Source: an uncultured Saprospiraceae bacterium (GTDB taxonomy: Bacteria > Bacteroidota > Bacteroidia > Chitinophagales > Saprospiraceae). From it: a stretch of 64,000 nucleotides of DNA. The notes under the pieces were generated by a model. It did not search any database, had not been told where the DNA came from, and saw only the letters and a list, made by a program, of their open reading frames with translations. Where the stretch lies: the NCBI GenBank assembly GCA_937951685.1, contig CALFBG010000021.1, positions 1 to 64,000 of the forward strand. The letters run 5' to 3'. Of this stretch, positions 1 through 64,000 are shown one piece after another. The translations under genes were made by a program, and so were the position numbers. Numbering within the stretch: the first letter of the stretch is position 1; each line of letters starts with the position of its first letter.

Positions 1-482
1 GTAAAGATTTAAAACATTAAGCTTAATCCTAATACAATTTCTAAATAAAATTTTATTTTTTTTCGCTATAACGCAATAAAGCTAGTTCTTTTCCAGTTTT
101 AAGGTCATATTTATTCACATACAAAATCTTATCTATAGCAGTTATTTACATTTACATTTTTTGAAATCCCAGTTCATTAACCCGTAAATCATCTTGCTAT
201 GTCTATACAGATTTTTGCCACACTCGATCATCATAATCCATCTACCACTACTATAAAGTACGGAGCCAAACGCAGGGCATCCAAAAAACGAGGTCCCCCT
301 TATATTTAGGCGCTCTTTACCCCTAGCCTCCTATTCCCCCAAAACCTCCTTTTTCCCCCTTAGTACTTTTAATATAAACACTCAAGTTGTAGAACTGCAA
401 TTTTAAGCTTACCCCCAAGCTTACCCCAATTACAAATTCAATACTTGTGTGGCATCCCAAAAGCAACCCCCAACTCCCGAAA
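1..482. other. Left-edge non-coding stretch, pyrimidine-rich on the plus strand
   Basis: No convincing gene is visible. The only plus-strand reading frame of note, at 199-309 (36 codons), has no recognisable features. Between about 295 and 475 the plus strand carries repeated runs of C (CCCCC at several places) and a near-tandem copy of AAGCTTACCCC, so the minus strand is G-run rich. The stretch lies downstream of the minus-strand MBL gene. Confidence 0.5.
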
Positions 483-1310
483 TTAAAGCAAAGAATTTCC
501 CCCCAGTTCTTTCTTTATCAATTCCATATTGGCCTGGTGAAAGGCAGTCATAATTTTTGGAAATTTATACTGAGCTAATAAAGCCGCCAAATCAAAGGAA
601 ATTTCCTTTTCAATCGCAGTTTTGCAATCGGCAAGATAGGCTAAGGAATCTTTTTTTCGTTGTTGAATTTCAGCAGGACTGAAAGCAAGATCTCCGTGTC
701 CGGGAACCAATAATTTTATCTGATGTTGTGCTAAAATTAAATCTACTTTACTTAGCGTGTCTAGGTAGCGTTGGTAGCTATCATAAAGGTAAGGAAACTC
801 CACGTTGGATAAATAATCTCCCGCAATCCAGAGCCCCAATTTTTCTACAATGATGAAAATACCATCAGGGTTATGTCCAGGTGCTAAATAAAAATGCAGC
901 ACTGTATTCCCAATTTTCAATTGTTGTCCATCTTCCTTAATGCTATAATCTACTTTTGGATAAACGATCGGATAATCGCGTTCTACGTAGTAAGCATCAT
1001 CAAAATCTAAAATTCCGGCTAGACTTTTTGCTGGCGTAGGATGCTCAATAAAAGCTTGACTAGCAATTACTTTCGCTTCTGGGAATGCTCCATAACCAAT
1101 AATGTGATCGTAATCGGAGTGAGTAAATATCAGATATAAACTGCGCGTGCCTTGGATGGCTTGCACCTGTTTTTTGATCGCTTCAATCTCGTGAGGCAAC
1201 CAAGTTGGATCAACTAAAAAAACAGCATCTTCGGTAGCAAATAAAGTAGAAGTCGTTCGAAAAAGGGCGCTTTCAAAAACCCAAAGCGATGCGGCTTGGT
1301 AAATGATCAT
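483..1310 (-). CDS. MBL-fold metallo-hydrolase
   Basis: A 275-residue protein of the metallo-beta-lactamase superfamily, which are di-metal hydrolases of varied substrates. What is seen: the metal-binding signature at residues 63-69 reads T-H-S-D-Y-D-H. This is a variant of HxHxDH in which the second histidine is replaced by aspartate. The fold's later elements are present as APGH near residue 143, AGD near 164 and PGHGD near 204. There is no signal peptide, so a cytoplasmic location is expected. The C-terminal 60 residues are helical and probably cap the active site. It stands alone, with mutS upstream on the same strand and the window edge downstream. The substrate cannot be told from sequence; glyoxalase II-like or lactonase-like activity are possibilities only. 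Confidence 0.85.
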   Translation of the reverse strand: MIIYQAASLWVFESALFRTTSTLFATEDAVFLVDPTWLPHEIEAIKKQVQAIQGTRSLYLIFTHSDYDHIIGYGAFPEAKVIASQAFIEHPTPAKSLAGILDFDDAYYVERDYPIVYPKVDYSIKEDGQQLKIGNTVLHFYLAPGHNPDGIFIIVEKLGLWIAGDYLSNVEFPYLYDSYQRYLDTLSKVDLILAQHQIKLLVPGHGDLAFSPAEIQQRKKDSLAYLADCKTAIEKEISFDLAALLAQYKFPKIMTAFHQANMELIKKELGGNSLL

Positions 1311-1343
1311 AAACTAATTTGTGAATCTCTTAATAAGTGCAGC

Positions 1344-1460
1344 TTATCCCCATTTCCAAAGGTCATCCGTTGCCGTGCCCGCTTTGAGCTTGAGCGTTGC
1401 TTTGGAAGTTAATTGCTGGGCTTGAAATTTTTCGATCTTAAACTTTTGCTTTTTTTTCAT
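1344..1460 (-). CDS. Putative 38-residue Lys-rich peptide
   Basis: A short reading frame between mutS and the MBL gene on the same strand. It starts MKKKQKFKIEKF and ends in DDLWKWG. The N-terminal half is strongly basic and the C-terminal half holds Thr/Ser/Lys residues followed by two Asp and a WKWG end, with no cysteine. This layout resembles precursors of ribosomally made modified peptides (basic leader, short core) found widely in Bacteroidota. No modification enzyme is visible in the window, so the assignment is inference. It may be a small unmodified protein or not translated at all. The upstream region is very AT-rich, with only a weak purine-rich stretch before the ATG. Confidence 0.35.
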   Translation of the reverse strand: MKKKQKFKIEKFQAQQLTSKATLKLKAGTATDDLWKWG

Positions 1461-1547
1461 GATCCTAAGTTTTTGATAAAATTGAAATTATTTTAAATAT
1501 TTTAAAATAGATCTCAACTAAGATACAAAAAATAAGCGAAGTCGAGC

Positions 1548-4208
1548 TTAGCTTTCTTTTTCCAAAATCCCTTTCAACTCGTTGAGCTTCATCATACATT
1601 CAATTGGTGTCATCCCATTCAAATCTAGTGCGGTTAAGGCTGTTTTTAGGGCTTTTCCAACTTTATCATCTGCTTCAAAAATGCTAAGTTGCATCGGCGA
1701 AGCGGGCATCTGCTGCAAGCGTTGCTCAATCTGTGCAGTCGTCGAACCTTCCGCTTCGCTGCTAATGGATTTTCGTTCCAATTCTTGCAAAATGTCTTTC
1801 GCCCTTTCAATTACCGTATTGGGCATTCCTGCTAGTTTAGCGACGTAAATTCCAAAACTGTGGTTACTTCCGCCTTCGATTAACTTGCGTAGAAAAATAA
1901 CTTTTTGTCCGATCTCTCTCGTTGCAATGTTAAAGTTTTTGATTCGTGGAAATTTATTTGCCAATTCGTTGAGTTCGTGGTAATGCGTTGCAAACAAAGT
2001 TTTCGGGCGTACGGTGCCGTTGTGGTGTAAAAATTCCGCAATTGCCCAAGCAATCGAAATACCATCGTAAGTACTCGTTCCCCGTCCAATTTCATCCAAT
2101 AAAATCAAACTGCGATCCGAAATATTATTCATAATGCTAGCCGTCTCATTCATTTCGACCATAAAAGTAGATTCGCCCGAAGAGATGTTGTCCGACGCAC
2201 CTACTCTCGTGAATACTTTATCTACAATTCCCAAACTGGCCGCTTCCGCTGGAACAAAAGCGCCCATTTGCGCCATCAAGCAAATCAAAGCCGTCTGCCG
2301 CAACAAAGCTGATTTACCCGCCATATTGGGTCCAGTAATCATCATGATTTGTTGTTGCTCTTTATCTAAATAAACATCATTAGGAACGTAAGATTCACCA
2401 ATATCTAAATGTTGTTCAATCACCGGATGTCGCCCCGCTTTGATGTCTATGGCAAAACTATCATTCATCGTCGGTCGACAATACTGATTTTTTTTCGCGA
2501 CGCGCGTAAAGGAAAGCAAGCAATCTATTTGAGCAATTAAATGAGCATTGTGCTGTACCGGTTGAATGTAGTCCATGATGTCGCTCACCAATCGCAAGAA
2601 TAATTTTTCTTCAATTCCTTGAATTTTCTCTTGTGCGCCCAGAATCTTAGCTTCCAAGACTTTGAGTTCTTCGGTGATGTAGCGTTCTGAACCCGTTAAG
2701 GTTTGCTTTCTCGTCCAGTTATCTGGAATCAAACCTTGATTTTTATACTTATTCGTTACCTCTAAGAAATACCCAAAAACGTTGTTAAATCCAATTTTGA
2801 GATTAGTGATTCCGGTAGCTTCGGCTTCGTGGACTTGAATTTCTAGCAACAAATCTTTGCTATTTTTGACAATATTGCGCAATTCGTCCAATTCCTCCGA
2901 GACGCCATCCGCGATGACCATTCCTTTTGCCAAGTTGACGGGTGGATCTTCAGGAAGTTCTCGTTCAATTTGTTCGATCAAAGTCATACAAGGGTTAAGC
3001 CCATCGGCAATTTTTGCCAAGCCTTTATTACCCGAAGCTGCTAATAATTCCTTGATAGGCAATAAGGCTTGTAAAGATCTTTTGAGTTGCACCACTTCGC
3101 GTGGGTTAATTTTCCCCAAGGGTACTTTTGAAATTAGCCGCTCTAGATCACCAATTAAATGAATCGATTTTTCTATTTCTTCGGTCAGCACTGATTCCTC
3201 GCTGAAGAAAGCAACCATTTCGTGCCGAGCTTCGATGGCTTCTCTACTTTTTAAGGGTAAAACTACCCACTTCTTCATCAAGCGCGCGCCCATCGGGGAG
3301 ATGGTCTTATCGAGTATGGAAAGTAGAGGAATCCCCGTTTCGTTAGGACTGAAGATGAGTTCTAAGTTTCGAATGGTAAAACGATCCAACCAAACGTAGC
3401 GATCTTGCTCAATTCGGTTGATTCGGTTGATGTGTTGTAGGTTCTTATTTTCGGTAGTAGCTAGATAATGTAAGCAGGCTCCTCCCGCAATTTGTGCAAA
3501 TCCCAATGCTTCTACCCCGTAGCCTTTGAGGTTCTGCACTTCGAAGTGTCCTAGCAGTTTCTCTCGGGCATAGTCCGTTGTGTAAACCCAGTCTTCTAAG
3601 GTAAAAGTGTAATATTTATCTCCTACTTGTTGTTCAAATTCTTTTGCGTTTCCTTTTGGCAACAAAATTTCCGACGGATTAAAACCTTGTAGAAGTTTTT
3701 CAACGTAAGCGAGGTCTCCTTCACTCAGTAAAAATTCTCCCGTGGAAATATCCAAAAAGGCAATTCCGTATTGTCCTTTTTTACCAAAAAAAACAGAAGC
3801 CAAGAAGTTATTGGAGCGATGATCCAGCAATTTATCATTAATTGCTACCCCCGGTGTAATCACCTCACTCACGCCCCGTTTCACAATTTTCTTTTCTTTG
3901 CTCGGTTTTTCTAGTTGCTCACAAATTGCTACCCGAAAACCGCCGCGTACCAGGCGCGGTAAATAAGTATCCATAGAATGGTAAGGAAAACCAGCTAATT
4001 CGACGTCCGTCCCACCATTATTTCGCTTGGTCAAAACGATGCCCAACACTTGAGAAGCTTTAACCGCATCTTCTCCAAAAGTCTCGTAAAAGTCGCCTAC
4101 TCGAAAGAGTAAAATGGCGTCGGGGTGCTTCGCTTTAATCGCACCGTATTGTTGCATCAAGGGAGTAATCTTAGTGCTTTTCTTCTTCGCAGTCGTTTTT
4201 TTCGTCAA
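1548..4208 (-). CDS. mutS: DNA mismatch repair protein MutS
   Basis: An 886-residue protein that recognises mismatches and small loops and starts methyl-independent mismatch repair together with MutL. Seen: a Lys-rich N-terminal tail, then the mismatch-recognition motif GDFYETF at residues 38-44, the connector and core/lever domains, and the ATPase domain. The ATPase domain has Walker A GPNMAGKS at about 624-631 and the DEIGRGTST Walker B/signature at about 704. The C-terminus carries the helix-turn-helix dimerisation part and a short domain ending ELKGILEKES. Length is normal for MutS1. It is transcribed alone, divergently from the di-haem peroxidase gene. Nothing is missing. Confidence 0.97.
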   Translation of the reverse strand: MTKKTTAKKKSTKITPLMQQYGAIKAKHPDAILLFRVGDFYETFGEDAVKASQVLGIVLTKRNNGGTDVELAGFPYHSMDTYLPRLVRGGFRVAICEQLEKPSKEKKIVKRGVSEVITPGVAINDKLLDHRSNNFLASVFFGKKGQYGIAFLDISTGEFLLSEGDLAYVEKLLQGFNPSEILLPKGNAKEFEQQVGDKYYTFTLEDWVYTTDYAREKLLGHFEVQNLKGYGVEALGFAQIAGGACLHYLATTENKNLQHINRINRIEQDRYVWLDRFTIRNLELIFSPNETGIPLLSILDKTISPMGARLMKKWVVLPLKSREAIEARHEMVAFFSEESVLTEEIEKSIHLIGDLERLISKVPLGKINPREVVQLKRSLQALLPIKELLAASGNKGLAKIADGLNPCMTLIEQIERELPEDPPVNLAKGMVIADGVSEELDELRNIVKNSKDLLLEIQVHEAEATGITNLKIGFNNVFGYFLEVTNKYKNQGLIPDNWTRKQTLTGSERYITEELKVLEAKILGAQEKIQGIEEKLFLRLVSDIMDYIQPVQHNAHLIAQIDCLLSFTRVAKKNQYCRPTMNDSFAIDIKAGRHPVIEQHLDIGESYVPNDVYLDKEQQQIMMITGPNMAGKSALLRQTALICLMAQMGAFVPAEAASLGIVDKVFTRVGASDNISSGESTFMVEMNETASIMNNISDRSLILLDEIGRGTSTYDGISIAWAIAEFLHHNGTVRPKTLFATHYHELNELANKFPRIKNFNIATREIGQKVIFLRKLIEGGSNHSFGIYVAKLAGMPNTVIERAKDILQELERKSISSEAEGSTTAQIEQRLQQMPASPMQLSIFEADDKVGKALKTALTALDLNGMTPIECMMKLNELKGILEKES

Positions 4209-4500
4209 AACAGATAATTTTTTTTCTCAAAATATGGGTTCGAGGAACCATTCCTTTCCGGGAGAGCATCCACAGCAAAGATAAATTTTTCTTCCAATTT
4301 CTACGAATATCTGCAAAAATACGCTACAGGATACACTTTAAAATATGATGCAAGCGATAACTCAAACGTACTAGCGAGTAGCCTAGTTCTACAATTTTTG
4401 CAAGGACAAGGCATGATTTTTGGATTGTCGTATAGCAGACAACTATACTTCCCTCCTCCTTGGCGCACATCATTATCAATTTATTACAATATTTTCAAAT

Positions 4501-5859
4501 ATGAAAAAAATAACTTTTTTCAGTTTTATCGCAGGTTTTTTACTGTTAGCAACGGCTTGTAAAAAAGACGAAGATACCACCGGAACAGACTTATCCTTGG
4601 ATAGTGACTTGAACGCTGCGTTGAGTCAAGCGGCTACGAGTGGCAACCTAAGTGAGTTTTTATTGCCCGACAGTGACGATTTTAGCCGTATTCCACAAGA
4701 TCCGTTAAACCCATTAACGAAAGAAAAAGTAGCTTTGGGTAAACTCCTATACCACGAAACGGGACTTGCACTCGCTCCCATGCAAACAATCGGCACCGGA
4801 ACCTACTCTTGTGCCAGTTGTCATTTTGCGTCGGCAGGTTTTCAGGCAGGTCGTTTTCAAGGAATTGCCGATGGTGGTATCGGTTTTGGAATCAATGGAG
4901 AAGGCAGAGAAAAAGGTGCGCTCTATGCTGGAGATGATATTGATGTACAGCCCTTAAGAACACCGACGACTCTGAATGTTGCGTATCAAAAGAATATGCT
5001 TTGGAATGGTCAGTTTGGGGCAACGGGACTGAACGTCGGTACGGAAGCACAATGGACCCCCGGAACACCAATTGAAACCAACAACATGGGTTTTGAAGGA
5101 GTTGAAATTCAAGCGATTGCAGGACTTAATGTGCACCGTTTAAAAATTGAGGAAAGCTTTTTAGCCGCAACAAGCTATAAGGCACTATTTGATGAAGTTT
5201 ATGCCAACTTACCTACCGAAGAACGATATACCAGGATCACGGCAGGTTTAGCCATCGCGGCGTACGAAAGAACGCTTTTGGCGAATCAAGCGCCTTTTCA
5301 ACAATGGCTCAAAGGCAATAAAGCAGTGCTTACCGAACAAGAAAAACGAGGAGCTATTTTATTTTTCACGAAGGCAGAATGTGCGTCTTGTCATCAAGGA
5401 CCAGCGTTGAATGCGATGGAGTTTCACGCCATTGGCGTAAAGGATTTAATCGATTGTCCAGAGGAAGTATTCCGAACAGGACCACAAGACAGTGCCAATC
5501 TAGGTAGAGGCAGCTTTACCAAACTCGCTAGTGACAACTACAAATTCAAAGTACCGCAATTGTATAATTTATCCGACTCCCCTTTCTACGGGCACGGAAG
5601 TAGTTTCAGAAGCATCGCGGCAGTCGTTCGTTACAAAAACGAGGGAATTGCAGAAAACGCGAATGTACCTACGAGCCAATTAGCGGATGAATTTCAACCT
5701 TTAGGCTTAAGCCAAGCTGAGATTGATGATATTACCGCTTTTTTGGACAATGGCTTGCGCGATCCTAACTTAAAACGTTTTGAGCCAACGAGTATTCCTT
5801 CTGGAAATTGTTTTCCAAATAACGACCCTACTTCGCGGATACAACTCGGCTGCGATTAA
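4501..5859 (+). CDS. Di-haem cytochrome c peroxidase family lipoprotein
   Basis: A 452-residue periplasmic di-haem protein of the CcpA/MauG family, which reduces hydrogen peroxide or oxidises protein substrates. I take the ATG at 4501 rather than one 81 bases upstream, because it gives a clean lipoprotein signal (MKKITFFSF..LLLATAC, lipidated Cys20). Two c-type haem motifs are seen: CASCH at residues 104-108 and CASCH at 294-298. The C-terminal part has the GHGSSF...VVRYKN and 'EIDDITAFL' blocks usual for this family. It is a single gene ended by a strong hairpin terminator at 5896-5934. The TonB-dependent receptor follows after 264 bases and seems to have its own promoter. Confidence 0.9.
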   Translation: MKKITFFSFIAGFLLLATACKKDEDTTGTDLSLDSDLNAALSQAATSGNLSEFLLPDSDDFSRIPQDPLNPLTKEKVALGKLLYHETGLALAPMQTIGTGTYSCASCHFASAGFQAGRFQGIADGGIGFGINGEGREKGALYAGDDIDVQPLRTPTTLNVAYQKNMLWNGQFGATGLNVGTEAQWTPGTPIETNNMGFEGVEIQAIAGLNVHRLKIEESFLAATSYKALFDEVYANLPTEERYTRITAGLAIAAYERTLLANQAPFQQWLKGNKAVLTEQEKRGAILFFTKAECASCHQGPALNAMEFHAIGVKDLIDCPEEVFRTGPQDSANLGRGSFTKLASDNYKFKVPQLYNLSDSPFYGHGSSFRSIAAVVRYKNEGIAENANVPTSQLADEFQPLGLSQAEIDDITAFLDNGLRDPNLKRFEPTSIPSGNCFPNNDPTSRIQLGCD

Positions 5860-5895
5860 ACTTGAACACCAAATAAACGCTGATTCAAGCTTGGT

Positions 5896-5934
5896 AAAGG
5901 CTAACTCTTTTGTAAGGAGTTAGCCTTTGTTTTG
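5896..5934 (+). terminator. Rho-independent terminator after the peroxidase gene
   Basis: A 12-bp perfect stem, AAAGGCTAACTC with GAGTTAGCCTTT, is followed on the plus strand by GTTTTG. Confidence 0.85.
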
Positions 5935-5993
5935 AAAAAAAAGTGGGTTGTTTCCGGATCTTTAAAACTAAATTTCAAATCTTTAGGGGAATA

Positions 5994-6027
5994 ATGTAAA
6001 TTTGACGGAGAAGATGTGAATTTGGCG
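5994..6027 (+). promoter_or_regulatory. Two 14-bp direct repeats upstream of the TonB receptor gene
   Basis: ATGTAAATTTGACG at 5994-6007 and ATGTGAATTTGGCG at 6014-6027 differ at two positions and are spaced exactly 20 bp start to start, about two helical turns. They lie about 40 bp upstream of a weak -7-like box TATCTTCG (6064-6071). Tandem operator sites for a regulator are a reasonable inference. Confidence 0.45.
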
Positions 6028-6123
6028 TGTGACTAGTTGACTAAACTTGCGTTTCATGCTTGCTATCTTCGATTCGCTCCGTAAGCTAAAAGCAGTTCTT
6101 TTCTACCAAAACCTTACTCCCCT

Positions 6124-8484
6124 ATGCATTTTTTAAAAAGCTTTTTATTGTTGTGTGCGCTGTTGATCGCTTTCGTCGGACAGAGCCAATCACTAACCAT
6201 TACCGGTAATGTTTTTGACGCCTCCAATCAAGAACCCTTGGTTGGCGTAAGCGTGCAAACTGCAAATTCAGGTGCCTTCACTGATATCGAAGGAAGATTT
6301 GAATTAAAACTCTCTGCGGGCGAACACCGCTTAATTTTCAGTTACATTGGTTACCGAGATGTTGAAAAAGTGATCCAACTACCAGAAGACGCGGACAAAG
6401 CGTTGAAGATTTTACTGGAAAATAACGTTACCTATCTACAAACCGCCACTATTACTAGTGGTAAATACGAAAAACCCCTCGGAGAAGTAACCGTTTCGAT
6501 GGAAGTCATCCAACCGCAATTATTAGAAAGTAATAACTCCACCGTAGTCGATGAAGTCTTAGAAAAAGTACCCGGCTTACAGGTGTTGGATGGGCAGCCG
6601 AGTATTCGTGGTGGTGCCGGTTATTCTTACGGTGCAGGTAGTCGTGTACTCCTTTTGATTGACGACTTACCGGCTTTGCAAGCAGATGCTGGTTTTCCAC
6701 AGTGGACGGATGTTCCTGTAGAAAATATTGCTCAAATTGAAGTCATCAAAGGTGCTTCTTCGGCACTTTATGGCTCTTCGGCGATGAACGGGGTCATTAA
6801 TATTCGTACGGCCTATGCTACTTCCGTTCCCGAAACCAAAATATCCAGTTTCTACCAAGCTTATTTAAGTCCAGCAGACAAAGCCAAACAATGGTGGGAT
6901 GAAACGCCTTATGCCTTTGGAACTTCCGTTTCACACAAACGCAAAATTAAAAAATTGGACCTCGTAGCAACTGTTTTTGGTTTAAATAGAAATAGTTTTA
7001 ATCAAGATACCAAAAGAGAATTTTATCGAACCAATCTTGGCTTGCGGTATCGGTTTAGCGACCGACTCGTAGCGGGCATTAGCACTAATTTTAACGCGGG
7101 ACGCCTCAGTTCTTTTTTCTATTGGAAAAATAGTGGACAGGGAGCACACCAAGCCACTGAATCCGTCATTACCAATACCGAGTTCACGCGTTTCTTCATC
7201 GACCCTTTTGTCAACTACACCGACCATAAAGACAATCGGCACAAATTATTGGGTAGGTTGTACAGCACGAACAACGAAGCGTCGAGAAACCAATCAAACA
7301 GCTCCGATTTTTACTATGGAGAATATCAATTTCAACGTAAATTCAAAACAATTCCCTTGGTAACTACGGCGGGAGCTGTTATTAACTACGCGAGAACGGA
7401 GGCAGAATTATACGGAGACACGACTTACAGCTCCAACAACTATGCTGCTTATTTGCAATTGGATTATCGCTTCTTTGGCAAGCTTAACGTATCTGGAGGC
7501 GTGCGATTTGAGAAAAATATCATTCGTAGCCCAGAAGACTTCGGCGATTTTCAAATTCCCAACGGCAAGACGGAAGAATCTAAACCCGTTTTTCGCTTGG
7601 GCGCCAATTATCAAGTCGCCAAGGCAAGTTTTGTAAGAGCTTCTTGGGGACAAGGCTACCGTTTTCCAACGATTGCCGAGAAATTTATCCGCACGGATAT
7701 TGGCGTGCCCATCGTTCCTAATCCAGCCTTAACCTCTGAGACGGGCTGGACGAGTGAAATAGGTTTCAAGCAAGGATTTCGGATTGGGGAGTTTGATGGT
7801 TTCATCGATCTCGCTGGGTTCTGGACCGAATACCAAAATATGATGGAATTTAATTTGGAAGGAACCGTTGCTAGTCTTTTTGAGAATAACATTGCTTTTC
7901 AATCCAGTAACGTTGGTGATACGGAAGTAAAAGGAATAGAATTAAGTGTAGGTGCTAAAGGAAATCTAGGTGCTTTTGCAAGCACTTTGATCGCCGGCTA
8001 CACTTTTATTGATCCTAAGTTTAAAGAATTTGATACCAGTGTGAAAGATTTAAGCCTGATTGAAATCAATAATAGCAACCCTACAGTTGGGCAGTTAAAT
8101 GCCTTTCGCTCCTCGTCCAACGAAAACATCCTGAAATATCGATCCAAGCATACTTTTAAAATTGATTTAGAAACCAAGTATCGTAAAGTTATTTTGGGAA
8201 TGGCATTTTTGTATAGTAGTAACGTAGAAGCCATCGATGCAGTTTTTGAGAACATTAAAATCAACGCTTTTGTCAGTCAAAGTATCATTGAAGGCTTAGC
8301 AGAATACCGCGAAGAAAACAATCAAGGATTTAAAGTTTTAGACTTGCGATTGGGCTATCAGATTATCCCCAAACTCAAGCTGATGGTGATTGCTAAAAAT
8401 ATCTTAAACGAAGAATATATGGTGCGCCCCGGTTTGTTGGAAGCGCCCAGAAATATTACCGCCAGAGTAGATTTTGCTTTTTAA
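6124..8484 (+). CDS. TonB-dependent outer-membrane receptor
   Basis: A 786-residue outer-membrane transporter that takes up a large or scarce nutrient at the expense of proton-motive force passed on by TonB. Seen: a signal peptide (first 21 residues), a carboxypeptidase-regulatory-like Ig domain at about 24-105, then a plug domain at about 120-235. The plug carries the typical blocks VPGLQVLDGQPSIRGG and IEVIKGASSALYGSSAMNGV. The rest is a beta-barrel ending in an aromatic residue (ARVDFAF). No SusD partner is next to it, so it is not a SusC pair. Size and plug style fit siderophore, haem or cobalamin receptors, but the substrate is not evident. Confidence 0.92.
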   Translation: MHFLKSFLLLCALLIAFVGQSQSLTITGNVFDASNQEPLVGVSVQTANSGAFTDIEGRFELKLSAGEHRLIFSYIGYRDVEKVIQLPEDADKALKILLENNVTYLQTATITSGKYEKPLGEVTVSMEVIQPQLLESNNSTVVDEVLEKVPGLQVLDGQPSIRGGAGYSYGAGSRVLLLIDDLPALQADAGFPQWTDVPVENIAQIEVIKGASSALYGSSAMNGVINIRTAYATSVPETKISSFYQAYLSPADKAKQWWDETPYAFGTSVSHKRKIKKLDLVATVFGLNRNSFNQDTKREFYRTNLGLRYRFSDRLVAGISTNFNAGRLSSFFYWKNSGQGAHQATESVITNTEFTRFFIDPFVNYTDHKDNRHKLLGRLYSTNNEASRNQSNSSDFYYGEYQFQRKFKTIPLVTTAGAVINYARTEAELYGDTTYSSNNYAAYLQLDYRFFGKLNVSGGVRFEKNIIRSPEDFGDFQIPNGKTEESKPVFRLGANYQVAKASFVRASWGQGYRFPTIAEKFIRTDIGVPIVPNPALTSETGWTSEIGFKQGFRIGEFDGFIDLAGFWTEYQNMMEFNLEGTVASLFENNIAFQSSNVGDTEVKGIELSVGAKGNLGAFASTLIAGYTFIDPKFKEFDTSVKDLSLIEINNSNPTVGQLNAFRSSSNENILKYRSKHTFKIDLETKYRKVILGMAFLYSSNVEAIDAVFENIKINAFVSQSIIEGLAEYREENNQGFKVLDLRLGYQIIPKLKLMVIAKNILNEEYMVRPGLLEAPRNITARVDFAF

Positions 8485-8565
8485 AGCCTTCGACGATCTT
8501 TTCATCTTGTGCGCTTATCCCTTTCTCGATTAGCAAATGGAGAAAAGCTTAAAATTTGCTGCCAT

Positions 8566-8600
8566 TTTGGCACATTTCTTTTTAAAATAGCCTATCTTTG
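8566..8600 (+). promoter_or_regulatory. Bacteroidota-type promoter of the miaB transcription unit
   Basis: A TTTG box at 8566-8569 and TATCTTTG at 8593-8600 (consensus TAnnTTTG) are separated by 23 bp. The implied transcript has a leader of about 145 nt before the miaB ATG. TTTG lies inside a TGCCATTTTGGCA block. Confidence 0.7.
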
Positions 8601-8748
8601 CGCCATCTAACTTACAACGGAGGACAATTTTGTCTTTCGGAAGGAGTTCTTGCTAATCATACGGTTGTAAATCAAGTTATTCAAATACAACCTCCAGCGC
8701 AAAGTGTAGCAGTGAACCATTTATTTTTAATGCAAATTAATTACGATC

Positions 8749-10182
8749 ATGTACGATGACAATCCGACATTGCAGGGGTTAAACAAAGAGATTGACGAGA
8801 GCAAACAAGGAGAAGTTTTCTTTCAGGAGCAATTGTCTAAACCAACAGGAAATAAACATTTTTATATAGAAAGTTATGGCTGCGCTATGAATTTTAGTGA
8901 TAGCGAAATTGTGGGGTCTATTCTGTCTGAAGTTGGATATGCACCAACACAGAAGATGGAAGAATCTGACTTGATTTTGATCAATACTTGTTCCATTCGA
9001 GAAAAGGCGGAACATAATGTTCGGCAACGGCTAAGCGTTTTTAATAAGGTAAAAAAGGAACGCCCTGGCACGTTAATCGGTGTTTTGGGTTGTATGGCGG
9101 AGCGCCTGAAGGAAAAGCTCATGGACCAAGAAAAATTGGTGGATATGGTAATTGGTCCCGATGCCTACCGTGATATTCCTAAGTTGGTGCGTAATGCTGA
9201 AGATGGCGACAAGGGCATCAATGTCCTACTTTCCCGAGAGGAAACTTATGCCGACATTAGCCCGTTGCGATTAAATTCTAATGGAATCAATGCTTTCATT
9301 TCCATTATGAGAGGCTGTGATAATATGTGTTCTTTTTGCGTAGTTCCCTTTACGCGTGGAAGAGAGCGAAGTAGAAATGCGTTTAGTATTGTGGCGGAAG
9401 CCACCGATTTATACAACAATGGTTTTCGAGAAGTTACCTTATTAGGACAAAATGTAGATTCTTATAAGTGGACCAATCCAGAAACACAAGCGCTCGTCAA
9501 TTTTGCACAATTACTGGAGTTGGTTGCAAAGGTTCATCCTGATTTGCGCATCCGGTTTTCTACTTCTCATCCTAAAGATATCACGGACGAAGTATTGTAC
9601 ACCATTGCGAAACACGAAAATATTTGTAATTACATTCACTTGCCCGTTCAATCTGGAAATAGTAGAATCCTCAAGTTGATGAATCGGACTTACGATCGTG
9701 CTTGGTACAAAGAACGTGTAGAAGCAATCTATCGCATCATTCCTGACTGTGCCATTTCTTCGGACTTTATCACTGGTTTTTGCACCGAAACGGAAGAAGA
9801 ACATCAAGATACCTTGAGTATGCTAAACTGGGCAAAATATACGATGTCTTACATGTTTTTTTACTCTGAACGACCCGGAACGAGAGCAGCCAAAAAGTAT
9901 AAAGATGACGTGGAATTATCGGTGAAGAAAAGAAGACTACAAGAAGTTGTGGATGCACAAATGGCCATGTCTTATCAACTGAATTTAGCCGATATCGGCA
10001 AGACTTTTAAAGTGCTTATCGAGGGTACTTCTAAGAAGTCAGACCAAGACTTTAAAGGAAGAAACTCTCAAAACAAAATGCTTATTTTTCCAAAAAAGGG
10101 GAACTATAAACCGGGAGAATACGCTTTAGTAAAAGTAACTTCTGCTACTCGCGCTACCTTAAAAGGAGAAATTGTGCAGTAG
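8749..10182 (+). CDS. miaB: tRNA-2-methylthio-N6-dimethylallyladenosine synthase MiaB
   Basis: A 477-residue radical-SAM methylthiotransferase that adds the 2-methylthio group to i6A37 of tRNAs reading UNN codons. Seen: the N-terminal UPF0004 domain with its three cluster cysteines (Cys45 in SYGCAMN, Cys81 in NTCSIRE, Cys115 in LGCMAER). The radical-SAM cysteines are Cys190, Cys194 and Cys197 ([10 protein letters not shown]), and a C-terminal TRAM domain covers about 410-477. The N-terminus carries about 35 extra residues before the domain. It is the first gene of the run leading to the sigma-54 activator (110 bases downstream), lptE and secG. Confidence 0.96.
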
Positions 10183-10292
10183 TTCAGCTCCGGCAATAAT
10201 TAAACATACAACGCAAAACTTTCTCTTTGATTTTCTAGAGAATCATCTTGGATAAACAAAAAGAAATCAACGCTAATTGAGTAACAAAGCAT

Positions 10293-11585
10293 ATGGCGAA
10301 TCTTCAGACTATAAAACAACGTTTTGGCATCATTGGTAGATCCCCACTCTTGGATCAAGTACTAGGTACTGCCATCCGGGTGGCCAATACCGACCTTACC
10401 GTTTTGATTAACGGAGAAAGTGGTGTTGGTAAAGAAGTTTTTTCAAAAATCATTCATTCGCTGAGTGCGCGTAAGCATAATAATTTCATTGCCATCAACT
10501 GTGGTGCCATTCCCGAAGGCACTATCAATTCAGAATTATTCGGTCACGAAAAAGGAGCTTTTACAGGTGCCTCAAGTGATCGTAAAGGTTACTTTGAAAC
10601 CGTTAATACAGGAACCATTTTCTTGGATGAAATTGGAGAAATGCCTTTGGATACTCAAGCTTATCTTTTACGTGTTTTGGAAGTGGGAGAATATATGCGC
10701 GTGGGTTCTTCCAAGGTACAAAAGACGGACGTCCGTGTCATCGCCGCAACCAACGTCAACTTGTTGGATAAAATTAAGAAATCTAAGTTTCGAGAAGATT
10801 TATATTACCGTCTCAACACCGTTCCGTTGAAGGTGCCTTCCTTGAAAGAACGACCAGAAGATATCAATTTGCTCTTCCGAAAATTTGCACTAGATTTTGC
10901 GGAGAAATACCGCACAACACCCGTCCGCTTAGATGAAAAAGCACAGTTATTAATTTCAAATTACAATTGGCCAGGAAATATTCGAGAACTCAAAAACATT
11001 GCGGAACAACTCTCTGTAATGTCAGAAGAAAAAGAGATTACTGCTGAAAATTTGATCCAACTGATTCCCAATATTCTCGATCGTAATTTGCCCGCGCTAC
11101 GAGATAGAGCGGGTGCTGGAGAAAACTTCGAAGAACGGGAGATTTTGTACAAATTGCTTTTTGACATGAAAAACGATTTGAACGATCTCAAATCCTTGGT
11201 TTTTGAATTGATTCGCAACAATGACTTGAATATTCCTGATATGCAAGCACTTTTGCCTTTCAAATCGAACAGCACCATTTTGGAAGAAACCGAAAAAGAA
11301 GAAAAGTATCACCAGGATTTTAATAAGATGGCTTCGGAACAACCATTGAAAGACACTCCTGAAACTTTCGAAGGTAACAATCGCCCCATTATTTTGAATG
11401 CACAACACGGTCCTGCTTTTGATAAAATGGAAGTCGTGGAAGAGAATCTATCCTTAGAAGAAATGGAAAAAGACCTCATTCAGAAAGCACTTAAGAAACA
11501 TAATGGTCGCCGAAAAGATGCGGCACTAGAGTTGGGCATCTCCGAACGAACCTTATATCGAAAAATCAAATTTTACGATTTGTAA
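10293..11585 (+). CDS. Sigma-54-dependent transcriptional activator (AAA+ and Fis-type HTH)
   Basis: A 430-residue bacterial enhancer-binding protein that uses ATP hydrolysis to open promoters held by sigma-54 RNA polymerase. Seen: Walker A GESGVGKE at 41-48, the sigma-54-contacting loop GAFTGA at 88-93, Walker B IFLDEIGE at 109-116, then the R-finger region and sensor II. A linker spans about 270-385, and a Fis-type helix-turn-helix lies at the C-terminus (GRRKDAALELGISERTLYRK). The AAA+ domain begins almost at residue 10, so there is no receiver, PAS or GAF sensor domain and activity must be controlled otherwise. It sits between miaB and lptE, an arrangement common in Bacteroidota. Confidence 0.92.
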   Translation: MANLQTIKQRFGIIGRSPLLDQVLGTAIRVANTDLTVLINGESGVGKEVFSKIIHSLSARKHNNFIAINCGAIPEGTINSELFGHEKGAFTGASSDRKGYFETVNTGTIFLDEIGEMPLDTQAYLLRVLEVGEYMRVGSSKVQKTDVRVIAATNVNLLDKIKKSKFREDLYYRLNTVPLKVPSLKERPEDINLLFRKFALDFAEKYRTTPVRLDEKAQLLISNYNWPGNIRELKNIAEQLSVMSEEKEITAENLIQLIPNILDRNLPALRDRAGAGENFEEREILYKLLFDMKNDLNDLKSLVFELIRNNDLNIPDMQALLPFKSNSTILEETEKEEKYHQDFNKMASEQPLKDTPETFEGNNRPIILNAQHGPAFDKMEVVEENLSLEEMEKDLIQKALKKHNGRRKDAALELGISERTLYRKIKFYDL

Positions 11586-11693
11586 TCCTACCAACAACGA
11601 AAGTCAATAAGATTCGTTATGAAGTTATGTCCTTAGACTAATACCGCTTAAACAGCTAACAGCAATTAGTCTCCAATACGTTAAAAAAAAGCC

Positions 11694-12218
11694 ATGATTC
11701 GACCTTACTTTAACTTTAATCGTTTTCTTAAATATAGCTTACTTTGTCTAGTGCTGTGCAATATGCTTGCTTGCAAATATTCTTTTAAAGGAATTAGTAT
11801 TAGTGACCAAACAAAGACTTTCTATATTCCTCAATTTATCAACCGTTCGACCAACGTTGTCCCTACCCTAGCTCAAACGTTTACTGAAACCTTGAAGGAT
11901 AAAATTCGAACGGGAACAAGTTTGACTTACAACGAACTCGAACCAGATATTCAGTTTAGTGGTACAATCATCAATTATCGAATCAGCTCCGTGGCGCCAC
12001 AACCAGGCGAACAAACGGCTTTGAACCGCTTAGAGATTACGGTAGATGTAAATTATACCGACTTCAAAGAGGAGAAAAATAATTGGCGACAGAACTTCTC
12101 CTATTTCAACGACTTTCCGAGTGAACAAAATATCTTAGACGTGCAGGATAATTTGATTGATAATATTAACCAGCAATTGGTTGAAGACATTTTCAATAAA
12201 GCATTTACCAACTGGTAA
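11694..12218 (+). CDS. lptE: LptE-like LPS-assembly lipoprotein
   Basis: A 174-residue lipoprotein: signal and lipobox CNMLAC with lipidated Cys27, then an Ig-like/LptE fold. Characteristic blocks are YKFKG-like 'YSFKGISI', 'FYIPQFINRS', 'LEPDIQFSGTIINYRI' and the helical end 'NQQLVEDIFNKAF'. In Bacteroidota this protein takes the LptE role, plugging LptD in the outer membrane. It lies 108 bases after the sigma-54 activator gene and 219 bases before the next gene. Function is assigned from family and context. Confidence 0.85.
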   Translation: MIRPYFNFNRFLKYSLLCLVLCNMLACKYSFKGISISDQTKTFYIPQFINRSTNVVPTLAQTFTETLKDKIRTGTSLTYNELEPDIQFSGTIINYRISSVAPQPGEQTALNRLEITVDVNYTDFKEEKNNWRQNFSYFNDFPSEQNILDVQDNLIDNINQQLVEDIFNKAFTNW

Positions 12219-12437
12219 ATCAGCAGCTATTTTCCCCATTAAAATAAAAACCTTGGCTTTGTCCGACAAGATCGCTGGCAAAGTTTGCTAAACAATTTAT
12301 TATTTGTATTTTGAGAGATTAAATATGTATTTAGTCCTATCCTTCCAAACTTAGGATTGAGTACTAAGTACTTTGTAATTATTAAATTGGAATTAGCCTA
12401 ACACCAGCACTTGACTTACTTGAATCTTTGATGGATT

Positions 12438-14432
12438 ATGAATACTGAAAATTTCACTTATTACTTAAAGAATCCCGCCGCGCTTTATCAAATCACCTAT
12501 CAGGAGATGAAGAGCATGGTGAAGCAGTATCCTTATTGTCAAAACTTAAGGTTCTTGCTCGTCAAGAAAAGTCAAATCGAAAATCATAAAAATTTTGATA
12601 AAGATTTGAATACCGCTGCGACCTTTAGTCCAGACCGGAGTTTCTTTTTCAAACAAATTAAAAAGAATGTTCTTTCTGATCCGGGAGAAGATAGCTTCCG
12701 TTTACAAGAAGACTATTTGGAGTTATTGGATTTGAGTAGTGAAATTACTTTGCCGCTCAACGAAACGACCGATCCAGAAGATCAAGTTCACTTGGAAAAT
12801 AAATTTAGTCTGATTGAAGAGATCGTTCCTCCCGTAACAGAATTGCCCACCACCGATCAAAATAAGTCTTTAGCGGCACAGTTGAACGTGGAAGAAGATT
12901 CAGATGCGAAAGCGGAAGAACAAAAAGCTATCTTTTTAGAGGATTTGGTCAAAGACCAAAAAATAACACTCGCACAAAAAAATAATGAGCGCGCCCCGAT
13001 TCTTATCCCTCCAATAACTCCTCCCGACACGGAATTCGTCGAAGAGATTGTCCAAGTTGAAGAAGAAACACCTTCTGCTGATCCGATAATAGAAGCTCCT
13101 TCTCCGGCTACCTCAACTGGCAATTTAGCGCCAGAGGATTTCGATCCAGTGGTTCCTGCCCAAGAAGTAATTGAGCCACAAACAATACAAGAAGAAGTTA
13201 TTGAAGAACTTCTTGAAGAAGTTTCCGACGTCGAAGAAGAAGATTTAAACGCAATACCAACAACGCCGATCGAAGAAAACCAAGTAGCAGATCTAATCGA
13301 GGATGTAATGGACGATTCCATTGAAGAAGTTGCTCCATCCAGCTCCACGGAGCACCCCGAAAGTAAGCCCTCAGTGCCTAATGATACCGTAGAAGAAGGT
13401 AGCGTCCTCGAATTCTTAGTGCAACATAATAAGCGGAAAGAGCTCGTCCCAGAAGACGAATCCTTAATGGCAGAGAAACCGGCTGAGCTTTTGCAAGAAA
13501 GCGAAGTCATTGGAGAATCAGGAGAAGAGATCGAGCCCGAAATGCCTAAGAAAATTGACGAAATCATCGAAAGCCTTGAAAGTACAGACCCTTTAACTGA
13601 TCTAACGAACGAAGCACTCCCAACCGAAGCTATTCCTTCGGAAACACCACCTGCCGCAATAGAACCTGAGATGGATGCCGCTCCACCTTCCAAGGAAGAT
13701 ATTCCTTTTGAAACCGTGCCTGCTAACATTTTAGCACCTAGCCCGAAAGATTCTTTCGAAAGTTGGATGAAAAAATATCACGAATCTTCTAATGAGGAGA
13801 AAAAGAAAAGCAAGAAAAAAATAAAAAAGAAGAAAAAAAAGGAGAAAGCAAAACGAAAAAAGCAGCAAAACGAAAATCAGCCCAAAACGCTCAAGGAAAA
13901 GAAAAAGGCGGAAGATAAGGCTAGTAGTGAAAATCCGATAGCAAGCAAGACGGAGGAGAATGCCGAAAAAAGTATCGAAAAGAACGTCGAAAAGAAAGTC
14001 GAACCCTTGCGCATTAAGCGTCGAAAAAGAATACCAAGGCTAAATCTTGACCATAAAAAAGGGGAAAAGAAAGCCCCCGAAGCGGATACTGATGAAAAAA
14101 ATAAGCCCACTAAAGCAATCAAGCCTAAAAAGCTAAGCGTTACGCTCAAAGAGGCAAAAAAGCTGACCGCAGCGATAAACTTGATTGATCCGTCCGATAA
14201 AAAGAAGAAAAAAAAGAAAAAGAAAAAAAAGAAAGACAGATATAAAGATTTGCCAAAGAACATCTTTGAACATCAAGACATCGCTTCTGAAACTTTGGCA
14301 GAAATTTTGGTTAAACAAGAGAGTTATGATCAAGCAATTCTCGTCTATCAGCGTTTAAGCTTGATTTTTCCCGAAAAAAGTGCTTACTTTGCAAAAAAAA
14401 TTGATGCGTTAGAAATTCTAAAGCAACAATAG
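12438..14432 (+). CDS. Acidic/Lys-rich protein with a TPR-like C-terminus, function unknown
   Basis: A 664-residue protein that I cannot assign a function. The N-terminal ~75 residues form a compact conserved-looking block (NFTYYLKNPAALYQIT...PYCQNLRFL). Residues about 90-450 are low-complexity and rich in Glu, Pro, Thr and Ser. Residues about 455-590 are very Lys-rich and include a run of 12 lysines (about codons 587-598). The last ~60 residues look like one tetratricopeptide pair (SETLAEILVKQESYDQAILVYQ). No signal peptide or membrane segment is seen, so it should be cytoplasmic. It sits between lptE and secG, where Bacteroidota often have a TPR-type protein of this build. The long homopurine tract at about 14197-14235 is prone to replication or ribosome slippage. 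Confidence 0.8.
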   Translation: MNTENFTYYLKNPAALYQITYQEMKSMVKQYPYCQNLRFLLVKKSQIENHKNFDKDLNTAATFSPDRSFFFKQIKKNVLSDPGEDSFRLQEDYLELLDLSSEITLPLNETTDPEDQVHLENKFSLIEEIVPPVTELPTTDQNKSLAAQLNVEEDSDAKAEEQKAIFLEDLVKDQKITLAQKNNERAPILIPPITPPDTEFVEEIVQVEEETPSADPIIEAPSPATSTGNLAPEDFDPVVPAQEVIEPQTIQEEVIEELLEEVSDVEEEDLNAIPTTPIEENQVADLIEDVMDDSIEEVAPSSSTEHPESKPSVPNDTVEEGSVLEFLVQHNKRKELVPEDESLMAEKPAELLQESEVIGESGEEIEPEMPKKIDEIIESLESTDPLTDLTNEALPTEAIPSETPPAAIEPEMDAAPPSKEDIPFETVPANILAPSPKDSFESWMKKYHESSNEEKKKSKKKIKKKKKKEKAKRKKQQNENQPKTLKEKKKAEDKASSENPIASKTEENAEKSIEKNVEKKVEPLRIKRRKRIPRLNLDHKKGEKKAPEADTDEKNKPTKAIKPKKLSVTLKEAKKLTAAINLIDPSDKKKKKKKKKKKKDRYKDLPKNIFEHQDIASETLAEILVKQESYDQAILVYQRLSLIFPEKSAYFAKKIDALEILKQQ

Positions 14433-14500
14433 AGGAGTACTCAGACGCTCCTATAAAGCATTTTTAAATTATCGATTCATTTTAAATAAAAATTACAATT

Positions 14501-14770
14501 ATGCTAACAGCAATGACGGTTTTAATAGCCTTGGTATGTATCCTTTTAATGGGAGCTGTTTTAGTCCAAAACCCTAAAGGTGGCGGTGTTGATGCTACTT
14601 TTGGTGGTGGAGCAACGAATCAGATGTTTGGTGCAGCTAAATCAACCGACTTTATTGAAAAGGCAACGTGGTACTTGGCAGCAGCACTCTTTATTTTGTG
14701 TATTATCACCACTTTAATGGTTGGTGGTAGTGGCGGCGCAGAAGCCATTGATTTCCCATCGCAACAATAA
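14501..14770 (+). CDS. secG: Preprotein translocase subunit SecG
   Basis: An 89-residue inner-membrane protein and non-essential partner of SecYE that assists SecA-driven export. Seen: two hydrophobic segments (about 3-20 and 55-75) joined by the conserved loop VQNPKGGGVDATFGGG...NQMFGA. It begins 68 bases after the Lys-rich gene and ends before a clear terminator at 14834-14870, which closes the miaB-secG run before groESL. Confidence 0.95.
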   Translation: MLTAMTVLIALVCILLMGAVLVQNPKGGGVDATFGGGATNQMFGAAKSTDFIEKATWYLAAALFILCIITTLMVGGSGGAEAIDFPSQQ

Positions 14771-14833
14771 GCGTATTCCGATACGATCACCAGCATTTAG
14801 TTCATGCTTAAGCAGTGATCAATCGTTTTAAAT

Positions 14834-14870
14834 AAAATGGCAATTGAATTGAATTCAATTGCCATTTTTT
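14834..14870 (+). terminator. Rho-independent terminator after secG
   Basis: A 15-bp perfect stem (AAAATGGCAATTGAA with its complement) and a 5-base loop, ending in a run of T. Confidence 0.9.
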
Positions 14871-14968
14871 AGGTACTCCCCTTTCTCCATTCCTTTCTAG
14901 TTTTCCCCTTTCAAAATAAGCAAAACCAGCCAGCCAAAACTTTCCCAAACCAAAAGAATCTCTTCACC

Positions 14969-15059
14969 TGTCAGTTTGGTCTTTTTCTCCTCTAAATGTC
15001 AATTTGGCAATCATTTTTATCCTTATCACAAAAGAATCAAAGTCTTTTTGTTACCTTTG
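14969..15059 (+). promoter_or_regulatory. groESL promoter region with repeated TGTCAnTTTGG sites
   Basis: A -7-like box TACCTTTG lies at 15052-15059 (TAnnTTTG), about 175 bases before groES. No TTTG box lies at the usual distance. Upstream are two similar sites, TGTCAGTTTGG (14969-14979) and TGTCAATTTGG (14997-15007), 28 bp apart. No CIRCE inverted repeat is present, so HrcA control in its usual form is not supported. A regulator binding the TGTCA sites is inference. Confidence 0.5.
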
Positions 15060-15232
15060 CACTCTCAAACTGAAAGTTTGTCATGAAAACGGGATTGGCA
15101 CAAGAAATGATGTTACTCCTGTGTAAATATGTATAAATTTTCTTTAATGAATCAAAGTCGAAGATTTTAAACATACGTTACTGTATTATTTTTTTTAACA
15201 ACAATTTATTAAACCAATCATAAAGAATTAAA

Positions 15233-15496
15233 ATGAAGCCGATCAACGACAGAGTAGTAGTAAAACCCGCTCCGGCTGAGGAGAAAACTAAAGGTGGGAT
15301 TATCATCCCCGACACTGCAAAAGAAAAACCACAAAGAGGAGAAATCATCGCTGTAGGTCCTGGAAAAGACGGTATCGAAATGACTGTAAAGTCTGGTGAT
15401 ATTGTACTTTATGGCAAGTATGCTGGTCAAGAATTGAACTATGAAGGTAACGATTACTTGATCATGAGAGAAGATGATATTCTCGTTATTTTGTAA
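15233..15496 (+). CDS. groS: Co-chaperonin GroES
   Basis: An 87-residue GroES/Cpn10 that caps the GroEL ring during ATP-driven folding. Seen: [26 protein letters not shown] at the start (the strand leading into the mobile loop, with the GGIIIP contact motif) and the C-terminal ILVIL strand. At 87 residues it is a little shorter than the E. coli protein. The groEL gene follows after 186 bases, a longer gap than usual. I see no terminator hairpin in that gap, so co-transcription is likely. Confidence 0.97.
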
Positions 15497-15553
15497 GCTT
15501 TTTTTGAATTGACGCTTTTGATCTGATGATATCCATTTTCACGCTTTTATTAG

Positions 15554-17326
<1,773 letters not shown>

Positions 17327-17361
17327 ATCGTACCTCAGGGTATGTTTAACTATAATCTTTT

Positions 17362-17399
17362 AAAAGCTTTCTCAGCAATGGGAAAGCTTTTTTTGTTTT
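17362..17399 (+). terminator. Rho-independent terminator after groEL
   Basis: The stem AAAGCTTTC/GAAAGCTTT with an 8-9 base loop is followed by TTTTTTTGTTTTA on the plus strand. Confidence 0.9.
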
Positions 17400-17492
17400 A
17401 TTGTTTTGATAAACTTAAGGCGATATGCCCGCCAGTAGACCTTCTCAGCGATACTTTAGCGGTTAAGAGTACAATTTCCCCATTCCTTACGT

Positions 17493-17500
17493 TATCTTTG
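17493..17500 (+). promoter_or_regulatory. -7-like promoter box before the CotH gene
   Basis: TATCTTTG matches TAnnTTTG and is centred in a short palindrome (GTTAT...ATAAC). No TTTG is found at the proper upstream distance, so only half of the promoter is supported. The gene starts about 80 bases downstream. Confidence 0.45.
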
Positions 17501-17578
17501 TAAATAACGAAGGATTAGCTAAAAAGATCATTTGGATTCCGTACAAACTTTCTAGTCATAACGTCTAATAGTCAAAAA

Positions 17579-19897
17579 ATGCAAATTTCATTTTTCCAAA
17601 AAATTTGTTTCTTGTTGTGCTTAAGCCTAATTAGCTTTTCGCTACCCGCTCAGATTCATATCAATGAAATTCAAAGTTCTAATGCCAATGGATTAGCCGA
17701 CGAAGATGGAGATTATCCGGACTGGATCGAATTGTACAACGCTGGCGATGTCGCCGTCAATTTAGTAGACTACGCCATCAGTGATGATGCCGCGGATTTA
17801 AATAAATGGCGTTTTCCAGCCATTGATCTTCCAGCAAAAGGTTTTTTACTAATTTTTGCTTCGGATAAAGATCGAAAAACGGGTCCTTATTTACATACCA
17901 ATTTTAAAATTTCCGCCGCCGGGGAAACACTTTACCTCGTCGATCCTCTGGAGAATATACTACATCAACTCCCCGCCGTTGCGCTTTCCCCCAATGAATC
18001 TTACGGTGCTTTTCCCGATGGTGCTGCATTATTTAAATACTACGCATTGCCCACTCCCGGAGCCACCAACCTCGCTAGTACCGCCCTTGAGTTCTCCCAC
18101 GCCCGTGGTTTTTACACCGAAAATATTAGCTTAAGCATTAGCTGTAATCTTCCTAATGCTGAGATTTACTACACCTTAGATGGCAGTATTCCAAACCTCA
18201 ATTCCTTACGCTATACCCAAGCCTTAGCGCTAGAAGATCGTTCTTCCGCAGCCAACCAAGTCAGTACCATCCCAACCACGCACGGTAAACCAGAGAACGA
18301 AGAAAAATTCCACCACTGGCTTTGGCAAAAGCCAAAAGCGAACATTGCTAAAACCAATATCGTCCGTGCAAGGGCCTATTTAGCCACGCAACCCGTGAGT
18401 AAAATCTATTCCAATAGTTACTTTATTTTTGCGGAAGGGGCAGATCGTTATCCTTATCCCGTCATTTCTATAATCACCGCACCGCAAAATTTATTTGATG
18501 AACAGACAGGAATTTACGTCCCTGGTGTGCTGCACGATGCCAATAATCCAGAATGGACGGGCAACTATTTCCTACGAGGTAGCGACTCCGAGCGCCCTGC
18601 TCACATCGAATATTTTGAAAACGACGGTAGTATTGGCTTTCACCAAGATGCGGGTGCCCGTATTCATGGCGGCAATACCCGAGATGCCGCACAAAAATCG
18701 TTGCGCATGTACGCCCGCAAAAGCTACGGTCAAGAACATTTCAACTATCCCCTTTTTCCTCGACGCCCCGCACAAGCTCAGTTCGAAAAATTCATTATTC
18801 GTAGTTCTATTACTTGCTGGAATAATACCATTTTCAAAGATGCACTCTCCCACCAAATCGTCAAAGACCTTAATTTTGACATTCAGGATTATCGTCCGGT
18901 GGTTTTATTTTTAAACGGAGAATACTGGGGCATGCAAACCTTGCGGGAACACAATGACGAACGCTATTTGGGGATTTTAAATAACTTAGACAAAGATAGT
19001 ATTGAAATTATTGATGCTTGGAATAGTTCCGATCAACCAGAATATGAAGCTTTCAAAAGTTTTTATAGCAACGAAGATTTGAGTTTAGCGGCTAATTATG
19101 CGATTGTTGATCAAACGATCAATTTAGCAAACTACATTGATTATCAAATTGCTGAAATTTACTTTGCTAATTTGGATTGGCCTGGTAATAACTTAGAACG
19201 GTGGAAACATCAAAGCGCTGGTAGTAAGTGGAATTGGATCTTTTTCGATCTTGATGGTGGCTATTTTGATCCTGAGATGAATACGCTCGCTTATGCCCAA
19301 GCGGAGAATAGTAATCACTGGGCCAATCCAGAACCCACTACCCGACTCTTTCGAAAATTGATGCAAAACGAAGATTTTCAAACTCGCTTTGCCAATCGCT
19401 TCGCCGAATTATTAAATACCACTTTTCATCCAGAGCGGGTTTTACCTTTAATTGATGCGTTTACCGAAACATACATTGCGGGTATTGAAGAACACATTGA
19501 ACGGTGGAATTTTCCGGCCAGCAAAAGTCAATGGTTAAATGATATCTCTGGCACATTAAAATATTTTGTAGTAAACCGCACTTGTCATCTACAAGATTAT
19601 TTGATGGAAGATTTAGACATTGACGTTTTTAGTCCACAATGCTTTGAAGACACTAACGAGATTGGCCGCTTAAAGATTTATCCAAATCCGTCGGAAGGAC
19701 TTCTACAAATAGAATTACCCGCAGCAAAAACGAGTAGTGAGGTGGTAGAAGTTTACAATAATTTGGGACAACGAGTTGAGCAGTTTCTACTCACCACAAA
19801 TTCTTTAGCATACATCGACTTCAGCAATTTTCCAACTGGAATGTATTACTTGCGGCTAGTTTCCAATCAGCAAGTCGAGAAATTAATTATCCACTAA
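17579..19897 (+). CDS. T9SS-exported CotH-kinase/lamin-tail protein
   Basis: A 772-residue secreted, multidomain surface protein. Seen in order: a signal peptide (1-24, ending LPAQ), a lamin-tail domain (about 25-140, starting IHINEIQSSNANG), and a chitobiase/hexosaminidase-type C-terminal domain (about 170-215, with YYTLDGSIPN). A CotH kinase domain follows at about 290-640, with ARIHGGNTRD, KSLRMYARKSYG, the metal-site stretch WIFFDLDGGYFD, and 'NRFAELL'. The end is a T9SS type A sorting domain (about 690-772, KIYPNPSEG...VEKLIIH). CotH family members phosphorylate secreted proteins in spore-formers; in Bacteroidota the substrate is unknown. It is probably anchored to the surface after sorting-domain cleavage. 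Confidence 0.9.
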   Translation: MQISFFQKICFLLCLSLISFSLPAQIHINEIQSSNANGLADEDGDYPDWIELYNAGDVAVNLVDYAISDDAADLNKWRFPAIDLPAKGFLLIFASDKDRKTGPYLHTNFKISAAGETLYLVDPLENILHQLPAVALSPNESYGAFPDGAALFKYYALPTPGATNLASTALEFSHARGFYTENISLSISCNLPNAEIYYTLDGSIPNLNSLRYTQALALEDRSSAANQVSTIPTTHGKPENEEKFHHWLWQKPKANIAKTNIVRARAYLATQPVSKIYSNSYFIFAEGADRYPYPVISIITAPQNLFDEQTGIYVPGVLHDANNPEWTGNYFLRGSDSERPAHIEYFENDGSIGFHQDAGARIHGGNTRDAAQKSLRMYARKSYGQEHFNYPLFPRRPAQAQFEKFIIRSSITCWNNTIFKDALSHQIVKDLNFDIQDYRPVVLFLNGEYWGMQTLREHNDERYLGILNNLDKDSIEIIDAWNSSDQPEYEAFKSFYSNEDLSLAANYAIVDQTINLANYIDYQIAEIYFANLDWPGNNLERWKHQSAGSKWNWIFFDLDGGYFDPEMNTLAYAQAENSNHWANPEPTTRLFRKLMQNEDFQTRFANRFAELLNTTFHPERVLPLIDAFTETYIAGIEEHIERWNFPASKSQWLNDISGTLKYFVVNRTCHLQDYLMEDLDIDVFSPQCFEDTNEIGRLKIYPNPSEGLLQIELPAAKTSSEVVEVYNNLGQRVEQFLLTTNSLAYIDFSNFPTGMYYLRLVSNQQVEKLIIH

Positions 19898-19911
19898 TGG
19901 AGCTTGTTTAA

Positions 19912-19965
19912 CTTCAAAAAAAATAGCTCGCCAAAATGAAGCTGACGAGCTAAGGTTTATTTTTT
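19912..19965. terminator. Shared terminator between convergent CotH and TlpA-like genes
   Basis: The stem TAGCTCG/CGAGCTA (19924-19930 and 19946-19952) is followed by eight T on the minus strand and by a T-rich stretch on the plus strand, so it can serve both genes. Confidence 0.75.
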
Positions 19966-19978
19966 AAACTACTATATT

Positions 19979-21457
19979 TTATTCTTTCGCTGGTGGCGGT
20001 GTCGTTAGAATGCGCTCCATTAGCTCATCCAATTGTTCTGCTCCGATCCGTTTTGAAATAATTTCTTTCTTTTCGTCTAATACAAAAATCTGCGGAGTCG
20101 TTCGTACGTCGTAGGTTATTTTAAATTTAGACTTAAGGTAAGGATCAACCACATTAATCCATCTCGTCATTCCCTTCTCTTTAATCATTTGTGCGCAAGC
20201 AGGAACTTCCTTATAAGTTCTGGTACAAACCGCAAACACTTCTACCCCACGAGGTTTAAATTTATCATAAAACTCAATCAACTTAGGCATAGACTTCTTG
20301 CAATGACCGCAATCTGGGTCCCAGAAAAACAGGACGGTGTAAGGCGATTTGACTTCGTGCAAAGTCATCATACCTTTCGTTTTAACCCTATGGTGTGCAT
20401 TTTCTTCGTCTTTTGCTTTAATGGTTCCTTCCACGTCCAACAATTGCATATTAATATCTGGTGCAATTTTACCAACCAAAATGGGAATCAAGGTTTTAGC
20501 ATTTTTGATAATCTTGTTGAGCTGTTCTTCTTCCGTCCATTTTGCTTTTCCGGTCATATAATATTTTTCAACGATATGCACATACAGCGCGTCCATCCCT
20601 ACGATCTTTGACTTCGCTGCTTCGTTTAAAAAATGTACGACGTAGTATTTAAAAGATTCTTCGCTGGGCGAAAGCAAATCCAAAACATAATCAACAGCAA
20701 TTGCTACTGAATCAGGGTGCTGCAAGGTCATTTTATTGACATAATAATCAATTCTACGGTGTAAGCCCGGACTACGTAACATTGCAGGATTGCCCATTTC
20801 GTAATTATCGAACCAGTGTTCCTTATAAAATTCAAAATTCTTTCTTTTCAGTTCATCCCCTTCTAGCTCAAACTTAGGTGCTTCTGGTTCCACCCCAGAC
20901 TTGATCATCATCTTCGTTACGCTACTATTTGGATCATTGCCAATCAATTTCCGTTGTCGATCTCTCACCACCTGGTTGATTGCTTCCATCTCTTTTTCTA
21001 AAGCCGGTTTGTCCGCAGCACTCGCCTCCTCTATGCGTTTTTTTAAGGCTTCTCCTTTAATTCTTTGTGCGCCCAAAAACTTGAGGTAATCGTAGAATAA
21101 CTTATTGTCTGCCGTATTTTTTGATTTAAATCCATTGACGGGATCTTTCACATCCGTTTCCACCGTAAAATGTTGTTCCCCTTGGTTAATCATCACTTGT
21201 AGAAACTGATTTTCTGGTGGCATCACGATCAAGTAAACCCCCGGTTCTAGTGCTTTTTCGCCCTTAAATACAAAATATCCGTTGGGATTTAGTTGCACCG
21301 TATCTTTGATGTATTGCTTATCACCATAATAATTTGCCAACAAGATTTCAGGTTCGGTAAAACCATTTAATTTTACTTTAATTTCATATCCATCTTGTGC
21401 CAAAAGAAAATTGCCTACCAAAAGTAGGGAGAGAGAGAGTAGTACTGTTCTTAACAT
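19979..21457 (-). CDS. TlpA/DUF4369-type thiol-disulfide protein
   Basis: A 492-residue exported protein with a C-terminal thioredoxin fold. The start at 21457 is chosen because it gives a proper signal peptide (MLRTVLLSLSLLLVGNFLLAQ); a start at 21505 would add 16 charged residues before it. Seen: an N-terminal DUF4369-like beta-domain (about 22-110), a helical middle region, and a thioredoxin-like domain from about 360. The redox motif there is Cys383-Gly-His-Cys386 (CGHC, as in protein disulfide isomerases), with a cis-Pro block RTTPQIFVL. A role in periplasmic disulfide reduction or cytochrome maturation is likely. The gene stands alone. Confidence 0.88.
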   Translation of the reverse strand: MLRTVLLSLSLLLVGNFLLAQDGYEIKVKLNGFTEPEILLANYYGDKQYIKDTVQLNPNGYFVFKGEKALEPGVYLIVMPPENQFLQVMINQGEQHFTVETDVKDPVNGFKSKNTADNKLFYDYLKFLGAQRIKGEALKKRIEEASAADKPALEKEMEAINQVVRDRQRKLIGNDPNSSVTKMMIKSGVEPEAPKFELEGDELKRKNFEFYKEHWFDNYEMGNPAMLRSPGLHRRIDYYVNKMTLQHPDSVAIAVDYVLDLLSPSEESFKYYVVHFLNEAAKSKIVGMDALYVHIVEKYYMTGKAKWTEEEQLNKIIKNAKTLIPILVGKIAPDINMQLLDVEGTIKAKDEENAHHRVKTKGMMTLHEVKSPYTVLFFWDPDCGHCKKSMPKLIEFYDKFKPRGVEVFAVCTRTYKEVPACAQMIKEKGMTRWINVVDPYLKSKFKITYDVRTTPQIFVLDEKKEIISKRIGAEQLDELMERILTTPPPAKE

Positions 21458-21915
21458 AAGTATTTTAAGTTTAAAAGCTCGATACCGCACCTTGCATTTC
21501 ATCAATAATATACAATAATATATAAATGCCCAACGCTAAGCTTTCAGCGCAAATAACGCTCCATTTTAGATTTTAAATTCTTTAATTGCTCCAATCAATC
21601 TATCCAATTGAAAGCTTGTCTTTACCTTCCTAAAACTACTTTCGCATAAGCACTATTGTACGATCGTATTGAAATGCAAGACAATTAAATTTTCCTTAAC
21701 AGTCGGCGTATCCTAAACGTAGTTACGAGGCACTTTCAAAGGAAAAAATACATCAGCAAAAATAACCAAACTGTTTTGCAAAAACTAGGTTTAGGGCCAG
21801 AACTTGCAGCCTTTGATAAAGAAGAACGTCCTGTGTGTAGGATACACGACAGGACGTTCTAACTTACCATTTCTTAAAAACGCTACTGAGTTATTTCTTC
21901 AAGCATTAGTTTTTA
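21458..21915. other. Gap between the coiled-coil and TlpA-like genes
   Basis: No gene is seen in this gap. It carries a short palindrome GCGCAAATAACGC near 21550 and the hairpin at 21823-21860 listed separately. The rest is plain AT-rich sequence. Confidence 0.5.
21823..21860 (-). terminator. Strong hairpin after the coiled-coil gene
   Basis: Stem AGAACGTCCTGT/ACAGGACGTTCT (12 bp perfect) with an inner GTGT/ACAC extension. It lies 56 bases beyond the stop codon of the coiled-coil gene. There is no T-run directly after it on the minus strand, so it may act as an mRNA 3'-end stabiliser rather than a classical terminator. Confidence 0.55.
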
Positions 21916-24900
21916 CTAATTATTTGTCTTTTTAGCCTTTTCGAGTTCCGCTTTTACTTTTTCTAAAGCCGCTTTAGCCGCGCTTAGTGCTGCCTGCGTA
22001 GATTGAAGTTGCTGAGCGGCGGCATCATTTTCCTGTTTGGCTTGATTCAACGCAGTTTCTTCCGCTTTGCGTTTTCCTACTAAAACAGCTTGCTCTTCTT
22101 TAAATTTAGCACGTTCCATTGCAATTTTTTCGGCAGTATCTTCTTTTATTTTGGTAATCTGTTGGGTAGCCTGTTGCTTTGCCGCGTAGACGGCATCGGA
22201 AGCTTCTTTTTGAGAAGCGCTAATTTCTTCTTGTGCGAGTAACCTTGCTTTTTCTGCATCCGTTAAGTATTGCTTCTTTTTTTCGGCAACGTCCGCGCGA
22301 ATATCCGCTAGTTCTTTATCCGTTTTAGCTCTTTCTGCGGCGACCTCTTCGGCAGATTTAATTTTAGCCGTTTCTACTTCCTTGGCGTAAGCTGCTTTTT
22401 TATCTTCTGTTTCCTTTTTAACGATTGAAATTTCCTCCACGGCTTGTTGCTTCGTTAGCGCAACTTCCGTTGCCGCTTCTTCTTTAACTTTTGCGACTTC
22501 GCTTGCTGCTGCTTCTTTCGTCTTCAAGATACTCAAAGCCGCTTCTTCCTGCGCTTTGGCCATCCGTTCTTTTGCCAGTTTGATTTCGTTGGCGGCTTGC
22601 TGTTGGGTTGCCCCAATTTCATTTGCTGCATCTTCTTTCGCTTTTGCGACACTATTCGCCTGAGCTTGTTTTTCGGTAGCAGCCTTCTCTTTTTCTTGCC
22701 GAATCATTTCTGCGGATTCTGCTTTAATCTTAGCTACCGCTTCAGCCTCGTTGCGTTTTGCTGCTGCAATTTTATTAGAAGATTCTTGCTCCGCTAAGGC
22801 TTCTTTTTCTTTTGCCGCAGCGATGGACTTTGCTACTTGTTCTCGAGTCAAGGTCAATTCGCGCGCAGCTTTTTCCTTTGCCGTCATCACCTCTTCGACG
22901 GTAAGTTCCATGACATTTTTTTCGTTAGCTTTAGCTGCTGCAATTTTGGTTGCTACTTCTGCTTGAATCGTTTTAATTTTTTCTTGTGCTAAAGTTTGTG
23001 CTCCTGCAATTTCCTTTCCGTACGCTTCTTTGGCCGAAGCAGACTTAGCATTTGCTTCCTGCACTCTGGTAGCTGCTTCTAGTTGTGCTTTTCCAATTTC
23101 GGCAGCCGCATTTTCTTTCGCCTTTGCTACTTCTGCGGCAGAATTTTTCTTTGCTAAAGCTTCTTTTTCCTTTGCGGCAGCGATAGATTTATTGACCTCT
23201 TCCTGAATGCGAGCGATTTCGGCGGTTGCTTTTTCTTTGGCGGCACGTACGTCTTCCGCTATTTTTTCCTTTTGTACTTTTGCTTTTTCATTCGCAGCGG
23301 CAACTTTTGTGGCCGCTTCTTGATTGATTTCTGAGATCGATTGCGACGCCCGTTCCCTTGCGGCAGCTACATCTTGGGCCGAAGCCATTTTTTCTTTTTC
23401 GGCGATTTCTTTCGCTTTGGCAATTTCGGCGGCAGAATTAGATTGTGTTGAACTAATTTCAGCGTTTGCCTTTTCCTTTTCCGAAGCGACTTGTTGTTTC
23501 GTTTCGTTAATTGCTTCCGACGCACGTTGCTTTGCTTCCGCTACGGCGAGCGCCGAATTTTCTTTTTCTTTGGCGGCAGTTTCTTTAATGGCAGCGATTT
23601 CACTAGCATTAGATTCGGATAAGGTTGCTTTTTCCTCTGCAGCTTTTCTTCTAGCTTCCGCTACGCCGAAAGCAATCTTTTCTTTTTCTAAAACCGCGTT
23701 TTCTTTTAATTGGGCAATTTTTTCCGCAGTTTCTTCCTTTACACTCAAGATTTGCTCCGAGGCTGTTTTTTTGGAATTGACGACATCTTCTGCTGTTTTA
23801 TTCTTCTCCGTCTTGGCCGCTTCTCTAGCATTAGCAATTAGCGTTGCCGTTTCCGAGCGAATTTTATCTAGCTCTAGCTTGGAGTTTTCCCTCGCCGAGG
23901 CGACTTCATCCGAATACTCTATTTTAGCTTGCTCCAGTTTCTCTTTGACCACTTTAATTTCGGCGGCTGCTTTATCCCGAGCAGCAACAACTTCTTCTGC
24001 CGACTTAAGTTTCGCATCTTGTACTTCTTTTGCCGCATTTTGGCGAGCTTCCTCTACGTTTAGATTAATTTTTTCAATCTCCGTAGAAGCTTTAGATTTG
24101 GCATCTACGACAGACTGTGCTACTTCTGAATTCGATTTTTCAATTTCTTCCGAAGACTTCTTTCTTGCTTCTAAGACCTCTTGTGCGTATTCCGTTTTCT
24201 TAGCTTCGGCTTGTTCTCTAGCAATCGCTACTTCATCTTGTAAATTCTTTTTGATTTGTTCGGCTTTATCTCTTTCTAGTTGAATTTCTTCTTTCAGTGC
24301 CGCTTTCGTTTCCACCAATTCCTTTCGCAAAGCAGCTAATTCTTCGTCGTTGAGTAAGCTAATATCAGCGATTCTTCGTACGCCGCCACCAGAAGTAGCA
24401 CTAATTGGTCTACCACCACTTGAGGTTTTAGCTCCCCCACTAGACGAGAGATCATTTCCGCTCAAAGCGACATTTTTGACCTTAGATTTATCCAGATTCG
24501 AGTTGAAACAATTTGCCATTTTTTGAAAAACGGCTTGTCGACTTGGATTCACCGAAAACTTAAACATTTTATTGGTGATATTATTCTTTAGATAAATGGT
24601 GCTGATCCCCGTGGTTGAGAACCATTCCATGGCCGCAAAATCCAATTGTAGCACATTTTGGTGAACGGGCGTTCCTCCTTGCTTAATTACTTCTCCCATT
24701 TCGATAAAACGGTAACTTTTTCGCTTATTGGCTTTATCCATGAAGACGACCTCATCATCTTGGTTGAACTCTACCCCACTCGTAGAAAGTACTTTGGCCA
24801 TTACACCTTTATTATCGGTATAGAAGGAAATACTATAGCTATAATTACCCCGCACGACTAACGTCTGCTGCTCGGTCTTTAGCACTTGCGTATTTCCAAT

Positions 24901-25008
24901 TTTCTTATTGGTTTCAATGAAAGAACCACACCCTTGTGCGGATGCCGTAGGATTGATTACCAAAGTAAAAAAAAGAGAAGAGAATAAGATCTTAAAAAGC
25001 TGCCTCAT
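21916..25008 (-). CDS. Exported long coiled-coil protein with 40-residue repeats
   Basis: A 1,030-residue protein (start at 25008 preferred, giving the signal peptide MRQLFKILF..PTASAQG). After the signal come about 160 residues of beta-type sequence with two cysteines, then a Gly/Ser linker (about 185-212). A continuous Ala/Glu/Lys-rich coiled coil runs to the C-terminus. Counted by hand, it is built of consecutive units that begin like A-x-[DE]-V-x-x-A-K and measure 40 residues, or 40+11 or 40+18 (see findings). Two units share the exact string SIAAAKEKEALA, a sign of internal duplication. No membrane segment follows the signal peptide, so it should be periplasmic or surface-exposed. A spacer, tether or fibre role is inference. 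I know of no named family for it. Confidence 0.8.
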   Translation of the reverse strand: MRQLFKILFSSLFFTLVINPTASAQGCGSFIETNKKIGNTQVLKTEQQTLVVRGNYSYSISFYTDNKGVMAKVLSTSGVEFNQDDEVVFMDKANKRKSYRFIEMGEVIKQGGTPVHQNVLQLDFAAMEWFSTTGISTIYLKNNITNKMFKFSVNPSRQAVFQKMANCFNSNLDKSKVKNVALSGNDLSSSGGAKTSSGGRPISATSGGGVRRIADISLLNDEELAALRKELVETKAALKEEIQLERDKAEQIKKNLQDEVAIAREQAEAKKTEYAQEVLEARKKSSEEIEKSNSEVAQSVVDAKSKASTEIEKINLNVEEARQNAAKEVQDAKLKSAEEVVAARDKAAAEIKVVKEKLEQAKIEYSDEVASARENSKLELDKIRSETATLIANAREAAKTEKNKTAEDVVNSKKTASEQILSVKEETAEKIAQLKENAVLEKEKIAFGVAEARRKAAEEKATLSESNASEIAAIKETAAKEKENSALAVAEAKQRASEAINETKQQVASEKEKANAEISSTQSNSAAEIAKAKEIAEKEKMASAQDVAAARERASQSISEINQEAATKVAAANEKAKVQKEKIAEDVRAAKEKATAEIARIQEEVNKSIAAAKEKEALAKKNSAAEVAKAKENAAAEIGKAQLEAATRVQEANAKSASAKEAYGKEIAGAQTLAQEKIKTIQAEVATKIAAAKANEKNVMELTVEEVMTAKEKAARELTLTREQVAKSIAAAKEKEALAEQESSNKIAAAKRNEAEAVAKIKAESAEMIRQEKEKAATEKQAQANSVAKAKEDAANEIGATQQQAANEIKLAKERMAKAQEEAALSILKTKEAAASEVAKVKEEAATEVALTKQQAVEEISIVKKETEDKKAAYAKEVETAKIKSAEEVAAERAKTDKELADIRADVAEKKKQYLTDAEKARLLAQEEISASQKEASDAVYAAKQQATQQITKIKEDTAEKIAMERAKFKEEQAVLVGKRKAEETALNQAKQENDAAAQQLQSTQAALSAAKAALEKVKAELEKAKKTNN

Positions 25009-25362
25009 GATTATTCGATTTATTACACACAATATAAATATTATAATTGAACCAAAACAATAATATTATAGGTAAAGAACCTATTTGAAAAAATATGATT
25101 TGGAGACGAGTAACTAAAGGGGGCGATTTTGATCCGTTTTGATCTAGGATTGTAGCTACTTTTATTGGCTTGAAAATGAGAATTACGCTAGAAACGCTCG
25201 TTTCTTCCCTTAAGTTGTTCCGCTCGTTAAATATTTATAAAAATAACTATACAAAATCGGTTTTTAAGCCTAGTGAGCAGTAGCAAACAGACATTTTTAG
25301 ATAATTTTTATAAAATCGGCTTTATACGGGGCTGAACATTCTAATAGCCATCTTTAAAACGT
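25009..25362. other. Gap between pyrB and the coiled-coil gene
   Basis: No gene is seen. A near-repeat of AAAATCGG[TC]TTT occurs at about 25254 and 25313, and GATCCGTTTTGATC near 25130. These are weak patterns with no clear role. Confidence 0.45.
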
Positions 25363-26301
25363 CTAATTCGGTCGTTTTGCTGCCAATAAATATAAGATTG
25401 CCATTCGAATAGCTACGCCATTTTCTACCTGTTGGAGAATAATCGACTGGTCAGAATCAGCCACGTCGCTAGTGATTTCTACTCCGCGATTAATAGGACC
25501 AGGGTGCATGATTACCACTTCAGAGTTGAGCTCATTCAAGAGCTGTTTATTCACACCAAAGTACCGTGCATATTCTCTCAAAGAAGGAAAGTATTTAATA
25601 TCTTGACGTTCTAATTGAATGCGCAAGATATTCGCAACGTCACACCATTCCAAGGTCTCTCGAGTATTGTAAGAAACTTCCACCCCCAGTTTAGCGATAT
25701 GTTTAGGAATTAACGTTGGCGGTCCGCAAACGCGCACGGTAGCGCCCATTTTTTGTAAGCAATAGATATTGCTCAATGCTACTCTAGAGTGTAAAATATC
25801 TCCGATAATGGCAATTTTTTTCCCGCGCAAATCGCCAAGTTGCTCTCGAATCGAAAAAGCATCTAATAACGCTTGGGTTGGATGTTCGTGGGTTCCGTCG
25901 CCAGCATTGATGATATTGGCGTCGATGTGGCGAGCCAGATAGGCCGGCGCGCCAGGTGCAGGATGGCGCATTACCACCATGTCCACTTTCATGGAAAGGA
26001 TGTTATTCACAGTATCCAGCAGGGTTTCTCCTTTTTTGACGGAAGAGGAAGCTGCAGAAAAATTGACGACATCCGCAGAAAGTCGTTTTTCGGCCAATTC
26101 GAAGGAAATTCTAGTTCGGGTTGAATTTTCAAAAAAAAGATTAGCGACGGTGACATCACGAAGGGAAGGTACTTTTTTAATGGGCCGATTGATAACTTCC
26201 TTAAATTGATCAGCCGTTTCGAAGATTAACTGAATATCAGCTGGCGTTAGGTATTTGATGCCTAAAACGTGCTTGGTACTGAGTTGCGTATTGGTCGTCA
26301 T
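25363..26301 (-). CDS. pyrB: Aspartate carbamoyltransferase catalytic chain
   Basis: A 312-residue enzyme that joins carbamoyl phosphate and L-aspartate, the first committed step of pyrimidine synthesis. Seen: the carbamoyl-phosphate site FFENSTRTRISFE at about 56-68, MRHPAPGAP, HEHPTQALLDAFSI at about 138-151, and the aspartate-binding HPGPINRGVE near the C-terminus. Normal length. pyrR lies upstream on the same strand (88-base gap), so the two probably form a pyrR-pyrB operon. No pyrI regulatory chain gene is present. Confidence 0.96.
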   Translation of the reverse strand: MTTNTQLSTKHVLGIKYLTPADIQLIFETADQFKEVINRPIKKVPSLRDVTVANLFFENSTRTRISFELAEKRLSADVVNFSAASSSVKKGETLLDTVNNILSMKVDMVVMRHPAPGAPAYLARHIDANIINAGDGTHEHPTQALLDAFSIREQLGDLRGKKIAIIGDILHSRVALSNIYCLQKMGATVRVCGPPTLIPKHIAKLGVEVSYNTRETLEWCDVANILRIQLERQDIKYFPSLREYARYFGVNKQLLNELNSEVVIMHPGPINRGVEITSDVADSDQSIILQQVENGVAIRMAILYLLAAKRPN

Positions 26302-26389
26302 ATTAAGTTTAGAATTAATCTTCGAAGTTGTTGGATCAAAATTAACTACGGCGCTACGAGCGTTGCTAAATAGACTTTATACTTTTAAC

Positions 26390-26941
26390 CTATTTAACCT
26401 TATTTGAAAAAAGCAAGATGCGATCTTTGCCATCAATTTTCTCCCACTCCACTTTAACGTAAGCCTCATCCAACGCATCCACCGTTAATCCCGTATAATC
26501 GGCTTGAATGGGAAGATGTCGATTGAAGCGGCGATCCACCAAGCTTAATAATTCCACTTTTTGGGGTCGACCATAATGTTGCAGTGCGGTCAGCGCCGCA
26601 ACGATGGTTCTGCCCGTGTAGAGCACATCATCCACTAAAATTACTCTTTTACCTTCCACTAGAAAATCTAACTCGGTGGCATTCGCTACCAGAGGTTTAT
26701 CTCGCGTGCGGAAATCATCCCGATAAAAGGTAATATCCAGTTTCCCGTATTCGATTTTGGAATCTTTCAAGATGGTTTCTAAGCGTTCGTGGATTCTATT
26801 GGCAAAGAGTACCCCACGGTGTTGTACCCCGATTAAGCAGGTATCTTCAAAATCGCCGTAACTTTCGATCAACTGATGACAAAGTCGATCGATGGTAAAG
26901 CGAAATTGCTCTTTCTCAAGAATGGTTCTTCCTTTATTCAT
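26390..26941 (-). CDS. pyrR: PyrR-type uracil phosphoribosyltransferase/regulator
   Basis: A 183-residue member of the type I phosphoribosyltransferases. PyrR proteins make UMP from uracil and PRPP, and in many bacteria bind pyr mRNA to cause attenuation. The PRPP loop is VILVDDVLYTGRT (about 98-110), and the flexible-loop block DITFYRDD is present. The start at 26941 is supported by the promoter at 26950-26981. The longer frame starting at 26980 would begin upstream of the transcription start. No anti-terminator-like leader is seen upstream, and the leader appears almost absent, so mRNA-binding control of its own leader is doubtful. Confidence 0.9.
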   Translation of the reverse strand: MNKGRTILEKEQFRFTIDRLCHQLIESYGDFEDTCLIGVQHRGVLFANRIHERLETILKDSKIEYGKLDITFYRDDFRTRDKPLVANATELDFLVEGKRVILVDDVLYTGRTIVAALTALQHYGRPQKVELLSLVDRRFNRHLPIQADYTGLTVDALDEAYVKVEWEKIDGKDRILLFSNKVK

Positions 26942-26949
26942 GATGGCTG

Positions 26950-26981
26950 CAAATATATCTATTCTAGAGAGTATTGGCAAA
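26950..26981 (-). promoter_or_regulatory. pyrR promoter, almost leaderless
   Basis: On the minus strand TTTG (26978-26981) and TATATTTG (26950-26957, TAnnTTTG) are 20 bp apart, the ideal Bacteroidota spacing. The -7 box ends 8 bases before the pyrR ATG, so the expected transcript has a leader of only a few bases. Confidence 0.75.
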
Positions 26982-27284
26982 AAAGAAGCAAATTAATCTC
27001 AAGTAAGTACCAAGACAAAATTATTTTGCCATCAAATTGTGTTAGATTTTGATCCGTATTGAGGCACGAAAGCCTTCCTAATCCTTTGCTTAGAAAGGCT
27101 TAGAAAAACGAAGAGGTGGGTCGAAAGATGAGGCAAGTTAATAAGTAAAATAATTTGTATGGATACTTAGGTGCGGAATTAAGTAGGTTTACCGAAGTTA
27201 TTTTAAAATACAGCCCAAAACGAAAGCGTCTTGGAAATTCTTATCCCAAGACGCTTATTAAGTACCAAATATCTTTATCGTAAA
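26982..27284. other. Gap between glnS and pyrR
   Basis: No gene is seen. It holds the pyrR promoter at its right-strand start, a weak AGCCTT...AAGGCT hairpin near 27070-27105, a CAAAAT/ATTTTG palindrome near 27015, and the glnS terminator listed separately. Confidence 0.45.
27224..27256 (-). terminator. Hairpin terminator after glnS
   Basis: An 11-bp perfect stem AAGCGTCTTGG/CCAAGACGCTT is followed on the minus strand by TCGTTTTG. The T-run is short. Confidence 0.7.
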
Positions 27285-28964
27285 CTATTTCTTTCCTTTT
27301 TTAGCATTAAAGCGATCTTTGAGGCCAACCGTTTGGTTAAATACTAAATGTTCCGCACTAGAATCCGTATCTACACAAAAATAACCTTTACGCATGAATT
27401 GCAAGCGCGTTCCTGGCGTTGCCGTTTTCAAACTAGGCTCTACGTATACTGCATCCAAAATCGTCTGAGAAGCTGGATTGATAAAATCTTTAAAGTCCTT
27501 CTCTTTATCTTCCAAAGGATTGGGTACTGTAAATAAGTTATCATACATCCGAACTTCTGCTTGGATGGCGTGCGGAATACTCACCCAGTGAATGACGCCT
27601 TTCGATTTAATGCCGCTTTCGTCTGCACCACTTTTAGAATTTGGATAATAGCTGCAATAAACCGTCGTAATTTCTCCCGTGGTTTCATCTTTGTCGAAAC
27701 TTTCACAATGAACAATGTAGGCTCCTTTCAAACGAACGTTTCTACCAATATCCATCCGATAAAACTTTTTCGGTGCATTTTCTAGCACATCATCACGTTC
27801 CATGTAAAGCTCTTTACTGAATGGAACTTCCCGAGTACCACCATTGGGATCTTCAGGATTATTCTCCAATTGGAGCATTTCTGTTTTGTGCTCCTCATAA
27901 TTGGTAATCACCAATTTAATGGGATTCATGACTGCCATTACGCGCGCCGTTTCTTTATTTAAAACTTCTCGCACGGACGCTTCTAGGAGCGACATTTCGA
28001 TCACGTTATCTCGTTTGGCAATTCCTACTTTATCGCAGAACAAGCGCAGTCCCGCTGCCGGATAGCCTTTTCTCCGCATACCACTAATGGTAGGCATCCG
28101 AGGATCATCCCAGCCCGTTACGATATTTTCTTGAACCAATTGTAGCAATTTCCGTTTGGAGGTAATCATGTATTCGACGTTCATTCGTGCGAACTCAATT
28201 TGCTGCGACGGAAAAATTTCTAGTTTTTCGATACACCAGTTGTACAAGGGGCGGTGATGGATAAATTCTAAGGTACAAAGCGAGTGCGTAATCTTTTCAA
28301 TGGAGTCAGACTGTCCGTGTGCAAAATCGTACAAGGGATAAATGCACCATTTGTCTCCGGTACGATGATGCGTTTCGTGCTTAATCCGATAAAAAACAGG
28401 ATCGCGCATCAACATATTGGGCGACTTCATATCAATCTTTGCGCGCAAAACTTTTGAGCCATCCGGAAAATCACCCGCTTTCATTTTTGCAAAGAGTTCT
28501 AGGTTTTCTTCGACGGAGCGACTACGAAATGGGCTATCCACGCCTGGTTCGTTCGGCGTACCTTTCATTTCTGCAATTTCTTCCGGCGTAGAATCATCGA
28601 CGTAAGCGAGTCCCTTTTTGATTAAGGTTTGTGCGAAAGCATACATTTGATCAAAGTAATCACTAGCGTATAATTCTTCTGCCCAAGTAAAGCCCAACCA
28701 CTCAATATCTCGTTTGATGGCATCGACGTAAGCCGTTTCCTCCGTAGAAGGATTCGTATCATCAAAGCGTAGATTGGTGGCGCCGTTGTATTTTTGAGCG
28801 ATGGAAAAATTTAGGCAAATCGCCTTGGCGTGTCCGATGTGCAAGTAGCCATTCGGTTCGGGCGGAAAGCGCGTCAGTACTCGCTTATCATTTTTACCAC
28901 TTCTAAGATCCTCTTCAATAATTTGTTCGATAAAATTTAAGGATGCTACTTTTTCTGTACTCAT
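27285..28964 (-). CDS. glnS: Glutaminyl-tRNA synthetase
   Basis: A 559-residue class I aminoacyl-tRNA synthetase charging tRNA-Gln. Seen: the HIGH-type motif in PPEPNGYLHIGHAKA at about 34-48, FDDTNPSTE near 69, the KMSKS-equivalent loop in ITSKRKLLQ at about 270, and the beta-barrel anticodon-binding C-terminus with RLKGAYIVHCE. Length is usual for bacterial GlnRS. argS lies upstream on the same strand with a gap of about 100 bases, so the two may be co-transcribed. Having GlnRS, the organism need not rely on transamidation for tRNA-Gln. Confidence 0.97.
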   Translation of the reverse strand: MSTEKVASLNFIEQIIEEDLRSGKNDKRVLTRFPPEPNGYLHIGHAKAICLNFSIAQKYNGATNLRFDDTNPSTEETAYVDAIKRDIEWLGFTWAEELYASDYFDQMYAFAQTLIKKGLAYVDDSTPEEIAEMKGTPNEPGVDSPFRSRSVEENLELFAKMKAGDFPDGSKVLRAKIDMKSPNMLMRDPVFYRIKHETHHRTGDKWCIYPLYDFAHGQSDSIEKITHSLCTLEFIHHRPLYNWCIEKLEIFPSQQIEFARMNVEYMITSKRKLLQLVQENIVTGWDDPRMPTISGMRRKGYPAAGLRLFCDKVGIAKRDNVIEMSLLEASVREVLNKETARVMAVMNPIKLVITNYEEHKTEMLQLENNPEDPNGGTREVPFSKELYMERDDVLENAPKKFYRMDIGRNVRLKGAYIVHCESFDKDETTGEITTVYCSYYPNSKSGADESGIKSKGVIHWVSIPHAIQAEVRMYDNLFTVPNPLEDKEKDFKDFINPASQTILDAVYVEPSLKTATPGTRLQFMRKGYFCVDTDSSAEHLVFNQTVGLKDRFNAKKGKK

Positions 28965-29066
28965 TATTTTTGAAATTCGAGCTGCTACCGTTTGTAATAG
29001 AAACGGGTAGAAACATCGGTGAAAAATTGACTTTTAAAATGTACTTGTACTATTACGTCCAGCGTT

Positions 29067-30932
29067 TTACATTCGTTTGGGCATTTCAATGCCTAGCAAT
29101 TGCATACTCGACTTCAATACTTGTGCCGTCGTTTGGCTTACCGCCAATCGAAATGCTTTTGCTTCGGGCGATTCTGCTCGCATGATTTGGTGATCGTGAT
29201 AAAATTTATGATACAATTTCGCCAAATCATAAGCAAAGCTAGCAATAATTGATGGATCGTACTGTTCCGCCGCATTTTGAATCAAACCAGGGTAACTATG
29301 TAGGGTAATTAAAATCTCCTGCTCCACCGGTTTAATATCTAAGTATTGTGCCGCTAAGGCTATATCAGCTTGTCCTACTTTGTGTAAAACGGCTTTACTT
29401 CTTACGTAAGCATTTTGAATATAAGGTCCTGTATTCCCTTGCATATCAACGGATTCTTTGGGGTCAAAAACCATGCGTTTTTTCGGATTGACTTTAACGA
29501 TGAAATACTTTAACGCTGCCTTTCCTATTTGCTGAATAATTGCCGTTTGTTCTTCCTCAGAAAATGCGCCGACGTCACCTCTTTCTTCCGTTCCTTTTCT
29601 AGCCTCTTCAATTACTTCCGCGATCAAATCATCCGCATCGACTACGGTGCCTTCTCGGGACTTCATTCTTCCCGTAGGAAGATCAACCATTCCGTAAGAC
29701 AAATGATGTAAACCAGCTGCGTAAGGCTCTCCCAATTGCTTTAAAATTTCGAATAAGACCTGAAAATGGTTATTCTGCTCGTCACCGACCACATAAACGA
29801 CTTTATCCATGCCGAAGTCTTCGTATCGCAATCTTGCCGTCCCGATATCTTGAGAAGTATAGGTAGAAGTACCGTCACTTTTCAATACCGTTTTGACACC
29901 TAATTTCTTATCTTCCAAGTCAATAAAAACGCGCTTACCTTCTTGTTGAAAAACGTCTTGGTCTAAGCCTTTTTGAATCATATCCTTTCCGAGCAGATAA
30001 GTATTAGATTCGTAGTATAACTTATCAAAACTCACGCCGAGTGCATTATAAGTCACCTCAAAACCTTCGTATACCCAATTATTCATTTTCTTCCACAAGG
30101 CGACTACGGCAGGATCGTTGGCTTCCCACTGTAGTAATAAAGCTTTGGCTTCTTTTCCAAGAACGCTATAATCGTTAAAATATTTGTCTTTGTAGCTTTT
30201 GAAAAAATCCGCCGCACTTTGTCCTTCTTTTCCCAGTTCTGCAAAAACTTTTTGCCCCACAGCGGTGTCTTGCCAAGCTGCGTATTCTGCTGCAATTTCC
30301 TTAGCAAAACGCACGTAGTAGCTTCCGACAAATTTATCACCTTTTGTATTCGTGGAGGCGGGCGTAGCTCCATTTGCAAATTTTTGCCAAGCCAACATTG
30401 TTTTACAAACGGCAATTCCTCGATCATTGACTATTTGAGATTTGATGACTTTATAACCTGCTTTTTCCAAGATTTGGGTACAAGCCCAACCCAGTAGAAT
30501 ATTTCTAACGTGACCAAGGTGCAAAGGTTTATTGGTGTTCGGAGAAGAAAATTCTACCATAACCGTTGAATTTTTTGCTGCACCTTTACCGAAGTCCTCT
30601 TGCATAGCAACGTTCAATAAAAACTTATTCCAAAAGCTTTTATCTAGCACTAAATTGAGAAAACCTTTAATGACATTAAAACTGGTCAGCTCCGGTAGAT
30701 GTGCTACCAAATAATTACCAATATCATTAGCGATAGCTTCTGGCTTCTTTTTGGCAACTCTGGTGTATGGAAAAACTACGACCGAAAAATCTCCTTCGTA
30801 CTCTTTGCGGGTCGTACTAATATTTACCTGCGCGGCGGCGGTGTCATGATCGTATAGTGATTTGACGGCAGCCACTACTCCATCCTGAATGCTGGTGGTA
30901 ATATCGGTTACTGGTGTTGAAGGATTATTCAT
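29067..30932 (-). CDS. argS: Arginyl-tRNA synthetase
   Basis: A 621-residue class I synthetase charging tRNA-Arg. Seen: an N-terminal tRNA-binding domain (about 1-115), the HIGH-type motif SSPNTNKPLHLGHVRN at about 129-144, the insertion region, the KMSKS-region GRMKSREGTVV at about 420, and the C-terminal DALR anticodon-binding domain with FYHDHQIMRA. It is slightly longer than the family's usual size of about 560-600. Upstream there are two -7-like boxes and a hairpin between them. Confidence 0.97.
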   Translation of the reverse strand: MNNPSTPVTDITTSIQDGVVAAVKSLYDHDTAAAQVNISTTRKEYEGDFSVVVFPYTRVAKKKPEAIANDIGNYLVAHLPELTSFNVIKGFLNLVLDKSFWNKFLLNVAMQEDFGKGAAKNSTVMVEFSSPNTNKPLHLGHVRNILLGWACTQILEKAGYKVIKSQIVNDRGIAVCKTMLAWQKFANGATPASTNTKGDKFVGSYYVRFAKEIAAEYAAWQDTAVGQKVFAELGKEGQSAADFFKSYKDKYFNDYSVLGKEAKALLLQWEANDPAVVALWKKMNNWVYEGFEVTYNALGVSFDKLYYESNTYLLGKDMIQKGLDQDVFQQEGKRVFIDLEDKKLGVKTVLKSDGTSTYTSQDIGTARLRYEDFGMDKVVYVVGDEQNNHFQVLFEILKQLGEPYAAGLHHLSYGMVDLPTGRMKSREGTVVDADDLIAEVIEEARKGTEERGDVGAFSEEEQTAIIQQIGKAALKYFIVKVNPKKRMVFDPKESVDMQGNTGPYIQNAYVRSKAVLHKVGQADIALAAQYLDIKPVEQEILITLHSYPGLIQNAAEQYDPSIIASFAYDLAKLYHKFYHDHQIMRAESPEAKAFRLAVSQTTAQVLKSSMQLLGIEMPKRM

Positions 30933-30972
30933 CGTCTAATTTTTAATAGTTTTTTTGACAAGGTTCGTGTTC

Positions 30973-31153
30973 CAAAGTTAAGGGTACTTTTCAAAATTTG
31001 ATTCCTTCGGCGAAGGATTGACAAATTTGGTTTGCGGTAAAGCTTCCTGTGGTTTAAAATTTGCTCAAAATTGAGCTTTAAACCAAGCTTTTATGATCCG
31101 GAGTACATTGTAATCTAAATTACTGTGTACTGAGTGCTACTGCCGCAAAGTTA
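30973..31153 (-). promoter_or_regulatory. argS upstream region with two -7-like boxes
   Basis: TAACTTTG on the minus strand occurs at 30973-30980 and again at 31146-31153, both matching TAnnTTTG. Neither has a well-placed TTTG. Between them is a multi-part hairpin (31040-31090: AAGCTT, GGTTTAAA and GCTCAA arms with their complements). The remainder of the 30933-31347 gap shows no gene. Confidence 0.45.
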
Positions 31154-31281
31154 ATTTTTTTTCTGTAAATCTATAAGGCATTTGGAGAAGTTCAAGTGTT
31201 CTAGATTGTATCGTATCTCTCCTAAACCATCGAATAGTTCATTTAATTCCATTTGATTAAAAAAATGTACTAAACCGTTTT

Positions 31282-31324
31282 TAAAATAAAAATGGTTTCC
31301 TTCGTCAATACAAAGGAAACCATT
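31282..31324 (-). terminator. Terminator of the T9SS gene at 31348-32664
   Basis: Stem AATGGTTTCCTT/AAGGAAACCATT (12 bp perfect) followed on the minus strand by TTTTATTTTAAAAAC. Confidence 0.9.
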
Positions 31325-31347
31325 CTCTCTTGGTCGTTTCTCTTTGT

Positions 31348-32664
31348 TTAATGAATCACTAAGCGTTGTTGTTGCATTTGAGCTTTTTGAACGAGCCGAA
31401 CCAAGTAAACTCCTTTCTCCAAATGAGCAATATTGATCGCCCCTCCACGGTAATTTTCCGATAAAATTAAACGGCCCGTCAAGTCGTAAAGTTCAACGTT
31501 TCCGGCAAGTTCGGCGTGCGTTTCATTTTTCAAGAAAATGTGAGTACTCGCAGGATTAGGGAAAATTTCCATATCGGAAGTCTTCCAATCTACAGAAACA
31601 GCTTTTGAATAAGTAGCCGTTCCATCAAAATCAACTTGCAGCAAGCGGTAATAGTTTGCCCCTGCCACTGGTGTGCGATCTAAAAAGTTATATTGCTGAG
31701 CAGTAGTAGTCGTTCCTTTTCCTGTTAACTTGCCAATTGGCGACCAAGATTTTGCGGCTGTACTTTTCTCTACTACGAAATGGCTATTATTGATTTCAGT
31801 AGCGGTACTCCAATCCAACCGAATATCGTTTTCTTGTGCGCGCGCAGTAAATGCAGTCATCTCGATGGGTAATTCAACTCCTGCGGTAAACTCGTAGGGC
31901 GCACCACCATTATTATTCAAATTCAAGCTAAGCATATCGTTCGCTACTTCTCCGTTAGTAGCTACTTCTGCGGCAATCGCTGCGGCATTGATCGGAGCAC
32001 TGTAAACGTAATATTTAACGGTAGTTCCTTCTGCGACGCCTGGAATTTGAGCAGTTCCCATGCTCCCTACTACCGTAAAATCAACTAGGGTGGAATTTGC
32101 AAAATCATCCGTAGAATAACGTAAGATGAGATTTTCTCCCACTGCGGGTGCTGTCGCTGTGGTAGCCGTAATCGTAACCGGAACGTTCGCATTAGGATCG
32201 CCAGCGGGTAAGGCGGTGACACTTGAGATTGTTGTTGGCGCAAAGCTAGTTTCTAAGAGTGCCATAAACTGATCCGCTGTTCCAGCGTAATTGGTAACAT
32301 TGAAGGTATAAGTATTTCCGGAAGTGATTGCGGGCAAATAACCAGATGCACCTCCGAAGCCAGAATTGTACCGTGCGGAACTAGCCTCCGTAGCAGGATT
32401 AATCGTTGTGTTGAAACCACTAAGCGTTGTGGGAAAAGTATAGGGTCTCCAATTTTCAAAATAATTCCCCGTCGCAAACTCCCAGATTCGGGAATCGACT
32501 CCCGCATTCGAAGTAGCCGTCATCTGTACTTGTCGGAATGCACCAAGATCCGTTAAATTATAGGTCTGGTAAAGCCCATCTGGCAACATTGTTCCGATAA
32601 AGGTAGGTTGGGCGAAAGTCGCAGTGGAAAAGGATAGAAAAAATAAGAGTAGCAAATTTCTCAT
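31348..32664 (-). CDS. Secreted T9SS cargo protein
   Basis: A 438-residue exported protein. The start at 32664 gives a signal peptide (MRNLLLLFFLSFSTATFAQ); a start at 32745 would add 27 residues that do not fit one. The middle (about 20-270) has no domain I recognise but looks beta-rich, with fibronectin-like stretches (SSVTALPAGDPNANVPVTIT). The block LDWSTATEINNSHFVVEKS (about 300) is common before sorting domains. The end is a type A T9SS sorting domain (MEIFPNPASTHIFL...LVIH). It is expected at the cell surface or secreted. It has its own terminator and no partner gene. Confidence 0.85.
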   Translation of the reverse strand: MRNLLLLFFLSFSTATFAQPTFIGTMLPDGLYQTYNLTDLGAFRQVQMTATSNAGVDSRIWEFATGNYFENWRPYTFPTTLSGFNTTINPATEASSARYNSGFGGASGYLPAITSGNTYTFNVTNYAGTADQFMALLETSFAPTTISSVTALPAGDPNANVPVTITATTATAPAVGENLILRYSTDDFANSTLVDFTVVGSMGTAQIPGVAEGTTVKYYVYSAPINAAAIAAEVATNGEVANDMLSLNLNNNGGAPYEFTAGVELPIEMTAFTARAQENDIRLDWSTATEINNSHFVVEKSTAAKSWSPIGKLTGKGTTTTAQQYNFLDRTPVAGANYYRLLQVDFDGTATYSKAVSVDWKTSDMEIFPNPASTHIFLKNETHAELAGNVELYDLTGRLILSENYRGGAINIAHLEKGVYLVRLVQKAQMQQQRLVIH

Positions 32665-33141
32665 GTGATTAAAGTTAAGGTCAATTGAATGGATTTTGAT
32701 TTTAATGCTATGGCTAAGAAGCTTGTTTAAAACGAGGCTTAACAACTCCTTTTAAAAGTTACTCCATTTTTATTTTAGCTTCGCAAAAAAAGTAAGTTTA
32801 AATAGTTCATTTATCTTTAGCTAAGCAGAGCGGTAGTGTGATCAATGAGTAGGTTTTATCTCGTCTATTACCTATCCAACAGGATAACTTAATTTAGCTT
32901 TCCACTAAGAAGTAGTATGCAGATTACACAATTTAATGCTCTATTTCGAGATGAAGTTAAGGTAAAATGCCTGAATATTCAAAAAAAATCCCCCAAACCA
33001 TTCCTCTACAATGTAGCTACCTCGGAGGTTTAAAGCTAAAAACCACTAAATATGTCATTTTAACACAAAGTAGCAATAAAATAGGAATAAAAAATAAGGG
33101 TAGGTAGCGAGACAAAATAGCAATCTGAGGAGAAAACAAAA
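32665..33141. other. Gap upstream of the T9SS cargo gene
   Basis: No gene is seen in these 477 bases. A -7-like near match (TAACTTTA on the minus strand) lies just before the start codon at 32664. A short CCTCGGAGG palindrome is near 33025. Nothing else stands out. Confidence 0.45.
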
Positions 33142-33612
33142 TCAGGCGCGCGGGTCAACTTTGGTCAATTTCACTTTCCCGGGGGTACAAGTGCTAAAGG
33201 AAGTTTTTCCTTGCCAACGACCTTCTAAGGTAATTTTCTCGTTTTCGACTTGGTAGGATAGAAATAATTGTCGGAGGCACCACTCCATTCCGGGATGTTC
33301 TCGGTGCCCGATAATTTTGATATCTCGTAGGTAAATCTCGGAATTGTTACGAATGGCTCCCGTAATTTCCATTTCGGCATTGAGGTCTTCGACGAAGACG
33401 TAGGAACGTCCTACGATTTTATTGTCTTTGATTCGAATAAACAATTCAAATTTATATTCGGTGCGGTAGCCACCTTCTTCTTGGGTAATAATTCCTTTCC
33501 AGTGACCAGAAATATTTTGCAAGCTAGTTTTTTCTTGGGCATACAGCGCTGCAGGAAACCAATGGAAAGTTCCTAAGATCAAAGCCAGACTTATCAAATA
33601 CCTCCAATACAT
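33142..33612 (-). CDS. Small secreted protein, function unknown
   Basis: A 156-residue protein with a signal peptide (about 1-26, ending ALYAQE), then a compact beta-rich domain. It opens with 'NISGHWKGIITQEEGGY' and has repeated strand patterns ending 'ITLEGRWQGKTSFSTC'. Two cysteines (about 112 and 143) could form a disulfide. The style is like small lipocalin/FABP-like extracytoplasmic domains in Bacteroidota, but I do not recognise a named family. It lies alone between two T9SS cargo genes. Confidence 0.75.
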   Translation of the reverse strand: MYWRYLISLALILGTFHWFPAALYAQEKTSLQNISGHWKGIITQEEGGYRTEYKFELFIRIKDNKIVGRSYVFVEDLNAEMEITGAIRNNSEIYLRDIKIIGHREHPGMEWCLRQLFLSYQVENEKITLEGRWQGKTSFSTCTPGKVKLTKVDPRA

Positions 33613-33756
33613 GAAGTAAAATTAAGGAGAAATTTCCAGTAAAGAGAACGAAGTTTCATTTCAACGACCACTTCTTGGTCATTAAACTTCATTTTAACAA
33701 AAAAAATGTTGCAGAACTCCTCCGAATTAAGTGCTTGGAAACGTATCCCTATAAAC

Positions 33757-33788
33757 GTAAAAACTCTTGCCTAAAAAATAGACAAGAG
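33757..33788 (-). terminator. Terminator of the T9SS gene at 33820-35544
   Basis: On the minus strand CTCTTG...CAAGAG with inner TAG/CTA pairs is followed by TTTTTACG. Confidence 0.75.
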
Positions 33789-33819
33789 CTTTAAAATCAA
33801 TATGGTAAAATTCTGATTC

Positions 33820-35544
33820 TTATCTTCCTGGTTCCACTACTATTTTAGCAGTTTCTACAATATTTCCTTTATGAATGACGAGAAAGTAAAGCCCGGGCAC
33901 CAAACCATTCACATCTACTCGGATCACAGATTCTTCAAAACTCATCGGTGCATTTTGTCGCTGTCCACTCGCATCAATGAGTGCTATTTCGTAATTTGTA
34001 TCATATTTAGATTGATCGATCGTAACGGTAACCTCCGTTTCTGCCGGCATTGGGAAAACAGCAGTCACAATATCTTCTGAACGTTTGATCTGCACACTTT
34101 CTACTTGTGAGTAGGTAAAGTTGCTATCGAAGCCATCCTGCCGCAATCGGTAATAACTTACTCCATCAAACGGTTTTTCGTCTCTAGTTGCGTAATTGGT
34201 AACTTCAACCGAATAACCTTTTGCTGCGATGGTTTCAAGGGTTTGCCAAGTACGACCATCAATGGATTTCTCGATGGTAAAAAAAGCATTATCTTCTTCA
34301 CTTGCCGTTGCCCAAGATAAAGCGACTTCGTCGTTGTTGATAACGGTTGCATCGAAGCGAATGAGTTCAATGGGTAATAAACTTCCACTATATCCCATCA
34401 ATGCGGCTTTGTTTCCATTACCTTGATCCGTGAAGCCGACATTTAATCCACCCGGTGTTAATTGAATGGAACGATCCCAAGGTGAACCAGAAAATCCTGC
34501 TGTTCCTACCGGAGTCCAAGAGGAACCTGCAGATTTCACAACAGAAATCCCGTTGCCATTATTAACATCTTTATAAGCTAAAACTACATTTCCATCATTA
34601 AATTCAATGCTCGGATAACGAGAACCTGCGTGATTAGTGCCACTACTTTGTCGTTGTGCACCAACGACTTCCCAAGCAGTTCCATTATATTTCATGACGC
34701 TAACGCCAGATTCAAGCGTGCCATTAAATTTATCAAAGAAAGCAACGTGTACAACTCCCGTTGGATCAATATTCAAATCAATATCGTCTACGCCTTGATT
34801 GTCATTAATATCTCCGGCAGCAGGTAAGGTTCCAAAATCTGTGGTACCAAGATTCACCCAATTCGTGCCATCAAAACTTTTAACGGTAACGCCTTGTTGT
34901 CCTCCTTCACGGTACGCTACGTAAGGTGTTGTTCCGTGTATTGCAAAATCAGGTGGTACATTTACATCCAATTCATTGGTAAAACCACGGCTCCCCACTA
35001 CGTTCCAAGTACCTCCGCTATACTTCATCACCGTTAGTCTACTATTAATATTGTTATCTGTACTATTTTCTTTGAACATGATGTAAACATCGTTGTTGCT
35101 ATCTACGTCAATTCGATTAGCGTATGCACCTTCCGTGGAAGCAGACCCCACTCCTACATTATTCCAGTTGCTTCCATCATAGCTCATGACAAACGCACGA
35201 TTGCTACTAAAGGAATTTCGGTAAACGTAGTAAGGCGTTCCATTCGCATCGACTAAGAAGTCAGGATCATCGGCTCGTCCCCCCGTAAAACCAGCAGCAC
35301 CAACCGTTACCCAATTCGTCCCATCATATTTTTTGACCGTTCCTTTCCCCCCTGCCGCAAAATCATAGAAGGCAGCATAAAGTACCGCAGGAACAGCTGA
35401 TTGATCCTCCGCAAATTTAGGATAGAGTGCAAAAGAAGATGAGATATCTCCTGAGCCGACCGTCGTCCAATCTTGGGCAGTACTAACTAGTGGTAAACAA
35501 TAGAATGCAATGAGGGCAATTTTAAGTACGTTTTTAATTCTCAT
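33820..35544 (-). CDS. Secreted T9SS cargo protein with beta-propeller-like repeats
   Basis: A 574-residue exported protein: signal peptide (about 1-23, ending STAQDW), then about seven repeats of a unit with YDGTNWVTVGAAGF-like ends (for example MKYSGGTWNVVG, SFDGTNWVNLG, MKYNGTAWEVVG). These units suggest a beta-propeller or similar solenoid to about residue 385. The usual pre-sorting block follows (LSWATASEEDNAFFTIEKS), then a sorting domain (about 495-574) with PMPAETEVTVTI in place of the usual YPNP block. No catalytic motif is seen. A -7-like box (TAACTTTG on the minus strand, 35657-35664) lies about 110 bases upstream. Confidence 0.85.
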   Translation of the reverse strand: MRIKNVLKIALIAFYCLPLVSTAQDWTTVGSGDISSSFALYPKFAEDQSAVPAVLYAAFYDFAAGGKGTVKKYDGTNWVTVGAAGFTGGRADDPDFLVDANGTPYYVYRNSFSSNRAFVMSYDGSNWNNVGVGSASTEGAYANRIDVDSNNDVYIMFKENSTDNNINSRLTVMKYSGGTWNVVGSRGFTNELDVNVPPDFAIHGTTPYVAYREGGQQGVTVKSFDGTNWVNLGTTDFGTLPAAGDINDNQGVDDIDLNIDPTGVVHVAFFDKFNGTLESGVSVMKYNGTAWEVVGAQRQSSGTNHAGSRYPSIEFNDGNVVLAYKDVNNGNGISVVKSAGSSWTPVGTAGFSGSPWDRSIQLTPGGLNVGFTDQGNGNKAALMGYSGSLLPIELIRFDATVINNDEVALSWATASEEDNAFFTIEKSIDGRTWQTLETIAAKGYSVEVTNYATRDEKPFDGVSYYRLRQDGFDSNFTYSQVESVQIKRSEDIVTAVFPMPAETEVTVTIDQSKYDTNYEIALIDASGQRQNAPMSFEESVIRVDVNGLVPGLYFLVIHKGNIVETAKIVVEPGR

Positions 35545-35656
35545 TTAATTTAGATTTAGATTCTTATCTCTTTTAAGAAGGTAAATCCATTTTCAGAAGT
35601 TAAAAACATTAGGTATACATTTTTTTAAAGCAGTTAGGTTACTGCACAATGCGTAC

Positions 35657-35664
35657 CAAAGTTA
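35657..35664 (-). promoter_or_regulatory. -7-like box upstream of the T9SS gene
   Basis: TAACTTTG read on the minus strand matches TAnnTTTG. No TTTG is seen 19-23 bases upstream of it. Confidence 0.4.
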
Positions 35665-35793
35665 AGCGTTAGATTGCGTATTAAAATTCGTTTTAATAAG
35701 AAAATAAGCGCGAAAAACACACATCCATTTAGGGGCTAATGTATAGCAAACTCTAAGACAAGCGGATAAATTAAAGTCGAAGCGTAGCAAAAC

Positions 35794-36336
35794 TTAGTCT
35801 GCCGTAAAGAAACTAAAAATTGTTTTCCCATAATTTCTTGCCTTCACAAAGCAAGAATGTTGTTGAAAGTCATGATTCGGGTCATGTTCAAGTACTAAAT
35901 AAGCTCCTTTTTTCAAGAGTTTTTGTTGGATAATTAAATCTGGAAGACTTTCCATTGTAGAAATCGCGTAAGGAGGTCCCGCGAAGATATAGTCGAATTG
36001 GTCGGGACATTTTTCGATAAATTTGAAGACATCCATTTTGAAAATGCGAATTCGATCTTCAATTTCTAGCAGTTTTGCCGTTTTTTTCACGAATGCGACA
36101 CAAGGACCATGTTTATCCACGTAGGTTACGTCCCGACAGCCCCGCGAGATAAATTCGTAGCTGTGGTTTCCCGTGCCGCCGAAAATATCCAGTACTTTGA
36201 TTTCTTCGAAGTCAAGACTATTATATAACATATTAAACAAGCCTTCTTTGGCAAAGTCTGTGGTAGGCCTTGTCGGCCAATTTTTCGCTGGTGGGAAAAA
36301 TTTTCGCCCTTTAAACGCTCCGCCGATTATTCGCAT
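35794..36336 (-). CDS. rsmD: 16S rRNA (guanine-N2) methyltransferase RsmD family
   Basis: A 180-residue SAM-dependent methyltransferase of the RsmD family, which methylates G966 of 16S rRNA. Seen: IIGGAFKGRK at the start, RPTTDFAKEGLFNML (20-37), the SAM-binding motif LDIFGGTGNHSYEF (49-62), and the catalytic-motif position FAGPPY at 118-123. The last is unusual: the family normally has DPPY or DPPF, and here the Asp position is Gly120. The start codon lies inside the end of the DUF3822 gene (10-base overlap), so the two are translationally coupled. Confidence 0.88.
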   Translation of the reverse strand: MRIIGGAFKGRKFFPPAKNWPTRPTTDFAKEGLFNMLYNSLDFEEIKVLDIFGGTGNHSYEFISRGCRDVTYVDKHGPCVAFVKKTAKLLEIEDRIRIFKMDVFKFIEKCPDQFDYIFAGPPYAISTMESLPDLIIQQKLLKKGAYLVLEHDPNHDFQQHSCFVKARNYGKTIFSFFTAD

Positions 36337-37184
36337 AAGCCTACACTAAATAAGTCAAAAAATAAATGTTTGGCGTGCGTTTCAAATGCGGTACCAAATC
36401 TCAAGAATCCGGGGGCTTGGCTGAAATGAATATGTCGAATATAGCGAAAGATTATTTTATAAATTTGGGAATCTTCGATCAATTGTCCAGAAATGGTTAA
36501 GGGTACTATTTCGGGTTTGAGCTTAAACTGTTCGTAGATTAAAAGAATGTAATAGATAAAGTCTTTGGCTGTTCGGAAGTGGAAACTATTATTAAAAATA
36601 AATTCCTTACCGTTGAAATAACTTAGTTGCAGATAATCATTGCTTACATTAACGTACACACTTTCATCGACGAGTTGTTCGGAGGCTTTATTTTGCCCCA
36701 GCAATAATGCAGAAGCAGAATGAAAGATGTCCGCAGCAGGAAAGCTATTTTTTAAAATGAGTAAAATATCCTTAGGAAGTACATAAACGTTAACGGCATG
36801 TAAGCTAGTCAGTTCATCGTGACAAACTTCGTAACTCGCTTCGTATTCGAACATTTTCTCGAGGTAAGTTGATTTGTTCTCAACTTGAAATAAGCGATTG
36901 GGGACGTAGGTATTTTTAGGATACCAGCAAGCGATTGTTGTTTTTTGATAACTTAGTTGTAAGAGTTTGTCTTCGAGAAAGACGTTGTGGAGAGCGGTTT
37001 TCAAGGCCGCCACATTCTTGGAAGGTGCTGGGTAGAGATAGCTTCTTAAGCCCAGTACTTGCTGCTGATTATTGCTAATCAAATAAGAGAACCTGTCCAT
37101 TCCAACCAGAATGGACAGGTTATATGATTGAGTGGAATTGACTAAGAATTGATCTTCAAATATTTCGAAGCTTATCTTTCCCAA
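36327..37184 (-). CDS. DUF3822 family protein
   Basis: A 285-residue protein of a Bacteroidota-specific family of unknown function that is usually found next to rsmD, as here. It has no signal peptide or membrane segment. The fold looks actin-like or ribonuclease-H-like in its alternating strands, but that is inference. It overlaps the genes on both sides (13 bases with the upstream membrane-anchored protein, 10 bases with rsmD). A perfect 13-bp inverted repeat at 37090-37121 lies inside its early coding part (about codons 22-32). Confidence 0.8.
   Translation of the reverse strand: MGKISFEIFEDQFLVNSTQSYNLSILVGMDRFSYLISNNQQQVLGLRSYLYPAPSKNVAALKTALHNVFLEDKLLQLSYQKTTIACWYPKNTYVPNRLFQVENKSTYLEKMFEYEASYEVCHDELTSLHAVNVYVLPKDILLILKNSFPAADIFHSASALLLGQNKASEQLVDESVYVNVSNDYLQLSYFNGKEFIFNNSFHFRTAKDFIYYILLIYEQFKLKPEIVPLTISGQLIEDSQIYKIIFRYIRHIHFSQAPGFLRFGTAFETHAKHLFFDLFSVGLCE
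37090..37121 (-). repeat. Perfect 13-bp inverted repeat inside the DUF3822 gene
   Basis: AACCTGTCCATTC and its exact complement GAATGGACAGGTT enclose a 6-base loop. The predicted mRNA hairpin sits about 65-95 bases after the DUF3822 start codon. Confidence 0.8.
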
Positions 37185-37756
37185 TTTCCTGATAAGTTTG
37201 GTGCGCCCATGTTTCCAAATTTGATTGTAGCATCTGGATCATACAAATGATCGTACTTCTGGTATTTGGTATCCGCAAATTCTCCCATGTACTTTCTTTT
37301 CCGCACGCCCACTTCTACTACGTTTACCAAAGTTTTTTGGTAAGTCATCGTATCTGCTTTGATATCAAAGACCGCGCCTTCTCCGAAGGGAACATAGCGG
37401 AGGGAATCTAAATTGATGCCTAGCATACGCATGGAATCAATCGCTGGTTTGTAAATTGTATCGTAGCGAATTGCAGCAGTATTACTTGGATCATCTGGAT
37501 CACCAAAAACTTGGATGATTGCAAATTTTCCTTCCGTCAATACTTGAGTCAAAGAATCAAAATCTGCCGCGAATTTACCTTTAATAGATCGATAAGCATC
37601 CTGTGCTTTTCGAATATCAATTAATTTGGCAATGACAGCGTCATCTCGCATCTCTTTCTCTGCTTTAAATTTAATAGGCTCGCGAATACTACTGTAGAGT
37701 ACCCAAACCAATCCAAAACAAAGTACAATTAGAAAAAGGTTAATGATTAATCTCAT
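37172..37756 (-). CDS. Membrane-anchored protein of unknown function
   Basis: A 194-residue protein with one N-terminal hydrophobic segment (about 4-22, INLFLIVLCFGLVWVLY). A long helix follows (EPIKFKAEKEMRDDAVIAKLIDIRKAQDAYRSIKGKFA style) and then a globular part. This opening resembles type II/IV pseudopilins, in which a membrane helix leads into an amphipathic helix, and 'KAQDAYRSIKGKFAADFDSL' is the typical pseudopilin-like helix end. No prepilin peptidase site is evident. It is the first gene of an operon with DUF3822 (13-base overlap) and rsmD. Confidence 0.7.
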   Translation of the reverse strand: MRLIINLFLIVLCFGLVWVLYSSIREPIKFKAEKEMRDDAVIAKLIDIRKAQDAYRSIKGKFAADFDSLTQVLTEGKFAIIQVFGDPDDPSNTAAIRYDTIYKPAIDSMRMLGINLDSLRYVPFGEGAVFDIKADTMTYQKTLVNVVEVGVRKRKYMGEFADTKYQKYDHLYDPDATIKFGNMGAPNLSGNWER

Positions 37757-38012
37757 AAGAGTTCTTTTCGGTTTGTTTCAATGCAATAATAATACTTTTT
37801 CTTTAAATTTCAGCATTAAAATAAATCCAAATATCCAATTCCAGCAAGCCTAGAGAAAATCAGACCGACAAATTGTAAGACTTTGCCTTGAACCTCAATA
37901 AATTATAGCACAAAAAACGGCAACTCGAAAAATAAATTTGAGCATTAATTATGGCTATAATTTTGTCGATTATGACGAATCGAGTACTAAATCTACCACA
38001 CAAGGTTTTATT

Positions 38013-38426
38013 TTAGTTGGTAGCAGCGAGTGTCATCATCTCTCCAATGATGCATTCTCCGTTGTAAGCTGCGCCCTCTTCTACGATTAATTTCTTGGCT
38101 TTTATTTTTCCGTTAACGTAGGCATTTTCAAGCAAATGCAAAGTACCTTTTACCGTTAGTTGACCTTCTATCTTTCCACGAATGACCGATTCCGAACAAG
38201 AAACATTACCCTCAATGCGGCTATTAGGTCCCATTACAATTTTTTTATCACAAATTAAATCTCCTATAATTATCCCGTCGAGCCGAACATCTTCTAAAGA
38301 TTTAAAATTTCCTTCTATTTTTGTGCCCTCAGCAATAACACATACATTTGAGTCGCCGGACAAACGATTATCGTGATGAGCAGAAGGATTTGTATTACTT
38401 TTTGTCTTTTTACTAATTCCGAGCAT
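38013..38426 (-). CDS. Bactofilin family protein
   Basis: A 137-residue polymer-forming cytoskeletal protein. After a polar tail (about 1-27) comes a right-handed beta-helix of short repeats, each with a Gly/hydrophobic rhythm (VIAEGTKIEGNFKSLEDVRLDG, then IIGDLICDKKIVMG, and so on), about six rungs. Bactofilins assemble without nucleotide into filaments at the membrane and affect shape or polysaccharide secretion. The gene is divergent from tsaD with an 82-base shared upstream region. Confidence 0.9.
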   Translation of the reverse strand: MLGISKKTKSNTNPSAHHDNRLSGDSNVCVIAEGTKIEGNFKSLEDVRLDGIIIGDLICDKKIVMGPNSRIEGNVSCSESVIRGKIEGQLTVKGTLHLLENAYVNGKIKAKKLIVEEGAAYNGECIIGEMMTLAATN

Positions 38427-38508
38427 AATATTAAAGAGTTTTACGTATAAGGGAATAACTTATAGGAATAAAATATAAATATACATTTTTTTTATAAATA
38501 AAAAATTA

Positions 38509-39513
38509 ATGAGCACGATAATTCTAGCCATCGAATCTTCCTGTGATGATACTTCTGCGGCGGTCTTAAGAGATGGACAAATTTTGAGTAACTGTATTGC
38601 TAATCAAGAAGCCCATAGCATATACGGTGGTGTAGTGCCCGAGGTTGCATCGCGGGCTCATCAGCAAAATATTATTCCCGTGGTTGATTTAGCGCTAAAA
38701 AGAGCGGGTGTCCAGAAAGAGGAGTTGTCAGCCATTGCTTTTACGCGAGGACCAGGTTTGATGGGTTCTTTATTGGTAGGTGTTTCTTTTGCCAAAGCTT
38801 TTGCCTTGAGTTTAGACTTGCCAATGATCGAAGTGAATCATATGCAGGCGCATGTTTTAGCTCATTTTGCGGAAGATCCAAAGCCCGAATTTCCTTTTTT
38901 ATGCTTAACCGTCTCGGGAGGACACACCCAAATTATTGTAGTCCGCGACTATTTAGAGATGGAACTAATTGGAACAACGATTGACGATGCCGCTGGAGAA
39001 GCTTTTGACAAAACAGGAAAGATGCTTGGATTGGATTATCCCGCAGGACCAATCATTGATAAACTCGCACAAACGGGACAATCGGTTTTCAAATTTGCAA
39101 AACCGAAGGTAGCGGGATTGAATTTCAGCTTTAGTGGTTTAAAAACTTCCATTTTATATTTTCTGAAAAAGCAAGTGAAAGAAAACCCTGAGTTCATCCA
39201 AGAAAATCTGGCGGACATCTGTGCGTCTACCCAATCGACGATTGTTGCGATTTTGATGGAAAAAATTGAACAAGCAGCAACGCAAGAAAATATTAAACGC
39301 ATTGCCATCGCGGGTGGGGTATCCGCTAATAGTGGCTTGCGAAAGGCTTTACAAACCCTTGGAGAGCAGCAAGGTTGGCAGACTTTTATTCCCCGTTTGG
39401 AATATTGTACCGACAACGCCGCCATGATCGCCGTAACCGCTTATCATAAATTTCAGCGGGCGGAATTCGTCGGTCAAGAGATCACTCCCCTAGCCCGCTA
39501 CAAAATCGACTAA
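38509..39513 (+). CDS. tsaD: tRNA threonylcarbamoyladenosine synthase subunit TsaD
   Basis: A 334-residue universal enzyme that transfers the threonylcarbamoyl group to A37 of ANN-decoding tRNAs, with TsaB and TsaE as partners. Seen: the opening LAIESSCDDTSAAVL, the metal-binding HMQAH at about 111-115, SGGHTQI, the AFDKTGKMLGL block, and IAGGVSANSGLR with DNAAMIA at the C-terminus. Full length. The bactofilin gene diverges from it. A 1.16 kb gene-free gap follows. Confidence 0.97.
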   Translation: MSTIILAIESSCDDTSAAVLRDGQILSNCIANQEAHSIYGGVVPEVASRAHQQNIIPVVDLALKRAGVQKEELSAIAFTRGPGLMGSLLVGVSFAKAFALSLDLPMIEVNHMQAHVLAHFAEDPKPEFPFLCLTVSGGHTQIIVVRDYLEMELIGTTIDDAAGEAFDKTGKMLGLDYPAGPIIDKLAQTGQSVFKFAKPKVAGLNFSFSGLKTSILYFLKKQVKENPEFIQENLADICASTQSTIVAILMEKIEQAATQENIKRIAIAGGVSANSGLRKALQTLGEQQGWQTFIPRLEYCTDNAAMIAVTAYHKFQRAEFVGQEITPLARYKID

Positions 39514-40106
39514 CGCAAAAAAGTGCTGTCTTCTTTTTTTAAAAAATTGTCAGGAAAAAAACAAAAGCAAACAATAAAATCACTAAGGCAGCCATTTTAA
39601 TACTACAAACGTTAGACATATAGTGAAAAGACAAGTCTCATTTTATCGCTGCGTCTACTTTGCATCCCATGACTTCAGTAAAATCCTTTCTAGCGTAAGC
39701 CATATGGCTAGTTAGAAAACACCTACGTATCTACAAGAACCGACAACTAATGATGGCAGTCTTACTGATTGCAGCAAAATCAGTTGGCTAAATAACAAAA
39801 GTTTAGTCGTAATATTTATGCTAAGTTTACGTTTAAACTACGGAGTTACGTAAAAACAAACAAATACATTCGCGCAATGAGCTTTTTATTGCACAAGATT
39901 TGGGACAAATGTCCTGCTTTCAAAGTCATGAAAAAGAATCAAAATGAAGCAAAAAACTAAAACTCAACCGGATCATTCCGATCTATTTACAATTATTCAA
40001 TTACTTCGCTTACCTTTTCATTTAATTCATTTAAAGCCTATCTATATCTAGGGATAGACGAATCAAAGTATCGATAGATTTACGTTGTAGTGCGTTGCTA
40101 TCATCG

Positions 40107-40156
40107 GGAAGTTGTTTAAAAACGTCAAAATGTTTTCGAATTATTAAACGACTTCC
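40107..40156. repeat. Dispersed inverted-repeat element, copy 1
   Basis: Arms GGAAGTTGTTTAA (40107-40119) and TTAAACGACTTCC (40144-40156). The 16-base word GAAGTTGTTTAAAAAC recurs at 41711 and 51998. Confidence 0.65.
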
Positions 40157-40421
40157 GTAAAATAATTTACCAAATCACATCAAAAAAATTCAAGCTATGC
40201 AGCTGTTTTAAGACAACTTCATTCGGAATTTTACGCCCCGTTGGCTGGTAAAATTCGGTTGTACAAGATAAATTTTACGGTTAAGTCAGCGCCGTAAAGT
40301 AAAGAAGTTTTGTGTCAGTATTTTAATTTCCGCCATTAATCGTAAAATCGGGTGTATGAAAAACCGTACTTTAATTAATGGGATAAATGGCTCAAAGCAT
40401 TAAGTATTAAAGCTATGATCG

Positions 40422-40477
40422 AATCCAATTTCTTGAGTAATCCCCTTTGATAACTTTTAAGAAATTGGATTTTTTTA
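40422..40477 (+). terminator. Orphan plus-strand rho-independent terminator
   Basis: A 13-bp perfect stem, AATCCAATTTCTT (40422-40434) with AAGAAATTGGATT (40459-40471), is followed directly by TTTTTT. It is more than 900 bases beyond tsaD, with no protein gene between, so it may end a non-coding transcript or a long tsaD read-through. Confidence 0.7.
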
Positions 40478-40533
40478 TTCCTTTTAAAATTTTAAAGTCA
40501 GCCTCCCTTCCAATCAAAATCTTCCTAAAAAAA

Positions 40534-40590
40534 CGAATGGCTCGTAAACCACTGCTTCACAAATGAGAAGCAATTAGCGGTTTACGAACC
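40534..40590 (-). terminator. Terminator of pdhB
   Basis: On the minus strand, arms TCGTAAACC/GGTTTACGA plus an inner GCTTC/GAAGC stem are followed within a few bases by TTTTTTT. Confidence 0.75.
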
Positions 40591-40670
40591 AAAATTATGT
40601 TTTTCGTTTTACGAAGTAGTCTAATTAATTATTACTTTGTAAGTATGCTTACTTACGATTAAAGTTTTAT

Positions 40671-41654
40671 TTACTTCACGTACATCACTTGCTTTACAGC
40701 TTCAATTACTTTGGCAGGATTTGGCAAAAACTCTTCGACAAAAGCTGCTGCGTAGCCTAAAGAAGTATCCGCAGAATTGACGCGGACGATCGGTGCATCG
40801 AGGTAATCGAAAGCAAATTTCTGAATTTCGTACGTAACTTCCGCCGAAACACCAGCGAAAGGCCAACATTCATCAACGATGACTAAACGGTTCGTCTTTT
40901 TAACAGAATCGACAATGGTTTGGAAGTCCAAGGGGCGAATCGTTCTTAAGTCGATCACCTCCGCAGAGATTCCTTCCTTCGCTAATTCTTCCGCTGCCGC
41001 TTTTGCCACCAACATCATTTTATTATAGCTAACGATCGTTACATCTGTACCTTGGCGACGTACTGCTGCTAGACCAATGGGCACTAAATATTCTTCTTCG
41101 GGAACTTCCCCTTCCAAATTGTAATAAAGTTCTGATTCCATCATACAAATTGGATCTTCATCTCGAATGGCAGACTTTATCAGACCTTTCGCATCGTAAG
41201 GATCAATGCAAGAAATTACTTTAAGTCCCGGTACATTAGCCATCCAACTTTCAAAAGTTTGAGAATGCTGTTGACCCAATTGTCCCGCAGCGCCAGAAGG
41301 TCCTCTAAATAGAATTGGACAATTAAAGTCCCCCGCAGATTGGCTTAAAGTCTTCGCCGCATTATTAACGATTTGATCAAAGGCTAAGACGGCAAAGTTC
41401 CAAGTCATGAATTCAATAATTGGCCGCAAGCCATTCATCGCTGCTCCTACCCCAATCCCCGCGAATCCAAGTTCTGAAATTGGCGTATCAACCACGCGAC
41501 GCTCCCCAAATTCGTCTAACATTCCCTTGCTCACTTTGTAAGCACCATTATAGAGTGCAACCTCCTCTCCCATTAGGAAAACGTTCTCATCTCGTCTCAT
41601 TTCTTCCGACATCCCTTCTCTCAGGGCATCTCTTAATGCAATTTTTCTAGCCAT
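40671..41654 (-). CDS. pdhB: Pyruvate dehydrogenase E1 component, beta subunit
   Basis: A 327-residue E1-beta of the 2-oxo acid dehydrogenase type; with E1-alpha it decarboxylates pyruvate using thiamine diphosphate. Seen: the ThDP-side GEEVALYNGAYKVSKGM block (about 29-45), the conserved TPISELGFAGIGVGAA, the GPSGAAGQLGQQHSQ stretch, and the C-terminal PFAGVSAEV / VRVNSADTSLGYA. Sequence alone does not fully exclude a branched-chain or acetoin E1-beta, but the pattern is closest to pyruvate. No E1-alpha or E2 gene is next to it. It is a single gene with its own terminator. Confidence 0.93.
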   Translation of the reverse strand: MARKIALRDALREGMSEEMRRDENVFLMGEEVALYNGAYKVSKGMLDEFGERRVVDTPISELGFAGIGVGAAMNGLRPIIEFMTWNFAVLAFDQIVNNAAKTLSQSAGDFNCPILFRGPSGAAGQLGQQHSQTFESWMANVPGLKVISCIDPYDAKGLIKSAIRDEDPICMMESELYYNLEGEVPEEEYLVPIGLAAVRRQGTDVTIVSYNKMMLVAKAAAEELAKEGISAEVIDLRTIRPLDFQTIVDSVKKTNRLVIVDECWPFAGVSAEVTYEIQKFAFDYLDAPIVRVNSADTSLGYAAAFVEEFLPNPAKVIEAVKQVMYVK

Positions 41655-42245
41655 TTGTCTTATTATTCTTAAGTTCTTTTAATTTTAATCGAATTACCCG
41701 GTAACTTAATGAAGTTGTTTAAAAACTCCAAAAATGTTTGCGAATTGATCTTTTTGTCCAACTTTTCAGCTTTTTCATCCTCCGTAGCGCTGCTACGAAC
41801 TCCAAAAAGAGCTTCAATTTAAACAAAAACCTCTGCTTCTCAACTGCTTTTAGAATTATTAAACAACTTCAATTTTAGCATTTTTCTAATCCAAGTATAA
41901 ACTTATGCTGAACTTGTACTGAAAGAGCCACAAAATAGGGATTTATCTTAGATTTGAAAATTAGAACGGGACTAAAATTCCATTCTTTTTGCGTTAAATC
42001 TAGTTTTTGAGGGTACGAAGCGGGATTTAGTTGAAAAAAAGCGATTGTCCCCCTTTAATTGTCGGTTCTCCTACATTAAAGCTAACAAATGATACAATGC
42101 GAAGCATCTTCAACAATAATTATTAAATTAAAAGATTCCTCCTATTTTGCACTCAAATACCAAAACGAAATCACAAAGCCTTGATTCGGGAGGGACTATA
42201 CTATTTTATCCAAACACTTATTAAATACTTTCAACTACAACATTC
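41655..42245. other. Gap between divergent pdhB and the TlpA lipoprotein gene
   Basis: No gene is seen in these 591 bases. The left half is taken by the inverted-repeat element with a nested insertion (41711-41870). The right half (41875-42245) is AT-rich and should carry the promoter of the plus-strand gene, though no clear TAnnTTTG was found. Confidence 0.5.
41711..41870. repeat. Dispersed inverted-repeat element, copy 2, with nested insert
   Basis: Arms GAAGTTGTTTAA (41711) and TTAAACAACTTC (to 41870) match copy 1. Compared with copy 1, about 111 extra bases (41747-41857) are present between two copies of GAATT (41742-41746 and 41853-41857). The insert has an inner palindrome CGTAGCGCTGCTACG. 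Confidence 0.6.
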
Positions 42246-43673
42246 ATGAAAAACCTGATTCCTGTATTCATGCTCTTTTTACTTACCGCCTGTCAAGAGC
42301 AACAAGCCCCCGTGAAGGCAAAAGTTATTCCTACCAGTCGCATCAGTGGAACCATTCAAAACCCTGCTGGTGAAAAAATATTTTTTTATACCGCTAAAGA
42401 TAAATTAGAAGCACCGCTTACGGATGGAAAATTTGATCTTGAGGTGCCGCTTACCGAAGCAAGTTATTTTAAATTCAAGCACGGCGCAGAAAGTGCCAGT
42501 TTATTTTTAAAACCGGGACAGCAGCTCGAATTAACGCTCGACACTAAGGAATTTGACGAAACCATTCAATACGCCGGTGAAGGTGCAGCAGAAAGTAATT
42601 ACCTCGCAGAGAAGTATCTCTTATTAGAAGGAATGACAGAAGGTATGCGAAGCTTTTTCTCAAAGTCTCCCGAAGCGTTTGCCCTAAAAGTCGATCAAAT
42701 TCGTAGTGAACTCAATACTTTTTTTGAATCGTACCAACAAAAGCATAAAGATTTACATCCAGATTTCTTGCGAACAGAAGCTGCCCAAATCACTTATGAA
42801 TGGGCCAACAATAAGCTGAATTATCCTGAGTATCACCAATATTTCAATCCAGATAGTGACTTTACCGCTGATGAAAATTATGATGCTTATCGCAAAGACT
42901 TAGACCTCGACAATGCCGATTTATTGCCTTCTGAGCAGTACCGTTCTTTTATTAAATCGCACCTTAGTCAAATCACGCAAGCGAAGATCAATGAAAATCC
43001 CGAAGCACACGGGAATCCTAGTATGACTAAAATGGATTTAATTTTGAAAACCTACCAAGATCCTAGCATCAAGGATTATTTGATGTTTCATACGGTAAAA
43101 GCACACATTGATAATCAGGGAACCAAAGGAACAACGGAGTTGATGGCACTTTTTGAAAAAAATTGTACGGACGCCACCTTCAAGGAAACCATTGCGAAAG
43201 ATTATAAAATATGGGAAAACTTAGCCGTGGGAAAAATGGCACCTGATTTTAAATACGAGGATGCCAATGGTAAGCAAATTGCTTTGTCTGATCTGCGTGG
43301 CAAGTATGTTTACATCGACGTATGGGCAACTTGGTGTGGCCCTTGTATGGCAGAATTACCTCATTTAGAAGCGTTACAAAAAGAATATGCGAAGAGTGAA
43401 AAATTAGTTTTTGCGAGCGTCTCGATCGACGAGGATAAAGCGGCTTGGGAGCAAATGGTGAAAAAGAAAGAAATGATGGGCGTACAGCTCTATGCGGATA
43501 AGGCTTGGAAATCTTCCATCGTTAAGGACTACAAAATCAGTGGAATTCCTCGATTTTTATTGATTGATCAAGCAGGAAAGATTTTTGATGTAAAAGCACC
43601 GCGCCCTTCTTCGAAAAAAATTAAAACCATTTTTACCGAAATAACGGCGAATAAAGCAACTTCCATGAAATAG
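42246..43673 (+). CDS. TlpA-family thioredoxin-like lipoprotein
   Basis: A 475-residue periplasm-facing lipoprotein: signal and lipobox LLTAC with lipidated Cys16, an N-terminal DUF4369-like beta-domain (about 30-110), and a helical middle. A C-terminal AhpC/TlpA thioredoxin domain runs from about 335 with the redox site Trp363-Cys-Gly-Pro-Cys367 (WCGPC) and cis-Pro stretch SGIPRFLLID. The classical WCGPC site implies a reductant for periplasmic proteins or cytochrome c maturation. It differs from the CGHC protein at 19979-21457. Single gene, followed by a hairpin. Confidence 0.9.
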   Translation: MKNLIPVFMLFLLTACQEQQAPVKAKVIPTSRISGTIQNPAGEKIFFYTAKDKLEAPLTDGKFDLEVPLTEASYFKFKHGAESASLFLKPGQQLELTLDTKEFDETIQYAGEGAAESNYLAEKYLLLEGMTEGMRSFFSKSPEAFALKVDQIRSELNTFFESYQQKHKDLHPDFLRTEAAQITYEWANNKLNYPEYHQYFNPDSDFTADENYDAYRKDLDLDNADLLPSEQYRSFIKSHLSQITQAKINENPEAHGNPSMTKMDLILKTYQDPSIKDYLMFHTVKAHIDNQGTKGTTELMALFEKNCTDATFKETIAKDYKIWENLAVGKMAPDFKYEDANGKQIALSDLRGKYVYIDVWATWCGPCMAELPHLEALQKEYAKSEKLVFASVSIDEDKAAWEQMVKKKEMMGVQLYADKAWKSSIVKDYKISGIPRFLLIDQAGKIFDVKAPRPSSKKIKTIFTEITANKATSMK

Positions 43674-43693
43674 AAAGATGCCTTTTTTATAAG

Positions 43694-43740
43694 CTTCAAA
43701 TGTAGTCTTGTTGGAATCTCTTTCGGGGCTACATTTGAAG
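43694..43740 (+). terminator. Hairpin after the TlpA lipoprotein gene
   Basis: A 12-bp perfect stem CTTCAAATGTAG/CTACATTTGAAG with a 23-base loop. Only a weak T-rich stretch follows, so termination strength is uncertain. Confidence 0.6.
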
Positions 43741-44008
43741 GTTTAGGCATTTTCAAGATCAAACCCTTATGGTGAAAAAACTCCTTTTTCTGAGCAAGTC
43801 GTGATGGATAGGTATCGCACCTACGGCGCTTTTAATCGTTTTGGCTTATTGTTTTACTAAGGTTTCGTCCTGCGGGGACTTTATCTAAATAGCTTGGTAA
43901 CACAAGCATCAAGAGACCTAATAAACTCCAGCGGCGCGGCGCCATAATCAATCTCATCTTTTTTTAAAAACGCTAAATATACTGCTGGAAAACTTCCCTA
44001 ATTTTTAC
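43741..44008. repeat. Convergent-gene gap with GC-rich palindromes
   Basis: No gene is supported. Three GC-rich imperfect palindromes stand out of the AT-rich background: CGCACCTACGGCGC (43816-43829), CGTCCTGCGGGGAC (43866-43879) and GCGGCGCGGCGCC (43931-43943). They are spaced 50-65 bp apart. This looks like a composite dispersed intergenic repeat. Confidence 0.5.
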
Positions 44009-45367
44009 TTACGCCTCAATGAGCTGCCCCAACGCAGGAAGATCTGATCCGCCGAAAGTCCCCGAACTCATCAATAACAAATTCTGATCATCCCAATTCT
44101 GTGCTTTCAGGAAAGCCCGTAAATCTTGCTTATCGGTCAATACTACTAAATTAGGATGATTGAATGCGGCTTTGACTTCTGCTTTGGTAAAAGGAGGCAA
44201 TTTTTTCATTTTGAGGGTATGTTCGCTGTAAAAAACGACCGCCACATCTGCTTGCTCCATGCTATTCCGATACTCGGGAAAAAAACTTTTATTGAGACTA
44301 CTGAAAGTATGCAATTCCATACAAGCGACTAAACTACGCTGCGGATATTGTGCTTTGACGGCTTTGACGGTGGCTTTTAATTTAGAAGGTGCGTGCGCAA
44401 AATCTTGAAAAGCAATCGCCGATTTCGTTTCTGCTAAAATTTGCAAGCGCTTAGCAGCACCTTTAAACGTCTGAATGGCTTCAAAAAATTGATCTTCTGC
44501 GATACCCAATTCTTGACAAATCAGAAAAGCCGCCCGCAAATTTTCCAAATTATGCTGACCGAAGATTGATAATGGAACCAATCCTAGTGCTTCCGATTGG
44601 ACGTAAGTCTTCTGGTCTTTTAATTCGTAAGGAAATGCCTCATAAGGAATCAAGTCAAAATCGAAAGACCGCCCGGCAAGTATTTCCTGTAAAGCCTTAT
44701 CATTTTTATAATAAAATAGCTTCCCGCCCGGCTGAATCGTCTCAATAAACTGCTCAAATTGTTGCACGTAGCCTTTAAAAGTAGGAAAGACATTGATATG
44801 ATCCCAAGCGATGCCAGTAATTACGGCGAGATGTGGCTGGTAATGCATGATTTTGGGTCGTAAATCAATCGGAGAAGACAGGTATTCATCTCCTTCTAGC
44901 ACCATCAAATCGGCAGTAGAAATCCGTACCATATTGTCAAAACCTTCAATAATTGCCCCCACGAGGTAGTCAAAATCACAGGCTAGATACTTCAAAACGT
45001 GCAAAACCATAGAAGTCGTCGTCGTTTTACCGTGACTTCCCGCGATAACCACGCGCTGCTTTGTTTTTGCGGCTTCGTATAAAAACGCAGGATAGGAAAA
45101 AATAGGAATTCCCAAGCTTTGTGCTTTCAACAACTCCGGATTGTCCTTCCGAGCATGCATCCCCAAAATGATCGCATCAATACCTTCATTGATCCGAGCT
45201 GGATCCCAGCCCATTTTCTTGGGAAGTAAACCTTTCGCCTCTAGTCGATCCTTAGCAGGATTATAGATTTCGTCATCGGAGCCCGTAACGGTATGATGAT
45301 TGTATTGTAATGCTAGAGCTAGGTTGTGCATCGCACTTCCGCCTATGGCAATTAGGTGTATACGCAT
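44009..45367 (-). CDS. mpl: Mur-ligase family protein, Mpl-like (peptide recycling ligase)
   Basis: A 452-residue ATP-dependent ligase of the MurC/Mpl group. Mpl attaches the tripeptide L-Ala-gamma-D-Glu-meso-DAP to UDP-MurNAc during peptidoglycan recycling. Seen: a nucleotide-binding N-terminus MRIHLIAIGGSAMHNLALAL, the Mur ATP loop AGSHGKTTTTSM at about 109-120, LEGDEYLSSPIDLRPK (the Mpl-type acidic block), GIAWDHINVFPTF, and the C-terminal domain with MELHTFSSLN and LMSSGTFGGSDLP. A MurC assignment is less likely because of the opening and of 'FQDFAHAPSKLKATV'. Single gene, convergent with the TlpA lipoprotein gene. Confidence 0.87.
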   Translation of the reverse strand: MRIHLIAIGGSAMHNLALALQYNHHTVTGSDDEIYNPAKDRLEAKGLLPKKMGWDPARINEGIDAIILGMHARKDNPELLKAQSLGIPIFSYPAFLYEAAKTKQRVVIAGSHGKTTTTSMVLHVLKYLACDFDYLVGAIIEGFDNMVRISTADLMVLEGDEYLSSPIDLRPKIMHYQPHLAVITGIAWDHINVFPTFKGYVQQFEQFIETIQPGGKLFYYKNDKALQEILAGRSFDFDLIPYEAFPYELKDQKTYVQSEALGLVPLSIFGQHNLENLRAAFLICQELGIAEDQFFEAIQTFKGAAKRLQILAETKSAIAFQDFAHAPSKLKATVKAVKAQYPQRSLVACMELHTFSSLNKSFFPEYRNSMEQADVAVVFYSEHTLKMKKLPPFTKAEVKAAFNHPNLVVLTDKQDLRAFLKAQNWDDQNLLLMSSGTFGGSDLPALGQLIEA

Positions 45368-45778
45368 ACTGGCAACGTGTTTGTTAAGAGTATAATGAGG
45401 CGTTCCTTAAAGAGCAGAAAGTGGTAAATTGAGCCCTTTACGCTCTAATATTTATTTTTCTAAAAAACCTAAATAGTTCACGGAAATTGGATTTACAATA
45501 AGTTGAAAAGAATTTTGAGCTTAAACGAGGCAAAAAACCTGTCTGCCGACAGGCACAGACAATGCAGTAGCATTGGCGAGGCTTTTTAACGAAGTAGAAG
45601 CTTGAAAGACTTTCAAATTATTAGTTAATTTAATTCTGTGAACTACTTAAATCCTGTTTAAAGCAAAATATTCCTTTAAACAGAACTATATTTGACGGTT
45701 AAACAACACAATAATATAATATCTGTGGCAAAATATTCGTTAAAAGACAAATATTTCGGAAATAAAACTTTTATTTTA
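45368..45778. other. Gap upstream of mpl and the small lipoprotein gene
   Basis: No gene is seen. It contains the 178-bp inverted-repeat element (45471-45648). The remaining bases are AT-rich and must hold the mpl promoter, which I could not locate. Confidence 0.5.
45471..45648. repeat. Inverted-repeat-bounded element of about 178 bp
   Basis: Outer arms AAATAGTTCACGGAAATT (45471-45488) and AATTCTGTGAACTACTT (45632-45648) pair with few mismatches. Inside are CCTGTC/GACAGG (about 45538-45553) and AATGC/GCATT (about 45561-45575) hairpins. It encodes no protein. Confidence 0.5.
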
Positions 45779-45786
45779 TAATTTTG
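45779..45786 (+). promoter_or_regulatory. -7-like promoter box of the small lipoprotein gene
   Basis: TAATTTTG matches TAnnTTTG, 44 bases before the ATG at 45830. No proper TTTG is seen upstream. Confidence 0.45.
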
Positions 45787-45829
45787 TTTACTTACTCAAA
45801 CATATCAATTAATTCGGTAAATCAATAAG

Positions 45830-46003
45830 ATGAGAAATCTCAAAAAATTAGCCCCCATTGCAATATTCGTATTAGCCTTGTCCACTTTAACTTCTTGCAA
45901 CCGAGGATATGGTTGTCCAAATAGTATTTCTGTAGGAAAGACGATCTTAAAAGCAGCAGTTCAAAATGTATCTGTAGCTCCAATCAAAGCGATTCTTGAC
46001 TAG
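45830..46003 (+). CDS. 57-residue lipoprotein, function unknown
   Basis: A short gene: MRNLKKLAPIAIFVLALSTL then the lipobox LTSC with lipidated Cys23, leaving a 35-residue mature peptide that begins CNRGYGCPNS and has a second Cys at 29. The mature part is short and mildly amphipathic (VGKTILKAAVQNVSVAPIKAILD). A promoter-like box lies before it and a strong terminator at 46041-46079 after it, so it looks like an independent transcription unit and not chance coding. I recognise no family. An envelope-stress or entericidin-like role is only a guess. Confidence 0.7.
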   Translation: MRNLKKLAPIAIFVLALSTLTSCNRGYGCPNSISVGKTILKAAVQNVSVAPIKAILD

Positions 46004-46040
46004 TAAGTACTAAGCTCTTTATTTAAAATGATTTAGTTGG

Positions 46041-46079
46041 TGATTTACCTGACCCTTGAAGGTAAATCAAATTTTTTTA
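46041..46079 (+). terminator. Rho-independent terminator after the small lipoprotein gene
   Basis: A 10-bp perfect stem TGATTTACCT/AGGTAAATCA is followed by AA and then seven T. Confidence 0.9.
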
Positions 46080-46248
46080 TATTAAAATCAACTACCCGTT
46101 TTGTAGCGGGAGGTAATGCTTTCGCTCAATTTTAGCATTGTATCTCTGGCTACCCTATCCGTCTACCGTCGTTGTGGTTAATATTTGCTATTTATTTGTT
46201 TATTTTACGTAGAATAGCAATTAAGCTTTACAATTTGTCCAGAAACTC

Positions 46249-46920
46249 ATGAAAGACGCTTCCATTATTCTAACCCGAGATGGTTCTCATTCCCTCGCCA
46301 GTGAGACTTTCGATACGACTTACCACTCCATTCACGGAGCCATTCAAGAATCTCAGCATATTTTTATTAATGCCGCCTTTCGGATGAAAGCTGTTGCCCA
46401 GCAAGAATTATCTATTTTGGAACTTGGCTTTGGAACGGGCTTAAATGCTTACTTGAGTTATTTAGAAGCCAAGCGGCGAGGAGTTGCCGTTGCATACACT
46501 GCGATTGAAGCCTACCCGATTTCGCTACAACAAGCGAGTCAACTCAATTATCCGGAGTTATTACAACGCAAACCCAAGGCTTTTTTAAAATTACATCAAA
46601 TCCATTGGGAGCAAGAAAAAAAGTTACACCGACTTTTTAAAATTGAAAAATTGAAAAGTGATTTTCAGCAAATCGACTATGAGAATCACTTTGACATTGT
46701 CTACTTTGATGCTTTTGCCCCCGATATCCAACCCGAGTTGTGGTCGCCGGAAGTACTCGAAAAAACTTATCGCGCACTCAAACCAGATGGTTTTTTGGTT
46801 ACCTATTGTGCCAAAGGAATTGTCAAACGCAGGCTGAAGGCAATTGGTTTTTTGGTAGAAGCGTTGAAAGGACCTCCGGGAAAACGGGAGATGACAAGAG
46901 CGGTAAAAGTGTCAAGTTAA
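46249..46920 (+). CDS. mnmD: tRNA U34 methyltransferase, MnmD/MnmC-methyltransferase type
   Basis: A 223-residue SAM-dependent methyltransferase equal to the N-terminal (MnmC2) half of MnmC. It makes mnm5s2U34 from the nm5 precursor. Seen: DGSHSLASETFDTTYHS at the start, the SAM motif ILELGFGTGLNAYL (about 56-69), FDIVYFDAFAPDIQPELWS (about 148-166) and GPPGKREMTRA at the end. The FAD oxidase half of the fused enzyme is absent, as is usual for stand-alone MnmD. Single gene, 245 bases after the small lipoprotein unit. Confidence 0.92.
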   Translation: MKDASIILTRDGSHSLASETFDTTYHSIHGAIQESQHIFINAAFRMKAVAQQELSILELGFGTGLNAYLSYLEAKRRGVAVAYTAIEAYPISLQQASQLNYPELLQRKPKAFLKLHQIHWEQEKKLHRLFKIEKLKSDFQQIDYENHFDIVYFDAFAPDIQPELWSPEVLEKTYRALKPDGFLVTYCAKGIVKRRLKAIGFLVEALKGPPGKREMTRAVKVSS

Positions 46921-47193
46921 AGCTAAATCCATACTTCTTCTTTTATCAATGCCGCCATTTTGCCCTCCTCCTCTGCTCTCCTGCTCTCTAGTCGCGAAGC
47001 TTATCCGTTGGCGATAACGTTGCATAAAATCAAAAATAGCTTAGCACCTAGCCTTCAAGTCTTAAAACAAAAATTTAAAGAACCGCACAAATCGACAGCG
47101 ATCCAACGCACCCAATCTCACCACAACGCAGGATTTCGCTCAGAATCCATAAGTTTTTATTATTTTGTGCAAAACTACCAAACTTAATACCAT

Positions 47194-48525
47194 ATGAAAA
47201 AGCTTGCACTACACTGGCAAATTCTCCTAGGAATGCTTTTAGGAATCGCTTTTGGCTACTTGATGTCCACTCTTGAATGGGGGCCCGCTTTTATTAGAAG
47301 CTGGATCAAACCAATCGGCCAGATTTTCATTAATCTGCTCAAGTTGATTGCCATTCCGTTGATTATCGCTTCGTTGATCAAGGGAATTTCTGATTTAAAG
47401 GACATTGCCAAGTTTAAGCAAATTGGTGGTCGCACGATTATCATTTATCTCATGACGACGATAGTTGCCATTTCTATTGGTTTACTTGCCGTCAATATTA
47501 TTCAGCCGGGCGAAGGCATTAGCGAAGAGACCTTGAGCCAATTGACGAGTGCTTACTCTGATAAAGCGAGTGCAAAAATAGAAGCCGCTCAAGCACAAAA
47601 ACAAACGGGTCCCTTGCAATTTATTGTTGATATGGTGCCTTCCAATATCTTTGGTGCGCTGGGAGATAATGGGAAAATGCTACAAGTCATTTTCTTCGTC
47701 ATCTTCTTTGGTATTTGTTTACTACTCATTGAACCCAAGGTAGCTAAACCCGTCAAAGATTTCTTTGACGGTGTGAACGACGTCATCTTAAAAATGGTAG
47801 ATCTTATCATGCTGATTGCTCCCTACGCGGTATTTGCCTTACTCGCCGCACTCGTAGTAGAAACAACTAACGGAGAATTACTGGTCGCACTATTGAAGTA
47901 TGCTTCGACAGTTGTTTTCGGGTTATTACTAATGGTTGGTGTCTACTTAACTGCAGTTAAGATTTATACAGGAAAAAGTCCTGCCTTTTTCTTGCAAGGC
48001 ATTAGTCCCGCACAATTACTCGCATTCTCTACCAGTTCGAGTGCGGCTACCCTTCCCGTTACGATGGAACGTGTAGAAGAACACCTGGGCGTAGAAAAAG
48101 AAGTAACCAGTTTTGTGTGTCCGGTGGGCGCAACGATCAATATGGATGGAACCAGTCTTTATCAAGCCGTAGCGGCCGTTTTCATTACCCAAGCGCTAGA
48201 TTTTGACTTGACCTTTAACGATCAACTCACGATTATTCTGACGGCGACGATGGCTTCCATTGGCTCTGCGGCAGTGCCCGGAGCCGGAATGGTGATGCTA
48301 GTGGTTGTACTCGAAGCAATTGGCTTACCCGCAGATAAATTGGGTATTGGACTCGCTTTAATTTTTGCCGTGGATCGCCCCTTGGATATGTGTAGAACGG
48401 TGATTAACGTTACTGGAGATGCGACAGTTGCGATGCTCGTTGGGAAAAGCGTTGGTAAATTGGGCGAACCTCACGTTAAAAATTGGGATGATAATTATCC
48501 ACCAAAACCACAGGATATTTTCTAG
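47194..48525 (+). CDS. Dicarboxylate/amino-acid:cation symporter (DAACS family)
   Basis: A 443-residue inner-membrane secondary transporter for glutamate/aspartate or C4-dicarboxylates with H+ or Na+. Seen: about eight membrane helices, the serine-rich re-entrant loop STSSSAATLPVTM at about 281-293, the family signature NMDGTSLYQ at about 313-321, and the second loop ASIGSAAVPGAGMVML. An insertion (about 108-145, with AKIEAAQAQKQTGP) lies in the extracytoplasmic loop between helices 3 and 4. The haloalkane dehalogenase gene begins 24 bases after its stop, so the two are probably one operon. Confidence 0.93.
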   Translation: MKKLALHWQILLGMLLGIAFGYLMSTLEWGPAFIRSWIKPIGQIFINLLKLIAIPLIIASLIKGISDLKDIAKFKQIGGRTIIIYLMTTIVAISIGLLAVNIIQPGEGISEETLSQLTSAYSDKASAKIEAAQAQKQTGPLQFIVDMVPSNIFGALGDNGKMLQVIFFVIFFGICLLLIEPKVAKPVKDFFDGVNDVILKMVDLIMLIAPYAVFALLAALVVETTNGELLVALLKYASTVVFGLLLMVGVYLTAVKIYTGKSPAFFLQGISPAQLLAFSTSSSAATLPVTMERVEEHLGVEKEVTSFVCPVGATINMDGTSLYQAVAAVFITQALDFDLTFNDQLTIILTATMASIGSAAVPGAGMVMLVVVLEAIGLPADKLGIGLALIFAVDRPLDMCRTVINVTGDATVAMLVGKSVGKLGEPHVKNWDDNYPPKPQDIF

Positions 48526-48548
48526 TACTCCTCCTCAAAATTGACAAT

Positions 48549-49445
48549 ATGATTGCTGCTCTAACTACGCCAGAAGATCGTTTTAAAGATTTACCCGATT
48601 ATCCTTTTGCAGCTCATTATTTGGAAGTTGGAGACGGGCTTAAGATGCATTATCTCGACGAGGGAAAGGCTACGGATCCACTTGTTTTGTTGTTGCACGG
48701 TGAGCCGAGTTGGTCTTACCTTTATCGCAAAATGATTCCTGTTTTTAGGGAAGCGGGCTTTCGCGTCATTGCTCCCGATTTGATTGGTTTCGGAAAATCA
48801 GACAAACCCATTCAACAAAGTGACTATAGTTATCAGCGCCACATTGATTGGGTTGGTGCATTATTACAACAACTAGACTTACAAGAGATCAACCTATTTT
48901 GTCAAGATTGGGGCGGCTTGATTGGATTGCGGATCGCGATGGAACAACAAGATCGCTTTGCGCGGATTATAATTTCTAATAGCGCTTTACCCACGGGGAA
49001 TCCTCCCATGCCCCAAGCCTTTATGGACTGGCAAGCTTACAGTAAGCAAGTCCCCGTTTTACCGATTGGTAAATTGATTAACAAAGCTACCGTTTCCGAT
49101 TTAAGTCCCGCAGTGCTTGCCGCTTACGAAGCGCCGTTTCCCGATGCAAGCTACCAAGCAGGCGCTAAAGTTTTTCCGAGTTTGGTCCCTACTCAAGTAA
49201 CCGACCCAGAAGCCATCAACAATCAAAAAGCTTGGGCGGCATTGCAACAATGGCAAAAACCTTTGTTGACCCTTTTTGGAGACCAAGACCCCATTACAAA
49301 AGGTGCAGATCATTTTTTTCAAAAACTAGTGCCCGGTGCACAAGGGCAAGCACATCAAACCATTGCGGGAGCAGGGCATTTTTCGCAAGAAGATCAAGGC
49401 CTACAATTAGCAAAATGCAGCATAGATTTTATCACAAAGCAATAG
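48549..49445 (+). CDS. dhlA-like: Haloalkane dehalogenase (HLD-I type)
   Basis: A 298-residue alpha/beta-hydrolase that replaces a halogen by hydroxyl without cofactors. Seen: the oxyanion motif HGEPSWSY at 50-57, APDLIGFGKSDKP at 75-87, and the nucleophile-halide pair Asp120-Trp121 in CQDWGG. A cap domain spans about 150-215 with Trp161 as possible second halide ligand. The acid is Asp247 in GDQDP and the base His277 in GAGHFSQE. The opening TTPEDRFKDLPDYPFAAHYLEV is typical of the DhlA/DhmA subfamily. The complete catalytic set makes activity plausible; natural substrates of marine members are unknown. It lies close after the symporter gene. Confidence 0.9.
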   Translation: MIAALTTPEDRFKDLPDYPFAAHYLEVGDGLKMHYLDEGKATDPLVLLLHGEPSWSYLYRKMIPVFREAGFRVIAPDLIGFGKSDKPIQQSDYSYQRHIDWVGALLQQLDLQEINLFCQDWGGLIGLRIAMEQQDRFARIIISNSALPTGNPPMPQAFMDWQAYSKQVPVLPIGKLINKATVSDLSPAVLAAYEAPFPDASYQAGAKVFPSLVPTQVTDPEAINNQKAWAALQQWQKPLLTLFGDQDPITKGADHFFQKLVPGAQGQAHQTIAGAGHFSQEDQGLQLAKCSIDFITKQ

Positions 49446-49768
49446 GGCAACAATTTAATTCCCAATTTTATACTTCAGTTAAAAAAGCTACGTTATAAAT
49501 CGGTATAACGAAGTTAGCTGAATAAAGTAGTTTTAAAACAGACCCTCAGCCCCTCGACCAAAGAATTAAAATCCAGTACTTTCCTTTTGCTCGTCCCCGC
49601 AGCTATTACTATAATTATGCTGAAAAGAATGGACAGCTTGCCAATGGAAGAAAATAAAAAACCTAGTGCTGCATTGTAAATCTTCAACGTTGACGAGTAG
49701 ATAGGTTCCGTTTCTAAGCTCCTTAGAAAGTGACTTCCATTTTAAAACAAAAAAAAAGCTATCCAAAA
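49446..49768 (+). other. Gap with a hairpin between the dehalogenase and barrel genes
   Basis: No gene is seen; a 66-codon minus-strand frame across it has no features. A hairpin CGTTATA/TATAACG with AGCTA/TAGCT outer pairs (49486-49519) follows the dehalogenase and may end its transcript. The last 25 bases before the ATG are copied upstream of the next barrel gene. Confidence 0.5.
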
Positions 49769-50479
49769 ATGAAAAACCTAATGCTTACGCTCGTCGTATT
49801 AGCCAATCTAGTGCAATTACAAGCCCAAGAAGAAACCGTTGACACCAAATATATCATTGGTGGCGGGATCAGTTACTCCAATCAAAACAACAACTTAGGC
49901 ACTCATAATAACTTTGCCATTGGTGGGTATTTACCCGGTTCTCTTGATTACCAGTACGATACCAATTATGATGTATTTACCTTTTCTCCTTATGTTGGAA
50001 GCGTCCTTACACCACGATGGACGCTGGGGCTAAATTTGGATTTTGGTTTTGGAAAAACAACGGTAAAAGTTGCTCCCCCTACTACTGCGGAACTCAACTA
50101 CACTGCTGCGATCCAAAAGATTGGGATTGGCATATTTAGTCGATATCACTTCAACCCTCAGCAGCAGTTTCAATTCTTTTTGCAACCTTATCTACAATAT
50201 TATTATATCAAAGAAGAAAATAAAAGAGAAGGAGATGTCTTTTCTAAAGGAGCCTCGGAACTAATTGAGTTGGGTATCAGGCCTGGCATTTTATACCAAA
50301 TCCAAAAACACTTTCGAATGACACTTCGATTTGGAGGAATCGTTTATTCCAATGGTAAGTCCGTTTACACTCCTAATGATCTACCGAACCAAGTACAAGA
50401 ACAAGAACAAAACTTTAGTACCTTTATGGCCAATTTCAACCTTTCCAGTCTAGTACTAGGAGCGGAATGGAATTTCTAA
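49769..50479 (+). CDS. Outer-membrane beta-barrel protein, paralogue A
   Basis: A 236-residue protein with a signal peptide (MKNLMLTLVVLANLVQLQAQ). About eight to ten amphipathic strands follow and the protein ends in an aromatic (LGAEWNF), as in OmpA/W-like barrels. The start at 49769 is favoured over one 39 bases upstream because it gives the signal peptide and matches the paralogue. It is clearly related to the gene that follows: both have QEETVDTKYIIGG after the signal, FSPYVGxVxTxRWTLG, IFSRYHFNP and GILYQIQKHFRMT. Function unknown; porin-like or structural. Confidence 0.85.
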   Translation: MKNLMLTLVVLANLVQLQAQEETVDTKYIIGGGISYSNQNNNLGTHNNFAIGGYLPGSLDYQYDTNYDVFTFSPYVGSVLTPRWTLGLNLDFGFGKTTVKVAPPTTAELNYTAAIQKIGIGIFSRYHFNPQQQFQFFLQPYLQYYYIKEENKREGDVFSKGASELIELGIRPGILYQIQKHFRMTLRFGGIVYSNGKSVYTPNDLPNQVQEQEQNFSTFMANFNLSSLVLGAEWNF

Positions 50480-50550
50480 ACAACGCGGCTAAACTGCCAA
50501 TCGCATTTTCACACACTCTTTATTATTAAAACAAAAAAAGCTATCCAAAA

Positions 50551-51252
50551 ATGAAAAACTTAATGCTAATTTCACTTGCTGTAATGGTAAGTCTAGTACA
50601 ATTAAACGCCCAAGAAGAAACGGTCGATACGAAATATATCATCGGTGGTGCTTTCAGTTATTTACACCAAACCAACAATGCCATCAACGCCAACAACTTC
50701 CTGATCGGAGTACCAAATCCCAATACGGGCAGCTATGATGTAGAAAGTACTTACAGCGTATTTTCTTTTTCTCCTTACGTGGGGAGGGTGATTACGTCAC
50801 GGTGGACCCTTGGGCTTAGTTTAGATCTGCGTTTTAGCAAAACAGCAATAGAACCTGCAGTACCTACGGTATTGAACATAGACTTTACGACGACGACTCG
50901 GCAAGTTGGTTTTGGGATATTTAGTCGCTACCATTTTAATCCAAGTAAGCGATTTCAATTCTTTTTGCAACCTTATGTACAATATTACCAAACGAAACAA
51001 GAAGGGGAAAGTAATTCAGTTGTTGGTTCCAAAGAAGAAGCGAAGCACCTTGAATTGGGCATCACGCCTGGCATTTTATACCAAATTCAAAAACACTTTC
51101 GGATGACTGTTCGATTTGGAGGAATTGCTTACTTAAATGGCAGCACAGAGCTTACTCGCTTGGGACAGAATACGCTAGAACAAGACTTTGATTCCTTTAC
51201 AACAAACTTCAACCTTTCTAGCTTATTTTTAGGCGCAGAATGGAACTTTTAA
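50551..51252 (+). CDS. Outer-membrane beta-barrel protein, paralogue B
   Basis: A 233-residue tandem copy of the gene before it, with signal peptide MKNLMLISLAVMVSLVQLNAQ and the same strand order and C-terminal LGAEWNF. The two genes differ mainly in the loops (for example NAINANNFLIGVPNPN against NNNLGTHNNFAIGGYL). This fits diversification of surface loops after duplication. The 20 or so bases before the ATG are almost identical to those of paralogue A. The GNAT gene starts 19 bases after its stop. Confidence 0.87.
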   Translation: MKNLMLISLAVMVSLVQLNAQEETVDTKYIIGGAFSYLHQTNNAINANNFLIGVPNPNTGSYDVESTYSVFSFSPYVGRVITSRWTLGLSLDLRFSKTAIEPAVPTVLNIDFTTTTRQVGFGIFSRYHFNPSKRFQFFLQPYVQYYQTKQEGESNSVVGSKEEAKHLELGITPGILYQIQKHFRMTVRFGGIAYLNGSTELTRLGQNTLEQDFDSFTTNFNLSSLFLGAEWNF

Positions 51253-51270
51253 GTAAAACATTAAGCAAAA

Positions 51271-51792
51271 ATGATTCGAATTCGCAAGGCAAAATTAGAG
51301 GATGATTTTCTTCTACAGCAGGTTGCAAAGCAAAGTTTTATGGATGCTTTTGCGAACGCTAATACGGCAGAAGATTTAGCAAATTATCTAAGCGAAAGTT
51401 TTGCCTTGCCCCGCCTCCGCGCAGCGCTTAACAATTCCAAGGTTCAATATTATTTAGTTTACCGAGCAACACTCGTCGTTGGCTATTTAAAATTGAACCT
51501 TGAGGAGGCGCAAACGCAGTTTCAAGACCCAGCGGGACTTGAAATCGAGCGTATTTATCTTTTACGAGGCTATTATGGCCAAGGCATTGGAAAAATACTG
51601 CTCGACCAGGCCATTCAAGTTGCTCGTGACCTCAACAAAACATACCTCTGGCTAGGCGTTTGGGAAGAGAATATCCAAGCCATTCGTTTTTACGAAAAGC
51701 ACCGTTTTCAGGTATTTGGTCAGCATCATTTCCAATTGGGAAATGACCTCCAGACGGATCTAGAAATGAAATTGGTACTCGAAACCAACTGA
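51271..51792 (+). CDS. GNAT-family N-acetyltransferase
   Basis: A 173-residue GNAT-fold acetyltransferase. Seen: IRIRKAKLEDDFLLQ at the start, the acetyl-CoA motif A in LEIERIYLLRGYYGQGIGKILLDQAI (about 90-115, with the Q/R-x-x-G-x-G/A pattern YGQGIG), and motif B with WEENIQAIRFYEKHRFQVFG. It is similar to spermidine/protein acetyltransferases of the YjaB/PaiA kind, but the substrate cannot be assigned. It is probably co-transcribed with the barrel pair. Confidence 0.87.
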   Translation: MIRIRKAKLEDDFLLQQVAKQSFMDAFANANTAEDLANYLSESFALPRLRAALNNSKVQYYLVYRATLVVGYLKLNLEEAQTQFQDPAGLEIERIYLLRGYYGQGIGKILLDQAIQVARDLNKTYLWLGVWEENIQAIRFYEKHRFQVFGQHHFQLGNDLQTDLEMKLVLETN

Positions 51793-51997
51793 GCCGAACA
51801 ATTAGGTTCCTTTCTACGTTTCTTTTTCAAAGAAAAGCATTTTAAAATTTATTTTGACAAATTTGCTGTCTGGGAAATTGCTAATTCCAAAATTGCTAAC
51901 TGAATTACATTTCATCCTATAGTTTTCTACTATCTTAGCCCAATCTTGGAGCCAGCTAAGCCATTCATTTAGGCGATTCTGTTTGGTTCCATTCAAA

Positions 51998-52013
51998 GAA
52001 GTTGTTTAAAAAC
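51998..52013 (+). repeat. Dispersed element, half copy 3
   Basis: The word GAAGTTGTTTAAAAAC matches the left arm of the elements at 40107 and 41711, and is followed by TTCAAA. No right arm is found. Confidence 0.5.
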
Positions 52014-52065
52014 TTCAAATCTAAAATTTCAACTAAATTAAAAAACCATTCAATTACTATTTACC

Positions 52066-53262
52066 ATGATGAGACATTTTACGCTAATACTCGCATTTTT
52101 ATGCTGCTATACGCTGGGCTTCGCACAATGGACCCAAGTTAGTTCCCTACCCGCAAGTTTTCAAACACATCACTCTTTTGCCTTTAGTATGGACGGAAAA
52201 GGTTACATAGTAACTGGTGTCGCCTCTAACGGTAATCGAAGAGATTTTTACGAATATGATCCTGCTGCTGATCAATGGACAAAATTGCAAGACTATCCTG
52301 GTCCAGCTAGAGGCTTTGGAATTGGTGACGTCATTGATGGAAAAGCTTACCTTGGCTTTGGTACTAGCAATACCGGTCCTTTAAATGATCTTTGGTCTTA
52401 TGATTCAACGGACGGTTGGAAACAATTAGCTAGTTGTCCTTGTGCCGGAAGATTTCACCCTGCGATGGTTGCTAATGATGGAAAAATTTTCATCGGAATG
52501 GGTAACAACAATGCTGGAAATCTTAATGATTGGTGGGAATACGATATTGCGAGCAACAGTTGGAGTCAAAAGCCTAGCTTCCCCGGTCTTCCTAGACATC
52601 ATCCTTTTCAGTTTGCCGTAAACGGTATGGTTTACACTGGTTTTGGACACGGAGACACTTTTATTTCTAACCTATGGTACATGTACGACCAAGATGCTGA
52701 AACTTGGACGGAGGTAGCTAGTATTCCTGACGAAGGAAGAGTTGCGGGAACACAATTTTCGCACGCGGGTAAAGGATATATCCTCAGTGGAGATGGAGAA
52801 AATCACGGTTCGATGGTACTCGGAGAATTTTGGAGCTATGACCCAATCTTAGATTCGTGGGAAGAATTGACACCTCACCCCGGTAATTCTCGTTGGGCAC
52901 CTTCTTCTTTTGTCCTTAACGATGAAGTTTACATTATCAATGGTCAAAGTTCAGGTTTTTACCAATCTGCTATTTTCAAGTTTCAATTGGAGCCTTCCGT
53001 AGCCGTAGCCGAAATTGCAGATGATCAAGAACAATTGGAAGTATTTCCAAATCCTTTCCAATCAGTACTGACCATGAAGTTTAACAATCTCGACATTACA
53101 GCCGATGATTTACAGCTTAAGATTTATAATAATGCTTCTCAATTATTGTATCAAGGAAAATACCAAGAACAATTAGATCTTTCTTTCTTGCCAACGGGAT
53201 TACTCTTAGTAGAAATTGCGAACCAAGAAAAAGTATATCGTAAATTGGTTTCTAAACTGTAA
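52066..53262 (+). CDS. Secreted kelch-repeat protein with T9SS sorting domain
   Basis: A 398-residue exported protein. Signal peptide (about 1-20, ending LGFAQW) is followed by a six-bladed kelch propeller. The blades carry the repeated patterns GKGYIVTGVASNG, GKAYLGFGTSNTGPLNDLWS, GKIFIGMGNNNAGNLNDWWE, GMVYTGFGHGD, GKGYILSGDGE and DEVYIINGQSSG. A T9SS sorting domain follows (about 325-398, LEVFPNPFQSVLTM). A Cys-Pro-Cys lies at about 125. An adhesin or binding role at the surface is inferred. It converges on the exopolysaccharide operon and shares its terminator. Confidence 0.88.
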   Translation: MMRHFTLILAFLCCYTLGFAQWTQVSSLPASFQTHHSFAFSMDGKGYIVTGVASNGNRRDFYEYDPAADQWTKLQDYPGPARGFGIGDVIDGKAYLGFGTSNTGPLNDLWSYDSTDGWKQLASCPCAGRFHPAMVANDGKIFIGMGNNNAGNLNDWWEYDIASNSWSQKPSFPGLPRHHPFQFAVNGMVYTGFGHGDTFISNLWYMYDQDAETWTEVASIPDEGRVAGTQFSHAGKGYILSGDGENHGSMVLGEFWSYDPILDSWEELTPHPGNSRWAPSSFVLNDEVYIINGQSSGFYQSAIFKFQLEPSVAVAEIADDQEQLEVFPNPFQSVLTMKFNNLDITADDLQLKIYNNASQLLYQGKYQEQLDLSFLPTGLLLVEIANQEKVYRKLVSKL

Positions 53263-53296
53263 CAAGCCTCAGCTTCGTTAGAACAATTTATCAAGC

Positions 53297-53332
53297 AAAA
53301 AAGCCTTTCTCGCTCATGAGAAAGGCTTTTTT
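53297..53332. terminator. Bidirectional terminator between the kelch gene and the polysaccharide operon
   Basis: A 15-bp perfect stem AAAAAAGCCTTTCTC/GAGAAAGGCTTTTTT with a 6-base loop. T-runs lie at the end on both strands. Confidence 0.93.
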
Positions 53333-53373
53333 GCGTTGGAGTATTTTGCATTTTTTTTTAAACCTGCTGTTAC

Positions 53374-54468
53374 CTATGCGACACGTGGAACGTAAATTAA
53401 GTTAAACAAACTTTCCTGCATTCGCTCCACGTTAAACGCTGCGGCTTTGATCTTAGCTTGCTGAGAAAAACGTTGGTACAAGGCTTTATCCGTTGCTAAT
53501 TGCGTAATGCTTTTAACGATTTCTGGCAACGCACGTTGGTCAATTTGATAGCCATTTTTTCCAGAATGAATCAATTCCACCGGACCACCAACGGGAGGGG
53601 AAATCGCAGGAATACCATAAGCCATCCCTTCTAATAAAGTCATTCCAAAAGTTTCTACCCAGCGCTGCGGATGAGAGAGATTAAGTACCAAACTCGCCCG
53701 TTGATAAAAAGGATGCACGTTCGCTTGTTTCGGGAATAAACTAAGGTTAGCACTCAGCACCGTTCCTTCGAAAAAGTGATCGATTTCAGCTTGTGTCGCG
53801 TTGAGCACCATTTCGAATTGCAGCTGTGGCAATTGTTTTGCGAGCGCTACAAATTCGTTTACGCCTTTATAAGCTTTGAGCGAACAAATCATCAAAACAA
53901 GGAAATCTTGCTGCTCTCGCTGCTGCTTTTGAAACGAACTTGCCTGCTCCAGAAATGCTTTGGACAAAGCGTTATGTACAACATTTCCCGTCACTCCTTT
54001 AATGGATTCCGCTTTCCGCAGAAAATCAGAAACGTAAATTAGTTCCGTCGCGGTAATACTTGCAACCCATTTCAAAAAGCGTTTTAAAATAATTGGTCGT
54101 ACCGAAGTTTCGTGTAAATGATATACTACTTTTTTATTCATCAATTTTGCCGCTAAGGCAACCCCAAAAGGTAAAAGAGTATTCACGTAAAAAACAACCT
54201 GTTCGTCCCGATACTGAAATGCCTGAAAGAACATTCGAATTTGACAAAACAAAAAAGCAAGCAATCGCAAAAACTGATGCTGGTGAAAACGATAAGCATT
54301 ATGCTTTCTCGGAAGCTCCAATTCAGAGAGAAAGCCCTCGCTGGCAGAAGTCATTAATTCGACTGGTGTTCCCCGCTGTAGAAATCCTTTAATTACCGTA
54401 GAAAGCACCAAAGGACTTCCACTATAATCATTATACAAATGGGCAAAAACGATCTTTTCCATATTCAA
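53374..54468 (-). CDS. GT4-family glycosyltransferase
   Basis: A 364-residue GT-B fold enzyme, probably adding a sugar to the lipid-linked repeat unit. Seen: an N-terminal acceptor-binding domain (opening VFAHLYNDYSGSPLVL) and a nucleotide-sugar-binding C-domain with LVLMICSLKAYKGVNEFV (about 190-205). The GT4 end region is FGMTLLEGMAYGIPAISPPVGGP (about 293-315, with the E-x7-E-like Glu). It is the last gene of the operon, 55 bases after the preceding gene. The sugar is unknown. Confidence 0.87.
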   Translation of the reverse strand: MNMEKIVFAHLYNDYSGSPLVLSTVIKGFLQRGTPVELMTSASEGFLSELELPRKHNAYRFHQHQFLRLLAFLFCQIRMFFQAFQYRDEQVVFYVNTLLPFGVALAAKLMNKKVVYHLHETSVRPIILKRFLKWVASITATELIYVSDFLRKAESIKGVTGNVVHNALSKAFLEQASSFQKQQREQQDFLVLMICSLKAYKGVNEFVALAKQLPQLQFEMVLNATQAEIDHFFEGTVLSANLSLFPKQANVHPFYQRASLVLNLSHPQRWVETFGMTLLEGMAYGIPAISPPVGGPVELIHSGKNGYQIDQRALPEIVKSITQLATDKALYQRFSQQAKIKAAAFNVERMQESLFNLIYVPRVA

Positions 54469-54523
54469 AATATTACTTTCTGAAGGCTAATGTTTCGGTT
54501 GAAAGCAAGGCATAAATTTAAGC

Positions 54524-55843
54524 TTACTTCACGTACTTGGTGAAAGGAAGCGAGAAAGCTGCGTCCGCTTCGGGGATACTTTCATAGGATTTATTAGCGA
54601 GTAATTCGTTGTAGGTTTTATGCAATAAAATGCCTTTCCGTTCCCAAGTAAAATATTGTTCGTAATGCGCTCGCGCTTGTCGAGAGAAGCTCGCTTGATG
54701 CATTTGATTCGCAAAAATAAAGTTTAACTTTTGCGAAAACTGTTGCACACTTTTCGCAGGATTCGTGTACGGGATTTTCCAAGCACAAGTTTCGTCGATC
54801 ATTTCCCCGGGACCAATATTATCAAAACAAAGAACCGGTAACCCAAAAGATAAGGCTTCGGGCACGACCATTCCCGCACCTTCGTGCGAAGCGAAAAAGA
54901 ATAATGACGCCTGCTCGAAGTATTGATCCAAGGCAGCCCTTGGCATCCACGACTTAAAAATCACTGCTTCGGATACTTTTAGCTGCACGGCGAGCGCTTG
55001 AAGACGATCTTTCAGGGGACCTTTACCAATCAGGCACAACTGTAAACTTGCTTGATCGCCAAAGCTTTGTTCGTGGTAAAATTGGGCAAAAGATCGAATC
55101 ACGAGATCAAAGCCTTTGAGTGAGACAAACCTTCCGATAGATAAGATCATAAAATGCTTAGACTTTGTTTTCGGGGAAGGTCTTTTTTCTTTTCGATTGG
55201 CAACGGCAGGCAAGCGAATTTCTTTATCCGCTGCAAAGTTTAACACTTTTAGCACACTACTATTGATAGTGAGAATTTTATCCGCTCTCCACTTTGTCAA
55301 TTTCAGGAAAGGATCATATTTCCAAAACCAACGTTTTGCCAAACTTTTGAGTTGATCTAAGTAGTACGACTGATGACCACCAACGTCTACTACATACGCT
55401 TTCGGAATTTCAGGATGATGCCCAATCGGTCCCCAGACAAATGGTTTTCCAAAAACCCATAAAAAAGAGGGCATCCAATCGCTATGAAAATTAAGGTGGT
55501 GTGCGATTTCAAATTTAAACTGCTTGCGCCAAATGAAAAATACGACGCCAATTTGCCAGAGGTAAAAATATAAAAGTGCTCCTCTTTCACCTTTCTTCCA
55601 CCAACGCATCCAGTAGGGTAAATCGAAATAAGCGAAATTGAGATTCCCTGGAGTGTCCAAGCCTTGAGCTGCTAAATATTGTTCGATGGCGGCTTGATTA
55701 TTTTCACGTGTAATCGCCAATACTTTTTGATGTTTGGCTATTTCAAAAATGATATTCCACCCCGTTCCATCTTCTGAACCTTTGAACGGATTAACAGCGT
55801 AAGCCGTGAGTAACACTTTGCTTGCTTTTACTTTCATATGCAA
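54524..55843 (-). CDS. GT4-family glycosyltransferase
   Basis: A 439-residue GT-B enzyme. Seen: KVLLTAYAVNPFKGSEDGTGWNI at the start (typical of Bacteroidota capsule/EPS glycosyltransferases), then ILSIGRFVSLKGFDLVIRSF at about 232-251. The motif SHEGAGMVVPEALSFGLPVLCF (about 322-343) provides the diphosphate/nucleotide site. A cytoplasmic, membrane-associated position is expected. Its start overlaps the acyltransferase gene end by 10 bases, which indicates translational coupling. Confidence 0.88.
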   Translation of the reverse strand: MHMKVKASKVLLTAYAVNPFKGSEDGTGWNIIFEIAKHQKVLAITRENNQAAIEQYLAAQGLDTPGNLNFAYFDLPYWMRWWKKGERGALLYFYLWQIGVVFFIWRKQFKFEIAHHLNFHSDWMPSFLWVFGKPFVWGPIGHHPEIPKAYVVDVGGHQSYYLDQLKSLAKRWFWKYDPFLKLTKWRADKILTINSSVLKVLNFAADKEIRLPAVANRKEKRPSPKTKSKHFMILSIGRFVSLKGFDLVIRSFAQFYHEQSFGDQASLQLCLIGKGPLKDRLQALAVQLKVSEAVIFKSWMPRAALDQYFEQASLFFFASHEGAGMVVPEALSFGLPVLCFDNIGPGEMIDETCAWKIPYTNPAKSVQQFSQKLNFIFANQMHQASFSRQARAHYEQYFTWERKGILLHKTYNELLANKSYESIPEADAAFSLPFTKYVK

Positions 55844-56565
55844 TCAGCAGTTTGGTGAACGTAACGATGCTTTGGGTTTTTATTTTTTATTATCCGTGCG
55901 GGAACGCCACCAACGACCATGTTTTCCGGTACATTTTTGGTTACTACTGCGCCCGCAGCAATAACACAATTCGCACCAATCGTTACCCCATCCAAGATGG
56001 TAACTTTTGCACCGATCCAACAATTTTCTCCAATTTTAATTCCTTTGCGGCTAACGCCTTGCAATCTGATTAATCCATGACCAGAGTGATAATGATGATT
56101 TTCTGGATGGCAACTAAAGTATTGTCCAATGATGCAATCTGCTCCAATTTCTAAGCCACCGCCGCCACCGAGATAGGCAAATTCGCCAATCCCAACATTA
56201 TCTCCGATCCGAATAAATTCGCCTATATTATTATAAGAAGTGGAGGCAATGATTCTACTGAATGCACCAATGCTGACGCGATTACCGAAGACTACGGGAA
56301 ATTTGCTTAAACCGCTAACCTCAACCGAAGTCCCAAGTTGCACCCAACGCCCAAATTGGATATTGGCTAGGTTAAAAAAACGAACATTTTTAGCTAAGTA
56401 CAAGTGCTGAGGCATTCTGAATGCGTATAATAAACGCAAGCCACGGAAACGTTGCACTAACTTCGTGCACACCAATTCGATCATTAACTTGGTAGAAACT
56501 GCTGCGTCTAATTCAAAATCGGGGTTTTTCTTTCGAACTATTTTTAGGAATATTGCTCTTAACAT
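55834..56565 (-). CDS. Hexapeptide-repeat acyltransferase (WcaF/NodL-like)
   Basis: A 243-residue left-handed beta-helix acyltransferase, probably adding acetyl or another acyl group to the polysaccharide. Seen: hexapeptide repeats from about 85 to 220 (for example VSIGAFSRIIA, IRIGDNVGIGEF, LEIGADCIIGQYF, IKIGENCWIGAKVTILDGVTIGANC) and the catalytic His stretch HPENHHYHSGH at about 155. The close is VPENMVVGGVPARII. The last ~15 residues extend past the helix. It lies between GT4 and NTase-kinase genes, 3 bases from the latter. Confidence 0.9.
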   Translation of the reverse strand: MLRAIFLKIVRKKNPDFELDAAVSTKLMIELVCTKLVQRFRGLRLLYAFRMPQHLYLAKNVRFFNLANIQFGRWVQLGTSVEVSGLSKFPVVFGNRVSIGAFSRIIASTSYNNIGEFIRIGDNVGIGEFAYLGGGGGLEIGADCIIGQYFSCHPENHHYHSGHGLIRLQGVSRKGIKIGENCWIGAKVTILDGVTIGANCVIAAGAVVTKNVPENMVVGGVPARIIKNKNPKHRYVHQTADCI

Positions 56566-56568
56566 AAA

Positions 56569-57867
56569 CTAAATCAATTTAGCAATTTGGTGGGTAATCT
56601 GTTGCATCGTATCTGCTTGCACGATATTCTTTACCGCAATATATTTTTGTGGGTAATCTTCGGAAAATTCTTTGAATAAAGCTTGGTAGTTTTGGGTAAG
56701 GGTTTCTACTGCTTCTTCCGTCAACTCTTGTTTGCGACTTAAAATAATATCCGTCGGTGCATAGAGGAAAAAATTTAATACTGGCTTTTGTACAAAACGA
56801 TATAAAGACTTTGGTAAAACCGTATCCATCGTAAGATTGGTCCGTTTGGGATCAACGATGAAATCAAAATAATACCGATCGTACAAAACGATGTAATTAA
56901 AAAGTTGATATCTAAAAAAGACATAACTCCGACCGATCAAATAATCAAAATAGTAATAGCTAAATCGTAATAAAGATTTAAACTTGCTGGTATTATTTCC
57001 TTGTCGGGGCAATCGTGCGGCACTGCGCTTTTCAGCAGCGGCTTTACCGTGAACAAAACTACTCAAGATCGGTAAAAGGGAAGGGCGATGTCGTAAGACA
57101 ACCGTTTTTCTTCTGAACTTCTTAGACAATAAGCGGCGGGTGGCTGCTAGGATCGTGCTTTTTCCGGCACCATCAACTCCCGTAAAGGAGATTAGAAAAC
57201 CACGCCGCCACTTAATCGTCTTCAAAACGTCTGAGACGTATTTAATTGTGTTGATTTGTTTGTCTGCCCATTTGTTTTCTGGCAAGGTGTTTAAGTACTT
57301 TACCAAATGCATTCTTAGAGCAGCATTGAATGCGGAGAATTCGCGTAGTGTAAAAATTGAGTAATTGTATTTTTCTTGAAACCGTTTTAGCAGTCGTTGT
57401 AGCTTTTCGGGTGCAAAGCTTTCAAAATAAGTTAGATATTTTGCTGGGAGTCCCGCAAAATTAAGTTGATGAAATAAAACCAAATGTTCTAAAAGACAAA
57501 AATCAGAATAAGTGGTAACGCTACCGATTTGCCGTTGCTCGGCTTGTAAATATTCGTTAGTCAGGTAAATTAGATTTTTGCGAACCAGATGATATAAGCA
57601 ATCAATTTGTAAAAATCCACCATCCGAAAAATGGATAAAAAACTGCACCATGGAATGTTGTCGATGCATATTCCAATGATTGACACTCGCCGCTTGGGTC
57701 ACAAAATCTTGAATTAATGCCAAGTTTCGATGAGGCAATAAGATATCTAAATCAGAAGTGTCTGCTATTTCAGAAAGCGACTTTTCGGTATACTTGAGCA
57801 ATACGTAAGTACTTCCCGTAAGTTGAGCAAAAAGTCTTTCAATAAATTGATTTCTTTGATTTGTCAT
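56569..57867 (-). CDS. Nucleotidyltransferase-like and thymidylate-kinase-like fusion protein
   Basis: A 432-residue two-domain protein of the polysaccharide locus. N-terminal domain (about 1-215): a minimal nucleotidyltransferase-like pattern with SDLDILLP (Asp39, Asp41) and a third acidic residue in LQIDC (Asp89). C-terminal domain (about 222-432): a P-loop kinase of thymidylate-kinase type with FTGVDGAGKST (P-loop 230-238), LYDRYYFDFIVDP (the DR motif, about 328) and a LID-like region with RKQELTEE. True thymidylate kinase is unlikely because of the fusion and the context. Phosphorylation of a sugar or lipid intermediate is inferred. I know of no experimental function for this arrangement. 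Confidence 0.8.
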   Translation of the reverse strand: MTNQRNQFIERLFAQLTGSTYVLLKYTEKSLSEIADTSDLDILLPHRNLALIQDFVTQAASVNHWNMHRQHSMVQFFIHFSDGGFLQIDCLYHLVRKNLIYLTNEYLQAEQRQIGSVTTYSDFCLLEHLVLFHQLNFAGLPAKYLTYFESFAPEKLQRLLKRFQEKYNYSIFTLREFSAFNAALRMHLVKYLNTLPENKWADKQINTIKYVSDVLKTIKWRRGFLISFTGVDGAGKSTILAATRRLLSKKFRRKTVVLRHRPSLLPILSSFVHGKAAAEKRSAARLPRQGNNTSKFKSLLRFSYYYFDYLIGRSYVFFRYQLFNYIVLYDRYYFDFIVDPKRTNLTMDTVLPKSLYRFVQKPVLNFFLYAPTDIILSRKQELTEEAVETLTQNYQALFKEFSEDYPQKYIAVKNIVQADTMQQITHQIAKLI

Positions 57868-58020
57868 AAGTCAAATTCCTCTAGCTTAAAATTGAAGTTG
57901 CTTAGCAAGTTCTCCATAAAAGAGTTACCAAGTTTATACCGAAGTATATTTAAAATTCAAAATGCTATTTCTCAATATTTTATGCATAATCATCTATCAT
58001 CTATGTTCTCATATTGAGAA

Positions 58021-59490
58021 TCAACTATCATTTCCGGAAGTTTCGACCGTCATTATTGACTCGCAATCTTCCTGTTTGCTTAGCTTTGATACCACTCGTG
58101 ACGGAGCAGCAATATGTTCTAAGGCTTGCGTCCAATGTTCGAGTAACCAATGTACTTGTAAATGCAAGCGAGCTTGCACAAGGTATTTTGGCAAATAATA
58201 ACTGACAATAAAAACTAGATATAAAGCATAATTCAATCTCCAATTAACCCGATAAGTATTTTGAATATCTTTTAAAATGTCGTCTTCCATGACGAGCTCA
58301 ATTTCTGCTTCGATGGCGGCTTGCGTTTTTCTTTCAATTAAAATTCCTTTTTGAAAAATATAATGAAAAACATCAAAATACAATGGCATTTCCAGCTTGC
58401 TCATTTCCCAATCGTAGACCAATAGTTTTTCGGCGCTTTGGTACATATTCCAAGGTGTAAAATCGCCGTGCGCCATACCAACGCTAAGTTGTTCCGCAGG
58501 GTCAAGAGACTGGAGTTGGCGGTGACATAATCGGGTAAGGTACCGGAATTGCTGAGGAGGAAGACCATTGTCTATTTTTTCAATCGTTCGTAAAGCATCC
58601 ATCCCAGATTCAATTTCCTGCCAGTATGCTAAATCCTTGAGTGTGCTTTTTTTTGCAGTACGGCGATACAATTCTACTAAGGCTTTACTATGCGTATTGG
58701 TCCAAGCTAATTGATGGCGCGCGCCCTGCATTTTGACATTACTGACGAGTAGTGCATCCGCAATTTTCTTACTGCTAGGCACTTGCATCGTTTGAAGTGA
58801 TAAGTGTGTTAAGAATGCCAACTGTTGTGCTTCGTTCTGCGTCAAGGTACGAGCAGCTTTCGTGGTTGGTATTTTTAAAAAGTGGGTGCAGTTTTGTTTT
58901 TGGTGCAAAGCAATAATTATTTTTCGATTCTCCCCTACTGTTCCGGTAAAAATAGCATAATCGTCAAATGCTAATTCCGTTTGCCAATTTTTTTTATCCG
59001 TTTCTTCCCTTTCCCAAATTGAAAAACTTCCAGCGCTTAGCAGACTCAAGCAGCGAAATCGACTTAGCATTTGAGCTAATTGTTTAAAACAGTATGCTTT
59101 AATTCCCGTGCTATTATATAAGGATAAAAAACCAGCAATGGTCGTTTGACTTGGAAAAATCCATCGCATACTCGCATCGGGATTATTGATATAATGGTGA
59201 AGTCTAGCCTGAGGAAAAGCTTGTCCCGAAAAATCAATGATTCCTCCTAGATATTTAGAAAACTCCGTTGGTAATAAAAGCTCTCCCGATAAATTTACGA
59301 GAAAAAAGTCTATCGAAATCTGATCACAGCATTTGTGCAAAGCTTTCTTTGATCGATAAACAATACTTTCAAGCGCTAAGTTATCTTTTTGTAAAAAACC
59401 TTCCGGATCAAAAACCAGCAAAGCATTTTTTGTATTAAAAAAGATAGTACTAATAATCGTTAGATCCGACTGCAAAAGTTGAGTTTTCAT
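58021..59490 (-). CDS. APH/choline-kinase-like phosphotransferase with N-terminal extension
   Basis: A 489-residue protein. The C-terminal part (about 175-480) has the protein-kinase-like APH fold: ATP-lysine in FLKIP (Lys206) paired with Glu220, the catalytic loop HGDFTPWN (341-348) and the metal Asp360 in VYDWE. The first ~170 residues are unlike known APH enzymes and contain a conserved-looking SMRWIFPS block (about 107-114). There is no signal peptide, so it is cytoplasmic. Phosphorylation of a sugar, lipid carrier or ethanolamine/choline-like group on the polysaccharide is inferred. The downstream NTase-kinase gene starts 153 bases beyond its stop, the largest gap in the operon, so a separate promoter there is possible. 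Confidence 0.8.
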   Translation of the reverse strand: MKTQLLQSDLTIISTIFFNTKNALLVFDPEGFLQKDNLALESIVYRSKKALHKCCDQISIDFFLVNLSGELLLPTEFSKYLGGIIDFSGQAFPQARLHHYINNPDASMRWIFPSQTTIAGFLSLYNSTGIKAYCFKQLAQMLSRFRCLSLLSAGSFSIWEREETDKKNWQTELAFDDYAIFTGTVGENRKIIIALHQKQNCTHFLKIPTTKAARTLTQNEAQQLAFLTHLSLQTMQVPSSKKIADALLVSNVKMQGARHQLAWTNTHSKALVELYRRTAKKSTLKDLAYWQEIESGMDALRTIEKIDNGLPPQQFRYLTRLCHRQLQSLDPAEQLSVGMAHGDFTPWNMYQSAEKLLVYDWEMSKLEMPLYFDVFHYIFQKGILIERKTQAAIEAEIELVMEDDILKDIQNTYRVNWRLNYALYLVFIVSYYLPKYLVQARLHLQVHWLLEHWTQALEHIAAPSRVVSKLSKQEDCESIMTVETSGNDS

Positions 59491-59496
59491 TTTTTT

Positions 59497-60789
59497 TTAT
59501 TTTGGGAGCGGAAAATTTTGTGGTTTAAGTTCAGCACTTTGAAACTGTAATGGATAAGCTTTAGCAGGAAGCTCTGATTTTCCAATGATAAACATCAGCA
59601 CTACTAAATGGTAGAAATAAATGCCATAGTTGGCTTCGCCAAAAATGCCAAACTCGGTAGTAGAATTAATTAGAAGTGGAATCAACATCGCGATGGCCGT
59701 TAAGCGGAATTGAGTACTTTTCGTTTTACCAATCGCATAAAAAGTCAAGACCATTTGGACAATACAAATAAAAGCACCCACGAGTCCTAAGTTGATTAGT
59801 ACCTGCACAAAGGTATTGTGCGTCATCGACGCAGCGTAAGCATGAATACTATCAAATTTATTGGTAAACGGAGAAACGCTAATACTCATAAATCCGTAAC
59901 CTAAAATCGGTTGATCTGGAAATCCATACGTAATTAAATCCGACCAAAATGGTAGTCGCCCCGTCATACTCATCACTTCGCCAACATCGCCATCTTTGAT
60001 GATAATCGTTTTGACCAAAATGGGCAAGACAAGCGCTCCTCCACCAAAAGTCGCTAACTTCAACCAAGCACTTTTAGATAACATGATGAACAATAGACTC
60101 ACCAACATAAAAGCGCCCAAGGAAGAACGCGACTGCGTCAAAAGAAGAATCACCACACTAATTACCAAATAAAGTATATTCCAAAACATTCGATTATCTT
60201 CTCGCAATCCAACGTAACACATCGCCGCACCAATTACGGCCAACATCCCTAATTCGTTTGGGTTCATAATATATCCTCCCAACCGCGAAACTGCACCACC
60301 ATGTGTATCTCTAAAAAAAGTATCTGGATCAAGATATAAGCCTAGCAAAAAACCAAGACCAATGATTGCTACGCTCGTGCCTAGAATACGATGAAAGCTC
60401 GCCTTTCCTTGGGTTAAGAAATAGCCAAGGACGAGTAGATGATAAAATAAAACTGCGAAGCAAATACTTTCAAATAACATCAATAATTGCAAAACGGTAA
60501 AGCCTACATCGGAGGACCACCAAATGGAAGCTACGCCCAAAAGTGCGTACGATAGATAAAACAATCCACTTAGTTGATTCTCATACCGAAAAACAAATTC
60601 TTTAACTGTATTTTTTAAATAAAACAAAAGCACTAGGCACATTCCCGTTAATAAAAATCGCATACCTACTTTTAGGACTCTCGTTAATCCTACCGAACTT
60701 GGAAAAATGGTAAAGTAACTATTGATGCGCATCAACATAAAAAGTGTCAATACATAAAAAAGCCAGCGATAAGTTTTTTGAATTTCCAT
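59497..60789 (-). CDS. O-antigen polymerase/ligase family membrane protein (Wzy-like)
   Basis: A 430-residue inner-membrane protein with about 11 hydrophobic segments and the large periplasmic loop typical of the O-antigen ligase family (about 270-330). It includes the family's pattern GRLPFWSDLITYGF...ILGYGFMS and the HNTFVQVLINLGLVG block with its conserved His (about 323). These proteins polymerise repeat units (Wzy) or ligate the polymer to lipid A-core (WaaL). As part of an EPS locus with a Wzx and a BY-kinase, a Wzy role is more likely. It starts 6 bases after the preceding glycosyltransferase gene. Confidence 0.87.
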   Translation of the reverse strand: MEIQKTYRWLFYVLTLFMLMRINSYFTIFPSSVGLTRVLKVGMRFLLTGMCLVLLFYLKNTVKEFVFRYENQLSGLFYLSYALLGVASIWWSSDVGFTVLQLLMLFESICFAVLFYHLLVLGYFLTQGKASFHRILGTSVAIIGLGFLLGLYLDPDTFFRDTHGGAVSRLGGYIMNPNELGMLAVIGAAMCYVGLREDNRMFWNILYLVISVVILLLTQSRSSLGAFMLVSLLFIMLSKSAWLKLATFGGGALVLPILVKTIIIKDGDVGEVMSMTGRLPFWSDLITYGFPDQPILGYGFMSISVSPFTNKFDSIHAYAASMTHNTFVQVLINLGLVGAFICIVQMVLTFYAIGKTKSTQFRLTAIAMLIPLLINSTTEFGIFGEANYGIYFYHLVVLMFIIGKSELPAKAYPLQFQSAELKPQNFPLPK

Positions 60790-60795
60790 CTTAGC

Positions 60796-61932
60796 TTACT
60801 TTGGTTGTTGCACATAAGTTTTCACTAAACGCTCTGCGATGGTATGCCAATCAAATTCAGCAACGACCATTCTACGACCTTGCTTTCCCATTATGGATAA
60901 AGTATTGCTGTAGAAATGTTTCGCCATTACTTGCATGGATTGAGCGATTTCGCTCGGTGTATTTTCATTAAGCGTATAGCCGGAGCGATATTGATCTACA
61001 AAACTATTGATATTTGTTGCGTCGCTGGTAATCGTTGGTTTCTCCATCGCCGCTGCTTCTAAAACTGCCGTTGGAAATCCTTCCATTCGAGAAGTGTGTA
61101 AAAAAATGTCCATCCGCGCCAATAAATCAAATTTTTCTTTGCCAAATTTCTTACCGTGAAAAGTTACCGCATCGGTGAGTTCTAGTTCCACACAAAGGTG
61201 TTCTAACTGAGCTCTATCCGCACCATCCCCAATAAACTCTAGTTGTCCTTTACCACCTTGCAAACGGTAAGCATAAAAACCTCTTAGCATCAAATCTAAA
61301 CCTTTGTGAAAACTGGCTAAGCGACCACAAAATCCGAAAATCGGTTTTCTTGGCGTATCCCTTAATATGGGTACCCTTTGGCTTGGAATATCACTCAAGT
61401 CTTGCCCATTCGGAATCAGGCATTTATTGGCAGATGCGGTCAATTCATCGAGGTAATCAAATTCATTAATCCCCAGTAGTTGCACCCATTTAGCATCTCG
61501 AATCAGCTTGGATTCGAAGCAAGAAAAATAAAACTTTTTGACCCAAGCATTTTTTGTCATGGCCATCTCAGTGAGGGAACCATGTGGCGTGTAAACGTAA
61601 GGGATTTGCAAGCGCTTTAAATGCCGAGAGATCAGGTAAAACTCTGGAATAAAAGCGCCGTGTAAATGTACAATACTCTCCTTGGGGAGTTCTTGCAGCG
61701 CCCTTACCAAATCAGCATCAAGCTTTAGCTTATTCTTATGCTGTTGAAATAATTTAGTTTTAAAATCTCTGGGTGGATAGTTGTGAAGTAAGGTATTTGC
61801 AATTCCCCAGAGACAAACATCGTATGCTAGGCTGAGCTGCTTGGAGACCAATTGGTAAGCAACCTTATTGACGCCATTCATCCGTTCAGGATTAGCTTTA
61901 CCTAAGACTAGGTGAATAATTTTTAATTTCAT
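60796..61932 (-). CDS. GT4-family glycosyltransferase
   Basis: A 378-residue GT-B enzyme. Seen: IIHLVLGKANPERMNGVNKV at the start, the acceptor-side YTPHGSL (about 113-119), IFGFCGRLASFHKGLDLML at about 197-215, and the nucleotide-sugar site MDIFLHTSRMEGFPTAVLEAAAMEKPTI (about 277-304). Probably one of at least three glycosyltransferases building the repeat unit. It is 6 bases upstream of the polymerase gene and 71 bases after the flippase gene. Confidence 0.9.
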   Translation of the reverse strand: MKLKIIHLVLGKANPERMNGVNKVAYQLVSKQLSLAYDVCLWGIANTLLHNYPPRDFKTKLFQQHKNKLKLDADLVRALQELPKESIVHLHGAFIPEFYLISRHLKRLQIPYVYTPHGSLTEMAMTKNAWVKKFYFSCFESKLIRDAKWVQLLGINEFDYLDELTASANKCLIPNGQDLSDIPSQRVPILRDTPRKPIFGFCGRLASFHKGLDLMLRGFYAYRLQGGKGQLEFIGDGADRAQLEHLCVELELTDAVTFHGKKFGKEKFDLLARMDIFLHTSRMEGFPTAVLEAAAMEKPTITSDATNINSFVDQYRSGYTLNENTPSEIAQSMQVMAKHFYSNTLSIMGKQGRRMVVAEFDWHTIAERLVKTYVQQPK

Positions 61933-62003
61933 AAAGCATTTATTTTGAGCAATCGTTCATCAATAATCGTGATCGTAATCCGTTCGTGCTTATGTTAAAG
62001 TAA

Positions 62004-63278
62004 TTAACTCGAAACCCCTATAATTCGATTAGAAACCTTAGGACTAAGGTAAAAATAGTAGGTCATCAAGCTGATCAATTGAGTCGCAATTAATCCTAGT
62101 AGTAAGCCATGCATACCATAGTACGTTACGAAGCCTTTTGCCGTAATCAAACTAAAAATTGCACTGAGTACGTAAGCCACAAAAATAGGCGCAGTTTGCT
62201 CAATCGTTCGCATAAAAAACCGAAAGGGATGTCCTAAGAAAACCAAAAAATATAAGCCCACGTAAGCAGCAACGATATAAGCGTGTTCAACTGCCGTGGG
62301 ACCGTAAATAAGTTGTAAAATTTCGGGAGCAAAATAAGCGATTAAAAAAAGTAAGCAAGCGAAACCTGCACCCAAGTGGTAGGTCATTTTTCGGAGATAT
62401 AAAGTTAAAGCATTTTCACCCGCTAAGTGGTATTGCTTGGCTGCTTCAATGGGGATTAAGTTCTCCATCGTTAAAAACAAAATATGGCATAAGCCCATTA
62501 CGTTTTGTACCAGACGGATTGCTCCCACGGACTTGGTCCCTAAAATACTTGCGCCAACAATGATAAAATAGTTTCCCGATAGCCACTGCAACACCGAAGT
62601 GCCAAGCAACCACTTAGAGAAGTGAAAATGTCTAACGAATATATTTAGTAATGCGGTGCGATTTACGCCTTGCCAAGAGATGCCGAACGCACCGACAATT
62701 ACGCTAATTAAATTTACCCCAACGAGTACAGCTAAAACCGATACAAGTTGTAAATTTCCAAAATAATATAAGGCAATAATTCCTAAAATTTGCCCACCAT
62801 AAAAAATACCATCTAAACAAAAAACGCGCAAAAATTGCTGTTTCACTAAACTTGTCTTACGGTAAAAATCATGCTGTAATTGGCAAAAAGCTAGTGCACT
62901 CGTCAAAGGAATTAAAGGCCAAATTGCCGCATCGAAAAACCAATGTGCCATTCCATACAACAAGGCACCCAAAAGCAAAAAAACGATGCTCGTAAGGCAT
63001 TGCACGAGATGTAAATTTACGAGGTACGACGCAACTTGATTCTTTTCCATTTTGGGTGCAATAGATAATAATGGTTTGGTGACCCAAGCTTGGTTAATTC
63101 CCAAGGCAAATAGAACTCCCATCCACAATAACGCAAAGACACCGTAATCCGATAAGCCCATCCAACGAACCAGTAAAATACCGAGTAAAAAATTACTTGC
63201 ACTTACCATTACTTGGTCGCCGAGTACGATTGCTTTCTTAGCGATGGCATGTTGAAGAAAAGTACTTACTGATTTCAT
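62004..63278 (-). CDS. Polysaccharide flippase (Wzx/MATE-like family)
   Basis: A 424-residue inner-membrane protein with about 12-14 hydrophobic segments spread over the full length. The opening FLQHAIAKKAIVLGDQVMVSASNFLLGILLVRW is typical of polysaccharide exporters of the Wzx/MOP superfamily. It should move lipid-linked repeat units to the periplasmic side. Its start codon overlaps the stop of the BY-kinase gene by 4 bases, so the two are co-translated. Confidence 0.88.
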   Translation of the reverse strand: MKSVSTFLQHAIAKKAIVLGDQVMVSASNFLLGILLVRWMGLSDYGVFALLWMGVLFALGINQAWVTKPLLSIAPKMEKNQVASYLVNLHLVQCLTSIVFLLLGALLYGMAHWFFDAAIWPLIPLTSALAFCQLQHDFYRKTSLVKQQFLRVFCLDGIFYGGQILGIIALYYFGNLQLVSVLAVLVGVNLISVIVGAFGISWQGVNRTALLNIFVRHFHFSKWLLGTSVLQWLSGNYFIIVGASILGTKSVGAIRLVQNVMGLCHILFLTMENLIPIEAAKQYHLAGENALTLYLRKMTYHLGAGFACLLFLIAYFAPEILQLIYGPTAVEHAYIVAAYVGLYFLVFLGHPFRFFMRTIEQTAPIFVAYVLSAIFSLITAKGFVTYYGMHGLLLGLIATQLISLMTYYFYLSPKVSNRIIGVSS

Positions 63279-64000
63279 CGCGTTTCTTTGTTAATGGGAT
63301 TTATAAAAGAAAATAATTTGAAGGGGAATTTTATCCAATTAAAAAAGTTGACCATCCAAGCCTTTCTTTTTCCTTTTACCGCGATGCCATTGAGTACGCC
63401 GTATAGCTTTGGGATCTTATATTCTTCCAATAAAACTTCTGCCCTTTTCCCAGCTCTTATTTGTGTTTTTCTAATTTTGAAAACCATTAAACTATAATCA
63501 ACTTGTCGCATTAAAAGCACCAAATCTTCAGTAGATGCTAGAGCCGGCGTATCTAATAAAATAATATCATAATCTTCTTTTAAAGTTGAAATAAACCGCG
63601 TTGTACCGGGGGCATGAAGAATACCGCCGTAGATATCTGCTACTTCCCCCGTAGGAATCATATCCAAGTTTTTGATCTTCGTTTTCAAAGCTGCCTGATG
63701 AGCTTTGAGCTCTTTGCGTAGAATACCGATCAAGCCTCCTTCGTTTCGAATCCCTAGTTGATCGTATAGTGGAGAATCTTTAGAATTGAAATCAATGATT
63801 AAAACTTTCTTTCCCGTTTTGGCGTAAAGTTGAGCTAAGTTATAACAGGTAAAGCTTTTGCCTTCGCCAGCTGACATCGAAGTAATTAAAACCGTTTTTG
63901 CGCCAATGCTACTATTGTCCGCATTGATTAGAATTTCTAAATTGGTATACAAATTACCGAGGGCAGGAACCGCCGTTTGTCCCTTTGCCACCCGTTGAAT
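63275..64000 (-). CDS. Tyrosine-kinase-like ATPase of exopolysaccharide export (BY-kinase domain), partial
   Basis: The 3' part of a gene cut by the window edge. The reading frame stays open to base 64000, reading IQRVAKGQTAV before a GTG at 63991 that I do not take as the start. Seen: the Walker A TSMSAGEGKSFTCYNLA, an A' motif VLIIDFNSKDSP in place of the usual D-x-D-x-R form, and Walker B IILLDTPALAS. This is the CapB/CpsD/Wzc ATPase domain that drives polysaccharide chain-length control. The C-terminal tail (about the last 35 residues) holds no tyrosine cluster, whereas BY-kinases normally autophosphorylate there. The upstream part would carry the membrane chain-length domain. Confidence 0.85.
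   Translation of the reverse strand: MQRVAKGQTAVPALGNLYTNLEILINADNSSIGAKTVLITSMSAGEGKSFTCYNLAQLYAKTGKKVLIIDFNSKDSPLYDQLGIRNEGGLIGILRKELKAHQAALKTKIKNLDMIPTGEVADIYGGILHAPGTTRFISTLKEDYDIILLDTPALASTEDLVLLMRQVDYSLMVFKIRKTQIRAGKRAEVLLEEYKIPKLYGVLNGIAVKGKRKAWMVNFFNWIKFPFKLFSFINPINKETR

Follow-up and report, generated by a model that had tools for sequence, protein, structure and literature searches.

Whole-turn length changes in a long, apparently exported helical rod protein of the Saprospiraceae

Introduction

Long parallel helical rods, such as those of intermediate filaments and lamins or of tropomyosin, are built on a pseudo-repeat, keep fixed discontinuities, and differ in length by whole repeats. 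Other coiled coils have hendecad or mixed periodicity, tetrabrachion being an example, and an 11-residue pattern is seen as well in alpha-synuclein, perilipin, and LEA proteins. For a straight ideal helix, the pitch is about 3.63 residues per turn (PMC4786415).

The envelope filaments of Bacteroidetes are poorly understood. Saprospira grandis has abundant 7.5-nm fibres, seemingly over the whole cell body, and similar fibres lie beneath the outer membrane of Flavobacterium johnsoniae; four Gld lipoproteins were labelled, with GldJ alone found on the fibres (PMC9870892). Here we describe an unstudied protein of environmental bacteria, the Saprospiraceae, most of which is predicted to be one very long helical rod. 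The protein goes by no name that could be searched; our literature search found no title or abstract on it, and nothing combining 'Saprospiraceae' with 'coiled-coil'.

Results

The rod gene lies on the minus strand of the window (the whole 64,000-nucleotide stretch of DNA that was analyzed), with the following features:

21916 to 25008, minus strand: rod gene, 1030 aa, ATG at 25008 and stop at 21916
24937 to 25008, minus strand: putative signal peptide, residues 1-24, assigned by inspection, with similar N-termini in orthologues
24451 to 24936, minus strand: head domain, residues 25-186 (162 aa), from AlphaFold2 and a 60-sequence alignment
24349 to 24450, minus strand: Gly/Ser-rich linker, residues 187-220, from sequence and low pLDDT
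22129 to 24348, minus strand: helical rod, residues 221-960, units of 3x11+7
24034 to 24186, minus strand: 51-residue unit (+11), residues 275-325, from cyclic HMM decoding
23374 to 23511, minus strand: length-variable site 1, residues 500-545, overlapping the 58-residue unit (486-543)
22387 to 22539, minus strand: second 51-residue unit (+11), residues 824-874, from cyclic HMM decoding
22264 to 22431, minus strand: length-variable site 2, residues 860-915, from orthologue lengths and the tree
21919 to 22173, minus strand: tail, residues 946-1030, helical in the model and free in length
25363 to 26301, minus strand: aspartate carbamoyltransferase-like gene, the upstream neighbour
19979 to 21505, minus strand: gene for a DUF4369 and thioredoxin-like protein, the downstream neighbour

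On inspection, residues 1-24 comprise Lys, a hydrophobic core, and ASA ahead of Q25, with no recognisable lipobox at the N-terminus. A signal peptide of this kind, seen by eye, would imply Sec export, and the protein is apparently exported and located in the envelope. An in-frame TTG lies 24 bases upstream of the ATG, and the gene is the single match in its own genome. The upstream neighbour is presumably pyrB; among 64 loci, a pyrB-like gene lies directly ahead of the rod gene in 41, and a DUF4369 and thioredoxin-like gene directly follows it in 23 (some genomes being counted twice).

Repeat architecture of the rod. The sequence-only reading had divided the protein into one short first unit and units of 51, 40 (four times), 58, 40 (seven times), 51, and 40 residues before a tail of 116, and these lengths were reproduced exactly, the first unit measuring 17, with unit starts at residues 258, 275, 326, 366, 406, 446, 486, 544, 584, 624, 664, 704, 744, 784, 824, 875, and 915. 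The units stand, but A-x-[DE]-V-x-x-A-K as their start does not in its exact form, which occurs only four times. Likewise, the length of the tail is right, but the tail is not free of repeats: the HMM places one more jump at residue 937 and follows the repeat as far as residue 973 or so, so that the 116 residues are partly repeat.

The 40-residue period was borne out when residues 221-1020 were autocorrelated, with z = 14.4, 11.7, and 11.1 at lags 40, 80, and 120 (the shuffles behind z were scored at lag 40). Fourteen lags reached z of at least 7 (40, 80, 120, 11, 69, 91, 51, 109, 58, 29, 98, 22, 62, and 18), all of them no more than 0.05 off whole turns at 40/11, and over the same residues lag 7 carried no heptad signal (z = 0.6). 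Lag 11 had z = 9.8; the consensus has a step of 7 as every fourth one, which gives 3.636 rather than 3.667. With three 11-residue steps and one of 7 in each consensus unit, a stripe at 3.636 residues per turn results, and the Fourier spectrum of V/I/L/M/F agreed with this, peaking at 3.635 residues (power 29).

The proposal that units differ in length by 11 and 18 was upheld by a cyclic 40-state HMM whose jump prior was uniform; it placed jumps of +11, +18, and +11 near residues 326, 511, and 851, corresponding to the units of 51, 58, and 51 residues. Only the letters of the model, and none of its jumps, started from the sequence-only reading, of which 11 regular units were used before refinement on 83 proteins. 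In nearly all decoded orthologues a jump of the same size was found at about the place of unit 275-325, and likewise for unit 824-874. Of the jumps decoded in the real proteins, 367 of 372 belonged to the register set, counts that are not independent since most jumps are inherited, whereas in rods simulated with jumps of random size only 59 of 311 did so; the decoder showed no bias in this simulation, which rules it out as the source of the register jumps.

At the DNA level, no tandem repeat was reported within the rod gene, and its codons carried no repeat signal beyond that of the protein (832 identical versus 820 expected). The pattern is therefore not explained by recent duplication, and the tandem-repeat scan together with the codon test rules out, for the window gene, both gene conversion and a tandem array of recent origin. 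A drifting low-complexity region was rejected as well: orthologue identity in the rod is about that in the head, and when units were compared across 300 random pairs of proteins (L047, L076, and L128 left out), a unit matched its same-numbered counterpart best in 2368 of 3293 comparisons, where chance is 1/11.

Helical stripe and charge pattern. In the window protein the stripe stays on one face across approximately 198 turns, and residues 221-960 contain no Pro, Cys, Trp, or His. Over 81 proteins (L047 and L128 were left out of the stripe-fit and resultant tests), the stripe advances 99.02 ± 0.04 degrees per residue, that is, 3.636 residues per turn. The mean resultant was 0.487, compared with 0.175 for shuffled sequences (maximum 0.296), and in 81 of 81 proteins the real resultant exceeded that of a version with five random deletions of 1-3 residues. 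A regular hydrophobic stripe at helical pitch, as in alpha-helical coiled coils, is thus present, and its best fit of 3.636 is not the 3.5 residues per turn of a left-handed heptad coil.

On a 99-degree wheel, the V/I/A face spans 234-315 degrees and is flanked by an acidic stripe at 198-225 degrees and a basic one at 324-351 degrees; a second, neutral Ala-rich face occupies 0-54 degrees. The flanks are strongly polarized, with D/E at 0.56 versus K/R at 0.09 on one side and 0.02 versus 0.75 on the other. From this pattern we infer that the rod may be a coiled coil in the sense of an oligomer.

Alternatively, a monomeric rod could coat a membrane as a surface-lying amphipathic helix, whole-turn indels keeping its lipid-facing stripe straight. 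The 11-residue steps, the single hydrophobic stripe with basic residues alongside, and the high content of Ala, Lys, and Glu are in keeping with such a helix. However, the hydrophobic sector is no wider than about 80-90 degrees, with an acidic and a basic stripe as its sharp borders. A narrow, charge-bounded sector would fit two- or three-stranded coils better than lipid-binding helices. The identity of each unit is moreover kept across proteins, and we regard a membrane-coating helix as quite unlikely.

Head domain and structure predictions. The head was predicted as a beta-sandwich followed by a helix (AlphaFold2 mean pLDDT 92). The full-length monomer reached a mean pLDDT of 68 and a pTM of 0.28, and its helix was interrupted at mature residues 379-389, 673-679, and 769-773; long single helices are poorly handled by prediction, so this model neither supports nor refutes the rod. 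If one continuous helix, the approximately 800 residues of predicted helix would measure about 120 nm, and the core (232-945) about 106 nm.

No known family was assigned convincingly by Pfam, NCBIfam, PDB sequence, or Foldseek searches. The window protein matched none of the Pfam and NCBIfam families at E up to 1, and 60 head domains gave scattered weak matches to 26 Pfam families, the commonest being DUF7189 (5/60) and the best E value 0.0013. A PDB sequence search found no sequence relation, and Foldseek no match to the head at E 0.001 or better. The best structural match of the head, 3dtd_D (IalB-like; VIA Z 8.2, rmsd 4.5, 132 aligned), falls in the range that the tool calls common, as do matches to NEAT and adaptin-ear structures.

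Length changes among orthologues. For residues 232-945, 81 of 83 complete rods differed from the window protein by -29, -22, -18, -11, 0, +11, +22, +26, or +29 residues, the outliers being L047 and L076 (-86 and -94); these counts leave out L048, which is cut, and 25 truncated copies (L049-L073). It had been expected that changes would be sums of 7 and 11. Most are, but a clade of three (L040, L042, and L096) has +15 or +26; both still lie within 0.15 turn, so the proper unit is the whole helical turn.

The changes were concentrated at residues 500-545 and 860-915. On a tree of 82 rows built without those sites (L047 left out), there were at least 18 and at least 8 changes at the two, and at least 3 in the 613 rod residues outside them. 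On the same tree the linker (59 aa, 173-232) and the tail (86 aa) each underwent at least 63 length changes, with 25 and 42 distinct non-zero differences, respectively, and no quantisation (L047 was left out of this length comparison, and L128 additionally of its head count). Net length change outside the two sites was absent in 79 of 83 proteins, the other four being L031, L047, L076, and L096. The -2 of L031 may reflect alignment placement, its total being -29; L096 has -59 (0.22 turn) between residues 327 and 446 and a total of -22; and L047 (-86), a distant protein, is a genuine exception at 0.35 turn off.

In a held-out set (42 later proteins minus 20 identical to earlier ones), 21 of 22 were within 0.10 turn. 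L208 had -34, which became -33 after realignment, as in three more rods of its genus; L134, L171, and L208 also showed shifts at neighbouring segments. For the most divergent rods, in which the boundary past residue 915 is unsure, two alignments gave -44/-33 (L245) and -22/-11 (L246). The rod of L258 is longer by about 400 residues through an apparent internal duplication, which shows that not all lineages share one absolute length and rules out a strict absolute rod length.

These results support the idea, put forward from the sequence, that strong selection keeps a coiled coil unbroken and nearly straight: the changes are whole turns, many times over on the tree, and within each protein the linker and the tail vary without quantisation. 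The lack of a codon signal beyond the protein points the same way, and a straight rod is consistent with 3.636 residues per turn in 81 proteins against an ideal of about 3.63 (PMC4786415).

The quantisation could instead be mutational, arising from in-frame duplication or loss of 11- and 18-residue DNA modules and not from purging of other lengths. The 11- and 18-residue sub-repeats do resemble one another, two sites account for nearly all changes, as would be expected of slippage hot spots, and L258 offers an apparent duplication. Against this, the window gene has no repeat at the DNA level, identity at lag 40 being 0.33 for third codon positions and at expectation for codons, and ordinary changes are frequent in linker and tail (63 and 63) yet very rare in the rod (3 in 613 residues). 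A mutational origin is, in our estimate, unlikely.

Distribution and possible partners. The head domain was found in 202 of 398 Saprospiraceae genomes, 189 of the 202 having one match only; about half of the genomes (196/398) had none, so the protein is not essential to the group. In a phylum-wide sample only 4 of 395 genomes had the domain, all of them Saprospiraceae, so that relatives are nearly confined to this family, and no relative was found in viral_contigs. Sampling error as the cause of absence was partly answered by a head-profile search of 20 genomes without an earlier match, which gave one weak match (E 0.03), and by their pyrB loci. Two of the 20 had only partial or distant pyrB hits and were not read; by eye, a DUF4369/thioredoxin-like gene directly followed pyrB in 9 of the other 18, with other genes in 5, too little DNA in 2, and the pyrB motif not found in 2.

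All five genomes of genus g80 matched the head domain, four with an ordinary rod and the fifth with the longer L258. Among them is the S. grandis type strain, whose genome carries the rod gene; Phaeodactylibacter xiamenensis has the gene as well (L166). The rod might be imagined as a building block of the bundle fibres or multirail of S. grandis, part of its gliding track. The near-absence of the head domain from the phylum-wide sample speaks against this, given the similar fibres of F. johnsoniae, and the sections consulted in PMC9870892 do not mention such a protein. Nor was any link between rod and GldJ seen among 20 genomes with and 20 without the rod: the GldJ model matched at E 0.001 in 40/40 (1/40 above its curated cut-off), and at E <1e-96 in 20/20 with the rod and 18/20 without. 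We hold a role in these fibres to be improbable.

The head domain also occurs N-terminally, behind signal-peptide-like starts, on TPR-CHAT-like proteins (L207, L240, L241, L242, and L243) of two genera, in genomes that carry the rod as well; L207, the one such protein scanned, matched Pfam CHAT at E = 3e-57. The protein might then be an envelope sensor or scaffold in which the head binds a ligand or partner, the rod sets the distance, and the circuit is shared with these TPR-CHAT proteins. Its own genome, however, has the rod copy only, and most matching genomes (189 of 202) likewise show a single head-domain match; a sensor or scaffold seems very unlikely.

Discussion

Taken together, the protein is probably an exported structural protein of the Saprospiraceae in which a flexible linker joins a folded head to a straight, parallel rod constrained to whole turns. 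The opposite charges of its flanks suggest that the rod would be a parallel homo-oligomer, an arrangement favoured because unlike flanks meet in parallel, while an antiparallel one would bring like charges together. As its pitch is that of a free helix, there would be essentially no supercoil and the faces would keep one direction along the entire rod, which would suit rods that bundle side by side or lie against a flat surface. An indel of other than whole turns would rotate everything downstream, so that only whole-turn changes would survive. In the periplasm or at the surface, the rod could serve as a stiff spacer or as a filament whose head docks to a partner, and we infer a parallel, non-supercoiled structural filament of the envelope. 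A more speculative picture, which we consider doubtful at best, makes it the structural unit of a Saprospiraceae envelope cytoskeleton, with straight, non-supercoiled rods of about 120 nm side by side via the second Ala-rich face and heads docking partners including the head-bearing TPR-CHAT proteins, and thus a candidate for the Saprospira bundle fibres.

The family provides an unusually clean natural experiment, with at least 26 rod length changes at two sites, almost solely of whole turns, and each protein brings its own controls in its linker and tail, so that the textbook register rule for indels becomes measurable over many genera. It also indicates which insertions should be permitted and which forbidden. 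A very long, apparently exported rod at free-helix pitch is also a candidate for the open question of Bacteroidetes envelope filaments.

In its regular pseudo-repeat, discontinuities kept in place, and quantised length differences, the rod resembles intermediate filaments, lamins, and tropomyosin; unlike those heptad-based, left-handed, intracellular rods, it is apparently exported and non-heptad, with no signal at lag 7. With the multirail or bundle fibres of Bacteroidetes, seen in a species that carries the rod gene, it would share the character of a long envelope filament, but their labelled component is GldJ (PMC9870892), and the rod is not known to be part of them. Synaptonemal complex SYP proteins similarly conserve coil length, with indels depleted inside the coil relative to outside (PMC8598163). 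Homology is not claimed: SYP proteins combine diverging sequence with fewer indels, while the rod combines conserved sequence with indels in whole turns. Hendecad and mixed-periodicity coiled coils (PMC4786415) share with the rod 11-residue steps, a pitch other than 3.5 residues per turn, and indels that keep the phase of the core; the rod differs from them in its three hendecads plus one heptad, its approximately 15 full units, and a pitch of 3.636, close to that of an undistorted helix.

Rod architecture and helical register

The rod protein, in which a head domain and a Gly/Ser linker precede about 800 residues of predicted helix, is encoded as follows:

21916-25008, minus strand: rod gene, 1030 amino acids, ATG at 25008

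On re-derivation, the unit boundaries and lengths proposed in the sequence-only reading matched exactly, and its 40-residue period was recovered by autocorrelation (lag 40, z = 14.4). Fourteen lags reached z ≥ 7 in the window protein, every one of them ≤0.05 from whole turns at 40/11 residues per turn; autocorrelation at lag 7 was flat, giving no heptad-only period. A cyclic 40-state HMM decoded jumps of +11, +18, and +11 at the units read as 51, 58, and 51 residues long; its letters were seeded from 11 regular units with later refinement on 83 proteins, and its jump prior was uniform. Across the real proteins 367 of 372 decoded jumps kept register; these jumps are not independent, because two +11 units were inherited by nearly all orthologues. 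Decoder bias toward register-keeping jumps was ruled out using simulated rods with random jumps, in which 59 of 311 decoded jumps kept register, and planted indels of 1-3 residues were recovered at their true size.

The approximate consensus unit of the 83 proteins, A-x-E-V-A-E-A-R-x-K-A-A-E-E-I-x-x-I-Q-E-E-A-A-x-E-I-A-x-A-R-E-x-A-x-x-E-K-x-x-Y/S, consists of three hendecads (E-[VI]-x-x-[AIT]-[KRQ]-x-x-A-x-x) plus a single heptad whose core residue is replaced by Lys. On a helical wheel drawn at 99 degrees per residue, residue type tracked angle and not unit position, with V/I/A at 234-315, K/R at 324-351, Ala at 0-54, and acidic residues at 198-225 degrees. The heptad Lys falls within the basic stripe, as expected for a stripe running in a straight line along an undistorted helix. 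The angle fitted to 81 proteins was 99.02 ± 0.04 degrees (3.636 residues per turn); PMC4786415 puts an ideal straight helix at ~3.63, heptad coils at 3.5, and hendecad coils at 3.67. The stripe of the window protein kept a local direction of 33-93 degrees across ~198 turns (19 overlapping windows).

Evolution of rod length

Length, measured from residue 232 to residue 945, was compared with that of the window protein in 83 complete rods. These were the window's own and 82 others, sampled at one or a few per genus except for 18 from genus g63. The length totals are set only by the two end anchors and are independent of MAFFT gap placement. The differences were -29 (n = 7), -22 (22), -18 (9), -11 (8), 0 (21, including the window), +11 (2), +22 (1), +26 (2), and +29 (9); L047 (-86) and L076 (-94) were outliers. 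Outside site 1 (residues 500-545) and site 2 (residues 860-915) there was zero net change in 79 of the 83 rods, the others being L031, L047, L076, and L096. The proposal that length changes are sums of 7 and 11 held for most of them; +15 and +26, in one clade, do not fit.

Changes were counted on a quick LG+G4 tree of 82 rows, without L047 and with both variable sites removed, in which 26 of 79 inner branches were weakly supported, three branches were long, and three joins of long branches were suspect; because the tree is approximate, all counts are minimal estimates. A minimum of 18 changes fell at site 1 and of 8 at site 2, with the site 1 states -27 (L031) and +15 (L096) possibly reflecting gap placement. 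For the other regions the minimum was 3 changes over the remaining 613 rod residues, 63 over 59 residues of linker, 63 over 86 of tail, and 8 over 143 of head. Distinct non-zero lengths lay ≤0.15 turn from whole turns in 9/9 cases for the rod (without L047), 6/25 for the linker, 14/42 for the tail, and 1/5 for the head, where chance, counted over lengths 1-30, is about one-third.

Of 22 additional proteins held out as a test, none identical to the earlier ones though some were close relatives, 21 were ≤0.10 turn off (6 of those unchanged); the exception, L208, measured -34 but -33 when realigned with three close relatives. The following rod, from genus g102, was more Leu-rich and of different make-up, and still measured -29, at site 1 only:

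L209:5410-8241, plus strand: Leu-rich rod

Against the whole-turn rule stand L047, the most divergent protein and from another family of the order, which violates it by 0.35 turn, and L096, with an odd -59 within one stretch of rod; the C-terminal boundary is uncertain for divergent rods. A purely mutational origin of the quantised lengths is unlikely, since the DNA-level repeat is gone from the window gene: the tandem-repeat search found none there, identical codons numbered 832 against 820 expected, and third codon positions were 0.33 identical.

Distribution, genomic context, and the head domain

The head domain was present in 202 of 398 Saprospiraceae genomes, 37 of 298 genomes of the order (36 Saprospiraceae and one of another family), and, phylum-wide, 4 of 395 genomes (4/4 Saprospiraceae), each count taking in the window's own genome. 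Named relatives were Saprospiraceae, Saprospirales, Lewinella, Phaeodactylibacter (including P. xiamenensis), and unplaced Bacteroidetes or bacteria. The 65 loci comprised the window and 64 others, with some genomes represented twice and several loci cut by contig ends, and the rod gene was recovered at 64. A pyrB-like gene lay immediately upstream at 41 of the 64 and a DUF4369/thioredoxin-like gene immediately downstream at 23. Such recurrent neighbours mean that the rod gene has long occupied this locus, and that roughly half of the family either lost it or never had it; across the 64 loci the neighbours gave no hint at function. The window's surroundings include:

13191-14234: 6 of the window's 7 tandem-repeat rows, short A/G-rich repeats of 9-17 bases
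17579-19897, plus strand: large CotH-like protein, with a C-terminal domain that we take to resemble that of type IX secretion

L258 (G313:C78), a 1381-aa ORF, has a rod ~400 residues longer than usual, apparently through internal duplication; 7/7 of its decoded jumps kept register, and 99.1 degrees per residue was best among the few angles tried. Second head-domain matches with in-frame stop codons, perhaps decaying paralogues, were found in three genomes (L226, L227, and L228, in G289, G365, and G113).

The AlphaFold2 model of the head, from 41 sequences (pLDDT 92), is a beta-sandwich with a C-terminal helix, and a PDB search with it returned no convincing structural match. One to four copies of the head are also N-terminal on TPR-CHAT-like proteins of genus g22 and of genome G098, from two Saprospiraceae genera; both possess the rod as well:

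L207:1355-5281, minus strand, and L240, L241, L242, L243: head-TPR-CHAT-like proteins, signal-peptide-like starts (by eye)
L207:9240-9968, minus strand: ORF like a caspase-type (C14) peptidase (by eye), near the head-TPR-CHAT gene

CHAT was confirmed by Pfam in L207 and assigned by eye in the other four; L207 also has a probable C-terminal membrane helix (by eye).

Rod function and Saprospira fibres

The structural core of the rod explanation is well supported; its oligomerisation, location, and role are what we infer. GldJ matches across the genomes did not track rod presence. All five Saprospira genomes tested, including the S. grandis type strain, had a head match, with an ordinary rod in 4/5 and a longer rod in 1/5. 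According to PMC9870892, osmotically shocked S. grandis has abundant 7.5-nm fibres, seemingly over the whole cell, and similar fibres of F. johnsoniae were labelled for GldJ. A connection between the rod and the Saprospira fibres described in that paper is a lead.
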